From Lichina pygmaea (taxonomy: Eukaryota > Ascomycota > Lichinomycetes > Lichinales > Lichinaceae), in the NCBI GenBank assembly GCA_963422465.1, contig OY730171.1:2170001-2234000 (forward strand): a stretch of DNA of 64,000 bases, written 5' to 3'. The notes under the pieces are model-generated. The model saw nothing but the letters and a program-made list of their open reading frames with translations, did no database searches and was not told where the DNA came from. This document shows, piece by piece, positions 1 to 64,000 of this stretch. Each line of letters opens with the position of its first letter. Position 1 is the first letter of the stretch. Both the position numbers and the translations under genes were made by a program.

Positions 1-1015
1 GAATCCTCCATTTCTGGGCCCCGGTCTTTGCTGTACCCGGTCGAACAAGGAGCGACCAGAGCCGGGGAACTGCGGCAGAGGCCCGCCGAAGCCACCTGGT
101 AGCATAGGTGGGTTGAACCCCGGGGGCGTAAACATCTGCTGTTGCTGGTGCGGCGAGAGGATCTGCGACATGACCCGTGCTTGCTCTTCGTACATGGCAA
201 ACAGCTGCATTTGCTGCTGCGGCGTCATGTTGCCCAATACAGCGGCTGGGCCAGAGCTTGGCATTCCTGGAGCATACATGCCACCGGCTGGGCGGATCCC
301 CATATTGTGGCCTCGCATGGTGTTGAGACGAGGGCCTTTCGGCAGGTCTCGTTGGTGTCCGTTGATCCTCTCCGTCCCCTGCTGAGACCGTACTCTGTGC
401 AAGACGCCATCGGTTGAGCGATCCATAGCTTTAGACACCTGGCCTAGCATGCGCTTGTTGCGGTTGCCATTCCGCATCGACTTGGGCTCGGTAGGGCTGT
501 CTCTGGTCAGCCATTCAGCCCGCTGTTCCGCGAGGCGGAAGACGGAAGACTCGTCAATAATGGACGCACATTTGCCCATTTGAATGGCTTTCTTGTCCAT
601 CTCCCATCTCCGTGTCATTTTGGCCTCCGCTGTGCCTTCGAGGTTCTGTTGGGGTCTGGGAATGTAGCGTTTGTTGGTCACTAGGACGAGCGGCCGAGCC
701 ATTTGTAGTGGCGGCCGCTGACGGTTGCTCTGGCCGTCCGTTGAGCTGCTCGTTCAGAGTGTCAAGTTGCTGAAACAACCAGCTGGAGAAGTCGATGGCT
801 CCAGGGTCATCTGGGCCCAAATTGAGCAGGTCGCCTGCGAGTTCCGCCGCGATCTGATCTTGGGTCTTTCCGTTCACCAACATCAAGATGATGTACTCCG
901 ACAAGGCCGAATCGTCCACCCCGCCCGTACTCCATCCTATATCGACCAGCTTCGGTTGGATCACAGAGTTGAGCGCGTCTGCCAGTGGCGTGTTCAAAGC
1001 GATCTCGACCCCCAT
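1..1015 (-). CDS. NAB2: NAB2-like nuclear poly(A) RNA-binding protein (partial)
   Basis: Nab2 proteins bind poly(A) tails in the nucleus and couple tail-length control to mRNA export. The N-terminus beginning at the ATG at 1013-1015 reads MGVEIALNTPLADALNSVIQ, the conserved PWI-like fold of fungal Nab2, and runs to about residue 90. A Ser/Thr/Pro-rich linker follows. I place an intron at 503-569 (donor GTGCGT, branch-like CTGAC, acceptor CAG). It joins the frame to a second exon with the conserved stretches SMRNGNRNKRMLGQ and DGVLHRVR, then a Met/Gln/Pro-rich region (MTPQQQMQLFAMYEEQ). The frame is open to base 1, so the C-terminal CCCH zinc fingers lie outside the window. An ATG 66 nt upstream (1081) is in frame, but family similarity begins at 1015. 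It is transcribed divergently from the hexosaminidase gene. Confidence 0.88.
503..569 (-). other. Predicted intron in NAB2
   Basis: The 67-bp intron has donor GTGCGT, a CTGACC branch-like motif next to the acceptor, and acceptor CAG. Reading through it gives a stop soon after the donor. Removing it restores the conserved downstream frame. Confidence 0.7.
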
Positions 1016-1439
1016 GATGGACGCACGGGGAGGTTCGACGACTAACAGATGGGCTTTCGGCCCTCTGTCAGAGACGAACAAAGACGGCTGAGGGAATAAG
1101 AGCTTTCAACAGATGTACTCGGCTGTTGTCATAGAGGAGCGTACCTTGTATGCGTACTCTGGAGATGGTTTGAGAGTCGTATGATGGTTTGTGATAGAGA
1201 AGCACGACAAGCTCTTCGGTCAGTCAAGCCAGGAGGATGAGTGTGGATTCGTCGCTTAAGGCTCGTACCGGTACCGGTACGTACTCTGTACCGGTACGGT
1301 ACGTATTTGCTTGCCTAATACGGTACGTGATGACAAAGCAACCTTTGTAGTATCGGCTCAAGTTTTGAATCAGGGCGCACCCCAACCATCAAAGCTGCTT
1401 TGATGCAGTATGATGGAGACATCAGGTTGCTCTAGATTC
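1016..1439. promoter_or_regulatory. Divergent promoter region with GTAC palindromes
   Basis: This 424-bp space separates the divergent NAB2 and GH20 genes and must hold both promoters. The standout is a cluster of overlapping GGTACC and GTACGTAC palindromes at about 1264-1312. No TATA box or known operator is convincing. The role of the palindromes is unknown, and similar clusters recur in other intergenic spaces of the window. Confidence 0.5.
1264..1312. repeat. GTAC/GGTACC palindrome cluster
   Basis: The run is dominated by CGGTACCGGTAC- and GTACGTAC-type words on both strands. It is one member of a dispersed set in this window. Confidence 0.7.
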
Positions 1440-3490
1440 ATGTATCTTCTTGCTCTCGCCAGCCTGCTGTCGACAGCATCAGCGATATGGCCTCGTCCAG
1501 AGCAGCTCTCCCATGGGGACTCTGTGCTATGGCTCTCCAAAGATGTAGAATTTCAATGCCGCTCTTCGCAGAGGTCGATACTTCAATCTGTCCTGGGCCT
1601 ATTCAGGCGGTGAGTTCGCCGAGGGAGCAGTGTTCTCTGCTGCGAAACAAGCTGAGGTGCTATGGCTCGATGAAGCAATGAAAGTAGCCTGTCATCTGCA
1701 GCGCATGCTTGCAGTGAGACTGTGCTGGCATCTGTCGAGCGAGCTCGGACCACCATCTTTGAGCAATCCTTCATCCCATGGATGCTACATAGACGCGGCT
1801 CTCAATTTGAACCTCTTGATGAAGACGACAAGAGATATATCTCATCGATCGACATCTTTGTGCCGCCTGAAAATTGCGTTGAGAGATTCAACATGGGTAC
1901 CGTGGACGAATCGTATTCAGTCAGTGTCACAAAGACCGGAAGATTTCAAATCAAAGCAAAATCTTCTGTTGGCGTTGTTCGGGCTATGGACACTGTCACG
2001 CAGCTCTTTTTCAAACACTCGGAGTGCACGACACATGTTTATATGACACTGGCTCCTCTGAAGATCGAGGACAGACCCAGGTTCTCGCACCGGGCTGTGA
2101 ACCTTGATGTGGCAAGAAACTGGTATGCGCTCGATGATATCTTACGAACAGTTGATATCATGGCATGGAACAAGTTCAACCGTCTTCACCTCCACGTTAC
2201 GGATTCACAGGCATGGCCACTCGAGGTGCCAGCTCTACCAGAGCTGGCTCGGGAAGGGGCATACTATAATGGCCTTAGGTACAGTCCGGAAGACATTGAA
2301 AAGCTCCAATCTTTCGCCGCGCTTCGAGGGATCGAAGTCGTTTTGGAAGTGGACATGCCAGGCCACACTGCGTCCATCGCTCATGCCTACCCTGACCTGA
2401 TCACAGCTCTTGACAGGCAACCACAGTGGAGGATGTACGCTCAAGAGCCACCGTCCGGACAACTGAAGCTGAACTCCTCCGCCGTCGACCGATTCGTCGA
2501 AAAGCTTCTTGAGGATCTGCTGCCACGGCTCAAGGAGCACTCGGCCTTCTTCCATACTGGCGGTGACGAGGTCAACCTCCATTCGTACTTGCTGGACGAG
2601 ACGGTCCAGAGTAACGACGCCAAGGTCATCAAGCCGCTGCTCCAGGCATTCATCGACCGCTTGCACGACCGGGTCCGCGCGCATGGTCTTACGCCCGTCG
2701 TTTGGGAGGAGATGCTGTTGGTCTGGGACTTGGCTCTGGGGAGTGATGTCGTCGTCCAGAGCTGGCGTAGGAAGAACGCAGTTGCCGAGATTGTACGAAA
2801 GGGGCATCGGGCAATAGCTGGTAGTTATCAACACTGGGTAATTGAACCTTCGACCTTCAAGCCCTCTCAATTTGAATCCTCAATTTCCGTTTCTGTTCCC
2901 ACATCGCGATCCGGAGAAAACTGATTCGCGCACTTCGGTTTCAACCCACACAGTATCTAGACTGCGGTCACGGCCAGTGGCTGATTCCGCGGTCACCAAG
3001 CCCGGCGAGCTCAGCCTCGGCCTCGAGCGACGCGACCTCGGCCGAGAACGACTTCCGAGACTACTGCGGCCCATACAAGCCGTGGCACGAGGTATACAGC
3101 CACGACCCCGTCGACGGCCTAGACGTGGACATGCACGATGAGCAGGGGCGCGTCCACGTCCTCGGTGCCGAGGTGCACTTGTGGAGCGAGCTCACCGACG
3201 GCGCGAACCTGGACGGGAAACTGTGGCCCCGAGCAAGCGCCGCGGCCGAGGTGCTGTGGTCCGGACAAGAGCGGTCGGTCGGCGCTGATGCGGACGGGCA
3301 CGCAGACCGGAGCAGCGGCGAGCCGTCCATCGCGTTCGCGTCCGTGACTCGTCGCCTCGCCGAGTGGCGCCAGCGAATGGTCGCCAGAGGCGTCGCCGCA
3401 GAGGTCGTCCAGATGGCCTGGTGCACACAGACCGGACCAGAGTCGTGCAACATGGACATGACGCGCCAGCCGCACGGCGCTCAAGCCTAG
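1440..3490 (+). CDS. Beta-N-acetylhexosaminidase, GH20 (secreted)
   Basis: This enzyme releases terminal GlcNAc or GalNAc from chitin oligomers and glycoproteins outside the cell and in the wall. Exon 1, from the ATG at 1440, starts with MYLLALASLLSTASAIWPRP, a signal peptide followed by the IWP start typical of mature fungal hexosaminidases. An in-frame ATG at 1410 is an alternative start. The main exon (1715-2837) carries the GH20 barrel, with conserved KSSVGVVRAMDT, WNKFNRLHLHVTDSQ and the catalytic Asp-Glu pair in HTGGDEVN at 2565-2570. An intron at 2838-2953 (GTAATT to CACAG) joins GSYQHW to YLDCGHGQW, as in the family. The last exon holds GAEVHLWSELTD, LWPRASAAAEVLWSG and a C-terminal Cys pair. 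Splice sites between about 1560 and 1714 could not be fixed, because frames change there. An acceptor at 1714 (CTTGCAG) is likely. Confidence 0.9.
2838..2953 (+). other. Predicted intron in GH20 gene
   Basis: The 116-bp intron has donor GTAATT and acceptor CACAG. Removing it makes the conserved SYQHW-YLDCG join and keeps the frame to the stop at 3490. Confidence 0.85.
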
Positions 3491-4136
3491 GTCGACCTCA
3501 GGCCTAGATCGAGCGGACGGCGTGTCTCGAACCGCCGTGATAGAAGCCGGCGCTGGGTAGCGCGCAGCGAAGCTCTCCTTGGACAACGCAACCAAGTTCG
3601 ATGGCGAGAAGAGCAGAGAAAGGGTCCTCGAGGGGCAGCATTCTTTATCCTTGGGCATTCGTTATCCTCGGGCAGACATCAAGGTGGACACGTCACGATC
3701 GGATATAGCGCGTTGCAGCATCTTCAGTCTACGACCGCCCGAGTATATGATGTTATGACACCAGTTCCAAATTCATCGCCCTTGGGCACTGGTAGCTTTT
3801 TGTGTCCTGGTCGTTCTGAGCTTCGGCATCTTGACCCTTTGATTGGAGGATGAGCAGGAATGGACCTCGGTATGCTGCGGCTCACGGAGCAGTCATCGTC
3901 ACCTAGCGTGCCTACCGTGCCTACTGTAACTGCGGTGCCTAAATGCCGAAGTGCCATGCATGCTCACCAAGCCTAGCTGTCTACTGACCTGGGTGTTCCA
4001 TGGCATGACCATGCACGCCATTCCGGTGACCACCGAAGCACGCCAAGCTATCCCTACAATACGATGCTAGACGCGCGAGACTGTATCTCCCTGATCACGT
4101 CCTCTCCTTTTCCCTTCTGAATCCTCCTGAATCCAC

Positions 4137-4172
4137 CTGGTCTCTCCTGGTCTCTCCTGGTCTCTCCTGGTT
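4137..4172. repeat. Tandem TCTCCTGG-type minisatellite
   Basis: About four units of a 10-bp motif (TCTCCTGGTC) occur head to tail, followed by a diverged copy. Confidence 0.8.
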
Positions 4173-4979
4173 CCAGATTCCTCCAGTTTGCCGCAGTTTA
4201 CAGTTATTTCACGCAATCTCCAGCTCGTCCAGCAACGATGCAGCTAGGTATTCGACAGTATCAGTGACATAGACCAGCCGGCAACGACTACAACACAAAA
4301 TAGCCCACTATAATGTTGATGTGATGAAACAACCTCTGGGATTACGGACAACAAGTCTAGGAGGATAATGACAACCAGATTGAGTGTCCTAGTCATGTAT
4401 TAGTCTTCCAATTACCAAGCCATGTCCCAAGATGATTGTTCTTTGTCAAGTCCCCGTAGGTAGGGGTTTCCTCCTCCACTTTATTTCTAAGCCCGGTGAC
4501 TGGGCCCTACCTTTTTCCTTGCCTCCATATGATGATTACCCTTCTGTGCCCCCTCCTCCGGATTGAGCCAAGTAAGCCTATCGAACGGTAGGTTTCCCTG
4601 TCGGTAATGAGCATGGTATGTACAGTACTGGTGGTACGCTGAACAGGCTGTACCTAAGTAAGGGCATACAGACACAGGACTGTACGTAGAGCAGCGAAGT
4701 ATAGGAGAAACTATACTCAGAAGCAGATGCAAATGTAAAAATCTGTGGGACAGCTTGTGCAGCGAGGTGAACTTACAAAGGGAGGTGCTGGTCGTGGTAT
4801 TTGGAAGTAGTCGTGACTGCAGTAGTGGTGGTAGTAATGGAGGAAGTCGAGAAGGTGCTTGTAGTGGCGGTGGTACTTAGTGAGTGGAGATAATGGTGGT
4901 GTAGATGAATATGGAGATGATGCGTGAGATGACTAGCGGCAGAGGCAGTGGCGGTGGTGTCGGTATACAAGGCGGCGAT

Positions 4980-5012
4980 GGAAGGAAGAAAGGAAGAAAG
5001 GAAGAAAGGAGG
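4980..5012. repeat. GGAAGAAA microsatellite
   Basis: Consecutive GGAAGAAA units make a purine-only tract on the plus strand. Confidence 0.8.
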
Positions 5013-5451
5013 TGGCGATGGATCACATGAAATCTAGATTCATTACTGAAGCTACTTTGCGTGGAGCGACAACACAAAAAGCGACGATGCATGGAGGCAC
5101 GGAGAGATACGCAGCAATTGATAAGATCCATTTCGGATCGAGAGACCATGGTGAGTAGGGCAATAGCCAACGGCGACTACGGGGATTCACGAGGCGTGCC
5201 GGCGGACATGTACATCATAGTGGGTGAGTATGTAGTGAAAAGCGCCCAGAGCGGGCGCAATGAATTGCAAGTACTGAAGAGCAACGCTTTTGTCGAACGC
5301 TTCCAGCTCGCGCTGGAAGCTACAGCTTGCTTGCGAAAGTGAACAGTAGTTGCTAGTGCAACTCGAGATGAAAAGAAGTCAACGGCGAGCCCAGTTCCAG
5401 ATACTGGAAGGAAGAATCGCACGTCGAGCGGTAGGTAGAACTTTCCCGCCA

Positions 5452-5509
5452 TCATCTTTCTTTCGCACGCGGCGTCGTGCTCATCTTTCTTTCGCACGCG
5501 GCGTCGTGC
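5452..5509. repeat. 29-bp exact tandem duplication across the SPT10 stop codon
   Basis: Two identical 29-bp units sit at 5452-5480 and 5481-5509. The second contains the end of the SPT10-like frame (TTPRAKER then stop). The first lies just 3' of the stop. The duplication therefore copied the coding tail into the 3' UTR without lengthening the protein. Confidence 0.85.
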
Positions 5510-8475
5510 GCTCGTCAGAGGCCTGGTCGTCGTGCCTGGCGGGAGGTCTGGGAGCATCTGGGATCGGCGCCGCTGGAGAGACGTTCATTATCGTGGCTGT
5601 GAGCATGGCCGGATTTGTAGTCGTTGCCGCCGTCGGGGTCGCGACCGTGAGCCCAAGTCCAATGGGCGCCGTGCCTGTTCCTGGGTCTGCACTTGGTCCG
5701 ACTTCACCACCGGAATCGAGCGGTATGCTCGCGGCGGTATCAGCCATGACTTGGCCCACAGCGATAGGCGGCTGCGGTAGGGCGCCCGGAATGGGTTGTT
5801 GCCTAGCGGCCTGGGTCCTCCTCTCATGAGCCCAGGGATCAACGCTTCTCCTTGGACGGCCAATCCTTCTGAGAGACCTTATCCTGGCGGCAGCGGCACG
5901 ACGCTTTTGCGAGGTAGTCACTTCTTGCTGGAGATAATAGACTTCATCCCCTCTCATGCTTCCACCAAGAAGCGGGGGGCCAGGGGTCCGGGTATTAGGG
6001 TGGGATGAGCCCTGGGGTAATCGAGAAGGAGTCCCAGAGCCAGGTGATAGATGGTGTGCCGAGCCCTGTGGTACCTGAGCATGGGAACCATGATCAGCCG
6101 GCGAGTAGTGTGTCTGTCCCTGCGGAGGCTGATGGCCAAGGGGAGACTGCTGCAATGAGCCTAGAGACGTCTGGGCAGGGAAACCAGAATCAACTGGCGA
6201 GTAGAGTGGCTGATCCTGAGGAGGCTGAGCGTGAAGCGGAGACTGCGGCAATGGGCCCGGAGATGCCTGCGTTGGAAACCCATGATCATCCGGCGAGTAG
6301 AGTGGTAGGCCCTGAGGAACCCGCGAGCCAAGCGGAGACTGCTGCGATAATCCTGGAGGTGGCAGGCCCTGGCTATGAGAATCCTGCGAGCCAAGTGGAG
6401 GCTGCTGCAGCGAGCCATATCCCTGAGCAAGGAAGCCATGATCAACCGGCGAATACTGCGGCTGGCCCTGTGGAGCCTGAGAGCCAAGCAGGGACCGCTG
6501 CATTGACCCTGAAGGTGACTGAGCAGGGAAACGATGATCAGCCGGCGAGTACAGAGGTTGGCCATAGGGAAGCTGAGAGCCAAGGCTGTAGTCAAGCGGA
6601 GACTGCGGCAACGAGCCCGGAGGTACCTGGGCAGAGAAAGCTGGCGAAATGTGTGCCGGACGACGTCGGGCAAGAGTGGGAGAGGAAGTTCCATAGGCGT
6701 GAGCCTGCGGAGTAAGCTGATCAGAAAGAAGCAGCTCTTCGTAGAGATGTTCGCTATCAAGCAGGGCTTGATAGTCGAAGTAGGGCTCCGAATGAGTGCT
6801 TGTGAAGTGCTCGCCATGGCATGCTCCGTGGGGATGTGGATGTGGCTCCTGCTGCTCCTGGGGTTGGGGTTGCTGGTCGGGATGAGGGGTGTGGCGGGGC
6901 AGAGCAGCCGGTATGTCTTGTCCGTCTGGCGCCTGGTACGACGGCACGTGATACTGGAGGCCTTCCATGAAGCACGGATCCACAGGCACGCCATCAGATT
7001 CCACGCCTCCGTAGATATCGACGAACGGGTCGGACGGGTCGAAAGGATGCTGGCTGACGCGATGTGACATGCTGCCAGCTTGAGGCTGCGCTGCCGTATG
7101 CGACGACACCTGCGGTGGGGGCGTCGTCGGTGCAACGCTCTGTTGACTCCCGGCTGTCTGCTGGAGCGACATGCGGAAAGGTGGCGATTGCCGAGACGGA
7201 CCAGCATCAGGCTGATGATGACCTCTGCTACCGACATCATACTCTGTATCGTGCCCAGGACGCGAAAGAGTCGATTCTTGACCGGCCGCGGGAACGGCAG
7301 TTTGTATCCCTCCTGGCGACCCTTGGGTGGTCGTGGCGTCCGCGCCAGCTTCAGCAGTTTTGCTCTTCCGACCGCAACGAGAGCAATCTCGAATCACGTG
7401 CTGTGCGGTGTCCCTCATTCGGCTCCAACGGTACCTCTTCGCGAGGCTAGCCGTCGTCCTGTTGATCCCGAGGTGACCTGCTTCGTGCGCGGCCCGGGCA
7501 GTCTCGTACTGCTTCTGCGGGTCTGACACGATCTCCTTGCCGTCCCGAAAAAGAAGGCGGCCGTCAGCCGAGAGCTTGTAGTTTTTTGCTGCCGTCAGCA
7601 GCCGCTCTTTCTCGAGCTGGTCGGCACCCGGCAGGTGCTTGCTGTGAATCAGGTAGGTCCTGATCTTGCCATAACGATCGTCGCCGGTGGAGTCGTCGCC
7701 GTCCGTGGACGTTGCGCCGAGATTCCGTCCGTAGATGATGGCATCTACGAGCCCCACCGGGTGCGACCTGAGCTTACCGGCGCCTGGAATCCGCCCGATC
7801 TGCTGGAAGCCGAGCTCGTCCCAGATGCGGCACGAGGCCACGTTGGTCTCGTAGACCAAGTTGAATACCGAGTAGGTATAACCCTAGGCAGCAGACGGTG
7901 TTAGTTACATGATCAGCTCGTCCAGGCGACGCACTGGGAGAGATACGGAGTCAACCAACCAGCATCGGAGCCCACTCAAGGTAGGCCTGACCCATCTGCT
8001 TCCTGACATCTCGGTCCAGCGATCGGTCCGTGACGATGAAGGCACCGGTGCAGACATGGCTGCTCCGGCCGGGATAGTTGGGCTTCACGTAGAACGTGCC
8101 CAAACATTCCTTGGCCCAATCCCGGCCATCGTCCACGCCTCCGGCGCCTTCGACGTGTCCAAGGAGCATCACCGCCCCAAAGTTGCCGAACCAGTACGGA
8201 CCGAAGTCCGCCAGCGAAATTGGCTGGTCCATGGGGAAGGAATCTCCCCTCTCAATCTCGCGATTGAGCTGGTCCGACAGGTATGCCAGTAGCGACGGTG
8301 GCACCCCCGATGCCCCAGCGAAGGGCACCACCGTCGCCACTGTGACTGAGCCCTTGACAGTCACTCTGCGTGGCACAACCTGCGGGGGCAAAGGCGCGTC
8401 CAGGCCCGGGTGCGGTTCGGCCCCGGACGCCCTATAAGTGACCGGCGAGGCCGGATCCTCTAGGTTGACCGGCAT
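5481..8475 (-). CDS. SPT10-like GNAT protein with HHCC zinc finger
   Basis: The best match is yeast Spt10, which binds histone-gene promoters and carries a GNAT acetyltransferase-like domain. Exon 1 (7961-8475 region) and exon 2 join across an intron at 7884-7959 (GTTGGT to CCTAG). This gives WAPMLGYTYSVFNLVYETN, the end of the GNAT fold, followed by DELGFQQIGR and DAIIYGRNL. At about residues 305-342 lies H-x3-H-x29-C-x2-C, the integrase-type HHCC finger that Spt10 uses as its DNA-binding domain. About residues 585-820 are six or so imperfect repeats of about 30 residues with a YSPxDHGFPAQ core, rich in Pro, Gln and Ser. A basic segment (RRAAAARIRSLRRIGRPRR) follows. The predicted length is 972 aa. 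The family role is established in yeast; transfer to this gene is inference. Confidence 0.85.
7884..7959 (-). other. Predicted intron in SPT10-like gene
   Basis: The 76-bp intron has donor GTTGGT and acceptor CCTAG. Splicing keeps frame and rebuilds the conserved GYTYSVFNLVYETN segment of the GNAT domain. Confidence 0.8.
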
Positions 8476-8787
8476 GGCCAGCCAACCGAGGGACTCCTCT
8501 GAGTTTGCACGTCGCCGGTCAGTTTACTGACCGGCGACAGCGACACCCAGGTCGCGATGGGGAAGAGAAAGAAGCCGATGGGAAAGAGAAGAGGGGAAAC
8601 TCACGACGGACGGTCGGGAAGATGTTTATTTATACCTGCCGTCGGCGGCACCACGTGGTCTGGACGGGAAGCGCCGAAACCGATGATAATCCGGCTGGAA
8701 TACTCCGCGTTACTGCAAGGCGCGAGCAGCTCGGCTATCCCTTCCTCTTCCTGCTGTTCTGCCGTCGATTTAGGCGAGTCTGAATAA

Positions 8788-8850
8788 GGCGGGCAAGACG
8801 AGGCGGACGAGGCGGACAAGGCGGGCAAGGCGAGGCGAGCGTGGCGAGCG
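8788..8850. repeat. Imperfect GGCGGACAAG array
   Basis: Six or so 9-10-bp units (GGCGGGCAAG, ACGAGGCGGAC and similar) stand head to tail. They lie about 300 bp upstream of the SPT10-like start. Confidence 0.7.
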
Positions 8851-10107
8851 AAAAGTGAGGCGGTTGTATTATGAAAAGAACACGGTTTCGCAGAAGTCGT
8901 GAAACCAGCCTGGACCCCAATTTATAGCCGATTACGTGGTGCAGTTAGGGCTTGATTTTAAGCCGCGATCACGTGATGTATATGCCGCCCACATCCTACT
9001 CGTACATTTATTTATCTGGGAGTATGTATGTACGGATTTTAAAAACAAAGCATCAAACTTGTCTACGAGTATGATTCAGTTTCTCTATGGAAGATACATC
9101 AGATGCTCATGCACTCTGTGTGGAGCAGCGTTGGCGTCAGTTTGCGTAGCAACGAGTTACAGTACGGTACGTATTACAAGGGTACTGTACCCCCCACAGA
9201 GCCTCAGGGAAACTGAGGTCGGTGCCCTGAGCGTCAGTCCACTGGGATGTGTTATCCACTGCCACATGCTATTGCTGTTCTCCAAACGTACTTCCGTACC
9301 CCTCGTAGGCCTCCCAACAACAACAACAGCAGCAACATCGTCTCCTACTGCGTCCATGTACGGTATGTGTTATTCACACTGTCACATGCTATTGCTCTTT
9401 TCCATGCATGCAGTACGGATGATATACCTAGACTACAAGGCAGTCTCTGAGCTCTAGGTAAATCTCCCGGCAACAGCACCGACGACCACGACCTCCTGCG
9501 CCTCCAGATTCTATCAGGAACAAGCTTACCTAGTTCGCCCACATCATATTGGCTCCACAGTCAAGTGTCGGTAGCTTACAGATCTTCTCCATCTGATCTT
9601 CTTCGACGCCATGTGAGGGCTCTTAACAAGTCTACAATGCTAACCTCCCTGTAGCTTGATCTGACTCTATGCATGGCCTTGTACTTCACTTTTTCACGCT
9701 GTCAATCAAGAAGCCTGTCATGTACGAGGGCACCTACGTACAGTAGAAGCGGAGAGACCAATTCAGACTTCATTCTTGCTATTCTTGACCCTCCACATAA
9801 GTACCACACCACGTCAAAACTATCTCCTACGATCACGTCCCCGAGAACCCGCCCAGCCCCGGTCCAACTCGCGCCCAAAAAACAAAAAAGACAAAAAAGT
9901 AAAACAAGTACGGTAACATGCAACAGCGGGTATTCGCTGGTCGTCACCGACCCAACTACTAATCCGCCCCATTGCAGCTTATGTTTGGCAGATCGGACGG
10001 GATGCCCAGTTCTCTGCAAGGTATGGTCGCATGTGCTGGATATACATCTTGGTTTAATCTATAACCATCAACTCTGAGACTTGGGGTCCGGAGGGACAGT
10101 CCGTCAA

Positions 10108-10290
10108 CGTACCGTACCTAAACGTGCATACAGTACTCGTACGTACGGAGTACTGTACGTACGAGGGTTACGTACAGGGCTAGGCTGATAGGCTCACGGC
10201 ATACTAAGACGGTAACCTGCCCGTGCCTGCGATCCGAGCACTTCAGTACGTACGGTACAGTACATACGTACGTTACCTACCGTACTCGCC
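10108..10290. repeat. Dense GTAC palindrome clusters
   Basis: Two blocks of overlapping GTACGTAC, CGTACCGTAC and GGAGTACTGTAC words occur here, the densest such stretch in the window. There is no coding potential. Confidence 0.75.
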
Positions 10291-10336
10291 AAACCTCTAA
10301 TCGTACGTGCCCTGTCTTGACCGAACAGCATCGGAT

Positions 10337-10402
10337 CCAATCAAGTCATATCAAGTTGCATCGAGTCACATCGAGTCACATCGAGTCAAATTGAGTCAGA
10401 TC
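10337..10402. repeat. Decamer tandem array (ATCGAGTCAC type)
   Basis: Six to seven 10-bp units related to ATCGAGTCAC or ATCAAGTCAT stand head to tail, most diverged at the edges. This looks like a young minisatellite. Confidence 0.8.
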
Positions 10403-11273
10403 AACTGGAGTCCAATCCATCCGTGTCGTCGATCCAAGCTGAACCGATTTCCCTCCAAGAAAGCCTACTATAGCGACGACAAGATCCACTTGTAGACTTG
10501 ATCTAGCAGTTCAATCCAACTTCAGGGGCTCGATCAGACTGTAGTAGTTCAATCCAGCTTTGAAAATTCAATCTGGCTCCACCGTAGAGACACGACATAA
10601 AATCTCACCTTTGACAGGGAGCATAGAAGATACCAAACAAAGAAACGAGCAAGATGATAGGTGATGCGTGAATGTCTTGTTCTTATGACTACAATCGTCT
10701 GCATCATAGAAGCTAGTCTCTGGAACGACCGCATCAGAATACTTCTAGTTCTAGGGCCAGAGGAACATGGCCGGTGAGTCATGCTGTACGACTGTCATGC
10801 GGGACAGCCATGTTGATGCCGCTCAAAGAGACTTGATGGCAAGGACTTTGTACCATGGAATCAAAAAGTAGTCCACGTGGCGAGGTAGTATGGAGAGTAT
10901 GGAGTATAGGGGTTGGAAAGCACCTGCGTCCTTAAAAAAACAGGGAAACGACATTTCCGCCAGCTTCCCCACTCGCATTTCCAAGTCTCGTCGTGCACGT
11001 TTCCCTTTACATATGAAAAGACACGTGACAACGCCCCTGCCCTTCGCAGACAAAATGACGCCCTGTGAGAGGCAAAGATCAGTGCCGTCCCCATCGTCGA
11101 GCGCATGGGCCCTGAAGATTCCCCGTTGAGATACGAACGACGCTCCGCAGGGACAAGTCCTTCTCGATGCCCTCCGACGACGACGACGAGGTCTCGAACT
11201 TGCCTGTCCACTGTCGGTGACGTGCCACGTCTCGGCAGAGCGGGTAGAAAGAGCTGATCCCTCCGGTCGTCGA

Positions 11274-12443
11274 TCAAGTAGATCCCTCTTCAACGGCCTT
11301 TGTCTGTGGGAGCCAGTTCCACCTCCGTTCGTCGTATCGGCCAAACCTCTTCTTCCTTCTCCAGTGGACCTTCCTGTTTCGTCGATACTTTACCAAGCTC
11401 TGGTCCTCCTCGGGCGGCTCGACCATCCGTCTCTTTGCCGTCATGGCGCAGACCAGCTCGGCGTCGAACCCGCCCAACAGCTTAGCCTTGATGTTGACCC
11501 GTACAATGCCGTAGATGGTCGCCAGCGGCTCGAGGAGGAATTGGTGACATCTGTCGAGCGGTCTAGGCAGGACCCTGCGGCCACGAACTCTGGAATAGCA
11601 CCCGTCTTGGAAGACGATATCCACGTCTCGTAGGGCATGAGACCGATCAACTCCGGGCTCGACCATCTTCGACGCCAGCTCGGCAAGCCAGGATTGGTAG
11701 GTGTTGTACCGAGCCCGCATCTCGGAACCTCGACTGCTGTTGAGCCAGATGAGAATTTCGCATCGACGTAGATGCTTCGCATTAGCCGACGACAGCATGC
11801 TGAACGGGGACGACGGGCAACGGTCATTGAGCGCTCGTAGGCTGACACGGCCATCCGTTATGCGAGGACCGAGGTAAAAGGAGAAGCGATTCTCGCCATA
11901 GAAGATGCTGGCCGCCTCGCCGTGAACCTGTCTGTTCACGAGCAGCATTGCCGGGTATATGTCGACCGGAAGATTCGAACATGGCTCGCCCGGCCTGACG
12001 TGTCGCAGCCAGAGCCGGGGACCCCACCTCAGCGCCGCTGGGAGCACCTGCAGGGTGCCAGGCCTGACGAACACGAGCCGGTAGATGGCATTGCGGATCT
12101 CAGCTGGTAGGCGCAGAAACGGGAAGCAAGTCTTGGATGGCGGCTGGGGCCTTGGGGTCTGCCGAGCCCGGTGCCAGTAACACAGCGAGAATTCAGGGTC
12201 GTCTTCGTCTACGTAATCAGGTTCGTCGGTGACGGCTATGTTATGGAATGCCGGGCGTGCATGTGGGCCCGAGGGCAGGCACTCGTATCTGGTACAGTAA
12301 TTTCTTGGCGCCCGGTCAGTACGCGCCCGAGGGCTATGAGCTGCCGCGGCTGCGTAGCCAGCTGTGGTGTAGTTGTCGCTGTTGGGACCATAGTCGTTGT
12401 CGCTGCTGTTGTTGTTGACTTGGTCTGGCACACCCAGTAACAT
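11274..12443 (-). CDS. 2EXR / F-box-like domain protein, function unknown
   Basis: A single exon encodes 389 aa. The first 100 residues are low-complexity (Asn, Asp, Ala, Pro). The core FPFLRLPAEIRNAIYRLVF and, about 60 residues on, PAMLLVNRQVHGEAASIFYG match the pattern of fungal 2EXR/F-box-like proteins: a LP-x-E-[IL]-R-N-x-I-Y helix, then LL-x-x-N-R-Q-x-x-x-E-A-x-x-I-[FY]-Y. The C-terminus is basic (KYRRNRKVHWRRKKRFGRY). Such proteins are very numerous in Pezizomycotina, and most have no known partner. A SKP1 adaptor role is possible but not shown. No intron is needed. Confidence 0.8.
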   Translation of the reverse strand: MLLGVPDQVNNNSSDNDYGPNSDNYTTAGYAAAAAHSPRARTDRAPRNYCTRYECLPSGPHARPAFHNIAVTDEPDYVDEDDPEFSLCYWHRARQTPRPQPPSKTCFPFLRLPAEIRNAIYRLVFVRPGTLQVLPAALRWGPRLWLRHVRPGEPCSNLPVDIYPAMLLVNRQVHGEAASIFYGENRFSFYLGPRITDGRVSLRALNDRCPSSPFSMLSSANAKHLRRCEILIWLNSSRGSEMRARYNTYQSWLAELASKMVEPGVDRSHALRDVDIVFQDGCYSRVRGRRVLPRPLDRCHQFLLEPLATIYGIVRVNIKAKLLGGFDAELVCAMTAKRRMVEPPEEDQSLVKYRRNRKVHWRRKKRFGRYDERRWNWLPQTKAVEEGST

Positions 12444-13109
12444 GGTGACTGCGACTCGATTGATGCGGAGCAGGGTAGATGTCGTAGCGAGCAGTGGCGG
12501 GCAAGCTTAATTGATTACCGTGCTACGAATGTACCTCCGCCGACCCAACCCCGCACCTCCGCTACGATGATGCGCAGCTCTGCTTAGTCATAGAGTCTAC
12601 GTCGTGCGATAGCTACCTCCCTGGAAGCTCATTGTGCGGACTGGTGACAAGTTACCACCGAGTAAGTTTTTATTCGTCGGTTCTCCGTACCGACACGTCC
12701 AGATACATAATTGGCAAAAAAGATCCTATCCTTGAACTGGCGCTGCCTGGCCGCCTGGTACCGTAAAGGTAGACTTGTTTAAAATATTTGAGATAGATGG
12801 CTCTGTATGATACTGCAAGCTTTGCTGCACTATGCCCACGCCATGCTATCCTATCCTATCCTGCCCCATCATGTCATATCCTATCTGAATTCTTGACGCT
12901 CCAAGATGGCCAACGCTGCCCCAGGCAGCCATGCAAGACTGTCACCTACTCGCTCCCCCTCCCCCTCCCCCTCCTCCTCCACTTCCTTTGCTGGGAGGTG
13001 AAAAAGATATATAATCAGAGACGAGCGGGAATCGATGCTCGTGATGCAAAATGTAGACGATGTAGTTCGGAGGGACATCGTGGCGTGGAGAAGAAGATCG
13101 AACGATGCG
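12444..13109. other. Intergenic; ATCCT and CCCCT repeats
   Basis: This is the promoter side of the 2EXR gene and the 3' side of the kinase gene. It contains an ATCCT pentamer run (about 12847-12886) and a C-rich CCCCCT tract (about 12954-12980). The open frame running down to 12881 is only read-through past the kinase's GC-AG intron and is not coding. Confidence 0.6.
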
Positions 13110-14834
13110 TTACTGTAGTGGCTCTGAGCTGCTGGAAAGGCGGTTGAGGTGTAGATAGACGTCCGTGCCGTAGCTGCTCGTTGCGTGCGGTCCCAAAAGT
13201 CAGCTTCCAGTTGAAGAGCGCTAGGAGAGACTAGTGACGAGAGGCAGGAGGCAAGAGGCAAGGCGAATCCGGAACCCGGTCGGTGCTCAAGATGCCAGGG
13301 GAAGACGAGAAACATAGTCACTTGCCCCTCCATGCTGATGAGCTTGAGGTCGCCCCCAAAGTATCTCGCGTACAGCCGCGAGATGGGCAGGCCGTAGCCG
13401 AAGCCGGCCATGGGCGCCTTGAAGTCGCTCTTGTCGAAGTCCGGGTCGAGGCTGGGCGTGCGCTCGACGGTCGTGTACATGTACGTCCACACGAGCGGGA
13501 TGGCCGAGCGCGGGATGCCGCCGCCCTCGTCGCTGATCTTGATGGTGATGTCCTCCTTGCCCTCGGCCACGATGACCTTGGTCACGGGAAAGGCGTCCTT
13601 GTCCTGGCCGTGCGTCTCGACGACGGCGCGCAGGCTGTTCTTGAGCAGCTCGAAGAGCATGTGGCTCAGGTGGGCCGGCACGTACATGAAGTTCAGGTCG
13701 TTGTCGCACACGAGCTGGATCTTCGGGGCGTCGAAGAGCCCGTAGTGGTCCTCGCACACGAAGCGCGCGTTCTCGATGGCTTCCTGCGCCAGCTCACGCA
13801 CGTTCGTCCTCGTGCAGATGATGCCGACGTAGTCCGGCTCGGACCGGTGCTGCTGCTCCGTCAGAGCGATGTGCTGCCCGATCAACATGCGGATCCCGAT
13901 GCGGGACATGTAGAAGCGGTCGAGGAAGGACTGTATGGTCTGGTCGATCTGCATCCGCTGCTTCTTGCGCTTGTACTCGAGGATGCCCTGGGCTGAGCGG
14001 TGCACGCGCGAGGCGGCGTCAGCCTAGATCACGAGTGGTTCAATATGCGCAGGAGCCGGGGTCGTCGTCGGGGCGCGTTCGAGAGCCGAACGGGCCGTTC
14101 TTACCGACGGTCGTCACCACGCCATCGTGCCTTCGTTTGATGCCCCCTAGCGTCTTCGCGAAACGCCTGTTGTAGTCGTCGAGTTCTGGTGGCCAGTCGA
14201 TTCCGTTGTCTACGGTGACGTAGTAGCGTCGAGTCGCGCTGGATCTCCTCGCAATCCCGGCGCCACTGGCCTCATCCTCCCGCCAGCGCAACGAGCTGTA
14301 CTCGCCAGGCTCGACGCTTGGGTTTCTGGTGGTGCCGCTGATCATGGTCGAGCCGTTGACGTTGTACTTCGAGGGCCGAAACAGGCGTTCCTTGACCGGC
14401 TGCCTCAACGTCGGTCGCCTGAGGTTCGTGATCTCCTACACCGACGGTAGCACGCCAGGCTTTAGTGTTCGCTTCGAGAGCTCGACGCAAGCTCGAAGGA
14501 GCTTACCTCGAACGACTGGGCGTACCAGTTCTTGACTCGCTGTATCGAGGGCATCTCATTCAGCCCATCTGGTAGGTGGTCGAGCTCCCGCACGCGGTGC
14601 GCCAATCTGATGGGGAGCTCTTCGGATAAGAACTGCGACGCCCGGAACAAGGTGCCTTGCGATTGGACGTCAGCATCTACCCAATTGATTGGCTGCGAGC
14701 TATGGGCAAGCTACGATACCTATCGATGGTCGTTCTCCAAACTGCACCATCTGCCGGAGGCTGACTCCCGTCGCGGGGAAGCCCGAGTAATGTTTGATGG
14801 TGTCCGTCAGCAAGGGGGACGTCTTCCAGGACAT
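13110..14834 (-). CDS. Pyruvate dehydrogenase kinase, mitochondrial
   Basis: The kinase phosphorylates the E1-alpha subunit of pyruvate dehydrogenase and switches the complex off. The hand-built model has five exons: 14720-14834, 14507-14655, 14105-14435, 13326-13992 and 13110-13173. They total 1326 nt, a whole number of codons, giving 441 aa. The start MSWKTSPLLTDTIKHYSGFP, then GVSLRQMVQFGERPSIG and TLFRASQFLSEELPIRLAHR, are family hallmarks. The GHKL ATPase motifs are clear: N-box ELLKNSLRA (Asn near residue 317), G1 DEGGG (near 353) and G2 GFGYGLP (near 395). The tail YGTDVYLHLNRLSSSSEPLQ is the usual end and is reached only by a GC-AG intron. A variable loop in exon 3 is longer than in animals. 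The branched-chain kinase is the alternative, but the N-terminal match favours the pyruvate enzyme. Confidence 0.92.
13174..13325 (-). other. Predicted GC-AG intron in pyruvate dehydrogenase kinase
   Basis: The donor is GCAAGT, the usual form of the rare GC class, and the acceptor is GAGCAG. The 152-bp intron joins SMEG to YGTDVYLH, exactly as in the family. No GT donor gives this join. Unspliced, the frame runs on into low-complexity sequence to 12881. Confidence 0.82.
13993..14104 (-). other. Predicted intron 3 of the kinase gene
   Basis: The 112-bp intron (GTAAGA to CTCAG) joins VVTTV to AQGILEYKRKKQ. Confidence 0.82.
14436..14506 (-). other. Predicted intron 2 of the kinase gene
   Basis: The 71-bp intron (GTAAGC to TGTAG) joins WYAQSFE to EITNLRRPTL. 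Confidence 0.82.
14656..14719 (-). other. Predicted intron 1 of the kinase gene
   Basis: The 64-bp intron (GTATCG to GCAAG, with a GCTGAC branch-like motif) joins RPSIG to TLFRASQF. Confidence 0.8.
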
Positions 14835-16345
14835 CTTCGGATGCTGCACGCCTCCAAAGCGCTTTTGGGTCCCTGAAGCCGATCGTGTCCCGGATTTCGT
14901 CTCTCCAATGTGTGTCGCAACTCATGCCATTCGGATTCAGCGGGCTGCATCGAGGCTATGGACTACCGCATCATACAAGTCCCAGTGCCAACGAACGTCG
15001 TTCCAGGAGAGCACCGCATTCGAGCCGTGGTGATACCGTATGTCGATGACGGTTGTGCGCCAGATTGGAGACGGTTGCTGCAGATGATCAGAAGAGATGA
15101 GTCACGGTGGGTGGTGTGCGGGAGCGAGGTTGGCGACTGTCATGGTAGCTTAGCGATGTCGGTGCTTCGGCAGCATGCGAGAGCGACGTGACATGTGCAG
15201 CTTAAGTGCCACGGGTGGGACGATAATCAGTTCTAGTGGGACTGGCTACCGTAACTTAGCCAACCCGTTCCTTGGCTTTTGAATGCGCCTCGGCTCGAGT
15301 AGCCGAGGTCCTGTGCCTTGCAGCTCCGCCGGCCAGGGTTGATCACAAGATGGACCATTGAAATAGATTGCAAGTCCGCTGCAGTACATACGTACGACCC
15401 ATGGACTGATTTCCGTCCATCGGCCTGCCAGAGGAAAGCACAGGACGTTGTGCCACTCCTGAGCGAGTGCATCAACCAGTTCGGCAGCAACTCTGTACCG
15501 TACCCGTACCGTACCGTACCAGACACGCCGGGGTGGCTTTAAACGATAACGACGACGCTGTTTGATTTCCCTAGCAGTCGATGTATGTAGGTTCCTACAT
15601 AAACACGAGAACCGAAGACGAAAAGCAGCACTCTCCAGACCATGAATCTGGTCTTGTATGGGCAACGTACAGTATGATGGGCCAGTCGATGCTTCTCCCT
15701 TATTCACCGTCTCTTCTTCCCTCCGAAGAAGCCTAAGCCGAGATTCGAGAGCGAGAAGTATCCATAGACAATTTTTAACCCCGTCCGCCGTTCAAATTCG
15801 ATTCTCAACATCTTCTGAGCAGCGTCTGCCTCAGAGGGAACAACAGAAGTGCCTAGATCGACATTCTGAAATATCCTGATGTCTGTGTTCATTTCTGGTA
15901 CTCATAGAATCATCTTGAAGACCAGACAGTAGAGCCCCAACCACCTTCTCCATTATTGATCATACGAGAGAATGGTGGATAGCACTTCCATTGTACTTGA
16001 AGGTGATGTGATTGCATGTGGTCAATACTCCCAGGCGAGCGGAGATCTGAAGGATTTTGCCTCTCCTTGTCGGAAAAGCGATGCTTGGGAAGGCATAGAT
16101 CGAAGTTCGAGGAGGGGTGACTGGGACCTTTGTGAATGACCACTCCAGACCCCCCACAGAACAATTCTCGCTGCTATGACAACGATGCGCAGGTCAAACT
16201 CATCCCTCAACAAGTAGAGCACCGATCCGCCCAGGCCAGAGTGGGCCGAGCCACAGGCCAGGGCTCTCGCCGTGCTTAATAAAACTCCTTAACCAGACTT
16301 ACATCTGTACAAAACATCAAGACCGGTTTCATACTTCACCGAGCG
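14835..16345. other. Intergenic, no gene seen
   Basis: About 1.5 kb separate the kinase start and the P450 stop. A 153-codon minus frame (15246-15707) and several shorter frames lack any recognisable domain, and one contains the CCGTACCGTACC repeat at about 15496-15522. I do not call a gene. Confidence 0.55.
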
Positions 16346-18193
16346 TCACTCGCCCTTTAGTGGAATGTCGTCCTGCGATCTGGAAAAGGTTACTGTGACT
16401 GGCGATGCGGGCTGGAGGATGATGTTCGCCTTCATCGGCATGGGCGAGTCCGACGACGTGTACGCGATCCCGTCGAAGTGCTGCAGGATCCGGACGATGA
16501 TGTAGGACATCTCCGTCAGGGCGAACTGCTGCCCGATACAGATGCGCGGGCCGCCGTTGAAGGGGACAAACTGCCACGGCTTTGGCGTCCAGCTCTCCCA
16601 CCGCTCAGGGTGAAACTCTTCTGGGGACGGGAAGGGAGGTGAGCCCGGGTACAGATCGCCGCGTCGATGCATAGTCAGAATCGAGTACACGACCGGCGTG
16701 TCCTTGAGGACGCCGATCGGTTGCAGCCTATCCGGCCCACCGCCGTGAGGCAGGGTCGTGTCTTGCAGCGCAGCGCGGATGTTGAACGGCACGACGGGAT
16801 ACAGCCGCAAGGTCTCGCTCATGACGTGTTGGAGATACTTCATGGACTTGAGATCGTCGTATGTCGGTGCTCGTCGGAAGCCGAGCGTTTCGTAGATCTC
16901 CCGTCGGAGACGAGCTACGACCTTCGGCTGCCGAGAAATCTCGTAGAAGGTCCAGCTCAGTGTGGCAGCCGTCGTGTCCTAGGGGCCATGTCAGTCAGAA
17001 GGATGCCGCAAGGCCCATGAGCCACTACAGCATCAGGATGACGATGATCGCCTACCCTTCCCGCAAGAAGCACCGAGATGATCTGGTCGCGCAACATCTT
17101 CCGGTCCCGCGTGCAGCCGGCCAAAGCATGCAGGAAGGTGTATCCATGATCGGATTTGTTCTTCTCGAGCCCCTCGGGTGATAGACGCAAGCCATCTTCG
17201 ATGAACGGAACCATGAAGTTGTCGAGCACCTTGAGATGCTTTCTGTACGCTCCCCTGGGCCAGACCTTGTGAATCGGACTGGTCCAGCATCCCATGTCAG
17301 CAGAGGGCCAAACCCCGTATCTTCAGAGGTCGACGCCCCGAGAAGCTTACCCCAATCGAGACCAGATGCTCTGGATCCTCTGGACCTCGCCGAAGGACTC
17401 CGCAAACTCAGCCTAGCCGGAACATCATCGAACGCGGTCAGCCGGAGCTCGACCGACGAAGCAGCAAGATCCGCGGTATTTTCCCATCCGCTCACCTTCG
17501 GGTTATCCAAACTGCCAACGCTCTTCCCGAGCAGGAAGTCCGTCGCCACGTCGAGTGTGAGACAGAAAAAAAGAGCCTTGACGTCGACCTCCTCGCCGTT
17601 GCCGCTCAGCTTCGGCAGCAAGATCTGAAAGTGTCTCTCGAAGGTGTCGAGGTCCGAGATACGGTCCTTAACGAACAGCGGACGTAGCAGCTGCCGGCTC
17701 TGGTGCCACAGATCGAGGTCGGTCGTGAAGATGGAGTCGCCGAGAAACTCATGCCACTCTTCGTGGAAATCTTTGCCCTTGCCATAGTCCCCGAATTGGG
17801 TTGCCAGGACCGCCTTGATGTTCTCCGGTTCGTCCGTGAAGATAAGACGCTCCCCGCCACAATTGGTCTCCAGCGTCCGCGAGCCCCAGGTCTCGAAGAA
17901 ACCGCGCCACGACTCCAAGTCGGCGTGATCGTGAGCTGCTTTCAGGAGACGATAGACGAAGTCAAGGCCTTTCGAGAACTCAGCTGCTTCGCTCGACCCT
18001 GATATGCTGCTGACGGGGACAATAGACGCGTACCCAAGGGGAGATAGGTGCGAACAACCTGCGCACGCCCGCCAAGTGCCTGAATGCGGCGCTCTTCATC
18101 ACGCTGTCTGGCCACTACGATCGCTGCAACGGCTACGGCCAACACCGCCACCAATCCCCAAGAATAGGCGTGTCCTAGAATGTCCTGCAGCAT
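16346..18193 (-). CDS. Cytochrome P450, CYP52/CYP539-like
   Basis: This is a haem-thiolate monooxygenase anchored in the ER, of the fungal group that hydroxylates alkanes and fatty acids. The exact substrate cannot be read from sequence. Exons are 18034-18193, 17496-17968, 17351-17412, 17056-17278 and 16346-16978, 1551 nt in all, giving 516 aa. The N-terminus has one membrane helix (WGLVAVLAVAVAAIVVA) followed by a basic stretch. The I-helix motif AGRDTTA is rebuilt across intron 4. The K-helix ExxR is ETLRLYP (near residue 361). The haem loop is FVPFNGGPRICIGQ, with the Cys ligand near residue 453. The FNGGPR-x-CIGQ form is characteristic of the CYP52 clan. It stands alone here with no cluster partners. 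Confidence 0.9.
16979..17055 (-). other. Predicted P450 intron 4
   Basis: The 77-bp intron (GTAGGC to CCTAG) splits the oxygen-binding I-helix motif AGR/DTTA. Confidence 0.82.
17279..17350 (-). other. Predicted P450 intron 3
   Basis: The 72-bp intron (GTAAGC to ACCAG) joins SIWSRLG to PIHKVWPRGAY. Confidence 0.8.
17413..17495 (-). other. Predicted P450 intron 2
   Basis: The 83-bp intron (GTGAGC to GCTAG, with a GCTGAC branch-like motif) joins SLDNPK to AEFAESFGEV. Confidence 0.8.
17969..18033 (-). other. Predicted P450 intron 1
   Basis: The 65-bp intron (GTACGC to GAAAG) joins TYLPLG to LDFVYRLLK, the usual fungal pattern. A nearer acceptor at 17999 would make an intron of only 35 bp and is unlikely. 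Confidence 0.7.
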
Positions 18194-18819
18194 GATGGAT
18201 AGCCGCCTGGAAAACCGATGGATCTTTGTCTGTCATGAGCAAGAGCGCGGGCGGCAGCCAAGTCCACTCGGGTAAACGAGCCCGGACTCAATCCTTCTCA
18301 TGTCGGGGGCAGAAGCCGAGGTTATCTGCTCGGGGCAAGGCTGGGGACGACAGCGAGCTGAAAGGCGGGGAAATGCTTTCGCCGCGCTGGCGGGGTGGCT
18401 GCAGCTGCTAGTCACGGTTACCACCAAACCTTCGTGCTCGTCTGCTGCTCGTGCGGCTGAGCGTATGTAGGTCAGCTGCGCGGCGTTGAAACGACGACGA
18501 AGCTTCCGCCAGATGGCTCGGCGAAGGCGAACCACCTTTCCTATCTCGGTACTCTTTCCGTGGTCAGCGCTAAGCCTCAATCGAGAGGCAGCGCTTAGTA
18601 AGCTGCCGATAGAAATATAGGAAGAGTTGAAGCTTCTGCCGATATCGATGTCAAGGCCTTGTCTACAGCATTCGCCAGAGTGAACTGTACTTCATGCTTG
18701 TTAGACATCCTTGTGTGGGTTGTAATATAGTTATGATTAATCAAAGAAACAGCACCGTAGGCCTCATCTGCAGATGAATGTACCCTGCCACAGCTGCTGG
18801 GGTTAAGGAAAGTCCCCAC
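18194..18819. other. Intergenic, nothing recognised
   Basis: These 626 bp hold the P450 promoter and the mL50 3' flank. No domain-bearing frame, tRNA or clear repeat was seen. Confidence 0.6.
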
Positions 18820-20183
18820 CTAGCCTCTCCCAACAACCTGCAGGCCTCTCTGCAGCAGCTCGTTCTCGATCACCTTCCAACGCCCGACGGCCAGATCGTC
18901 ATTGATCGGGGTGACGCGTTTGGGAATGACCTTGACGTTGAGCAACGACTTCAGCTGCTCGTCCTCCATCAGCACATGCGCCAGCTTCTTGGCCTTCGGT
19001 GGTTGCATGAGGAAGTCGTGGAGGTCGTGCAGGCTGCCCAGTTTGGAAATGACGTGGTCGGGGATGCGGCGCCCCGTGAGCTGCATTACCCGTTTCACCA
19101 TCTGAAGTGTCGTGAGAGAGGGTCAGCGTTCAACACATAGGAGACTGAGATGGGCAAGCAGCGGGGCTCCAGGTGAAAGCGCACTGCAAACTTGATGTGC
19201 GGACCGGTCAACTGGGTGGATAGCCAGTCGGGATTCCATGAGGATATCTGCGCTTCTAGTTGCTCGATGAACTGTTCGTGGCTTTTGCTTGGCTGACGTC
19301 GCAAGCGTTGCTCTTCAACTGCCCATCTCGCAGTTGGTCGCCAAGCCTCTGTTGCCGTAGCGTTGTGTGTTCCGTGGGTATCTGTGTGCTCCGGCAGCAG
19401 TGCGTTCTCTCCGTGCCTATCTAGTTCCTGCCCCTGTTCTTCCTCGAACCTCTCTTCGGTTGTCCTGTCCCCTGGCCCTCCGGCTACGATTGTCTTGACC
19501 GAGCTGAGAATGTCGTCGCGGGTCTCATCGCTTGGATATAGCAGGTCAACACGCAAAGCGTTGTTCGAGGGGACAATCTGCACATCAGCCGTGAGGTCGG
19601 TCGAGCCTTCCATCTTCGTGGCGCTCGCCAGCGACCGCTGTGCACCGTGCAGCGTGTAGATTTCGACGGCTGCTTGATGTAGAGCCATGGTCAATTCCGA
19701 AGGTGAAGTAAGCTGAGCCGAGGTCATGAATCTATGCATACTACTATCAGCGACCTCGGCGTCCCGCGACTATGATCAGCTCCTGATAGAAGGTAGCGCC
19801 CACCCTTGGAACTGATGCTCAGGATCCCCGGTCGACGTAGAGTCTTCGCCAAACCCTCCAACGCTTTCCAAGCCGTCCCAGGTAGTGGCCGGCACGTAGA
19901 CATGAGCGATCTTCTTTTCCACGTCTGCAACTCCCTCCTTTCTCTCTGTCGCCTTCCGCCGTTGTAGATCTCTCTCACGTTCCTCCTGGGTGAGTTGCGC
20001 GTATGGATCGGTCTGTCCTGGCGGGCTGTCCGTTCCCCAGATCCGTCGTCGCATTCGCTCTGTCACGGATAGAGATTCGAATCTCTTCGTAGTGATAGAA
20101 AAGCTGGCTCGAGGGACCGATCTTGACGCTCGAATCCGACATATGAGGCATACCACCTGCGGACTCACAGCCAGGTGCGACAT
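18820..20183 (-). CDS. Mitochondrial ribosomal protein mL50
   Basis: This is a component of the mitochondrial large ribosomal subunit. Exons are 19804-20183, 19185-19740 and 18820-19101, 1218 nt in all, giving 405 aa. The N-terminus has a CLICRIRASRSVPRASFS-type mitochondrial leader, followed by RMRRRIWGTDSPPGQTDPY and YVPATTWDGLESVGG, both typical of the fungal protein. The middle exon carries SELTMALHQAAVEIYTLHGA. The last exon carries VMQLTGRRIPDHVISKL and a K/L-rich end. Introns are 19741-19803 (GTGGGC to GTAG) and 19102-19184 (GTGCGC to TTCAG, branch-like GCTGACC). The central acidic and polar linker is low-complexity. Identification rests on the N-terminal and C-terminal blocks. Confidence 0.85.
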
Positions 20184-20765
20184 TCTTTCCTGAGCCCGCG
20201 CAGACGACTATATCGAGGTAGGTTTTTACCTGTGTTGTATACTGGCAGCGTCGAGCACGTGATTGTTATAGTACGTACGGAAGTACTCCCGTACACGGTA
20301 CGATACTCCCCAGTGCTCCTGTACGGTAGTCGCTCTACGGTGCCGTACCGTATAGCAAGCTGCTCCCGTAAGTATACCGTCTGATACCGTGGATTCTAGA
20401 GCTCCTGCAGAGCTATTACGTAGGTTCCGCCGGAGTACATAGAGTGGCACGACACAAGTCTGCGTACATCTTCATACATAATCTACCTCGGTTGAGTCCG
20501 GACGATCAATACATCATCACTTGCTGCTGTCGCTGTAAATCTGATTCTGTCGCATTACTTAAGAATATAGCGGGCGATGGGTGGTACTGGTGTATGCAGA
20601 CTTGTGTCGTGACACTGTACGTACGTAACGTACCTGCTGGAATACCTCGTATGTACGGAGTACGAGGGCGCAATCAGTTCATTGCGTCGTTGCCACGACC
20701 AATGACTTCACATCTCAACCTCTCGTCGATCGCTACCTTATAGCAAGGCTAACTTGGCCGGCGTC
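20184..20765. promoter_or_regulatory. Divergent promoter region with GTAC palindromes
   Basis: This 0.58-kb space separates the divergent mL50 and ATG29 genes. It is unusually rich in GTACGTACGG, CCGTACACGG, GTACGGTAG and TATGTACGGAGTACGAG words (about 20271-20365 and 20617-20666). No TATA box is clear. Confidence 0.55.
20271..20365. repeat. GTAC palindrome cluster
   Basis: Overlapping GTAC-centred palindromes lie in a divergent promoter, of the same word family as at 1264 and 10108. Confidence 0.7.
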
Positions 20766-20789
20766 ATGAGTCGCTTTCCCTTGGGCAGT

Positions 20790-22533
20790 ATGGAACAAGC
20801 CGAGCGACCGCGCTTCACTGTCTTCGTCCGGCTACCCTTCCCACGCGGCGAGTTCCAAGATCCCCCTCCGGTATGTTGTCAGCTTAAACAAGACGATACT
20901 TGATCGCTGCTGACCTGATCAAGGTTAGCTGGGATGCCGGCAAGGAACGGATGCTGTGGAAGGTCTTGTCACGAGCTTCGGGTGATGGCGAGCTCGACTG
21001 TGAGCGCCGTCTCGGCTGGGTTGAATGCCAGGGCTAATAGGACTGTCAGGGGATGAACTGTGTGTCTTCTATACCTCCAAGGCCCGTCAGCGCGCCAAGT
21101 AGCTGATCTGGGAATCTCGAGAGCTCGGGCCTTTGATGTCACCCTGCCCTTTCTCCTTCGCCAAGCGGCATGGCTCTACGAGCGACAGCTGTCGCAAGTC
21201 AAGGCGCAAATGCGAAAAGTCGGAAAGTCGGGCTCATCCGCTGCAGCCTCTCCAACTCCTGGCGCACCTCCAAATACCGATCAATCTGGGGGCTTTGCGA
21301 TGAAACGCGCAGGGAGTGTTACTACCAGTACGGTCTCGAAGACCTGTCGACCGCGTTTGGTGAGCTCAGATGTTCAGTGCCTAGGGTACCGTCGGCGGTG
21401 TCACTTCGCTCGAGAGATGGCTCTCTCGCCAAAGGGGAAGCCAGCGTATTAGACTCGCCTACCAACCCGATCGGTCAGACTCATGTCGTTCCATTTCCCA
21501 ATTGATCGCCCCCTCGCTGAGACGCAGCTCAAGCTCCGTTGACGTCTCGCGTCTCCTCGGCCACCACCATTCAAGCAAGATCGATCATGCCGCCAAGCCC
21601 GAGGCCACAGCACCATAGCTTCTCTCCGCGACCGGCGCATCAGCGGGCCGCCAAGGCTGACGCCGTGCCTCCGCCGCTCTGTGAGCTATCAGGAGCAGCA
21701 AGCAAGGACCTCGTCCCACCCTCGGAGACTCCTCTGGATTCCAGCGAGTCCTCCTCGAACGATCTGGGAAAGGAGTCCACCATGTTGAAGAGCCAGGCGT
21801 TCAAACGACCTCCTCGGTTTCTCGGCTCGAAAGCCACCACCGGTGCCTACGGACTTGGATTGCGTGATAGCGACGATGACAACGACGAGGATGACGACGA
21901 CGACGACGACGACGACGATGATGATGATTCCCCGGCCTTTCTTCCAGCTGTCGTGACTGAGACCCAGCCGATCGCGGACCCGAGCACGCCATCTGAGCGA
22001 AACAACCGGCCGCTAGCTCCGTCGAGGCGCACAGAGCCCAACCCGGCCGCCTTCCTTCATACGACGCAGCGTAGACGACCCCAAGCGGTACATACTCCTA
22101 CAGCCCCCGGAATCCCGCAGGCTCCGTCGGGTGTCGCGGGCTCCTCGAACGATGCTGGCAGGATGCTTCAGCAACGGCAGCAGCGCGCACGTGGGCTGGC
22201 CAGTCCACGCCGCACGGCCGAGCTTCAGGTGCGCAGTCCGGGACACAGAAGCGGCATGCCGGGCAACCCCGTCGGCAAGCCAGGTAGCGACGGTACCCCC
22301 AGCATGGGCAGCAGCTTCAGCGACCTGGACGGTACGTGTCCGCCCCTGTTTCTGTATGGAGGTTGGCAATATCGTTACTCACGCTTTACCCCTTTCGAGC
22401 CGTAGATACCAGCGTCACTCAATCCGCGCTCGAGGAAGCTCTTCTCAGCAACATGCAGCACGGCGGCGCGGGTGGCGGCATGGCCAGTCGCATGAGCACC
22501 ATCAGTCAGGCCTTTCGCAGTCGATATCTTTGA
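20790..22533 (+). CDS. ATG29: Autophagy protein Atg29
   Basis: Atg29 works with Atg17 and Atg31 as the scaffold that starts autophagosome formation. The N-terminus RFTVFVRLPFPRGEF, then SWDAGKERMLWKVLSR and FDVTLPFLLRQAAWLYERQL, match the family closely. Exon 1 is 20790-20870 and exon 2 is 20924-20999. A 10-nt exon (21050-21059) and exon 4 from 21122 rebuild ELDWDELARAF. An in-frame ATG at 20766 is an alternative start. Splicing between about 21300 and 21560 is not settled: frames change there, and a VPSAVSLRSRDGS block lies in another frame. The main 3' exon has a Pro/Ser-rich region and an Asp run encoded at about 21872-21937. A last intron (22332-22405) leads to the conserved end DTSVTQSALEEALLSNM and SRMSTISQAFRSRYL. 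Confidence 0.85.
21000..21049 (+). other. Predicted ATG29 intron 2 (50 bp)
   Basis: Donor GTGAGC, branch-like GCTAAT and acceptor GTCAG are all good. The intron ends at the start of a 10-nt exon. Confidence 0.7.
21060..21121 (+). other. Predicted ATG29 intron 3 (62 bp)
   Basis: The donor GTGTGT lies directly after the 10-nt exon, and the acceptor is TCGAG. It is supported by restoration of the conserved WDELARAFDV segment. The acceptor itself is weak. Confidence 0.62.
22332..22405 (+). other. Predicted last intron of ATG29
   Basis: The 74-bp intron (GTACGT to CGTAG) joins SFSDLD to TSVTQSALEEAL. Confidence 0.85.
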
Positions 22534-23008
22534 TCTACTCTTCACTTTCAGCGAGGCAGAGGCTGGAACGGGGGATACGGGATGAGGGGGATGAAAGGGC
22601 TTTTTAGGGGCGTATGTGTTGGTCGATCTCCCACATCTATACCGTGAGTAATGTCCTCATGCCTACATCTTTCAATGATGGAGCCCAGTCACGGCTGTCG
22701 TAATGATAAGCCCCGTAGGCCTACCGAACAGGCTACTGTCCAGCATCGCTGAAACAGCACCAGAATCACCGCACATATAAAATATCTCATTCAGTGAAGT
22801 TGATGTGCTCAGGCCGCTAGGCCATCAACAGTATCTGCAAATCAGCAGGCCTGCACTTTCCCACTGTACATATGTACCATGTCCCACAGCTGCGAGCAGG
22901 TGCCATTCCTCCACCTTTTTCAGGGAGACAGTCGCGAGGCAATCGACGAGCAAAGCAGGAAATAGTATCGTATGTCAAGCAAGGCCTGCTCTGTGTCGTT
23001 ATTGCCAG
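22534..23008. other. Convergent 3' intergenic space
   Basis: These 475 bp lie between the 3' ends of ATG29 (plus) and the F-box gene (minus). No gene, structured RNA or repeat was recognised. Confidence 0.6.
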
Positions 23009-24443
23009 TCATTGGCGACGCCCGTGATACCATCTGTTACTTGCTGAGACAACATTTCGCCAGTCACTACCGTACTCGGCCTCCCAGATTTGAGCAATCT
23101 CTGCCGCCACTTCCGTACTGACATCTTTCCATGTCGTCTCATCCGAAAGAGATTGCCGATGTCGACTGACAGTTGTGATGTCGAACTTGTGCCCAGCCCA
23201 GACGCCTTGATGTATTTTGCCTTGATAACCCATCGCAGTGCTATCTTCTGGAGACCAGCAGATACGTGACAAGACAACCTCACCAAAACCCAAACAGCCG
23301 ATGTGGGGCCCACATATATGCTCAGGCTTAACGGCAATCGCTCCGGAATGAACGTACTCCTTTGTTGTCAGGTTGCGGAGGATCCAAGACTGATTGGCAG
23401 GATAAAAGTCGTCTAAGGTGTGGCGAAAAATATCGCGCATTTGGGATATCCGAGGCTTGGATAAGTCACCGTGTTGCTCAGAACATCCTAAGGCGTATCC
23501 GATCAAGCCAAACTTATCATTCCGCTCCTGTACGTTTCGGTATCGTGCTTCGGCGAGGTCGTACAGGATGGTCGTTGTGGACTCGTAACAACCAATTTCA
23601 TCTTGTTCGTCAGTGCTTAGTCCATCTTGTACTTCCTTCCTCTCCCATTCATCGAGGACTCCAGCAGGATTATCCATAGCTCCCATGGAATCTCCTATGC
23701 AGATGATGTTTTTGCCCGCCCATCGGCCGTAACGGGCTATATGATAAGCTCGAATGTGTCTTCGGGCAATTTTCCAAAGGCCTCGAGCCAAGAGAACTGT
23801 GGCGATGACATCATAGATATCGAGATTACTGAACACAAGATCAAGCAGTTCGGTCGGAAGCTCTGAAAGGCCAACGGCCTGCCCAGTAATCGGCGACAAT
23901 TCGGTGGTGCCCTTCGACGACTTTTGGCGCTTTTGATCTCGGATGCTTTGCTCTCCATCACCAACAGCCATGCGCTTGGTAGATCGAATTTCCCTTGCTG
24001 GGTGATCTTCGCGTTGCCCCTGCTTCATCGACCTTTCGAGCGGTCGATCAGCACTTGTCCCAGCGTCTTGAGCTCCTCTGCTGTTATCTCTGCTTTAGAA
24101 TCAGCTTAGCAAGCTCAGACTTGAAGTTACATTAGCAAACATACCTTGAGTTCGATAAGAGAAGACGTTCACTGCAGTCCAAGTAAAAATCGTCTGGTAT
24201 GATTGGAACGACAAGCAGTTCGACGAGATCAGATGGTGAGCCATCGAAAAGACCTTCTCCGAGCTTTCCAATCGTAGCTAGTGTCTCACGCTCATGGGGA
24301 GCAATGATTCGCCAAGTTTGACCCATTGTCGTGACTGCACCGCTGAAGTGACAATTTTCGTGAGGACCATCGCAGGCCCTGCGGGCTTGGCAAGGCTGTG
24401 TGACCACTGCACAACCCCCGTAGATGACTCTAAGATCACTCAC
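23009..24443 (-). CDS. F-box protein, substrate unknown
   Basis: F-box proteins link targets to the SKP1-cullin ubiquitin ligase. The F-box LSELPTELLDLVFSNLDIYDV lies at about residues 175-215. It is followed by a region unlike LRR or WD repeats, with conserved-looking pieces (GYALGCSEQHGD, GPHIGCLGFGEVVLSRICWSP). Upstream, 24145-24443 encodes a Cys-rich start and WRIIAPHERETLATIGKLGE. An intron from 24144 (GTATGT) to a tandem acceptor (24093 or 24090) joins it in frame to the F-box exon, giving about 460 aa. Taken alone, the F-box exon could begin at the ATG at 24028. Splicing read in the other frame would end in a stop that overlaps this ATG. I prefer one gene. Confidence 0.75.
24090..24144 (-). 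other. Predicted intron with tandem acceptor (AAAGCAG)
   Basis: The donor is GTATGT and the branch-like motif is GCTGAT. Two acceptors three bases apart (AAAG/CAG) keep the same frame, so two proteins differing by one residue are possible. Confidence 0.65.
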
Positions 24444-25942
24444 AGGGATCTAGGCAGGGTCTAGTAGTTATGAAGTGGCCTATGAGATGCTCGCTTGTGG
24501 TGATGTTTCCCTCATGTGGTTTAGTTTAGTTTAGTTTAGTGAAAGCCGACAACCGGTCGACTGTGAAGGTGTAGGTTTGTCTGTCTAACAAAAATCTAGG
24601 AGTGATGACAAAGAAGGGGAAAACTCTGCAGGCTAGTCACGTGCCCACACACAACAATTTAGCTGTCACTCAGGGGGAGGCTGCTCCCTGCACCCCTACA
24701 GATCTGAAAGCCAACAGCCGGTCGACTATGTGGAGAGGTGCTGATAGCTGACAACTGGTCGACTGTGTAGATTCGTCTCTCTTACCTAACTAAAATCTAG
24801 GAGCAATGACAAAGAAGAAGAGGAAAACTCTGCAGACTGTCACGTGCCTGCAGACAACAATTTAGCTGTCGCTCAGAGGGAGACTGATCTCGACACCTCT
24901 GCAAATCCTCGGGCAATGAACTCTGTAGTCTCTGGTCAACAAGATCCTTCAGTGACTTTCTGTTGAGTCCCTGGTTGACACACTCTCTCAGTATTCTACT
25001 GCATTCTCAACAAGCTTCCTGATGTCCACTGTCAAGGGCTAGACGTCGATGACGATCAATAGATTCCTATTGTACAAGAAGGTAAAGCTACAGAAAGAAA
25101 ATGCAACACAGGCGGGTAAAATATGAAAGGCGACACGAAGTCAGCTGACTTGTCGGGTGGTCACGTGGCTCAGGGGGTCTCGTGGTCTGTCCTGTGACAT
25201 CCACAAACTTCAGGTGTCAGACAAAAGTGTTGTACTTCTGCTGTGGAAGTACCTTTGTCAGTCTGTCAGCTGGCATTTTGTCTGTGGAAAGCAAACTGAT
25301 GTGAGGTTCAGACAAGCCACGGAAATGGTGTGGAAAGACCTCCAAAAGTGGTGCCAGAAACCTCCACTTCTGGCAGCTATTTCACAGGAACTCCGCTAAT
25401 AGCAGTGAATATTCAGATTGAGATGTATGGGTTCTGGGTTTCTTGATTGTATCATGTACTTGAGGTGTCACTGCACTTGTTGGTCTGTTGTGGCTGTCGT
25501 GACTGTGTGGTCTGGGAGGTGGTGCAGCTCGTGGGAAAGTAAGCTGGAGGGTTGAATCGGCACAGCGTACAGAACTATACTTGCTGGAGCTACAAGATGA
25601 TAGCATGCTCTGAGAGGGAGAAGATGATGATCATTGACGCTCTCTCAAACCCGAGGGTTATATGGGCCTCTATACGGTACAGCTGAGTGACACTACTGAC
25701 TAAGCCAGGCTTAGCCCTGGGTCTGCGGCCGCAACAATACTTTACATTCACTGCCGGCCAAGAGATCCTCTTAGAGACTCTGCTAGCTTGTTGAACATGT
25801 TACTGTACTGTTACACTGATAGAAGCTGTCTGAATCAAGAGCCAACTACATACGTACTTCCGTACTCATACACAATATGGAGCAGCACAGGCGAACAAGA
25901 ACACAAGAGACAACCCAAAACCAAAAAAAGTTCAAAAGAAGA
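24444..25942. other. Intergenic; tandem duplication, no gene seen
   Basis: A 1.5-kb stretch between the F-box gene and the tRNA. It starts with a (GTTTA)4 run at about 24518-24539, then a tandem duplication (24541-24903). The remainder has no domain-bearing frame; frames at 25157 and 25382 look like chance. Confidence 0.6.
24541..24903. repeat. Two diverged direct repeats of about 160 bp
   Basis: Copy 1 (24541-24703) and copy 2 (24743-24903) share blocks such as CCGGTCGACTGTG, AAAATCTAGGAG, GGAAAACTCTGCAG and ACAACAATTTAGCTGTC. A partial third start (GAAAGCCAACAGCCGGTCGA) lies between them at 24706. It is not coding. The source family is unknown; it could be a decayed element or satellite. 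Confidence 0.75.
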
Positions 25943-26087
25943 GGGCTGATCCGAGGATCGAACTCGGGACCTGTCACATGTAGAGCGTGTGCGAGCACAT
26001 GAATGACCTTCCCCCTGGAGGGAGAAGAGGAAGGTTTTCCATGACTCATGACCCTAAGCGACAATCATACCACTAGACCAATCAACC
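25943..26087 (-). tRNA. tRNA-Pro (AGG) with 73-nt intron
   Basis: Read on the minus strand, the acceptor 5' strand GGTTGAT pairs with ATCAGCC (one G-T wobble). The D arm TGGTCTAGTGGTATGA is typical of fungal tRNA-Pro. The anticodon stem GTCGC pairs with GTGAC. The loop TTAGGGT has anticodon AGG at 26053-26055, and the T arm is CCCGAGTTCGATCCTCGG-like. An intron at 25979-26051 follows position 37, the canonical nuclear tRNA intron site. The mature length is 72 nt. Runs of T on the transcribed strand just downstream (about 25922-25938) suit Pol III termination. Confidence 0.9.
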
Positions 26088-27175
26088 AATCTTTTCAAGA
26101 CTGCTGCTTTTTCACCTCTTGCGGGGGTAATTGATCGGAGTTGCATATAGATAAAGAAAAAACAGGAGAAAGGGGGGGGGAAGCTCGGCATCATGTGACT
26201 ACATGCTGTACTACGGTGGTTCCTACGTACCGTATCCTTCAGGACAACTGGGATAGAGAGACTGGACTCGCTGATGCCCAAGGCAGGAACAATTCGGACA
26301 CTCGACGTACTACTTCCTCTGGGGGACAACAATTCATCTCAAACCACTCCTGTACCAGACGGTACCTCCGTACGTACGTATGTAGAGCTACTTGCTTGCC
26401 ACTCGAATTTCACAGCGCAGTACTTCCGTACCGTACCGTAGGTATCAATCACAACACACAGGATAGCTGTTGGCCTTCTACCGGTTGCTTCTACCGGTTG
26501 CTTCCATCACCGATTAGCTGGCTACGGCAAGTGTTCCTTACTGTACACTGTCACGATGCCTGCTGTCTACTGTACTGTACCGTACGACGTAGGATAAATG
26601 CAGTACCGTACAGGGTGGTGATGCCTGCTGACCAAGCTCTGAACAACCACTCGCAAGATGTACTCGCAGGGTCTACCTGCACCAGAGGTGAAGGAACGCC
26701 TTCCCAACAACAGTGTGGGCGCTGGAAGCAGGATATCCTTGCGGATATTCGTTTCGGGCGTTCTTCTTCTTCTTCGTAGATGCGCCTTCTCTTACGGTAC
26801 TTCCAAGTCAGGTCCGTCAGGCATGCAGCTGCAGGATCTTCTTTCTTCAAGGCCGATGCTGTAGACTACTTGAAATGGTAGTCGCACCTTGAAACCTGGC
26901 AGCGCCGTCATCTTCAAGCCAATCTTATCCCTGAAGATGTTTCTCACGCACTTTGACTCTTCTCTGTTACCGCTGCGGCTCCATACCGTACCCGTTTCTT
27001 TGCATTGCTCCGGTCGATACCGTACCGTATGCGCCAGCATATATTCAGGCAGCGATGGTAACAAAAATCAAGTCGAATATTAATTGTCTGCTCGGCGTCG
27101 TCTGGATGATCCTCTGTGCTTACGTTGGTTCGGCCAAGCCACTCCGCTCTGCCTCGATGATGCTGCGTTACTGAG
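26088..27175. other. Intergenic; GTAC clusters, no gene seen
   Basis: This is the region upstream of the methyltransferase gene. It holds GTAC palindromes (about 26360-26383, 26419-26440, 26568-26612 and 26985-27030) and a 14-bp direct repeat CTACCGGTTGCTTC near 26480-26505. Frames in it have no recognisable domains. Confidence 0.55.
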
Positions 27176-28482
27176 ATGTTGCCCACGTTAGCATCGCTCG
27201 GAACTCTTTGGGACCTCCTGCTTGAAGGACATTTTTTCCGACTGTTCCACTTCAGTATATGGCGAAATGAGGCCTTTGCGAGGTGCTGGTCTCTGCTGGG
27301 TAGGCTGCTCGACGGAGCCGTTGTCGTCGGGTCACACAGATGTCCTACCAGCTGGATGGCTGACGTCGGGGTTCCGCAGGGCCTTGGATGGCTGGCAAGG
27401 ACTCGTACTGTCCCAATCGGGCGTTTGTCAGCGAAGCGTCTGGTGTAGTGCTGGACGTCGGTGTTGGAGTCGGATCGCATTTCGAGCTCCTTGACATGTC
27501 CAAGGTCTCGTGGGTCTTCGGCGTGGATCCCAACATCGAAATGATTGACTATGCCCGATCGGCTGCACGCGCACGAGGGTTCCACAAATCCTTCACCTTC
27601 GTCCCACATCCGATCGAAAACGACGAGCGGCTGAAGGCTGCCGGCATCAAGGAACGCAGCATCGATACGGTCCTCTGCTTGTTCGTGCTCTGCTCCGTCG
27701 AGGATGTCCGAGTCGCGCTGCAGAGTATCCGCAGGTACATGAAGCCCGGCGGCAAGCTCATCTTCTGCGAGCACATCAGGCACACTCGGCCGTTCCCCAA
27801 GGCCGTGCAGAGTAAGCCACTTTGACGCACCCTCAAGGTTTTGACGGGGTCCCCCCGTGTCAGCCTTGGCCGCTGCCTTGGCAAGGGGACAAGCTGCCCA
27901 AGAAGTCGCTGACTCGGCGGCACGGCTGAAGAATGCTTCAATCTGTTCTGGCCGACACTCTTCGGCCGCTGTCGCCTCGACCGCGAGACGGACCAGATCA
28001 TCAAGGATTGCGGTCCATGGGATGATGCCAACTGGGACTACGGCGGCGCCGAGCACGGATGCGGTATCTTTCCAAGGTTTGAGGGGACGGTGTTCATGCC
28101 CACAGAACTTGAAGGCCAGGCGCTCCAGTCGTCGACAGCACATCTCCCGCAATCGTCGACAACGAATCCTGGGCTTCCTGCCGCGACGCAGCTCCCGCAG
28201 TCGTCCACCACGACTGTCTCGCAGTCGTCAAAGTCGCAGCTCCCGCAGTCTTCCGCAACGCGATCTCCGCTATCGTCAATCACGAATTTCCCACAGTCGT
28301 CCGCAACGCAGGCCCCACACGCCCCACACGCCCCACGCACTTCACATACCCCACATAACCCACATTACCCACAGCACACACAGCAGCTTCCAGTTCAGCC
28401 GCCTCAGCTTCCCCCACCAGCCGTCACAGCGCCTCTGTCGTTCGTCATCGAGAGTTTTGATTACATTGACGACATCGTGTAG
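27176..28482 (+). CDS. METTL7-like SAM methyltransferase with repetitive tail
   Basis: A class I methyltransferase of the METTL7/UbiE-like group, substrate unknown. Exons are 27176-27299, 27380-27811 and 27932-28482, 1107 nt in all, giving 368 aa. Introns are 27300-27379 (GTAGGC to CGCAG) and 27812-27931 (GTAAGC to TGAAG). The first exon has HFFRLFHFSIWRNEAFARCW. The SAM-binding loop VVLDVGVGVGSHFELL is at about residues 63-78, then GVDPNIEMIDYA, DTVLCLFVLCSVED and MKPGGKLIFCEHIRHTRPF. Exon 3 gives FNLFWPTLFGRCRLDRET, the usual C-terminal block. From about residue 241 there is an extra tail of some 128 residues rich in QSS, TT and HP repeats (LPQSSTT, APHAPHAPRTSHTPHNPH). Family METTL7 proteins normally end before it. 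Confidence 0.82.
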
Positions 28483-28838
28483 CGAACATGCAGGGACAGG
28501 TTCTCCGGAGTTATTATCGCGGCGTTGGTCTCTCAAGGGAGTATATACAAGCCTGGCGCCGTCGGGAGGGTCCGCAAACCCTGTTCATTGTTTGGTTCGG
28601 CCGTCGATTCTCGTGTCGTTTTCTCTCTGCCAAGATCCGGATGTGCAGGAGGTTCTGAGATGGCGAAGGGAGGCCCGCAAAACTCGTTCTACAGGGCAAT
28701 TGAATAAAGAAGGGTTGGCCTCCTGAATATTGAAACATCCATGTAGCGCCTGAAGCGGACAGTTTTCTCTTATACGTAGCCCTCGTACCAAAGAAAAGAG
28801 GTGAAGGCGTTGTAGGAACAAACCCATGAAAGTCGTTC
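28483..28838. other. Convergent 3' intergenic space
   Basis: These 356 bp lie between the stops of the methyltransferase (plus) and dephospho-CoA kinase (minus). Nothing was recognised. Confidence 0.6.
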
Positions 28839-29846
28839 TCACCGCTGCTTCACCTCCCTCTCCCATGCCCTCTTGGCGCGCCACGAGCAGTAGCTGTTGT
28901 AGACGCCCACGGCGAGAGCCAGCGGCGGGCATACCCACAGCAGCGTATGCCACCAGGGCGGGCTCGTCGCGCGCAGGTGCTCGACCATGGCACGGACCTG
29001 TCCCTCGAGGTCGTCCTTGTCGGCATCGTTCCAGAGCACGATGCCCGCGGCCGGTCCATCACCGGGGCCGTCCGATGTGTCCGGCTTTCCCGACCGCCGC
29101 GGCTCCCATATCCCACAGAGACCGAGACCGAGACCGAGACCGAGACCCCAGCACTCGTCTCTCCGCTCGGCGCGTCGGGCCTTGTCGCGCACGTCCGTCT
29201 GGCTGAGGACGCGTCGGCGCGCGTCTTCCTCGGACAGAGCCGGGTCGCGCGCGAGCAGGCGACGCATCTGCACGGCGCGATCGCGCACGCCGACGACGAC
29301 GACACTGCCGCACAGCACGTCGAGCCCGGACTCGAACAGCAGCGGCACGTCCAGCACCACGGCCCAGTGTCGTCCACGCGCGTACTCGCGCGCGACGGCG
29401 CTGTACATGGCGCGCCGCACGGCCGGGTGCACGATCCGGTTCAGCACGGCCCGGTCCTGCGCCCTCGCCGGGTCCGTGCCAAAGACGCGCTGGCCTAGCG
29501 CTGCCCGGTTCAGGGGCCGCGCTGATGTCTGTCGTGCCGCATCGTCGTCACGATCCACTTGACGTGTCTGGGTGCCGGCCATCGACCCGAGCTCCGGCGA
29601 CGATACGGGCAGCAGCAGCTCCGGCGTCGAGTCGGCAAAGTACTCGACAATCTGCCGGTACGCTGTCGTGCCGGGCTCGACCACCTCCCGCGCCAAGACG
29701 TCGGCGTCGACGACCGGCAGGTTGTACGGCGGACGAGACAGGATGCTCGACACGGTGGATTTGCCGGTGGCGATGGAGCCCGTGAGCCCGATGAGGAGCA
29801 TCGTCCGACGTATCCCCTCCCGCAATGATTCCAATGGACTTGGCAA
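28839..29846 (-). CDS. Dephospho-CoA kinase
   Basis: The enzyme catalyses the last step of coenzyme A synthesis: ATP-dependent phosphorylation of dephospho-CoA at the ribose 3'-OH. The P-loop GLTGSIATGKST lies near the start, followed by VVDADVLAREVV, LGQRVFGTDPARAQDRAVLN, IVHPAVRRAM and VVLDVPLLFESGLDVLC, the family order. The frame is single-exon. Starts at 29846 (335 aa) or 29804 (MLLIGLTG, 321 aa) are both possible, and the latter matches bacterial and yeast enzymes better. Two oddities: a GLGLGLGLGL run from a GAGACC hexamer array at 29119-29150, and a C-terminal hydrophobic helix (TLLWVCPPLALAVGVYNSY) that suggests membrane attachment, as known for fungal and animal forms. Confidence 0.9.
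   Translation of the reverse strand: MPSPLESLREGIRRTMLLIGLTGSIATGKSTVSSILSRPPYNLPVVDADVLAREVVEPGTTAYRQIVEYFADSTPELLLPVSSPELGSMAGTQTRQVDRDDDAARQTSARPLNRAALGQRVFGTDPARAQDRAVLNRIVHPAVRRAMYSAVAREYARGRHWAVVLDVPLLFESGLDVLCGSVVVVGVRDRAVQMRRLLARDPALSEEDARRRVLSQTDVRDKARRAERRDECWGLGLGLGLGLCGIWEPRRSGKPDTSDGPGDGPAAGIVLWNDADKDDLEGQVRAMVEHLRATSPPWWHTLLWVCPPLALAVGVYNSYCSWRAKRAWEREVKQR
29119..29150. repeat. GAGACC hexamer repeat inside dephospho-CoA kinase
   Basis: About five copies of GAGACC encode alternating Gly-Leu on the minus strand. The unit is in frame, so copy-number change would alter length without a frameshift. Confidence 0.85.
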
Positions 29847-31344
29847 TGCCGACTGATCCTTGGGGCTGTTGTCCCGGTCTCGAGACCTTCTTGTCCTGTA
29901 AAGCCTCCTTGAGTCGTTCGCGTTAAGGTAGCTCTCTGAACGAAGCGCTTCGACCAGAGTAGTGACACTACTCGTACACTACTCCTATGCTGTAGTACGA
30001 TACTGTACTACTAGCTGCAGTAGGGTGCCTTGATCTTGTTTATTGATGTGCATGTTACATACCTCCAAGCTGTCCGACGAGGAAGTCTACAGCGTGCCAC
30101 GGGGAGGAGAGAAGTGGGTGAGACGACTGATTCGTATCGGCGCGGCTAAGTTAAATAACCTACTCCCGTACACATGCTGCTAGAACCCTGAGCCCTATTG
30201 CTAGGGCTAGCCCTAGGCGGCACTGGATCATCTCCGACAAACACAAACTAGCTAGAAAGAAGTTGGCACTAGAAAACTCGTGACAGCGCTGAAGATTTTA
30301 TTTCTTGTTGATCCTCAAGGTAGATATGCACTTTCATTCTAGGTGACTTCTTCTAGTCTTTGGCAGTGATATGCAGAGTGTCCAGAAACTTTCACACTAT
30401 CAGTACTGTCCCACTGGCACATCACCACTGTGGCAACTACAGCAAAAGCGGTGCCACCGGTCCCCTCAGGGACAGTAATTTCTGCAGTGATTAGATATAC
30501 CGCCGACGGTACTGTTGATACTGAATGTATGTGGCGGAGAACTAGAAGGTAGATTAGTTTATTGGATCGACAGAAAGAGACGGCTAGAATATATTTCATG
30601 ATTGGCGTACTCTGTACAACACCGCTCACATCTTCAATTTTCTTCAATCGCAAAGTGGTCATGTAAAGCAGATGCTCACTTAAGGTGTTTGACGCCTCTG
30701 CTAAGACTTCAGACAGTCGGCCCAAGTCTTCAACTCTTTCGCGTGCAGGTCCAGCCTGCGAACACTCTGCCAATCAAATTCAGTTGCTGTAACGGAGACT
30801 AAGTCTGTTCGGGTATGCCATTCTCAGCATGAACTTTGAGTATAGCCAGTGCGGTACTCCTGTATGGGTGTACGTATGTACACAGAAGAGCCCGAGTCTG
30901 GCTGACAGTTACCAGCGTTGAAAATAGTCAGCATAGTACTATACCCCAAGCAGTGATATCTCTCGGACGGGAGAAGAGTAGTACAACTGTACTGTACTTA
31001 CGTAATGTGGTGTCTGTTCGAAAAGTGTACGGAGTATGTTCCATAGTAAGAGGGGTTATATAGTTCATCAGTCTTGTTCCGGATCTTCATCCTTCCACAG
31101 TCTGGAGAGGAATGGTGCTGGTCACTGACTCCGGATGTGTGTAAGCACCGGTAGGTGATGGCTGCTTGTATGAAAGCTTTTAAGACCTGCTGCTTGGGAG
31201 AAACCCGTTTGAGATACTATCTGCATGTGACAGTAGGGAGGAGGTCGATTGTTCCATTATATATTCTCATCGTTGGTCATGGCGTTGTATGTACAGTATG
31301 TACGTAACGTACAACGGGCGGGATGGTCTACGAGTAGAGCACTT
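29847..31344. other. Intergenic, no gene seen
   Basis: About 1.5 kb upstream of the dephospho-CoA kinase start. It contains TACTGTACTAC and GTAC-type repeats (about 29965-30015 and 30975-31035) and a CTAGGGCTAGCCCTAG palindrome at about 30203-30218. A 144-codon minus frame (30339-30773) has no recognisable domain. Confidence 0.55.
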
Positions 31345-32212
31345 GTCGGAGTCTCGGTAGCCGGTCTGAATATTCATGGGTACCCGCGCCAAGGGGGGGG
31401 GTAATACCCCCCTCCTCTTGCACCTTCGGTACGTCCGGAACACCCTCCTCCGAAGGAGGGTGTCTATCACCGGAACGTCAGGTTTTCAGTCACGACTCAA
31501 CTGCAACATTTATAACTTCACAACCCAACCACTAAATTGAAATGTAGCCGGCTCATTTGATTCTCCTACTTCTCTACTATAATACTTGAAAGTATTGGCT
31601 TCCTTAGAGTTTTGTGGCGTTGTTGGAAAGTCACAATAGTTATCGCTTGCAGAACAGAATATCGATGATATCAATTTAAAACACCAATAACTCCACAACC
31701 AGATAGACAAATGTTAATTTTGATGTGCCCATCTGATTCCCCTGTTCTTCTACTATCTTCCCTAGTACTACAAGCTCTCTCAGATTCTGCTGGTGTTGTT
31801 GAGTAGCTACTGTAGCTACTATAGCCACCTTATCTACCATAGAAATTTGAGTCGCCCACTTCACTTCTCTCAGACATGCGATCTTTTGGTCACTCTTCCT
31901 TGTTTTGTACAGTTATAACTTTCATAGCTCGTGAAAAGGCCTGCAATCTCAGGAACGGTAGTGTAGAAGTAGGGGAATCAAGTGAGCTGATTACAATTTG
32001 GTTCGGTCCCAGTATTGTGGAGTTGTAGGCATTGCTGTCGATTCTATTAAGAAAACCTGACGTTCCGCTGATGCTGACGTTCCAGTGATAGGCACCCTCC
32101 TTCGGAGGGGGTGTTCCGGACGTACCGAAGGGACTTACCCACCATGGCACAGGTACCCCCTCTTGGCACGGGTAAGGACCAAGTTAGTGTCCCAGGCGAG
32201 TTCGGCAGTGGA
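31345..32212. mobile_element. Non-autonomous inverted-repeat (foldback/MITE-like) element
   Basis: Long imperfect inverted repeats frame this AT-rich block. The left arm at about 31376-31490 contains CACCTTCGGTACGTCCGGAA and GGAACGTCAGGTTTTC. The same blocks occur in reverse complement at about 32050-32165. Similarity continues inward: CTCATTTGATTCTCCTACTT (from 31551) is inverted near 31965-31985. A third, directly repeated, copy of this inner block lies at about 31685-31800. Outer ends are uncertain. The arms still resemble one another to about 31345 and 32212 (CACTTGTCGG versus CACTGCCGAA). No transposase frame is present, and no target duplication could be assigned. Confidence 0.7.
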
Positions 32213-32249
32213 TACGGAGTACGTAACGTACGTACTCCGTAATACGTAC

Positions 32250-32322
32250 GCTCCGGCGCTCAAACAGCCGGCTTGTCTGGGGTCTGAAAACCGGGACGCG
32301 GGTTTGAATCCCGCCTCCGTCC
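32250..32322 (+). pseudogene. tRNA-like 3' half (T arm and acceptor)
   Basis: A perfect T-arm hairpin (GCGGG TTTGAAT CCCGC, 32298-32314) is followed by CTCCGTC and, a few bases on, a T run suited to Pol III termination. A GGTCTGAAAACC loop lies upstream. I could not find a convincing 5' acceptor strand or D arm, so this is probably a decayed tRNA or a tRNA-derived fragment. Confidence 0.35.
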
Positions 32323-32513
32323 TGTACTTTTTGTTTCGTTGAATTCTTGGTCACGTGTAATCCTTTTTTAAACTTCTACGAAATTACCGTTGGGGACACT
32401 GCATAGCTGAGTCGTGTTTCCTACAACACAGCAAAGATCCGCATTGTGTGGCGGCGCAAGATATAGATCCCTATATCCACTCGGACTGAATCGAAGATGA
32501 TCACTCAAAGGAG

Positions 32514-34389
32514 TCAGACACCCCCAGAGCTTGCTGCCCCGTAGCCAGGCTGCCCAGGATACTCCGTCGGGGAATCACCTTCTCCCTGCGCCGCTGCTTG
32601 GCTGCCCGCGACAAGAGCAATGAGCGCTGCGCCCACTCCACTTCCGTCCTTGGCGATCCCGATGCGGATCCGCTTCTCGCCCGCGACACCGATCTCGGGG
32701 ATCTCGCGAAGGCCTTCTCGGATGTATTCTTCGAATCCGGGGTAGAACTCGACCAGGGAGCCGTCGACACCGATGTCGATCACGTCTGCATCGGCAACCG
32801 CCGCGGCTTCGTCAACCAGGGTTTTTGCCGAAGCTTGAACCTTCTCGGCCACAATTTGGGCGGCTCTCGAGTCGTTGAGGTCCTTTGCCGCGTCCAGCGC
32901 CTCCTGGCTCGATGGCGGTTTCCCGGCCGGTTGCGCGGCGCCTGTCGACGAGCCCCCACCACGGAGGCGCCCGGACTTGATGACGACGCCGGCGATGGCG
33001 AGAGCGCTGAGTCGCGCGCTTCGCTTGCCGATGGCCGTGACGACTTCTTTCACTGCCTCGACGTCCTCATAGCTCGGCGCGCTAACTCCGAGTCCTCGGT
33101 CGATAGCCTGCCGCGCCACTTTGAGCCCGTGGCTGCTGTCCTCGTGTACGATGCTCAGGAAGCTCGTGTCGATGCCCCACTGTCGGTACAAGGCCGAATC
33201 GTCGGCGATCGAGGTCGTCGATTGGATGTCGTTGCTGCTCGAGTCCTCGTCCGAGAACAATCGCACGGCGGGGTCCTGGACGAGACCGAGGAGGGCTCGG
33301 CGCAGAATCTCGCCCAGGAACATGCCCGACACTCGCTTCTCGAACATCTGGATGCCGGGATTCACGCTCTCGCGGTCGAGCGCGCTGTCGTACGACGTAT
33401 TTGGTAGCACCTTAAGGTGGTTGTCGAACGAGCCCCACTCCGTGTTGACGACCATCTCCCCTGTGGACGCGTCGTACCCGACCGCGTCTTTCCCGTTGAC
33501 CAGCTTCTTGATGTTGGCGAGCTTCTCGACGTAGGCACCGTTGGTGCCAGTGCCGAAGATGCCTCCCAACAGCGCGCCGGACTTGCCGGGCGACGTGTAA
33601 GATCGGGCCATCAGCGTCCCGACGGTGTCGTTGACCAGGGCAGCCACGCGCACCGGCAGGTGCAGCTCGTCAATCTCCGTCTGCAGCAAGGCGCAGATGT
33701 CCTTGCCGATGGCGTCGGGGATATCGAATCCCTTGGTCCACCGGATCAGCGCGCCCTTGTTAATTCCGGATTGCTGGACAGGGAAGCTGAAGGTGAAGCC
33801 GAGGCGGAAGATGTGCTCCTCCCGGTAGCCTTCCTTGGTGCTCATGGTCTTGCGACGACGCACGTGCGCTTCGAAGTGGTCCATGTGGTGGGTCTTGAGG
33901 AAGGTCTCGACCTCATGGGCCAGGAACGAAAAGAGCTCTTTGGCCGTCTTGGCCACCATGAGCTCGCGAGGGATGGCCACCTTGGATTGCACCAACGTAA
34001 AGGTTGAATTGCCGTGCAGCTGGACCGAGCAGACCCGGAAGTTGGTTCCGCCCAGATCGACGGCGAGGAACAGGCCCTTTTCGAGCACGTCAGCGCTCCG
34101 TCTGGAACGTCCACGGGCCTGGAGATGTGTGCACCTTCTCTGTTCCGTTGGGCACGGAAGTAACGTACGTCGGAATCTGGCTGAGCGTCGCCCCATCGCG
34201 CTGCAGACCCTCCTCTGCGCGCCATCAGTCTAGACTCTGCAGGCTTCCAGAGGCCTTGACGGTGGGTCCGGCGTTCGTCGACGGGCACATACCCATCTCC
34301 TCTAAAAACTCCTGTACTCCCCTGTTCAGTTCATCTGGCGGATACTCGAACTCGGCGGCCACCTGCTTGGCCTTTTCGACGAGTGCCAT
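32514..34389 (-). CDS. Glucokinase (hexokinase family)
   Basis: The enzyme phosphorylates glucose in the cytosol, the entry to glycolysis. Exons are 34293-34389, 34135-34214 and 32514-34076, 1740 nt in all, giving 579 aa. The N-terminus reads MALVEKAKQVAAEFEYPPDE. Introns at 34215-34292 (GTATGT to GCGCAG) and 34077-34134 (GTGCAC to GAAAAG) rebuild TLSQIPTYVTSVPNGTEK and GLFLAVDLGGTNFRVCSVQL. The phosphate-1 loop LAVDLGGTNFR, the sugar-binding LGFTFSFPVQQ and IRWTKGFDI, VNDTVGTLMA, and GIFGTGTNGAY are all present. The C-terminal half is longer than in yeast Glk1 because of a Gly/Ser/Ala-rich linker after GVVIKSGRLR and a Gly/Pro-rich tail. The adenosine-binding GIAKDGSGVGAAL is intact. Confidence 0.93.
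34077..34134 (-). other. Predicted glucokinase intron 2
   Basis: The 58-bp intron (GTGCAC to AAAAG, with a GCTGACG branch-like motif) joins NGTEK to GLFLAVDLGG. Confidence 0.82.
34215..34292 (-). other. Predicted glucokinase intron 1
   Basis: The 78-bp intron (GTATGT to GCGCAG) joins EFLEEM to EEGLQRDGATL. Confidence 0.82.
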
Positions 34390-35939
34390 CTTCACGGATC
34401 GTTGAAGCCTTTGTTATCCTTTGAGGATGCAGTCCTCTGCTGTGTAGGCAACAGAAGACGATATGGGTTTGATTGATGACAATCGGAGCTTGCACAACGA
34501 TGGGATGGATCTAGGGCTACGCTACGGGTATAGTCTTGTTGGCGGTGTCGACCGAATATATCGTCGTCCGGAACGACTCCCGCACGGTGCACTTGGCATG
34601 CTTCTTATACGAGCCATACAGACGATATGGTGCTACTCCCGACGGATGGTAAGGTTAAGTTGCTCATCGTACATACATACCACTAGATCGATGCCCCGCA
34701 ATCCAGATTGCGGGGGCGGGGTATTGTAGACTGGTACCTCAAACGGCCTTGCGTCAGCGGCGCTGGATGTTGTTTTGGATGGCACCAGAACAAGCCCTGC
34801 ATGGATGATCAAGATAATCCCTCTAAAATAGCGCATCACATGTTACTATATTGTTTGGACTTTCGATAAAGTATCTCGTGCATGATCCCTCGCCGACCGC
34901 TTGATTTCAAGAAGCCCAGCCTTTGCACAAATGGAGTTGAGGTCGGAGGTACCACATGGCATGATAGCCAAGGTCAGAGTCTCCAAGGTCATCCGCGAAA
35001 AATGTCCGAGGGCACCAGTAGTGTACGAGGGCAAGAAGTACGGAGTACGGAGGTACAACAACTGATGTCCTGTGCCGAGGGTGTCTTGACGGCTGAGTAC
35101 GTAGTGAAGCTCTGACCCTCCTTTACCAGCCAGCACCAAGGGCTCTTCTGGAACGGCCACTTGAGCCATGGCGAACGTGGACTTTGCCCCGAAATGCGCC
35201 CTGTTGGTGGTATGGTAAGTCAAGAGAGCACCTGGGCGTTGGCGGGCTTGCAGGCTGATGTTAGTAGTATTGCTTTCACGGTGAATGCTCATATCCACAC
35301 CCTAGTCGGCGGATGCAGGGGCTGACTTGGCTGTGTTTACATAATATTCAGGTGTCAGTGGCTCCGGCTGTGAATGAACATGGTGATGATGCGAGGCTAA
35401 GGTGTCCCTCAGGCATCGGCGCCACATATAGAACAGCCAAGTCAGACATCAGTATCACCGGTGTGGGCATGTACGGTATCGGCCAGACTTGATAATGAAA
35501 GTCAGTTTTCTGGGTGGCAGGCCTGGTGCCTTGAATCAGTACTAAATCCCAGACAACCTCCAATTGTTGATACCAGTTTTCATGTCCAGTATCATAGCCA
35601 TCTACTCACTCGTCATTGCTGTTCCCATCGCCGGAGACATTGGACCACCTCCAGAGACCAAATTCAGCTTATTTGCGTAGCGCTTGAAGCTATCATGTAC
35701 TGCTGGGTTGCGTGATGCTGATATACTTGGGGGATCACACCTGTAGAACTGGATACGCTGTTCAAGGACCATCACTTTTGGCAAAGACTGGAAATTACCA
35801 TATGTTCTGGAAAACAGCCGACATCCAGTTCCAACCCACTCAAACCTTAAGGTGAAAACCCATCACCTTTGAGAATCAAACTTGTTTGTCAAAAGTTGTG
35901 ATCCTGGGATCTGCGATCTTCTTCTTCAACAACCAGCAA
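34390..35939. other. Intergenic, boundary between gene space and transposon nest
   Basis: A 1.5-kb stretch with the glucokinase promoter at its left. It has a small hairpin CCCGCAATCCAGATTGCGGG (34692-34711) and a TACGGAGTACGGAGGTAC block (about 35038-35057). A 150-codon minus frame (34846-35298) contains MAQVAVPEEPLVLAGKGG but no domain I recognise. I leave it uncalled. Confidence 0.5.
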
Positions 35940-36022
35940 TCCATCCACAACCAGAGAGAGAGAGTCTGAGGATAAGAGGAATGGTTAGAGTCTGAGTGAC
36001 TCTGGAGCTAGCAGAGTTCTCA

Positions 36023-36170
36023 ACTCAAGGAAAGTCTAGATAGGGGGTCTGGTCCCTAGTCTAGGTGATTACTCCTAGCTTTACCCAGAGCTTAGTTGGA
36101 ACAAGCTGCCCAGGAAAGTCTAGTCTTGGGGTCTGGTCCCAGGACTAGATTATTACTACTGGGAAACCAG
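36023..36170 (+). repeat. LINE1 5' leader repeats
   Basis: Two units about 90 bp apart share GGAAAGTCTAG, GGGGTCTGGTCCC and GATTA-TACT blocks (about 36023-36075 and 36112-36170). This resembles the tandem promoter monomers found at the 5' end of some LINEs. Confidence 0.6.
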
Positions 36171-36354
36171 GTGACTCCTCTCTCTGGCACCACTCCACAG
36201 ACTGGAAACAGTTGACCTGTGCCAAGCAAGCTCTAGGATAACATTAAAAAAGAAAAATCCCAGTTCTTCAGAAACCAACCTTAGAGCACCACCAGCTACA
36301 CCAGCTCCCAGTCTCTCCAACACCCAAACCAGTCTTCCCACCACTCAAAGTAAT

Positions 36355-37374
36355 ATGCAGAAAGACTGGGAACTTCTTAACTCCTGGCTGAAAACACAAA
36401 CAGTTCCAGAACCAGTCAGAAAAAGCTGGGAGAATCTTAAGCAAAAACTCTCTGCAGAGATACAGACCAGCACAGCCCAACCTCTATCCTCTGGAATTAC
36501 TAACAAGATTATCCAGAACCTTGAAAACCTCAACAAACATCTAGACAGACAAGAGGCAAAACTATCTTATGCACAGGCAGCTGCAAAAACTTCCTCTGCC
36601 CAAATTCCACTAGCCTCCAGAATTCTCAAAAAGGTTCTGGTACACCCTGGGCACCAGACTCCAGACATGGCTAACAGAACCCATGTCCAGCTATTCCAAG
36701 CCCTCCAAGACAGACTCCCAAGCTCTTATAACAAATAGATTAGAGTAGTGAGAAAACTCCCATCAGGGGATATTCTTATTTACACAGAGAGCCAGAAAAC
36801 CAAGCTTTTTCTGGAGAAGGATTCCTCCTGGACTACAGCTATCTTCAACACAAAAGCAACAGTCCAGCCCAAGAGATTCCCAGTTCTAGTTCATGGAGTC
36901 AGAACAGCAGATATCCAGCCAGAGAATCTGGAGGACACCTGCAAAAAAATCCAGACTAGCAACCCTTCTCTTAGCAAACAGATCACTATTCTGAGAGTAT
37001 ATTAGTCCAAGAAATCTATAGCTCAAAAGAGACAGGTCACCTCTCTTCACCTGGATCTCTCTACCCCCCAACAGGCCAACCTTCTTATTGAGAATGGACT
37101 AGTGCTGGGACACAGGCTACATGAAGTGGAGCTCTTTCTGGCAAACACAGTTATTGCACAATGCTTCAAGTGCTTTGGCTATAGCCACCAAGCTCATGCC
37201 TGCAGAAACAGAACTGCCTGTGGAGTATGTGGTGGACAACATGAGAGAAAAGCATGTCCAATCCCTGAAAACTTGCTGAAGCCAAAATACTGCAATTGCC
37301 AGGGATCCCACCCAGCCTGGGCTAGCACATGCCCAGTACAGCAGGAAGCAGCCAAGAGAGCTAGGGAAGCTTAG
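36355..37374 (+). pseudogene. LINE1 ORF1 (nucleic-acid binding, CCHC knuckles)
   Basis: The ORF1 protein coats the element RNA. An N-terminal polar region (KDWELLNSWLKTQ) is followed by a central part resembling an RNA-recognition fold, then Cys-rich knuckles at about 37165-37340: CFKCFGYSHQAHAC, CGVCGGQHERKAC and CNCQGSHPAWASTC. In-frame stops at 36736 and 37003 break it into three open pieces. Confidence 0.8.
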
Positions 37375-37628
37375 ATCTCATGCCCAGGGAAGTATGAGAT
37401 TCCAATCTCCACATCTCTGACTCCAGTATCCTAATCTCCAGCTACACTTTTCTCTTTTTCCCAGCCATTACCAGGAGGGAAAAGATACAAAACAGCTAAG
37501 CCAACCAGAAGCTCAGAGAGAATCAGGGGAAACTGTCCAGAAGTTCAAATCCTTACTGCAAGATCAACAAACAATAAGAGAAAAGCACCAGCCAACTCTT
37601 TCAAGATCTTTGAAGATGAGATGTCTAC

Positions 37629-40600
37629 ATGAAGAACTCTAAGCTTACTCTTCTCCAGTATAATGTGCAAAAAGCCAATCAGTCCAAGAGCTACTTCTAG
37701 CAACCTCAGCTCTTCAAGAGGTGGACATTATTGCACTTCAAGAACTCTGGAAAAACCTCCACCTAGAAACAAGCACCTCTACTGTTTTTTCTTCCTTTCT
37801 TCCTCTTTACTTTTCAGAGATTGGCAGAACACTTTTTCTAATTAACAAGAACCTGAAACTTTCTTCTTTTCACTCTACATTCTGGAGTAAAGATTTTATT
37901 TCTCTTGAAATCCACTTGGAGAACTCCACCACCTCTCTTTGGGTACATAATCTTTACTTCACTCCATCAAGCTAAGAAAATTACACAGAAGCATCAGAAA
38001 CTTTTCTCTGTTTGCTCCAAAATACTCTACAAGAGCAAGAACAACATATTCTTCTAACAGATTCAAACTTTCATCATCCAGACTGGTCAAAGAAAAGAAG
38101 ACTATACTCTGAGACTGCAAACAAGTTCTAAAGTCTAATGAAAGATTCAAATCTGGATTTAGCTATTGCACTTTTTACTCCTACCAGAGCAAGATCTCTT
38201 TCTGAAAAACCATGTTCTGCTATTGATCTGTCTTTTATTTCTTCTTCTTTTTCTAACTCTCTGATTTTCTCTAAAGTAGCTCTTCAGTTCTTTCATGAGT
38301 CTGACCATAGACCTGTACTAACTAGCCTGGACCTGGATCCTCCAAGGAAATCCTGGAAGCCAGAAAGGAACTGGACAACACTGGACTCAAACCTTGCAAG
38401 AGCAGAGTGTGAGAAGCTACAGCTACCTTTCTATTTTCAAGACAAAGATAAAGTGGATAAGTACTTGGAGTATCTGGACAACTTTCTCCAAGGAGTAGCA
38501 AGCGAATACACACAGCTCCAGAAACAATCTGGCCACTCAGTTCCCTGGTGGAACCAAGAGATCCAGAACAAGGTTAGAGAGGAAAGAAGAGTAAGAAGAC
38601 AAGTTCTCAGAGGACAGGCATCCCAAGAAGATCTAGAGCAAGCAACCAAGAACAAGAAAAAAGCAGTCAGAGAGGGAAAGCAGAACACCTTCAGGCAACA
38701 AGTCCATGAGCTAGCCAGTTCCTCAAAATTCTGGAAGCTTGCAAAGTGAGGAAAGACAAAAGCCAACAGAACTTCTGATCTTCCTCTGGTCCCAGACTTG
38801 GAAACTCAAGAAGGACTAGCTAAAATCTTTGAGGAGAAGACAAAAGCATTCTCAGCCCAGTTCTTTCCCAAAGCACTCACCCCAGAATCAAGTACAGAAA
38901 GATCCCAGAGTACTCCAGAGATCTAGCTCTCCCAGAAGGTTACAGCTGAAGAAGTGGAGTAAATCCTAAACAAGAAGAAACCTTTTACAGCAGGGGGAAA
39001 AGATAAGCTGCCAAATAGATTTCTGAAAGCTCTGAGTCTCAAGTTCTGCCAAGCTATAGCTATTCTCACATCAACATGCTGGAGACTGGAATACTTTCCT
39101 GAGAGGTTCAAGAATGTAAAGACAGTCTGTCTAAGAAAACCTGGCAAAGGAAGCTATAACCAAGCCAAAGTCTGGCACCCTATAGCTTTGCTCAACACAA
39201 CTGGCAAGCTGATAGAAGCTATTACAGCAGCCAGACTAGGCAAGGTAGCAGAAGAAGCTAAACTTTTGCCAGAAATCCAGATAGGCTTCAGAAAAGAAAG
39301 ATCAACTAAATCAGCACTCTTCCTACTGACCTCCCAAGTGGAAAAAGTCTGGAAGGAAGGCATGGTTGCATCTCTACTCTCTCTGGATATCTCAGGAGCC
39401 TATGATAGAGTTCTACCTAAGATCCTCCAACAAATCCTAGAGAGAAAAGGAATTCCTCTCTGGCTATCTTCCTGGATTTTCTCTTTCTGCACCAGTTGCT
39501 CTACCACTCTTGTGTTTGATGACTCTGAGTCTTCCTCTATTCCTATTCACTGTGGAGTTCCCCAAGGTTCCTCTTTATCTTCTATTCTTTTTCTATTTTA
39601 TATTTCTGAACTACATGAAACTGTACATTCTCCTTCCACTGGTGTTTCTACTCTGGGATTTGCAGATGATACAAATCTGCTTGTATTTGGACACTCCCTA
39701 AAAAGCAACCTTCTGAAGTTGAAGAACACACAACTTAAATGTCTATCATGGACTGCAAGACATGGAATAGTTTTCTCTCCTGAGAAATATAAAATACTTT
39801 ATTTTTCCAGAAGAAGATCAGACAATCTTCAGCTTAAGCTCAGACTGGGGAATATGATTCTAAGACCAAAAGAAGAAGTGCAAGTGTTAGAAGTATACCT
39901 GGATGTAAAACTCCACTGGCATAAGCACCAGAGAATTATTCTTTAAAAAACTCAGAAAGCACTTTCCTTTCTTTCTAGAACTTCATATTCTACTTGGGGT
40001 TTCCCAGTCCTCACATCATGTCTTGTGTATACTGCAATACTTAGATCTTTACTGAGTTATGCTGTGGGGATCTGGTTCAATCCTCTAAGAAAATCTTCTA
40101 ATATCTCTTCCCTTAGCACATTCCAGAACAAATGCCTGAGACTTATTGGAAGTGTCTTCAAAGCCACTCCATCTTTCTTATTAGAGAGTGAGCTGTTTCT
40201 TTTACTTCTAGATCTCTATTTTAAATTTTGCACAGCCTGTTTTCTCTTTTTTATTCAAACCTTCTCTCTGAAAACACTTCTGGACAATATCTTTTCTAAT
40301 ATCTCCCACTATACCTCTTCTGTAAAGAAACCTTTAAAGGAATCCTTAACTATCTCCCCCTATTGGAAGTTCACTTGGTTAAACTAATTAACTACTAACC
40401 AGGCTACTTCAAAGAAAGAACTACAGAAACTTTTTGTTAAAGAGTGGGAAAACCAATAGGAGAAGAAGAAAAGAAAAAGCTACTCTGGGTGGTAGGTGTT
40501 TTATCAAAAGCCTCACTACAACAACCTGAAGCTCTACAAAGAGCTACAGAAAGCTGAGGCAAGTCTGTTACTACAAACCAGAACTGGGAGAATTGGCCTG

Positions 40601-40869
40601 GCAAGTTTTCTATTCAGAGCTGGAGTTCCAGATTTTCCTACCTCTTTATGTGTCTGTGGTCAAGCAGAAGAGACAGTGAAACTATCACCTCCTCATACTC
40701 TCTTTATTCAAGTCAAAGACAGCAAGCTCCTTTTAATTCTCAAGATTTCACTTCTATTATTTCAAACCCAGAGCTTCTACAGAAGTTTCTATACTGGTTC
40801 ATGTTTTTGAAAAGACTGAACCAGTTTAATCTGGCTTTCAAACTCCACTATTCACACTCTAATATCTGA
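37629..40869 (+). pseudogene. LINE1 ORF2 (endonuclease plus reverse transcriptase)
   Basis: From the ATG at 37629 the start KNSKLTLLQYNVQK is that of an AP-type endonuclease. A frame change follows near 37670, and VDIIALQELWKN and DHRPV (about 38306) carry endonuclease motifs. The reverse transcriptase at about 39180-39950 shows QIGFRKERST, LSLDISGAYDRV, GVPQGSSLS and the catalytic FADDTN. The C-terminal Cys motif CVCGQAEETVK lies at about 40650. I see no RNase H domain. Stops and shifts throughout show it is inactive. Confidence 0.85.
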
Positions 40870-41054
40870 AAGTTTTCTTTCTACCAGTCACTACAAGATT
40901 TTCTTTTACTACATCCTCTAGTCACCCCCAGTCTTCAGTTTTTATTTCTCTAAAGGTTTTCTGAAGAAAATCACTCTTAGCTAGAAGATCTGCATGGCTG
41001 AAAAGCTACTATCAGTGTAAGAATCAAATAAAGATAAAAAATAAAAAAAAATCT

Positions 41055-41489
41055 GGACTAAGTTGAATTCTTCTGATCTGATTGTTGTACTGTTGACACA
41101 CAGTTGTAGGTTCTTGGTCTTTTTCATCACTTGTCCTTGGTAGTTGGAGAGTGATGTCCTGTCCACTACTGTTAGCTGGTATAGATTCCTTTTCTTGTAA
41201 GTTGGGATCTTGTACTTCCTGGCAAAACTTTCTAACATGAAGTTGCTGGTAGCTCCAGAGTTGATCATGGTGTTTGTTAAATGTCTGTTAACTCTTATCT
41301 TGATGTGAAAATATAGACTGTAGGCTGTTGTGTTAAGGCTCTGCTCAACCTCTTCTCTCCAGAGTGTTGTCTTGCCTGCTCTTCCAACTCCAGATTTGAA
41401 GAGCACTGCTAGTTTTTTGAACAGCCAAGACTCTGGGCCTGGTGTTCTGCTGCATGCTTCTTACATTTCTCAGTGAAGTATAGCTTCTA
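41055..41489 (-). mobile_element. Ty3/gypsy fragment H (protease part)
   Basis: This short piece encodes a retroviral-type aspartic protease start (INSGATSNFMLESFARKY). It resembles the protease of element D at the right end of the window (INSGATGNFMSESFARRN), so it is a relic of a D-like family. It is bounded by the LINE1 tail on the left and the G long terminal repeat on the right. It is a broken fragment only. Confidence 0.7.
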
Positions 41490-41904
41490 TGTGTTTTCTC
41501 TGCAATTGTTGTGTTCTTTTCCTTGCTGGCTTAGCTGGTAGCTGATACTCCTGTGACAAGGCAATAGCAGAGCAGAACTCAAGCCTAACTGATTCAGTAA
41601 CCTTGACCTGACTTGGCTTGAGACTTGAGACTTGGATTGATGTACAAGACAAAAGACAAGGAAGAAAGAAAAAGAGAAAAGAAAAGAAGAAGCTGGGGGA
41701 GCAGAAGAAGTTCTTATAGGCAGGGGATCAGGCAACAGCAGAGCAAACAGGCAACAGTGCAGATGGAACTTCCCAGCAAGGTGTGTGACTTGTGCCAGAT
41801 ATGTAACAAGGCAATAGCAGAGCAAACAGGCAACAGTGCAGATAGAACTTCCCAGCAAGGTGCATGACTTGTGCCAGATATGCAACTGGGCCAGAACTGT
41901 GACA
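41490..41904 (-). repeat. 3' LTR of element G
   Basis: It starts with TGTCACAG on the minus strand, just after a purine-rich tract. It holds two tandem units of about 86 bp (about 41722-41885) sharing GCAATAGCAGAGCAAACAGG and GGAACTTCCCAGCAAGGTG-like blocks. The lower-coordinate end is approximate. Confidence 0.55.
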
Positions 41905-44900
41905 TTACCCCTCTTCTTCACATAGCAAACTCCTGTAAGCCTCAGGCTGCTTGTGGGCGTAGTTCTGTGGCTGTGGTTTCCTTGGGTATTTCTCATGGAA
42001 GTTGTAGATGGTGTCTTTGGTGTTGTCAAGATACTCAATAGACTTTTCAGTGGTATCTTCAATTGGCCATCCAGACTATTTGACCAGGTACTTGAACTTC
42101 TGTCAAGACATTGCTGGTTTGGAGTCAAGGATTTCTTCAATCTGGAACTCTTCATCTGTGTCTTGACCAATGACAGGGCCAGGGTGTTCATTTGATTGGC
42201 CAGAGATAGGATTAGCAGGTGTCAGACGTAGAAAGGAAACATGAAAGACAGGGTGGATCTTGAGAGTGTGTGGAAGCTTCAGATGGCAGGCATGGCTTCC
42301 GACTGTCTTCAACACCTTGAATAGTCCAATCCACTTGTTGTCAAACTTTTTGCATGGGCGGCATGTCCTGATGTTCTTGGTATTCAGCCAAACAAGATCT
42401 CCAGTTTGATAGGACAGTGACAGGACTTGATGTAAATTAGTAGTATGAGCTTGAGCTTCCTGGGATAGTCGGAGTTCAGCTTACAACTGTTCCAGAATCT
42501 GCGTCATTTCTCCAGAGATTTCCATAGCATCTTGGTTGCAGGCTTCACTCGTGGGTGTGATGCTGAGCTGTGGATAGAACCCTTTGTTGGCAAAGAACAG
42601 TGATATACCAGAGGAATCAGACTGGGAGTTGTTCTGCGTGAACTCTGCCAGAGGAAGCCATTGGACCCAGTCATCTTGGAGATAGTTGACATAGGATCTC
42701 AGGTAGTGTTCAAGCTCCTGATTCTCTTGTTCTGTCTGACCATCTGTCTCTGGGTGGTGTCCTGAGGATAGTTGTAGCATGACATCAAGATGGGCACAGA
42801 GTACTTTCCAGAATAAGCTGACAAACTAACCTCCTCTGTCTGAGACAATGCTCCTGGGCAAGCTATGAGTACAGACAACAAACTGGATGAACATCCAGAC
42901 AAGATGCGAGGTTGTCATCTCAGCACATAGCACAAAGTGGTGTTTTTTGGTGAGACAGTCAGTGATGACCCAGATGTGCTTGGCACCAGGGAAGCAGGCA
43001 TCTCTTGACTTGGGCAAGTTAGTAATGAAATCTATAGCCAGATCCTGCCAATGTTGCTGAGACACGGGAAGAGACAGCAGCTCTCCTTTGCGATTATGGG
43101 CAGGCTTTGCTCAAGAGCAGACATGACAATTCCTGATGTACTGCCATATGATGTTCACTATCTTTAGCCAATAGTACCAACAAGACAGGAGATTATGGAT
43201 CTTGGCAATCCCAGTGTGGCCAGCCATTGCTTGGTCATGGACTTCTTGGAACAGGTGTAGGTGTAGCTTATTGTTCTCAGGGATCCAGAGTCAGTTCTTG
43301 TAGAAGAGATAGTTATTTTCCAAGCTGCAGTCTGAGAGAGACACTTCTTGACTGTGCCTGACACTATCTCTTAGCATCTGTGACACTGTTGCCACTGGAT
43401 CACCTTCAGCAAGGTTGTTATAGGTAGTTTGGATGATGTCTGAAAGAGGTGCAGCATCAGCTTCAGTATCAACTAGTGCAGCTTCTGAACATCTCAGGAT
43501 CTGGATAGGCTTGACTTGAACCTCTGAATATGTAAGATTCTTGGGCTTGAGGATGACTTACTCCATGAAGTCTTGACAGAGATCACTGTCTGACAGGAGG
43601 TCTTGGGAATATTGAGTGAGGGTGTTGGCCTTGCACTGACTGCCTGGACAGTAGCTGATCTTGAAATTGAAGTGTGACAAGAACTTGCTCCAACAGGCTT
43701 GACAGCGGGAAAAGCACTTTGACAACATGAAGTACTCCAAGTTCTTGTGATCAGAGATCACCTTGACAGGTTCTGGAGATCCTTCAAGCTCTGCTCGCCA
43801 TTCTTCAAAGGCATGGACAATTGCCAGCAACTCTTTGTTGTAGATCTTGTAGTTGCATTCTGCTGGCAGGTGGTGGTGTGACAAGAAGGCAACAGAGTGT
43901 AGAACTCCTTCATAGTCTGGCTGTGACAGGACAGTACTAGAGATGTAGTCAGAAGTGTCAGTCTCAACAACACACTCCTTCTCCAGATCAAAGTGCTGCA
44001 GGATAGGTGCAGTGCTGAACACTTTCTTGATACTTTCAAACAAGCGCTGCTCTGGGGTTTCCCACCTGAAGGCAACATTCTTCTTGGTCAGAGCTGTGAG
44101 TAGGGATACAAGCTTGGCAAAGTCTTTGGTGAACTGGCAGTAGAAGTTTGCAAAAGTAATGAAGCTCTACACTTCCTTGACACTGGCAGGAGGATTCCAC
44201 TCCTTGATAGTGTCAGTCTTGGCTGGGTCCATGCTCACAGATCCGGGTCAGCCATCTTCAGTAGCAGACTGAATGATGAGGCCAAGGTACTTGACTTGAT
44301 ACACTTCAAAGTCACACTTGGAGATGTCAACTTGCAGGCTTGCATCTTGTAGTCAACTGAGAACAAGCTTGACATACTTCTGGTGTTTCTTGAGTGTCTG
44401 ACTGTAGACAAGGATGTCATCCACATAGGCAGTGCCAAAGACATCAAGGATGTCAGGTCCCAAAACATTATTGATGTAGTTCTGGAACATGCTTAGAGTA
44501 TTGGCAAGACCAAAGGACATGACAAGGTATTTGTAGAGGTCTGAGCGTGTGCAGAACGCAGTCTTCTATTCTTCACCTTCCTTCATCTGGATACAGTTGA
44601 AGGCACCAACAATGTTGAGCTTGGTGTACCACACAGCTTTGCAAAGCTGGTCCAACATCTCCTTAATCAGTGGCAGAGGGTAACAGTTCTTGATGGTGAT
44701 GGTGTTGAGTGCTCTGTAGTCTACACAGAAACACAATCCACCTCCTGACTTCTTGACAAAGAGGACTGGTGCAGCAGTAGGTGATGAAGATGCTTGAATA
44801 AAGTCCTTGTTCAGGTTCTCTGTCAGGTACTTCTTGAGAACTTCAAGTTCTTCTCTGCTCATGCTGTACAGAGGTCCAGAGGGTGCCTGAGTTCCTGGTT

Positions 44901-46480
44901 CCATCTTGATCTTGTAGTCAACTCCTGGGTGTAGAGGAGGAAGCTTGTCAGCATCATCCTTGCTGAAGATGTCTAGGAACTTGTGGTACTGAGCAGGGAG
45001 AAGTGTGGCAGGATCTACACACTTCTTTGACTTCAATATCTACTCAATATCTCTCAGAGAAACACTGAACACCTGGTGATCTGGCTTGGCAGCAAGGAGA
45101 GAAAATGCAGCAGTATTGATGGAGATTGGCGTGGCAGAAAGAGGCTTGAGATCCTGAGACTTTCCAGCAGACATCTTAGCTTCAAGATCCAAAGAGATTG
45201 GATAGCTATTGTTTGACTTAAGGCATGCAGATCAGCAGTGATCTGACTTGAACATGATTGAGGTGTTTGTCCAATCAATGTGTGGCCTGTGCTTCTGAAG
45301 CCATAGCATCCTCAGAATCACATCATAGTGAAGACTAGGAGACACAAAGAGAGAGACTTCCTCCTGGTGTACGCTATGTGGTGTGGTCATGATTGTCTTG
45401 GCGAGATGTGTAGTTTGTGACATCTTGCCATCAAACAATTGTAATGTGCATGGGTAGGGGAGAGGTTCTTGGTGAAGAGATTGCGCAAAGGAAGCACCAA
45501 TGCAGCTAAATGCTGAACAGCCAGAGTCAATAAGAGTATTGCACTTGAATTTCCTATCTAGGATACAAGGAAGAAACAAGCACTTGCTGTCCAATTGCTG
45601 GTCTGGAGACAGATAGCCAACATGGAGATTCTTTTCATGTCCTTGGGCATGACAATAACCAAGGACTACTTGTTTTCCGACTCTGGAGTAGTCTTAACAG
45701 TGGCAGACTTGGTGGTGGTTGTAGTGGTGGCAACAACAGGTATGCTTTTCACTGGACAGAAGGTTGAGACATGACCTTGGTTTCCACAGTAGAAGCAGAG
45801 GCCTTTGCTTCAGCGATGTTCTCACTCTTCTGGTGTCAGCTTAGAGTGGCTGAGATCCATGGTAGGACTTGGTGGCTGTGGTGTGAAGGCTGGCTTGATG
45901 AACCCTGGACACAGAACTAAAGCTCCTGACTGTGGAACTGAGGCTTGGGTGGGAGGTGCTTGACATGGACAGTGAGAGTTGGCAGAAGTGGCATGCAACT
46001 GGTTGTCCTGCAGCTGGCATTTCTCAACAAGCTTCTGATAGCTGATGTCCTTGAGGTTGATGCTGACAAGCTGTTTGGCAAGCTCTTCAGAGACAGCGCA
46101 TTGAAGATGGCACTTCAAGGCCTTGTTGTTGAAGCCTGTGCGTGGAGTATACTGATTGAACTCTGTGAAGAACTCGGCAAAGGAATAGTTGGCCTGACGC
46201 AAGGTGATAAGCTTCCTCTGAGCTAGGAACTCTGGGTCTGGGTTGGAGAAGGTGTTCTGGAGATCTTGGATGATGTTGTGCCAGTCAATGTACTAGCCAG
46301 CTGTGATCTTAGCTGAGATGTAGGACTGCACAGTGCCAGTCGTGTGTGAAAAGACGTACGCAATCCGTGATGTTTCTGTGGGGTACCAGTCAGTGTTGAG
46401 TGTCATCTTGAGTGACAGTGATGTGATGAAGCTCTCAAGCTTCTCATGCGTGATTTCCGTGTTTCCGCCATCACCACTGA
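41490..46480 (-). mobile_element. Ty3/gypsy chromovirus G (fossil, interrupted)
   Basis: Read on the minus strand, from high to low coordinates, the parts are: gag with a CFYCGNQGHVSTFC knuckle (about 45640-46480), protease (45232-45594), reverse transcriptase (about 44235-45036), RNase H (43558-44043), integrase (42481-43364), chromodomain (about 41990-42120), a purine tract, and the 3' LTR (about 41490-41904, starting TGTCACAG). The 5' LTR and gag start are separated by LINE2 and lie outside the window. It is broken many times (more than ten), old and RIP-like. Confidence 0.82.
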
Positions 46481-47980
46481 AGATTTTTATTTTTTTTTAT
46501 TTTATTTGATTCTTACACTGATAGTAGTTTTCAGTCATGCAGATCTTCTAGCTAAAAGTGATTTTCTTCAGAAAACTTTTAGAGGAATAAAAACTGAAGA
46601 CTGGGGGTGACTAGAGGATGTAGCAAAAGGAAATCTTGTAGTGACTGGTAGAAAGAAGACTTCTAGATATTAGAGTGTGAATAGTGGAGTTTGAAAGCCA
46701 GATTAAACTGGTTCAGTCTTGTCAAAGACATGAACCAGTATAGAAACTTCTGCAGAAACTCTGGGTTTGAAATAATAAAAGTGAAATCTTGAGAATTGAA
46801 AGGAGCTTGCTGTCTTTGACTTGAATAAAGAGAGCATGAAGAGGTGATATGTTTCACTGTCTCTTCTGCTTGACCACAGACACATAAAGAGGTAGGAAAA
46901 TCTGGAACTCCAGCTCTGAATAGAAAACTTGCCAGGCCAATTCTCCCAGTTCTGGTTTGTAGTAGTAGACTTGCCTCAGCTTTCTGTAGCTCTTTGTAGA
47001 GCTTCAGGTTGTTGTGGTGAGGCTTTTGACAAAACACCTGCCACCCAGAGTAGCTTCTTCTTTTCTTCTCCTCCCATTGGTTTTCCCACTCTTTAACAAA
47101 AAGTTTCTGTAGTTCTTTCTTTGAACTAGCCTGGTTAGTAGTTAATTGGTTTAACCAAGTGAACTTCCAATAGGGGGAGATAGTTGAGGATTCCTTTAAA
47201 AGGTTTCTTCACAGAAGAGGCATAGTGGGAGATATTGGAAAAGATATTGTCCAGAAGTGTTTTCAGAGAGGAGGTTTGAATAGAAGAGAGAAAACAGGCT
47301 GTGCGAAATTTGAAATAGAGATCTAGAGGTAAAAGAAAAAGCTCACTCTCTAATAAGAAAGATGGAGTGGCTTTGAAGGCACCTCCAATAAGTCTCAGGC
47401 ATTTGTTCTGGAATGTGCTAAGAGAAGAGATATTAGAAGATTTTCTTAGAGGATTAAACCAGATCTCCACAGCATAACTCAGTAAAGATCTGAGTATTGC
47501 AGTGTACACAAGACATGATGTGAGGACTGGGAAACCCCAAGTAGAATATGAAGTTCTAGAAAGAGAGGAAAGTGCTTTCTGAGCTTTTTGAAGAATAATT
47601 CTCTGGTGCTTATGCTAGTGGAGTTTTGCATCCAGGTACACTCCTAATACTCGCACTTCTTCTTTTGGTCTTAGAATCACATTCCCCAGTCTGAGCTTAA
47701 GCTGAAGATTGTCTGATCTTCTTCTAGAAAAATGAAGTATTTTATATTTCTCAGGAGAGAAGACTATTCTATGTCTTGCAGCCCATGATAGATATTTGAG
47801 GTGTGTGTTCTTCAACTTCAGAAGGTTGCTTTTTAGAGTGTCCAAATACAAGCAGATTTGTATCATCTGCAAATCCCAGAGCAGAAACACCAGTGGAAGG
47901 AGAGTGTACAGTTTCATGAAGTTCAGAAATGTAAAATAGAAACAGAATAGAAGATAAAGGAGAATCTTGGGGAACTCCAC

Positions 47981-47992
47981 AGTGAATAGGAA
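47981..47992. repeat. LINE3 target-site duplication, copy 1
   Basis: AGTGAATAGGAA, next to the 3' tail of LINE3. It is identical to 49411-49422, and the same site is uninterrupted in LINE1. Confidence 0.9.
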
Positions 47993-49410
47993 TTTTTTTA
48001 TTTTTATTTTATTCTTACACTGATTTAGCTGTAGAGCCATGCAGAACTTCTAGTACATGTTTGTTTCTCCAGAAAACCTTTGGAGGAATAAAAACTGAAG
48101 CTTAGAGAGACTAGGGAAAATCTTGTGGAATATGCAGTAGCTAAGGAAATTTGTACATGTAGCTATTTGTTAAAACAAACAGTTGACTTGGTAGAGCTTA
48201 GAAAGAGAGTTGGTGGGCTAGGTTGAACTGGTCAAGTCTTTTCAAAGACATAAACCAGAAAAGAAGTTTAGGAAGTAGCTTGGAGGAGAATAAGATAGAT
48301 AGGAAATCTTGTAGAGGGAATTGGACTTGTTGTCTTTGGTTTGAAAATTTGTTACAGAAAAAAGTGATGTGTTGAGCTGTTTCTTCTCCAAAACCACAGA
48401 TGCATAGAGGGGAGTTAAAGTCTGGAACATTTGCTCTGAAAAGAAAACTGGCCAGTCCTATTCTTGCTGACAGAATTTGAAGAAATAGACTAGACTCCGC
48501 TTTTCTCAAATCTTTGAAGATATTGAGGTTTTTCTTCTGTGGCCTTCTGGTGAACATGTCCCAAATAGCAGAACAATTTCCTCTGCTTACCTGCCATCTG
48601 GCTTCCTATTCTTTGTGGAAAGCCTCCTGTAGACTTTTCTTTGAGAAGTCTTGGTTAGTAGTTAGTTGTTCCAGCCAGACTGTTCTCCAGTTTAGAGAAA
48701 TAGTTGTCAGAGACTTTGGTGTAGTTCTGAGAGAAGAAACATAGAGAGAAACTTGACTGTGTAGTTTGTGGAGAAGTGTAGAAGAAGAGTTGGGTAGTGT
48801 GTTTGAATAGAAACATGAAAGAAAACATACTGTTCTCAGCTTGAAGTATAAGTCTAGAGGGGGTAGAAATAGTTCTGATTCAAGTAGGAAAATAGGAGTG
48901 GCTTTAAAGACACCTCCTATAGTTCTTAAACATTTATTTTGGAAAGTAGATAATGAAATAATATTAGAGAGTTTCTTTTGGGGATTGAACCAGACTCCTA
49001 CTGCATAACTAAGAAGAGATCTTAGTATAGCAGTGTAGACATGACGTGCTGTTAGGACTGGTAGTCCCCAAGTAGAGTAGGTTGTTCTGGATAAAGCTGA
49101 GAAATATTTGGAGGCTTTCTGTGACATGATTTTTTGGTGTTTTTTCCAGACAAGTTTTGAGTCAAAGTAAAGTCCCAAGATGCGCACTTCTTCTTTTGGT
49201 TGAAGTACCACTTCTCCAAGTCTTAGACTGAGCTGAAGATTGTCTCTTCTTCTTCTAGAAAAATGGAGAAGTTCATACTTTTCAAGTGCAAACTTCATAC
49301 CATGTTTTCTTGCCCAGTCCTGACATTTGGAATGTGTAGACTTCAACTTGAGAAGGTTGCTTTTCAAGGAAGAGGAGAATGCAAGAAGATTAGTGTCATC
49401 TGCAAAACCA
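47993..49410 (-). mobile_element. LINE3: 5'-truncated LINE inserted in LINE2
   Basis: A 1418-bp element with its own TAAAA-type tail at 47993-48013. It encodes the C-terminal part of a related but distinct LINE (KSNLLKLKSTHSKCQDWARK; ARIGLASFLFRANVPDF; CICGFGEETAQHITFFC). It lacks endonuclease and most of the reverse transcriptase, as expected of aborted target-primed reverse transcription. A 12-bp target duplication flanks it. Confidence 0.88.
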
Positions 49411-49422
49411 AGTGAATAGGAA
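49411..49422. repeat. LINE3 target-site duplication, copy 2
   Basis: AGTGAATAGGAA, next to the 5'-truncated end of LINE3. Confidence 0.9.
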
Positions 49423-51032
49423 TAGTAGAAGACTCAGAGTCATCAAACACAAGAGTGGTAGACCAACTGGTGCAGAAAAAGAGAATCCAGGAAGATAGCC
49501 AGAGAGGAATTCCTTTTCTCTCTAGGATTTGTTGGAGGATCTTAGGTAGAACTCTGTCATAGGCTTCTGAGATATCCAGAGAATGTAGAGATGCAACCAT
49601 GCCTTCCTTCCAGACTTTTTCCACTTGGGAAGTTAGTAGGAAGAGTGCTGATTCAGTTGATCTTTCTTTCCTGAAGCCCATCTGGATTTCTAGCAAAAGT
49701 CTAGCTTCTTCTGCTACCTTGCTTAGCCTGGTTGCTGTAATAGCTTCCATCAGCTTGCCAGTTGTGTTTAGCAAAGCTATAGGGTGCCAGGCTTTAGCTT
49801 GGTTATAGTATCCTTTACCAGGTTTTCTTAGACAGACTGTCTTTGCATTCTTGAACCTCTCTGGAAAGTATTCCAGTCTCCAGCATGTTGATGTGAGAAC
49901 AGCCATAGCTTGGCAGAACTTGGAACCCAGAGCTTTCAGAAATCTATTTGGCAGCTTATCTTTTCCCCCTACTGTAAAAGGTTTCTTCTTGTTTAGGATT
50001 TACTCCACTTCTTCAGCTGTAACCTTCTGGGAGAGCTAGATCTCTGGAGTACTCTGGGATCTTTCTGTACTTGATTCTGGGGTGAGTGCTTTGGGAAAGA
50101 ACTGGGCTGAGAATGCTTTTGTCTTCTCCTCAAAGATTTTAGCTAGTCCTTCTTGAGTTTCCAAGTCTGGGACCAGAGGAAGATCAGAAGTTCTGTTGGC
50201 TTTTGTCTTTCCTCACTTTGCAAGCTTCCAGAATTTTGAGGAACTGGCTAGCTCATGGACTTGTTGCCTGAAGGTGGTCTGCTTTCCCTCTCTGACTGCT
50301 TTTTTCTTGTTCTTAGTTGCTTGCTCAAGGTCTTCTTGAGATGCCTGTCCTCTGAGAACTTGTCTTCTTACTCTTCTTTCCTCTCTAACCTTGTTTTGGA
50401 TGTCTTGGTTCCACCAGGGAACTGAGTGACCAGATTACTTCTGGAGCTGTGTATATTTGCTTACCACTTCTTGGAGAAAGTTGTCCAGATAATCCAAGTA
50501 CTTATCCACTTCATCTTTGTCTTGAAAGTGGGAAGGTAGCTGTAGCTTCTCACACTCTACTCTTGCAAGGTTTGAGTCCAGTGTCTTCCAGTTCCTTTCT
50601 GGCTTCCAGGTGTTCCTTGGAGAATCCAGGTCTAGGCTAGTTTGTATAGGTCTGTGGTCAGACCCATGAAAGAACTGGAGAGCTACTTTAGAGAAAATCA
50701 GGGAGTTAGAAAGAGAAGAAGAAATAAAAGACAGATCAATTGCAGAACATGGTTTTTCTGAAAGAGATCTTGCTCTGGTGGGAGTAAAAGGTGCAATAGC
50801 TAAATCCAGATTTAAATCTTTCATTAGACCTTGGAACTTGTTTGCAGTGTCAGAGTACAGTCTTCTTTTCTTTGACCAGTCTGGGTGGTGGAGGTTTGAA
50901 TCTGTGAGAAGAATATGTTGTCCTTGTACTTGTAACGCATTTTGAAGTAAACAGAGAAGAGCTTCTGATACCTCTGTATAGTTTTCTTGACTTGATGGGG
51001 TAAAGTAAAGATTATGCACCTAAAGAGAAGTA

Positions 51033-51632
51033 TGTTACAACCCCTGGGATAGAAGCCACTTATTTATAGGCAATCAGGCTGTGGGTCAGGCAAGAGGACA
51101 CTATGGAAGTCAAGTGACCAACCAACAAGGGGTCACGTGACTGTCGAGACACACAGGTGGCTTGACACAGTATGCATGAAGCATCAAGACAATCTCACCA
51201 GTCTTGATGCAGGATGCAGGAAGCATTAAGACAGTCTCACCAGTCTTGACATAGTGTGCATGAAGTATTGAGACAATCTCACCAGTCTTGACACAGAGTG
51301 TATAACATAGTGGGACTGTCAAGACAATCTCACCTGTCTTGATGTCAAGACTGTCAAGATAATCTTGATCATCTTGACAGGCCAGCACTATATAGTCTGG
51401 TGATAGTTCCCTTATGGAATGATCATCTTCAACTCATGTTGTGATCTAGACAACTAGATCTACTTCAATACAATCCTTTTGTACAAAGCCATTAATCAGG
51501 TGTCACCACCACCATGTTCCACCAAACCTCTTTGCACTTCTTGACACTTCTCTCCTGCAAGAACCAACCTGCCTTCTGTATCTCACCCTTAATCCTATAC
51601 TCAGTTAGGATAGCACAGTACAGACTGCAACA
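51033..51632 (+). repeat. 5' LTR of element A
   Basis: A 600-bp LTR starting TGTTACAACCCC and ending GACTGCAACA. It contains four or five tandem units of about 36 bp (GACAATCTCACCAGTCTTGA) and a CTATATAG box at about 51389-51396. Confidence 0.88.
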
Positions 51633-53150
51633 CTTTGAAGACTCTCAAGGATGAGTACCTCAGAAGCAACCAACCCCAACTTCCCAGATGGAAAGATTAG
51701 CTTCACCAAACCAGACCTGTTCTACAGTGAAAGGAACAAGATTGACAACTGGCTTATGCAACTCCAAGTCTACTTTCAATTCCAACCGGAGATGAGACTG
51801 CCTAAAGAAAAGTGGCCACTCTTCGTAACCACTTACATGAGAGGTAATACTTATTGATGGATCAAGCTCTACGCCAACAAACATCTCTCAGGAAACAGAG
51901 ACTACAACAGTACAACAGAATGGATGACAAAATAGACATGATTCAAGGACAAGATCAAAAGGATTCTTGGACTATCTAACAAAGACAAAGTGGCTATACA
52001 AATAATCCAGCACATCAAACAACAACGCTCAGCTGCCAAGTACACCACGCAATTCAAGCAATACTCAGTGCTCTGACTGGGACAACAACACCCTGATAGT
52101 CATGTACTGATGTGGACTTAAAGAAAACATGAAGGATGAAATCACCTTTGACAGATGAGCAGTCAACACACTGGACAAGCTCATCACACAAGCAATCAAC
52201 ATCGATGACAAGCTATTTGAGTGAGTGATGGAGAAACACCACGACAGAGAACACAGCTACCCTGCATGGCATGTGAGCAACCACTACAAGCCACCTAACA
52301 AGGCACCACCACATGACCCATATGGTTATACACCCATGGAACTGGATACAGTCCACTACAGAGAAAAGTTCACAAAGGGAAGAAACAACAAAAAAAGGAA
52401 AGCACTGAAGTGCTATACCTGTGGCAAGCTAGGCCACATAGCAAAAGACTGTTGTTCAAAGAACAAGGTGTACTGACAGTAACTTAATACGCTTGATGGA
52501 GACTGGAATGTTATCAAGCTGGAGGACTCACCAGAAGAGGCTTGGCTATCCCTCAAACAATAGGACAAATATGATCAGACATTAGAAGCAGTCCACCAAC
52601 TGGCAACATCAGAAGGCAAGGACCTACCAGAACAGACAGGTCAGGACAAGGGATAGGAGCTCTTAACCACCTCTGATGGGGACTGAGACAAACCTACATC
52701 TATCAAAGAAGAAATACCACAAGGAAGCTATGCTTACAGCATGGACTCACAAAGCCTATGGCATAGTGAACTACAGTGGAGGTTTTGCACAAAACACTAC
52801 TGCACCTACCACAAACAACTACAAAAGTACAGAGGACATTGACTCTACCGTGCCATCTGCCACAAGTATTAGGTCAATTACAAGAAGGATATGTGTGAGA
52901 TCTATCTTTGGGACAAACACCAACACACCACATTCCCCAGGCACACACATAATTAGCACAAACACCTCATGTTCCTACAGCAAGGCAACAACCACAACTG
53001 CTACATCAACAATTGGCAGTACTGCCTTAAACCCAGATGTGACAAGCATCAGCAAGACAAATTCATGAACAGATTCCTCAGAACTGATAGGAATAGCTGG
53101 ACCCATTGCCCAGTCAGTGGAAAAACACTTCAATCAGGAAAAGATTGAAC
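51033..53150 (+). mobile_element. Ty3/gypsy chromovirus A (fossil, left part)
   Basis: The 5' LTR (51033-51632) is followed by gag (from about 51651, NPNFPDGKISFTKPDLFYS), a CYTCGKLGHIAKDCC knuckle (about 52419-52460) and a Cys/His-rich spacer (about 52740-53070). It stops at 53150, where the LTR of element D begins. It is the same family as E. It is broken several times. The remainder should lie beyond the right edge. Confidence 0.85.
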
Positions 53151-53577
53151 TGTTAAAGGCCGGGCCGAGTTCACACAGAAGGCGGCTCAGTCTGTTGCTT
53201 CGCAGGGCGGATTCTAGACAGGGACTCGGTAGAGGAATAGACAGGTGGGGTAACTCTCCTGTGCTATTGTCTCAGTACGATGGGTTTGTATTGTGTGTTC
53301 AGCCTGGAGAGCTAATCTCTCCGGACTCTTTGGGGGGTCTTTATACAGATGCCCCAAGGGGGGGGGTCTCCTCGAGAGGTATTATTCTTTTGCGTGGATG
53401 AGCTCCTCACTTAGCTCCTGCTTGTCCACCGGACGAGCTCCTTGCTTAGCTCCTGCTTGTCCACCGGACAAGCTCCTCGCTTAGCTCTTGCTTGTCCACC
53501 AGATCAGTCGGATGTTGTTCTGTATGACTAACACTCCTCCCTCACTTACCTGGGCTGTTCCGGCCTAGGCCTTAACA
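53151..53577 (-). repeat. 3' LTR of element D
   Basis: A 427-bp LTR with inverted ends TGTTAA and TTAACA. It contains three tandem 35-bp units (GAGCTCCTCACTTAGCTCCT then GCTTGTCCACCGGAC) at about 53399-53503 and a G run near 53361. Confidence 0.8.
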
Positions 53578-53761
53578 CTATCCCCTCCCTCCAAGAGTTC
53601 TGTCCCCAGATCCTTTTCATTCCTGCTCCTCTTTTGTCATGAACCAAGGCCAGACAACTTGAACTTGTCATCGCGGTTTTCTTTCTTGTTGTATTGGCAA
53701 AATAGGCAAGGAATCAAAAATCACATGCGGTGCTTGTTGTCGCGACCACACCCAGTGTGTT

Positions 53762-54211
53762 GTGAGCTCCACATCATCTTTTTGTTGTCAGTGTGTTGAG
53801 AAAGGTTGTCACTGTGATCTTCATCTCTTGGAATCAGAATGGAAGAAGATGGAACTTGAGTGTGAGCAGCTCAAGGCTCAGCTGCGGGAGACTGATGACC
53901 AATTGTCAAAGTTGCTTCCCTGGCAGATCTGCCTCCGCTGGCAGCCGGGTTGTCTCTCACAGAAGGAGGCTGATGCCATCTGTCGTGAGCTGTCTGCCAT
54001 CAAGGATCAGGAATCCCTTGATGCTCAGGAACAGGAGGCTCTCTATGTTATCCACAAACAGGAGGCCAGTCAGACTGCTGCTCCACTGTCCTTTGAGGAT
54101 GTCTTCTCTTCAGAGACTTTGGCTTCTCTCGAGCTGTTGTCTCCGTCGGACCTGGTCACTGCGAGTTTGCTTGGTGGTAATCCACCAGCTTCTGGTTCAT
54201 CGCAGAGCTGA
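53762..54211 (+). other. Antisense ORF in element D: Cys-motif plus coiled coil
   Basis: An uninterrupted frame of about 149 codons on the strand opposite D, between its 3' LTR and its chromodomain, overlapping the chromodomain end. It starts near a Cys motif (FCCQCVEKGCHCDL) and continues with a heptad-rich helix (LESEWKKMELECEQLKAQL), a second helix (KEADAICRELSAIKDQESLD) and a Ser/Gly/Pro tail. The true start is unsure. The frame extends upstream of 53762 with more Cys (CGACCRDHTQC), and no good ATG is obvious. Frames of this kind recur in fungal Ty3 elements in my recollection, but I know of no assigned function. Confidence 0.6.
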
Positions 54212-55365
54212 AGTTCTCGGTTGGTTCCCACGAATTTTCCTCTTTGTCAAATCCTAACCACTTCACCAGGTACTCAGTTTTCTGTCTGTTTCTTCAACTA
54301 TCCAGGATCCTTTCAACATTGTACTCTTCTTCATCATCCTTGAAGTTCCATTCTGTCTTGATCTCTGTGTCGCTGGGTGCTGATTCAAGCAGCAAGACAT
54401 AGAATACTCAGTGTATCCTTGCTTTTTGTGGTAGTCTCAGTTGATAGTTGACTTTCCCAGTGCACTTCTCAATTTCGAATAGTCCGATTCGTACGTGGTC
54501 CAGCTTTTTGCTCGGTCACTTTGAGCGCAGGTTTTTTGTTGATAGGTAGACTTTATCCCCCTTTTCCAGGGTTGGTCTCTTCAACCTTTTGTCGTGTAAT
54601 CAGCGGGCGGTGGCGTTCTGGGCATAGTCAATTGTTGTTTTCATCATCTCGTGCATAGCAGCAAGTTTGCTAACATCAACAACATTGCCTCCTGCTGTTG
54701 CCTGCCATCAGGGGTTTCTTGCGTAGTTCGCAAAGAACAGTGTTGTCTCTGTCACACTGTGTTGCTGGTTGTTGTACACAAACTGGGCTGTTGGTAGCAG
54801 TTCCACCCAGTTATCCTGCTGGTAGTTGATGTAGTGTTGTAGATACTGCTCTATTGTCTGGTTTGTCCGCTCAGTTTGTCTGTCAGTTTGTGGGTGGTAG
54901 GCTGTTGACATGCTTGTATCAATGCCAAGTTGCCTTGTCCACGTGTTCCAGAATTTCAAGGTGAAGAGTTTGTCTTGATCCAAGATGATTGTCTTTGGTA
55001 GCCCTCAGTGGCTTACCAGCTCTTTGAGTAGGACACTCACAAGTTTGTTCGTGGTTCCTGACTCTTTCCACAGGACCAGGTGGGTGTATTTGGTGAGCTT
55101 GTCAACAATCACCAAAATGCTATTATATACCACCTTTGTTGCTGGGTCTGTTGACTTTGGCAACTTGACCACAAAATCCATTGTGATAGTTTCCTATAGT
55201 GCCTTGGGTAGGTCTATTTGCTGTGCCTGCCTATAGAGCTTATGTCTTGATGGCTTGTTCTTCACACACTGTTCGCAGTTACAGATGAACTCTGTCACCT
55301 TGCACTTCATTCTGTCGAAGCAGTAATTCCTTTGGATTTTCTCCAAGGTTTTATCTTGCCCAGGG

Positions 55366-55370
55366 TGTCT
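55366..55370. repeat. Target-site duplication of E, left
   Basis: TGTCT, identical to 61915-61919. Confidence 0.88.
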
Positions 55371-55971
55371 TGTTACGACCCAGGGGATGGGAGCCACTCA
55401 TTTATAGGCAATCAGGCTGTGGGCCAGGCAAGAGGACACCATGGAAGTCAAGTGACCAACCAACAAGGGGTTACGTGACTGTCGAGACACACACAGGAGT
55501 CTTGACGCAGCATGCATGAAGCATCAAGACAATCTCACCAGTCTCAACGCAGGATGCATGAGGCATCAAGACAATCTCACCAGTCTCGACACAGGATGTA
55601 TGAAGCATCAAGACAATCTCACCTGTCTTGACGCAGGGTGCATAACATAGTGGGACTGTCAAGACAATCTCACCTGTCTTGACATCAAGACTGTTGAGAC
55701 AATCTTGATTGTCTAGACAGGCCAGCACTATATAGTCCAGTGATAGTTCCCTTATGGAATGATCATCTTCAACTCATGTTGTGATCCAGACAACTAGATC
55801 TACTTCAATACAATCCTTTTGTACAAAGCTGTTGATCAGGTGTCACCACCACCACATTCCACCAAACCTCTTCGCGCTCCTTGACACTCCTCTCCTGCGA
55901 GAACCAACCCACCTTCCACCTCTCACCCTAATCCTATACTCGGATAGGACAGTACAGTACAGACCACAACA
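55371..55971 (+). repeat. 5' LTR of element E
   Basis: It starts TGTTACGACCC, ends CCACAACA, and has the same internal 36-bp units as the LTR of A. It is close to the 3' LTR; the differences I see are almost all transitions. Confidence 0.92.
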
Positions 55972-58900
55972 CTTTGAAGACCCTCAAGGATGAGTACCTC
56001 AGGAGCAACCAACCCCAACTTCCCAGATGGAAAGATTAGCATTGCCAAGCCAGACCTGTTCTACAGCAAAAGAAACAAGATCAACGACTGGCTCATGCAA
56101 CTCCAAGTCTACTTTCAATTCCAACCAGAGACAAAGCTGCCTAAGGAGAAGTGGCCCCTCTTCGCAACCACTTACATGAGAGGCAATACTTATTGATAGA
56201 TCAAGCCCTACATCAACAAACATCTCTCAGGAAACAGAGACCATGATGGCACAACAGAATAGATGACAAAATAGACATGATTCAAGGACAAGATCAAAAG
56301 GATCCTTGGACTATCTAAGAAAGACAAAGTGGCTATACGAATGATCCAGCACATCAAACAACAATGCTCAGCCGCAGAGTACACCACATAGTTTAAACAA
56401 TACTCAGTACTGACTGACTGGGACAACAACACCCTGATGGTTATGTACTGATGTGGACTCAAGGAAAACATGAAGGATGAAATCACCTTCAACAGACGAG
56501 TAGTCGACACACTGGATGAACTCATCACACAAGCAATCAACATTGATGACAAGCTATTCAAGTGAGTGATGGAGAAATGCCATGACAGAGGATACAGCCA
56601 CCCCACATGGCATGTGAGCAACCACTACAAGCCGCCTAACAAGGCACCACCACATGACCCATATGGCTATGCACCTATGGAACTGGATGCAGTCCACCAC
56701 AAGGGAAGGTTCACAAAGGGAAGGAACAACAAAAAGAGGAAAGCACTGAAGTGCTATACCTGTGGCAAGCTAGGCCACATGGCGAAAGACTGTTGTTCAA
56801 AGAACAAGATGCACTGACAGTAACTTAATACACTTAACAGAGACTGGAATGTCATCAAGCCAGAGGACCCACCAGGAGAGGCTCAGCTATCCCTCAAACA
56901 ATAGGACAACTACGATCAGACATTGGAAGTAGCCCACCAACTGGCAACATCAGAAGGCAAGGACCTACCAGAACAGACAGGTCAGGATAAGGGACAGGAG
57001 CCCTTAACCACCTCTGATGGGGACCAAGACAAACCCACGTCTATCAAAGAAGAAATACCACAAGGAAGCTATGCTTACAGCATGGACCCACAAAATCTAC
57101 AGCACAGTGAACTACAGTGGAGGTTTTGCACAAAGCACTACTGCACCTACCACAAACAACTACGAAGGTACAGAGGACATTCACCCTACCACACCACCTG
57201 CCACAAGCATTGGGTCAATTGCGAGAAGGATACATGTGAGATCTATCTTTGGGACAAACACCAACACACTGCATTCCCCAGGCACACACATGATTGGCAT
57301 GAACACCTCATGTTCCTACAGCAAGGCAACAACTACAACTGCTACGTCAACAATTGGCAGTACTGCCTCAAGCCTGGATGTGACAAGCATCAGCAAGACA
57401 AATTCATGAACAGATTCCTCAGAACTGATGGGAGTGGCTGGACCCATTACCCAGTCAGTGGAAAGACACTTCAATCAGGAAAAGACTGAACTCCCTTGTC
57501 AAGGGGTGACATCAGAAGCTCAACAACATGACCCCTAGCAACACAAAGCACCTGCGATTGCCTGTGTCACTACACGCCAACACGCCAGTACAGACATACG
57601 CACTTGTGGACTCTGGAGCCAGTGGAAACTACATCTCAAGACAACTTTATGATACTCTCAGCACTGGACGGAGATGCAAGCAGCAGCCCTATCAGCTCAC
57701 GATGGCAAATAGACAGACAGAGCTAGTCTGCCATAAGACGCAGCCAATAGAAATAGTTACCAGACACCATGCTAAAAAGATCCAACTTGATATTGTCAAG
57801 TTGGCCACTCAGGATATCTATTTGGGGATGCCTTGGCTAAAGAAGCATAACCCAGTTGTTAACTGGAAGACAGGAGTACTCACATTTAGGAACTGCACTA
57901 ACAACACAGCTCAGACCTGTTACCAGCCGCAGAAGGCGTGGACAGATGAGGGAAGGAGTCCTCAGTGGAACCTCACTGACAGAAAGGACAACTCTCAAGA
58001 GAAGAGGTCTGCCTTGACAGGCACACCCCAGAACCAGGTGGCCAAACAGTCAGAGATGAAGAGAGAGGAAGTTGTTAACCCTCTGGAGATCCCTGAAGAG
58101 TACTGACCTGGGTATGATAACCTCTTTCAGGAAGAGACAACAACAGCAGTGTTGCCTAAGCACCAACCTTGGGATCATGAGATCAAGTTGCAACCAGGGA
58201 CAGAGCCAGGATTTGGACCAATTTACCAGTTATCAGAGAAAGAGCTCCAAGTACTTCGCGAGTACCTGGAGGAAAACCTGAAAAAGAGTTTCATTCAAGA
58301 ATCTCAATCGCCAGCAGGATACCTGATACTATTTGCACCAAAGAAAGACAGAAGTCTTCAACTTTGTGTGGATTACAGGAAACTCAACAACATTACCATC
58401 AAGAACTGATATCCGTTGCCAAATGCGAACAAATTGCAAGACAGGATCAGCCAAGCTACAATCTTTACCAAGCTGGACTTGAAAGGAGTATACAACCTGA
58501 TACACATGAAAGAAGGAGAAGAATGGAAGACAGCCTTCAGAACCTGATACAGACACTACGAGTATCTGGTTATGCTATTCAGACTCACAAACACACCAGC
58601 AACATGTCAAGCATTGATCAACAACATCATCAGAGCACACCTGGACCAAACAGCTATCGCCTACCTGGACAACATTCTTGTCTACTCGAACACGCAACAG
58701 GAACATACCAAACATGTGAAGGATGTTCTACGATGCCTACAACAGGCAGAGCTCAAGCTCAACCCAAAGAAATACAAGTTCAACAAACTGGAAGTTGAAT
58801 TCCTTGGATATGTCATAGGGATTAAAGAGATCAAGATTGACCCTGAGAAAATCAAAGCAATTCAGCAATGGCCAACACTGATGTCAGTTAAGGAAGTACA

Positions 58901-60789
58901 AGCCTTCCTAGGATTTGCCAACTTCAACTGACAGTTCATTAAGAACTACTCACAGATGGCAACACCACTAACAGAACTCACAAAGAAGGACGTGGAGTAC
59001 TGGTGGACAGAGAGACAACAAAAAGCATTCTAACAGCTCAAGGACACTTGCACCAAGGAACCAGTTCTCCTCAACTTCAAGACAGGCCAACCAACACAAA
59101 TCAAGATGGATGCTTCAGATCAGGCAGTAGGAGCATGTCTATGCCAACAGGCAGATGGCAAGTGGCACCCAGTTGCCTACTACTCACAAAAAATGACACA
59201 AGCAGAACAAAACTATGATATCCACGACAAAGAGCTATTAGCAGTCGTCAACGCACTCGAACACTGGAGAGTGTACACGGAAAGTAGTTCTGAACTCACT
59301 GTTCTCACAGACCACAAGAATCTGACAACATTCACAACAACCAAGAAGCTGAACAGACAGCAAGTCAGATGGGCTGAACTCCTAGAGCAACACAAGTTCA
59401 AGATCTTGTACACCCCTGGACAAGACAACAGGAGAGCAGACACACTAAGCTGACAAAAAGACCACATGGAAGATGATGAACACCAAGGAACAATCTTACA
59501 GCAGGACCAGCAAGGAAACCTGGTGCCTCAGCCACAGATCAACAAGCTCACGGCAGAAGACACTGAAGAACTAATAAGGAACTACCACGACAATCCAGCA
59601 CATGGTCACCCAGGAATCTCCAAGACCACAGACCTTATCCAACAGGCAGGGAACAATGTTATTAACCTCTGACAACATATCACAAACTACATCAGCAAGT
59701 GTCTACTATGCCAGAAAAACAAACATGGAAGACACAAGCCATACGGAGAAGGACACCCGAACATGATACTGAGAGGCCTGTGGGAAGACGTGTCAATAGA
59801 CTTTATCACAAAGCTACCCAAGTCCAAAGACCCAGTCACAGGAATCACCTACGACTTGATTATGGTGATAGTGGACAGATTCACAAAATATCTAATAGTG
59901 GTACTATTCAAGGAGACCCACACAGCAGAACAGTTGGGACACCTTTTACTGGACAGATTGGTTAGAGACCACGGAGTTCTGATCACAATCATTACAGACA
60001 GAGACAAACTCTTCACATCCAACTACTGGAAGACAATCAGTGCAGCTATGGGAACAAAACCCAAAATGTCTACAGCCTATCACCCACAAACTGACAGCCA
60101 GACAGAGTGAGCAAACCAAGTCCTGGAGACTTACTTACAGTATTACATCAACCAGACCCACAGCAATTGGGTACAGTTATTACCGGTGGCACAGCTGGCA
60201 ATCAACCAGCACAGATCAGACTCAACAAAGGAATTGCTATTTTTTGCCAATTTTAGATGACATGCAAACATTGGGATGCCAAGCAGAGCTTCACCAAACA
60301 CGGAGAAAGCACTCCAACATGACAAGCTCCTACGACAAACGCACACAATGATGAGGCACTACCTTCAAGAGACCTCAGAAAGAATGCAACATCAAATAGA
60401 CAAGAAATTGAAAATAGCACCTCAGCTAAAGGAGGGGGATAAAGTCTACCTCCTTACAAGAAATTGGAAAACAAAGAAACTAAAGACAAAGAAACTTGAT
60501 AACATCAAGGTCAGACTATTTTCAGTCGAAGAAAAAACAGGACCAGTCAACGTCAAGATACGACTACCAAGGGATGCCAGAGTCCATCCAAACTTTCATA
60601 TATCAATGATTGAACCAGCCGACCAGAGCACACCCTTGCAGGAAACATTCCATTACCAACCTGAAGAAGAACAAGAATTTGAGGCTGAACAGATCCTGAA
60701 GAGAAAAAGTCAGTGATACCTTGTCAAGTGGAAAAACTACCCAGACTCGGAAAATACCTGGGAACCACTCAGGAACCTCGCGAACTGCC

Positions 60790-61146
60790 AGCTCCTCCTG
60801 CAGCAGTTCCGGCAGAAGCAGGACTGAACAGCTCGGCCTGCAGCGCGGACGTGTCAATAACCGTCGCCAACAAATCTTCACCATCCGCCTCTATTTCAGC
60901 AACAAGGCACTGGAGCTTCTTCTTCGCTTGACCCTCAGCACCCTCAAGAACCTTTCACTTTCAGGACACACAAGCCTGCAGCTCAGCAAGCTGCTCAACA
61001 AGAGCATCCCACTTGGCCTCATCAACAGCCAAATCCTTGTGAAGGTTATCTCAAGTCATGTTCAACAACTCCCAAGAAAGTGACACACAGGACTTTCCAC
61101 GACAAGTGCATTCAGCGCACTTCAACTTATCGTTGTTGTCAGACAT
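60790..61146 (-). other. Antisense ORF relic in element E: Cys-motif plus coiled coil
   Basis: On the strand opposite E, between the chromodomain end and the 3' LTR, an ATG at 61146 begins a reading frame with a Cys motif (KLKCAECTCRGKSCVSLSW), a helical region (DEAKWDALVEQLAELQA; QAKKKLQCLVAEIEADGED) and an Ala/Gly/Ser tail. The layout and position match the antisense ORF in element D, although the two elements are different families. This copy is broken (a few interruptions). Confidence 0.6.
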
Positions 61147-61313
61147 TCGGAAGCAGGGCTTGTGGTTCAAAATACAGAAGTCACACAGAGCAAGCGACAC
61201 AAAGTTATGATTACAGATCTGGGCTGCCAGTTGGTTTCAGTAAGCAGAGACACGTGATTTTGCAGACATACTCAAGAATTCATCAGGACAATGAATGAAG
61301 GAGAGGAGGGTAG

Positions 61314-61914
61314 TGTTATGACCCAGGGGATGGGAGCCACTTATTTATAGGCAATCAGGCCACGGGCCAGGCAAGAGGACACCATGGAAGTCAAGTGACC
61401 AACCAACAAGGGGGCATGTGACTGTCAAGACACACACAGGAGTCTTGACACAGCATGCATGAAGCATCAAGACAATCTCACCAGTCTTGACACAGGATGC
61501 ATGAAGCATCAAGACAATCTTACCAGTCTTGACGCAGGATGCATGAAGTATCAAGACAATCTCACCTGTCTCAACACAGGGTGCATAACATGGTGGGACT
61601 GTCAAGACAATCTCACCTGTCTTGACATCAAGACTGTCAAGACAATCTTGATTATCTTGACAGGCCAGCACTATATAGTCCAGTGATAGTTCCCTTATGG
61701 AACAATCATCTTCAACTTATGTTGTGATCCAGACAACTAGATCTACTTCAATACAATCCTTTTGTATGAAGCCGTTGATCAGGTGTCACCACCACCATGT
61801 TCCACCAAACCCCTTCGCACTCCTTGACATTCCTCTCCTGCGAGAACCAACCCGCCTTCCACCTCTCGCCCTAATCCTATACTCGGATAGGACAGTACAG
61901 TACGGACTGCAACA
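61314..61914 (+). repeat. 3' LTR of element E
   Basis: It starts TGTTATGACCC and ends GACTGCAACA, directly after a GAAGGAGAGGAGGG purine tract. Confidence 0.92.
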
Positions 61915-61919
61915 TGTCT
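61915..61919. repeat. Target-site duplication of E, right
   Basis: TGTCT. Element D sequence resumes here. Confidence 0.88.
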
Positions 61920-64000
61920 GTGCAAAGCCCTGTTATGGTGCCTCCAGATCACCTCCTCTTGTGCTCTTTCTGGCACAATTTCCTTTTTGTTTGCTGTCTT
62001 GTGGCCAAGGGTAAGGAGTGGACCCTTTGTTTCTGTTGTTGCCAGTTGGGGTTGGGCATAGACCAGAGTTTGTCCTTTTGTCACTAGGATTGGGTGTTCC
62101 TCTGTTGTTTTCTCATCCATCAGGTCTGGTCGCCTGCTGAGTGCGTCTGCTCAAGCATTTTCAGTGCCTTTCCAGTAGAGGATTTGGAAGTTGTATGATG
62201 CTAACAACTCTGCCTATTGAACTTGCTGTCAGTTTAGCTTCTTTGTTGTTGTGAAGTAAGCTAGGTTCTTGTGGTCTGAGTACATGTCTACTGTGTATTT
62301 TGCCCCCTCCAAGTAAGGCCTCCATTCTTGGAATACGTTGACAATTGCTAGCAACTCTTTGTCGTGAACATCATACCTTAGTTCTGGGCCAGAGAACTTT
62401 CTTGATCAATACGCGACAGGGTGTAAGTGGTTGTCAGCATCTGGTTGACACAAGCAGGATCCCAATGCTTGGTCTGAGGCATCAGTTTCCAGAATGATCC
62501 TCTTCTCAGAATCAAATGATGCCAAAATAGGTGTGGAGATGAATTTATCCTTCAACTCCTGGAAGACCGCTTGTTGGCTCTCCCCCCACCTGAAAGATTT
62601 GTTCTTTCTGGTTAACTCTGTCAAGGCTGCTGCTGTTCTTGAGTAGTCCTTGATGAATCGTCAGTAGAAGTTTGCAAATCCTAGGAAGGATTGTACTTCT
62701 TTGAGGTTTTTGGGTGTTGGCCAGTCTCGTACTACTGCTGTCTTTGTGTTGTCTATTCGAATTCCTTCTGTTGTCAGGATCAACCCCAAATATTCCACTT
62801 CTTTCGTGTGGAAAACACTTTTATCAAGGTGTAACCTCATGCCTGCTTTCTGGAGTGCATGTAGGATTGTTTTGACATGCTGTTTATACTCCTCCAAGGT
62901 TCCATTGGTGTATACCAAGATATCATCAATATAAGCAGTGACAAATATATTCAGGTATTGTCGGAGAACAGTGTTAATAAGTGATTGGAATGTCGCCAGT
63001 GCATTCGTAAGACTGAATGGCATCACAGTATACTTGTAGTGCCTGTACCTTGTACGAAAGACTGTCTTCCATTCCTCGCCATCTTTCATCCTAACCAGGT
63101 TGAAAGAACCTCGAATGTCAAACTTGGTGAACTATTCAGCTCCTTGGATCTGGTCTTGGATTTCCGATATCAGTGGCAGTGGGTAGTGGTTCTTCACTGT
63201 AATTGTATTTAGCCACCGGTAATCAACACACAGTCGAAGTTTGCTGTCTTTCTTTGGCACAAACAATATCAGGTATCCAGCTGGTGATGTTGAAAGTCTT
63301 ATAAACCCTTTCACTAGGTTCTTGTCCAGGTAGTCTCTCAGGGCCTCAAGCTCTTTTGCTGACAGAGTGTAGATAGGGCTGTGTGTGGGTTTTTTTCTGT
63401 CTTCCAGCGGAATCTTGTGGTCCCACTCCTGATGTTCTGGTAGCATTGTGATCACTATTTCTTTGAACATCTCCTGGTATTCTTTATACTCACTTGGCAA
63501 CTGCGGTGCCTGAGTCTTGCCCACGGTGTCTTGCGTGGTGCAAAGTTGTTGTGTTCGGGGTTTCATCCAGGCCACACAGGCCTGCCCGTGCTGGTGGTAT
63601 TTCTTCCAGTGTGTCAGTGAGATTTCTTTAATTGTCACCCCTGGTTCTGACGTGACCAGTGTCTTATCTAGAAAGACTAGTTGCCTTCTTCTCCAGTCAA
63701 TCCTTGAGTTTTGTTTTTCCAACCACAGAAGTCCCAATATAACTTTGTGTGGTATCTGGACCAAGTTGAATTCTTCTGTTCCAATCATCATGCCATGGAC
63801 ACTCAGCCTCAGGCTCTTGGTCTCCTTTGTCACTTGTCTCTTGTCTTTGGAGAGTGGTGTTCTGTCCACTACTGTCAACTGGTAGGGGTCTTTCTTGCCT
63901 TGGACTGGAACCTTGTTTCTTCTGGCAAAGCTTTCTGACATGAAGTTGCCAGTCGCACCAGAGTTGATCCTGGCCTTAGCCAACCGCCCATTGACTCTGA
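61915..64000 (-). mobile_element. Ty3/gypsy chromovirus D, 5' part (fossil, continues off window)
   Basis: Read on the minus strand: protease (about 63720-63983, INSGATGNFMSESFARRN), reverse transcriptase (about 62661-63330, with RLCVDYRWLNTITVKNHYPL and the AYIDDILVY active site) and RNase H (about 62100-62624, LETDASDQALGSCL). Gag and the 5' LTR lie outside the window. It is less decayed than G. Confidence 0.85.

Follow-up and report, generated by a model that had tools for sequence, protein, structure and literature searches.

Does the strand opposite to pol in two nested retrotransposons of Lichina pygmaea carry an additional gene, and what could its product do? The window, i.e. the whole stretch of 64,000 nt that was analysed, covers positions 2,170,001–2,234,000 on the forward strand of contig OY730171.1 (GCA_963422465.1). 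Element E with 601-bp LTRs at both ends is nested in element D (Table 1). An earlier note had reported a frame in D (53762–54211, plus strand) that is antisense to pol and free of stops for 149 codons, and an antisense frame at the matching relative place in E. Both frames were found again. Their starts had been placed 170–185 bp from the 3′ LTR, but the true start codons are the ATGs at 53639 (D) and 61269 (E), only 61 nt (LTR edge 53577) and 44 nt (LTR edge 61314) away. In less decayed copies from the same genome the antisense protein comprises 190 aa (D) or 166 aa (E). A short Cys motif exists in both frames as described, but the strings quoted for it (CCQCVEKGCHC in D, CAECTCRGKSC in E) partly reflect decay: some of their Cys residues are decayed Arg codons, and in each element three of the six conserved Cys lie upstream of the quoted stretch.

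Table 1 Positions of the elements, the antisense genes and the LTR features within the window
Feature	Position	Strand	Remarks
Element E	55371–61914	+	Nested in D; LTRs 55371–55971 and 61314–61914
E target duplication TGTCT	55366–55370 and 61915–61919		On both sides of E
D 3′ LTR	53150–53577	−	Placed by polypurine tract and TGTTA edge; only the inner edge 53577 is fixed
D LTR tandem array	53396–53500		35 bp × 3.0; CCGG at 53429–53432 and 53464–53467
D antisense gene	53639–54211	+	190 codons from ATG plus stop; in-frame stop 53660–53662, open 53663–54208
D six-Cys region	53726–53815	+	C-x2-C-x6-C-x8-C-x2-C-x6-C, residues 30–59
D long helix/coiled coil (predicted)	53816–54079	+	Residues 60–147
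D acidic-hydrophobic tail	54080–54208	+	Residues 148–190; 6 acidic and 0 basic residues in copy L089
E chromodomain coding end	60687–60818	+	Placed by homology with copy L097; about 47 nt overlapped by the antisense gene
E antisense gene	60769–61269	−	166 codons and a stop, counted from ATG 61269; the window copy has four in-frame stops
E long helix/coiled coil (predicted)	60865–61086	−	Residues 62–135
E six-Cys region	61087–61185	−	C-x2-C-x6-C-x11-C-x2-C-x6-C, residues 29–61
Antisense TATA box TATAAAT	61343–61349	−	Within the E 3′ LTR (36 nt in); antisense ATG 80 nt downstream
E LTR tandem array	61441–61586		42 bp × 3.5; inverted-repeat array
E LTR inverted repeats	61426, 61468, 61510, 61552, 61603		Close to CAAGAC-N10-GTCTTG

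The length of the open frame was discarded as evidence for a gene, since a run of at least 149 stop-free codons in one of the six frames also turns up in 206 of 2000 sequences made by dinucleotide shuffling of the D region. The stop-free run observed in D amounts to 182 codons and is matched by 48 of 2000 shuffles (one of six frames). The scarcity of stops in D was likewise rejected as a signal of selection, because it is partly due to Arg codons being mostly CGY and CGG and not CGA, which occurs 2.1 times per 1000 codons here vs. 11.3 times in pol. What exceeds chance in the antisense frame, as judged from the aligned copies, is its conservation and not its length.

For this comparison 79 D copies were collected (8 from the search and every odd rank from 9 to 149 of the best 150 listed), of which 76 entered the codon counts; L050, L052 and L068 were left out due to partial or foreign flanks. 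For E, all 40 copies listed among 473 candidates were used. The window copy served as reference for the alignment and insertions were dropped, so that the counts of open frames miss frameshifts caused by insertions. With this reservation, the full frame is open in 22 of 76 D, 7 of 40 E and 1 of 12 E′ copies, and all five D′ copies are open over the fetched part. The alignments A1 (D) and A2 (E) likewise display the six-Cys spacing, but their members are open copies selected for holding this motif. Decay is heavy at CpG, which accounts for about half of the minor-allele counts. Where the little-decayed copy L089 has Arg, the residues found across all 76 aligned D copies (with L089 counted in) are Arg 692 times, Cys 549 times and His 258 times. 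Each of the six Cys codons is kept in 72–75 of 76 D, 37–40 of 40 E and 12 of 12 E′ copies, and in all five D′ copies except for one Cys, which is kept in four.

The relatives D′ and E′ carry the gene at the same place, giving four families within one genome. Homologues at this antisense position, the presence of which the earlier note had proposed to check, were detected in 21 of 22 chromodomain flanks hand-chosen from 150 listed (L132–135 had been picked for their likeness to L128). The second check proposed there, dN/dS among homologues, yielded values of 0.18–0.27 between families and indicates selection for an antisense protein gene: the median NG86 dN/dS of the antisense frame is 0.266 for D × D′ (76 × 5 copies) and 0.177 for E × E′ (40 × 12 copies). 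Without codons holding CpG-type differences the pooled values are 0.30 (D) and 0.18 (E). In neutral simulations that kept the substitution types, none of 2000 runs fell as low for any of six pairs, which were chosen among little-decayed copies. In the same alignments, dN/dS is 0.87–1.8 for four of the other five frames. The reverse frame with common third positions is also low (0.38 for D × D′, 0.28 for E × E′), but there codon position 1 and not position 2 is the lowest, and this frame is open in no copy. Sites without a common base between families are distributed over codon positions 1/2/3 as 32/21/61 in D (p = 1e-5) and 26/19/60 in E (p = 1e-6).

Within the gene, dN/dS is lowest in the six-Cys region (0.095 in D, 0.143 in E); other parts gave 0.149 (D helix), 0.92 (D N-terminus) and 0.73 (E tail). 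By these ratios, purifying selection acts most strongly on the six-Cys region and, for D, also on the helix. Higher values within families (pooled 0.41–0.78) are expected of decaying copies. The conserved frame, the low dN/dS and the tight Cys region argue for a protein-coding gene, and we regard it as almost certain that the frame of D/D′ and E/E′ is such an antisense gene under selection. The D subfamilies g1 and g2 were rejected as a pair for dN/dS, as they differ strongly in pol while their antisense genes are nearly identical, so that the two have a 3′ module in common.

Proteins of the Zn2Cys6 family (PF00172) show the spacing C-x2-C-x6-C-x5–12-C-x2-C-x6–8-C. Both antisense proteins have this spacing, with eight (D) and eleven (E) residues between the half motifs. 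The Pfam model Zn_clus matched 9 of 22 D-type proteins below the cut-off (best E 0.0083) and none of 13 E-type proteins. In a first set of five D proteins three scored 11.1–16.1 bits and two had no match; no D- or E-type protein reached the gathering cut-off of 21 bits, the best listed score being 16.1 bits. A genome scan with PF00172 (E 0.1; 41 candidates, 35 matches listed) revealed, by eye, none at the listed places of D and E antisense genes. When copy L088 was used for a sequence search of the PDB, a coiled-coil protein came first (E 0.022), followed by PUT3 (0.13, 0.17) and LEU3 (1.1). Foldseek with the D model retrieved eight PDB matches, seven of which are Zn2Cys6 proteins (PUT3, GAL4, HAP1, AlcR), with weak E-values (best 0.13), and no match with the E model. 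Both models have low confidence in the Cys region. Long helices were predicted for residues 65–147 of D (83 residues) and 66–135 of E (70 residues), with pLDDT mostly above 90. A helix thus follows the cluster in D and E, as for a coiled-coil dimerisation element, in models predicted on a single chain.

Like Gal4, Put3 and Hap1, the proteins combine the six-Cys spacing with a coiled coil after the cluster, and D additionally has basic residues in the cluster and an acidic-hydrophobic tail. Unlike these, they miss the Pfam cut-off and are only 166–190 aa long in total, and the gene lies antisense inside a retrotransposon. The fungal Cys-rich family DUF3716 (PF12511) resembles copy L142, by eye, in two CxxC-type half motifs with a KCVV stretch. 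It matched one of 13 E-type proteins (E 0.13, under the 22-bit Pfam cut-off) and was not listed for any of 22 D-type proteins; none of its nine over-threshold places in the genome falls, by eye, on a listed place of a D or E antisense gene. Five fetched places (GC 0.51–0.59 in three, 0.46–0.47 in two) had no recognisable converging chromodomain by eye, and DUF3716 was rejected as the family. In IMG/VR, 12 and 38 pattern matches included no relative by tblastn. The earlier view of a feature shared by two element families holds for the layout, but not equally for the proteins: D and E compared by blastp gave E 1.0, hhalign a probability of 2.3% (E 0.021), and the best cross pair E 0.006, so that common descent of the two proteins is weakly supported by these comparisons.

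The antisense TATA box of the E LTR was recovered 75–80 nt before the ATG in 38 of 40 E and 12 of 12 E′ copies, and mononucleotide-shuffled sequences contained a match at rates of 1.3% and 2.5%. As copies of one family share it by descent, the only independent point is that two families have it. No TATA box was found in 63 usable D copies (in 16 of 79 no start could be recognised or the flank was too short) or in five D′ copies. Going by its position, the TATA box of E/E′ is located within the LTR and directed into the antisense gene.

For an interpretation, known antisense genes were considered. brtn, which Boty-like Ty3 elements of Botrytis cinerea carry as an additional gene in antisense, was reportedly described by Zhao et al. 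2011 (Virology 417:248). The gene is cited in PMC8365987, PMC7264820 and PMC4227169, and is located between pol and the 3′ LTR according to PMC7264820. The D and E genes also lie antisense in this interval of fungal Ty3 elements, and may be relatives of brtn as far as the described layout goes. In plants, aORF-3R genes (Grande gene23, RIRE2, Retand) are described as antisense frames between pol and the 3′ LTR in PMC7264820 and PMC11963269; the Grande protein is nuclear and a regulatory role was suggested by the authors, while both sources state that the roles of plant antisense genes are not known. Retand aORF-3R contains a TRP28 domain and is predicted to bind DNA (PMC11963269). The D and E frames share this placement and differ from the plant genes in lineage and in the domains TRP28 and Smc, neither of which was among the matches listed in our Pfam scans of D and E proteins. 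HBZ of HTLV-1 is a bZIP protein, and no sequence relation to the D and E proteins is to be expected. It is an antisense gene product that localises to the nucleus and acts in the virus cycle (PMC11963269), and PMC7264820 mentions an HTLV antisense promoter inside the 3′ LTR. Like HTLV, D and E carry an antisense gene; the TATA box directed into it from the 3′ LTR of E/E′, which D/D′ lack, is a candidate part of such a promoter.

The best explanation, to which we give a probability of about 0.5–0.55, is that the selected antisense gene encodes a DNA-binding regulator acting on the LTR, and this would be the likeliest function of the protein. The earlier suggestion of a regulator is thus the best fit to the six-Cys zinc-cluster spacing, the coiled coil and the antisense LTR TATA of E/E′, with the function being inferred. 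An antisense promoter in the 3′ LTR would drive the gene between chromodomain and 3′ LTR, and the six Cys would hold two zinc ions in Zn2Cys6 fashion. Dimerisation would occur through the helix, on the pattern of Put3 and Gal4, and the dimer would bind DNA with the element's own LTR as natural target, in E possibly the 42-bp array of inverted repeats. The outcome would be feedback on the element's own transcription, either activation or repression, in a layout like that of HTLV HBZ and with a chemistry like a minimal Gal4/Put3. More tentatively, fungal chromoviruses might encode an antisense, LTR-driven zinc-cluster regulator that binds tandem inverted repeats of its own LTR. This would be a self-contained feedback circuit and HBZ counterpart, assembled from the DNA-binding module that the fungal host favours most, and element families would retain or swap it as a 3′ module.

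Alternatively, the protein could be a zinc-binding coiled-coil accessory factor that helps to assemble particles, package RNA or bring the integration complex into the nucleus. The selection evidence applies equally to such a protein, a coiled coil with a zinc motif would be no less at home in an assembly factor or nucleic-acid chaperone, and PMC7264820 proposes roles like those of retroviral accessory proteins. We consider it rather unlikely, as in D the spacing of the six Cys and the Foldseek matches indicate a DNA-binding cluster, and separate antisense transcription suits regulation better than stoichiometric assembly. A counter-defence against host silencing or mutation, also put forward by the earlier note, appears improbable: the heavy CpG decay implies that a defence or methylation pressure exists to be countered, but gene-bearing copies decayed anyway, and the Pfam matches listed for D and E proteins contain no family with a known link to silencing. 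Nothing in this analysis favours counter-defence or assembly in particular. It is slightly less probable still that the transcript and not the protein matters, as dsRNA or long noncoding RNA tuning the element. The antisense TATA box would suit such an RNA, and antisense TE RNAs of barley powdery mildew, Ty3 included, were cloned and judged noncoding (PMC10648671); but RNA alone would not give the codon-level constraint (position 2 < 1 < 3) that survives CpG filtering. A mere shadow of base composition and codon use, as the attainable frame length and the Arg codons might suggest, is refuted here by dN/dS, neutral simulations, kept Cys and same-place homologues in four families, unless another feature gives the selection signal.

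In a fungus, LTR retrotransposons with an extra antisense gene have been on record since at least 2011, and in plants for longer. An antisense zinc-cluster gene in fungal LTR elements was not found in the titles and abstract openings of the open-access literature searched, and within this literature the zinc-cluster-like architecture and the LTR antisense TATA box look new. One genome combines four families with the gene at the same place, codon selection, a constrained DNA-binding-like core, a TATA box in two families and a candidate operator array, and with this combination the role of antisense retrotransposon genes becomes directly testable on LTR DNA. If the LTR-acting regulator is real, the elements may control themselves. 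For annotation, antisense Ty3 RNA of fungi may be messenger and not noncoding RNA.

In both D and E, two chromoviruses (Ty3-type LTR retrotransposons) with unrelated LTRs in an assembly of 32.5 Mb in 8 contigs, a reading frame opposite to pol is bordered by the chromodomain on one side and by the 3′ LTR on the other. The window corresponds to positions 2170001–2234000 of contig C3. The table gives an overview of the features considered. The distance between the ATG and the LTR edge is 61 nt in D and 44 nt in E, and not 170–185 bp as stated in the earlier note, which had taken later start codons. Apart from a 12-residue match (E-value 0.57), a tblastn search with one open protein per family revealed no further copy of the antisense gene in the window.

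Positions of the elements, their antisense frames and LTR features in the window
Feature	Position	Orientation	Remarks
Element D		pol on minus strand	hosts element E
Element E	55371-61914	pol on plus strand	601-bp LTRs, target duplication TGTCT; nested inside element D
D antisense frame	open 53663-54208		in-frame ATG at 53639, then one stop (53660-53662) in the window copy
E antisense frame	ATG 61269		four in-frame stops in the window copy
Inner 3′ LTR edge, D	53577		recognised by polypurine tract and TGTTA
Inner 3′ LTR edge, E	61314		recognised by polypurine tract and TGTTA
42-bp tandem units with inverted repeats, E-type LTRs	51185-51376, 55483-55707, 61426-61659
Another E-type 5′ LTR and gag-like fragment	51031-53140		ends about at the beginning of D

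The D protein of a single open copy (L089) comprises 190 aa with the motif CGACRRDHAKC-VVSSASSF-CRRCIEKGRRC, and the E protein of a single open copy (L100) 166 aa with CDFCVLNHKPC-FRMSDDNDKLK-CAECTRRGKSC. Both follow the pattern C-x2-C-x6-C-x(8 or 11)-C-x2-C-x6-C. The short Cys motif previously noticed represents just half of each six-Cys motif. Behind the six Cys, a helix is predicted, mostly with high confidence, that spans 83 residues in D and 70 in E; it leads into a C-terminal tail, which is acidic and hydrophobic in D.

A protein search of the genome with the D frame yielded at least 150 matches (150 scored of 269 candidates) of 76–100% identity, many of them with open frames of 182–213 codons, and a DNA search with E at least 40 (40 scored of 473 candidates). 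From these families 79 D and 40 E copies were fetched. The full frame is open in 22/76 D and 7/40 E copies, and 58 of the 79 D copies are open from 53663 onward. From there on the D copies carry 1.8 stops per 1000 codons in the antisense frame versus 15.3 in the pol frame, a low rate that is partly due to Arg codon choice. CpG changes dominate the differences between copies (in each of the two families, roughly one in two minor-allele counts is a C/T preceding G or a G/A following C) and convert Arg codons to Cys and His: the Arg positions of L089 are occupied by Arg 692, Cys 549 and His 258 times across 76 aligned copies, L089 included. The genome looks very rich in chromoviruses whose copies show heavy CpG decay.

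At first look, 966 chromodomain candidates (150 scored) were counted in the 32.5 Mb. The antisense position that the earlier note regarded as conserved across families is indeed occupied by similar sequence in 21 of 22 chromodomain flanks hand-chosen among the matches listed: 12 belong to a new family E′, 5 to a new family D′ and 4 are E-like, one of these (L130) with several stops. The exceptional flank (L140) by eye resembles the non-LTR elements of the window instead. Identity was 64% for one D′–D pair and 68% for one E′–E pair. Each of the six Cys codons is retained in 72–75/76 D, 37–40/40 E, 12/12 E′ and 5/5 D′ copies (4/5 for the last Cys of D′). In the two alignments of proteins from open copies, whose members were drawn from lists that required the motif, the six Cys are invariant or nearly so. 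As judged by hhalign, which places the Cys in register with a weak score, the D and E proteins may have a common ancestry.

Selection for an additional antisense gene, as proposed earlier, agrees with dN/dS ratios (NG86) between families of 0.266 (D×D′, 76×5 copies) and 0.177 (E×E′, 40×12), which are not near 1 but rough, since synonymous sites are near saturation. In identical alignments, four of the other five frames gave 0.87–1.77. The fifth, the reverse frame with common third positions, gave 0.38 and 0.28; its slowest position is 1, not 2, and it is open in no copy. Without codons having CpG-type differences the antisense ratios were 0.30 (D×D′) and 0.18 (E×E′). When substitutions were re-placed at random in a neutral simulation, 0 of 2000 runs were as low as observed in each of six chosen pairs. 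Sites without a common base between families numbered 32/21/61 (D) and 26/19/60 (E) at codon positions 1/2/3. The contrast with the other frames and the simulation are the stronger argument for selection, rather than the ratios themselves. By region, the Cys6 core is lowest (D 0.095, E 0.143), followed in D by the helix (0.149), while dS of the E helix is saturated; the E N-terminus (0.26), the tails (D 0.44, E 0.73) and the D N-terminus (0.92) are looser. Pooled within-family ratios with CpG changes kept (D 0.41, D′ 0.78, E 0.51, E′ 0.51) exceed those between families, as expected for copies that decay after insertion.

Zn_clus (PF00172), described by Pfam as a fungal family, gave sub-threshold matches in 9/22 D-type proteins (best E-value 0.0083). 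PUT3, GAL4, HAP1 and AlcR made up 7/8 Foldseek matches of the D model (best E-value 0.13), and a profile search of PDB sequences yielded weak matches including Zn2Cys6 proteins (CYP1/HAP1 0.56, LEU3 0.57). For the E type, the Pfam scan of proteins gave no Zn_clus match and Foldseek no match at all, and the PDB profile search found weak matches with no Zn2Cys6 protein among them. A genome scan placed 34 sites above the Zn_clus cut-off, on which ground the genome is taken to be that of a fungus; by eye, no known D or E antisense-gene place was among the matches listed. The proteins are therefore not classed as PF00172 members. Nevertheless, the working model with the best support is that of a small DNA-binding dimer with a zinc cluster and a coiled coil. 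DUF3716 (PF12511), whose six-Cys pattern is reminiscent of the D protein's, occurs at 14 places in the genome (9 above cut-off), with GC-rich surroundings in 3 of 5 fetched.

On the antisense strand, TATAAAT is found 78–80 nt upstream of the ATG in 38/40 E copies, and TATATAAA-type boxes 75–77 nt upstream in 12/12 E′ copies; chance matches occurred in 1.3% and 2.5% of mononucleotide shuffles. The box of the window E LTR lies 36 nt inward of the LTR edge, and it is kept at 3/3 E-type LTR edges of the window. Sharing within a family reflects descent; what counts as independent is the occurrence of the box at an equal place in two families although much of the nearby LTR differs. The box is therefore a candidate antisense core promoter of E and E′. 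No such box was present in 63 usable D copies (of 79) or in 5 D′ copies, whose antisense promoter would have to be TATA-less. The E LTR array consists of 3.5 copies of a 42-bp unit, a period that corresponds to about four helical turns. Its inverted repeats approximate CAAGAC-N10-GTCTTG and differ from one another chiefly at CpG-type positions. The D LTR has a 35-bp array containing CCGG, and two D′ copies (L133, L134) carry a 47-bp array. That these arrays act as operators is a guess at a candidate role.

Antisense genes in such elements are a kind already known. The parts consulted of PMC8365987, PMC7264820 and PMC4227169 credit brtn, an antisense gene in Boty, to Zhao et al. 2011, and a Monilinia transcript is described as similar to truncated Pol and BRTN (PMC5987419, in part). 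As far as the text consulted goes, plant antisense genes have no known role, with DNA binding predicted in Retand (PMC7264820, PMC11963269), and antisense RNAs from mildew transposable elements including Ty3 were judged noncoding (PMC10648671). The titles and abstract openings searched mentioned no antisense gene of the zinc-cluster type in LTR elements of fungi. Therefore the zinc-cluster architecture, the selection data and the antisense TATA box in the LTR look new, subject to the content of Zhao 2011.

The two D subfamilies (g1, g2) have strongly diverged pol and a nearly identical antisense gene and 3′ end. In a comparison of window 53600–55100 with g2 copies (L040, L045, L063, L066, L078, L080, L081, L086–L089), 8 near-fixed differences fell in 53600–54259 versus 92 in 54260–55100, and divergence rises near 54400, a mosaic break. 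The 3′ end seems to be exchanged between elements as a module. In L050, a foreign flank lies ahead of a D-type antisense gene; by eye, this flank also resembles a minus-strand frame at window 41487–42191. The antisense gene of L131, an apparent E/E′ recombinant, has an E-like N-terminal half and an E′-like helix.
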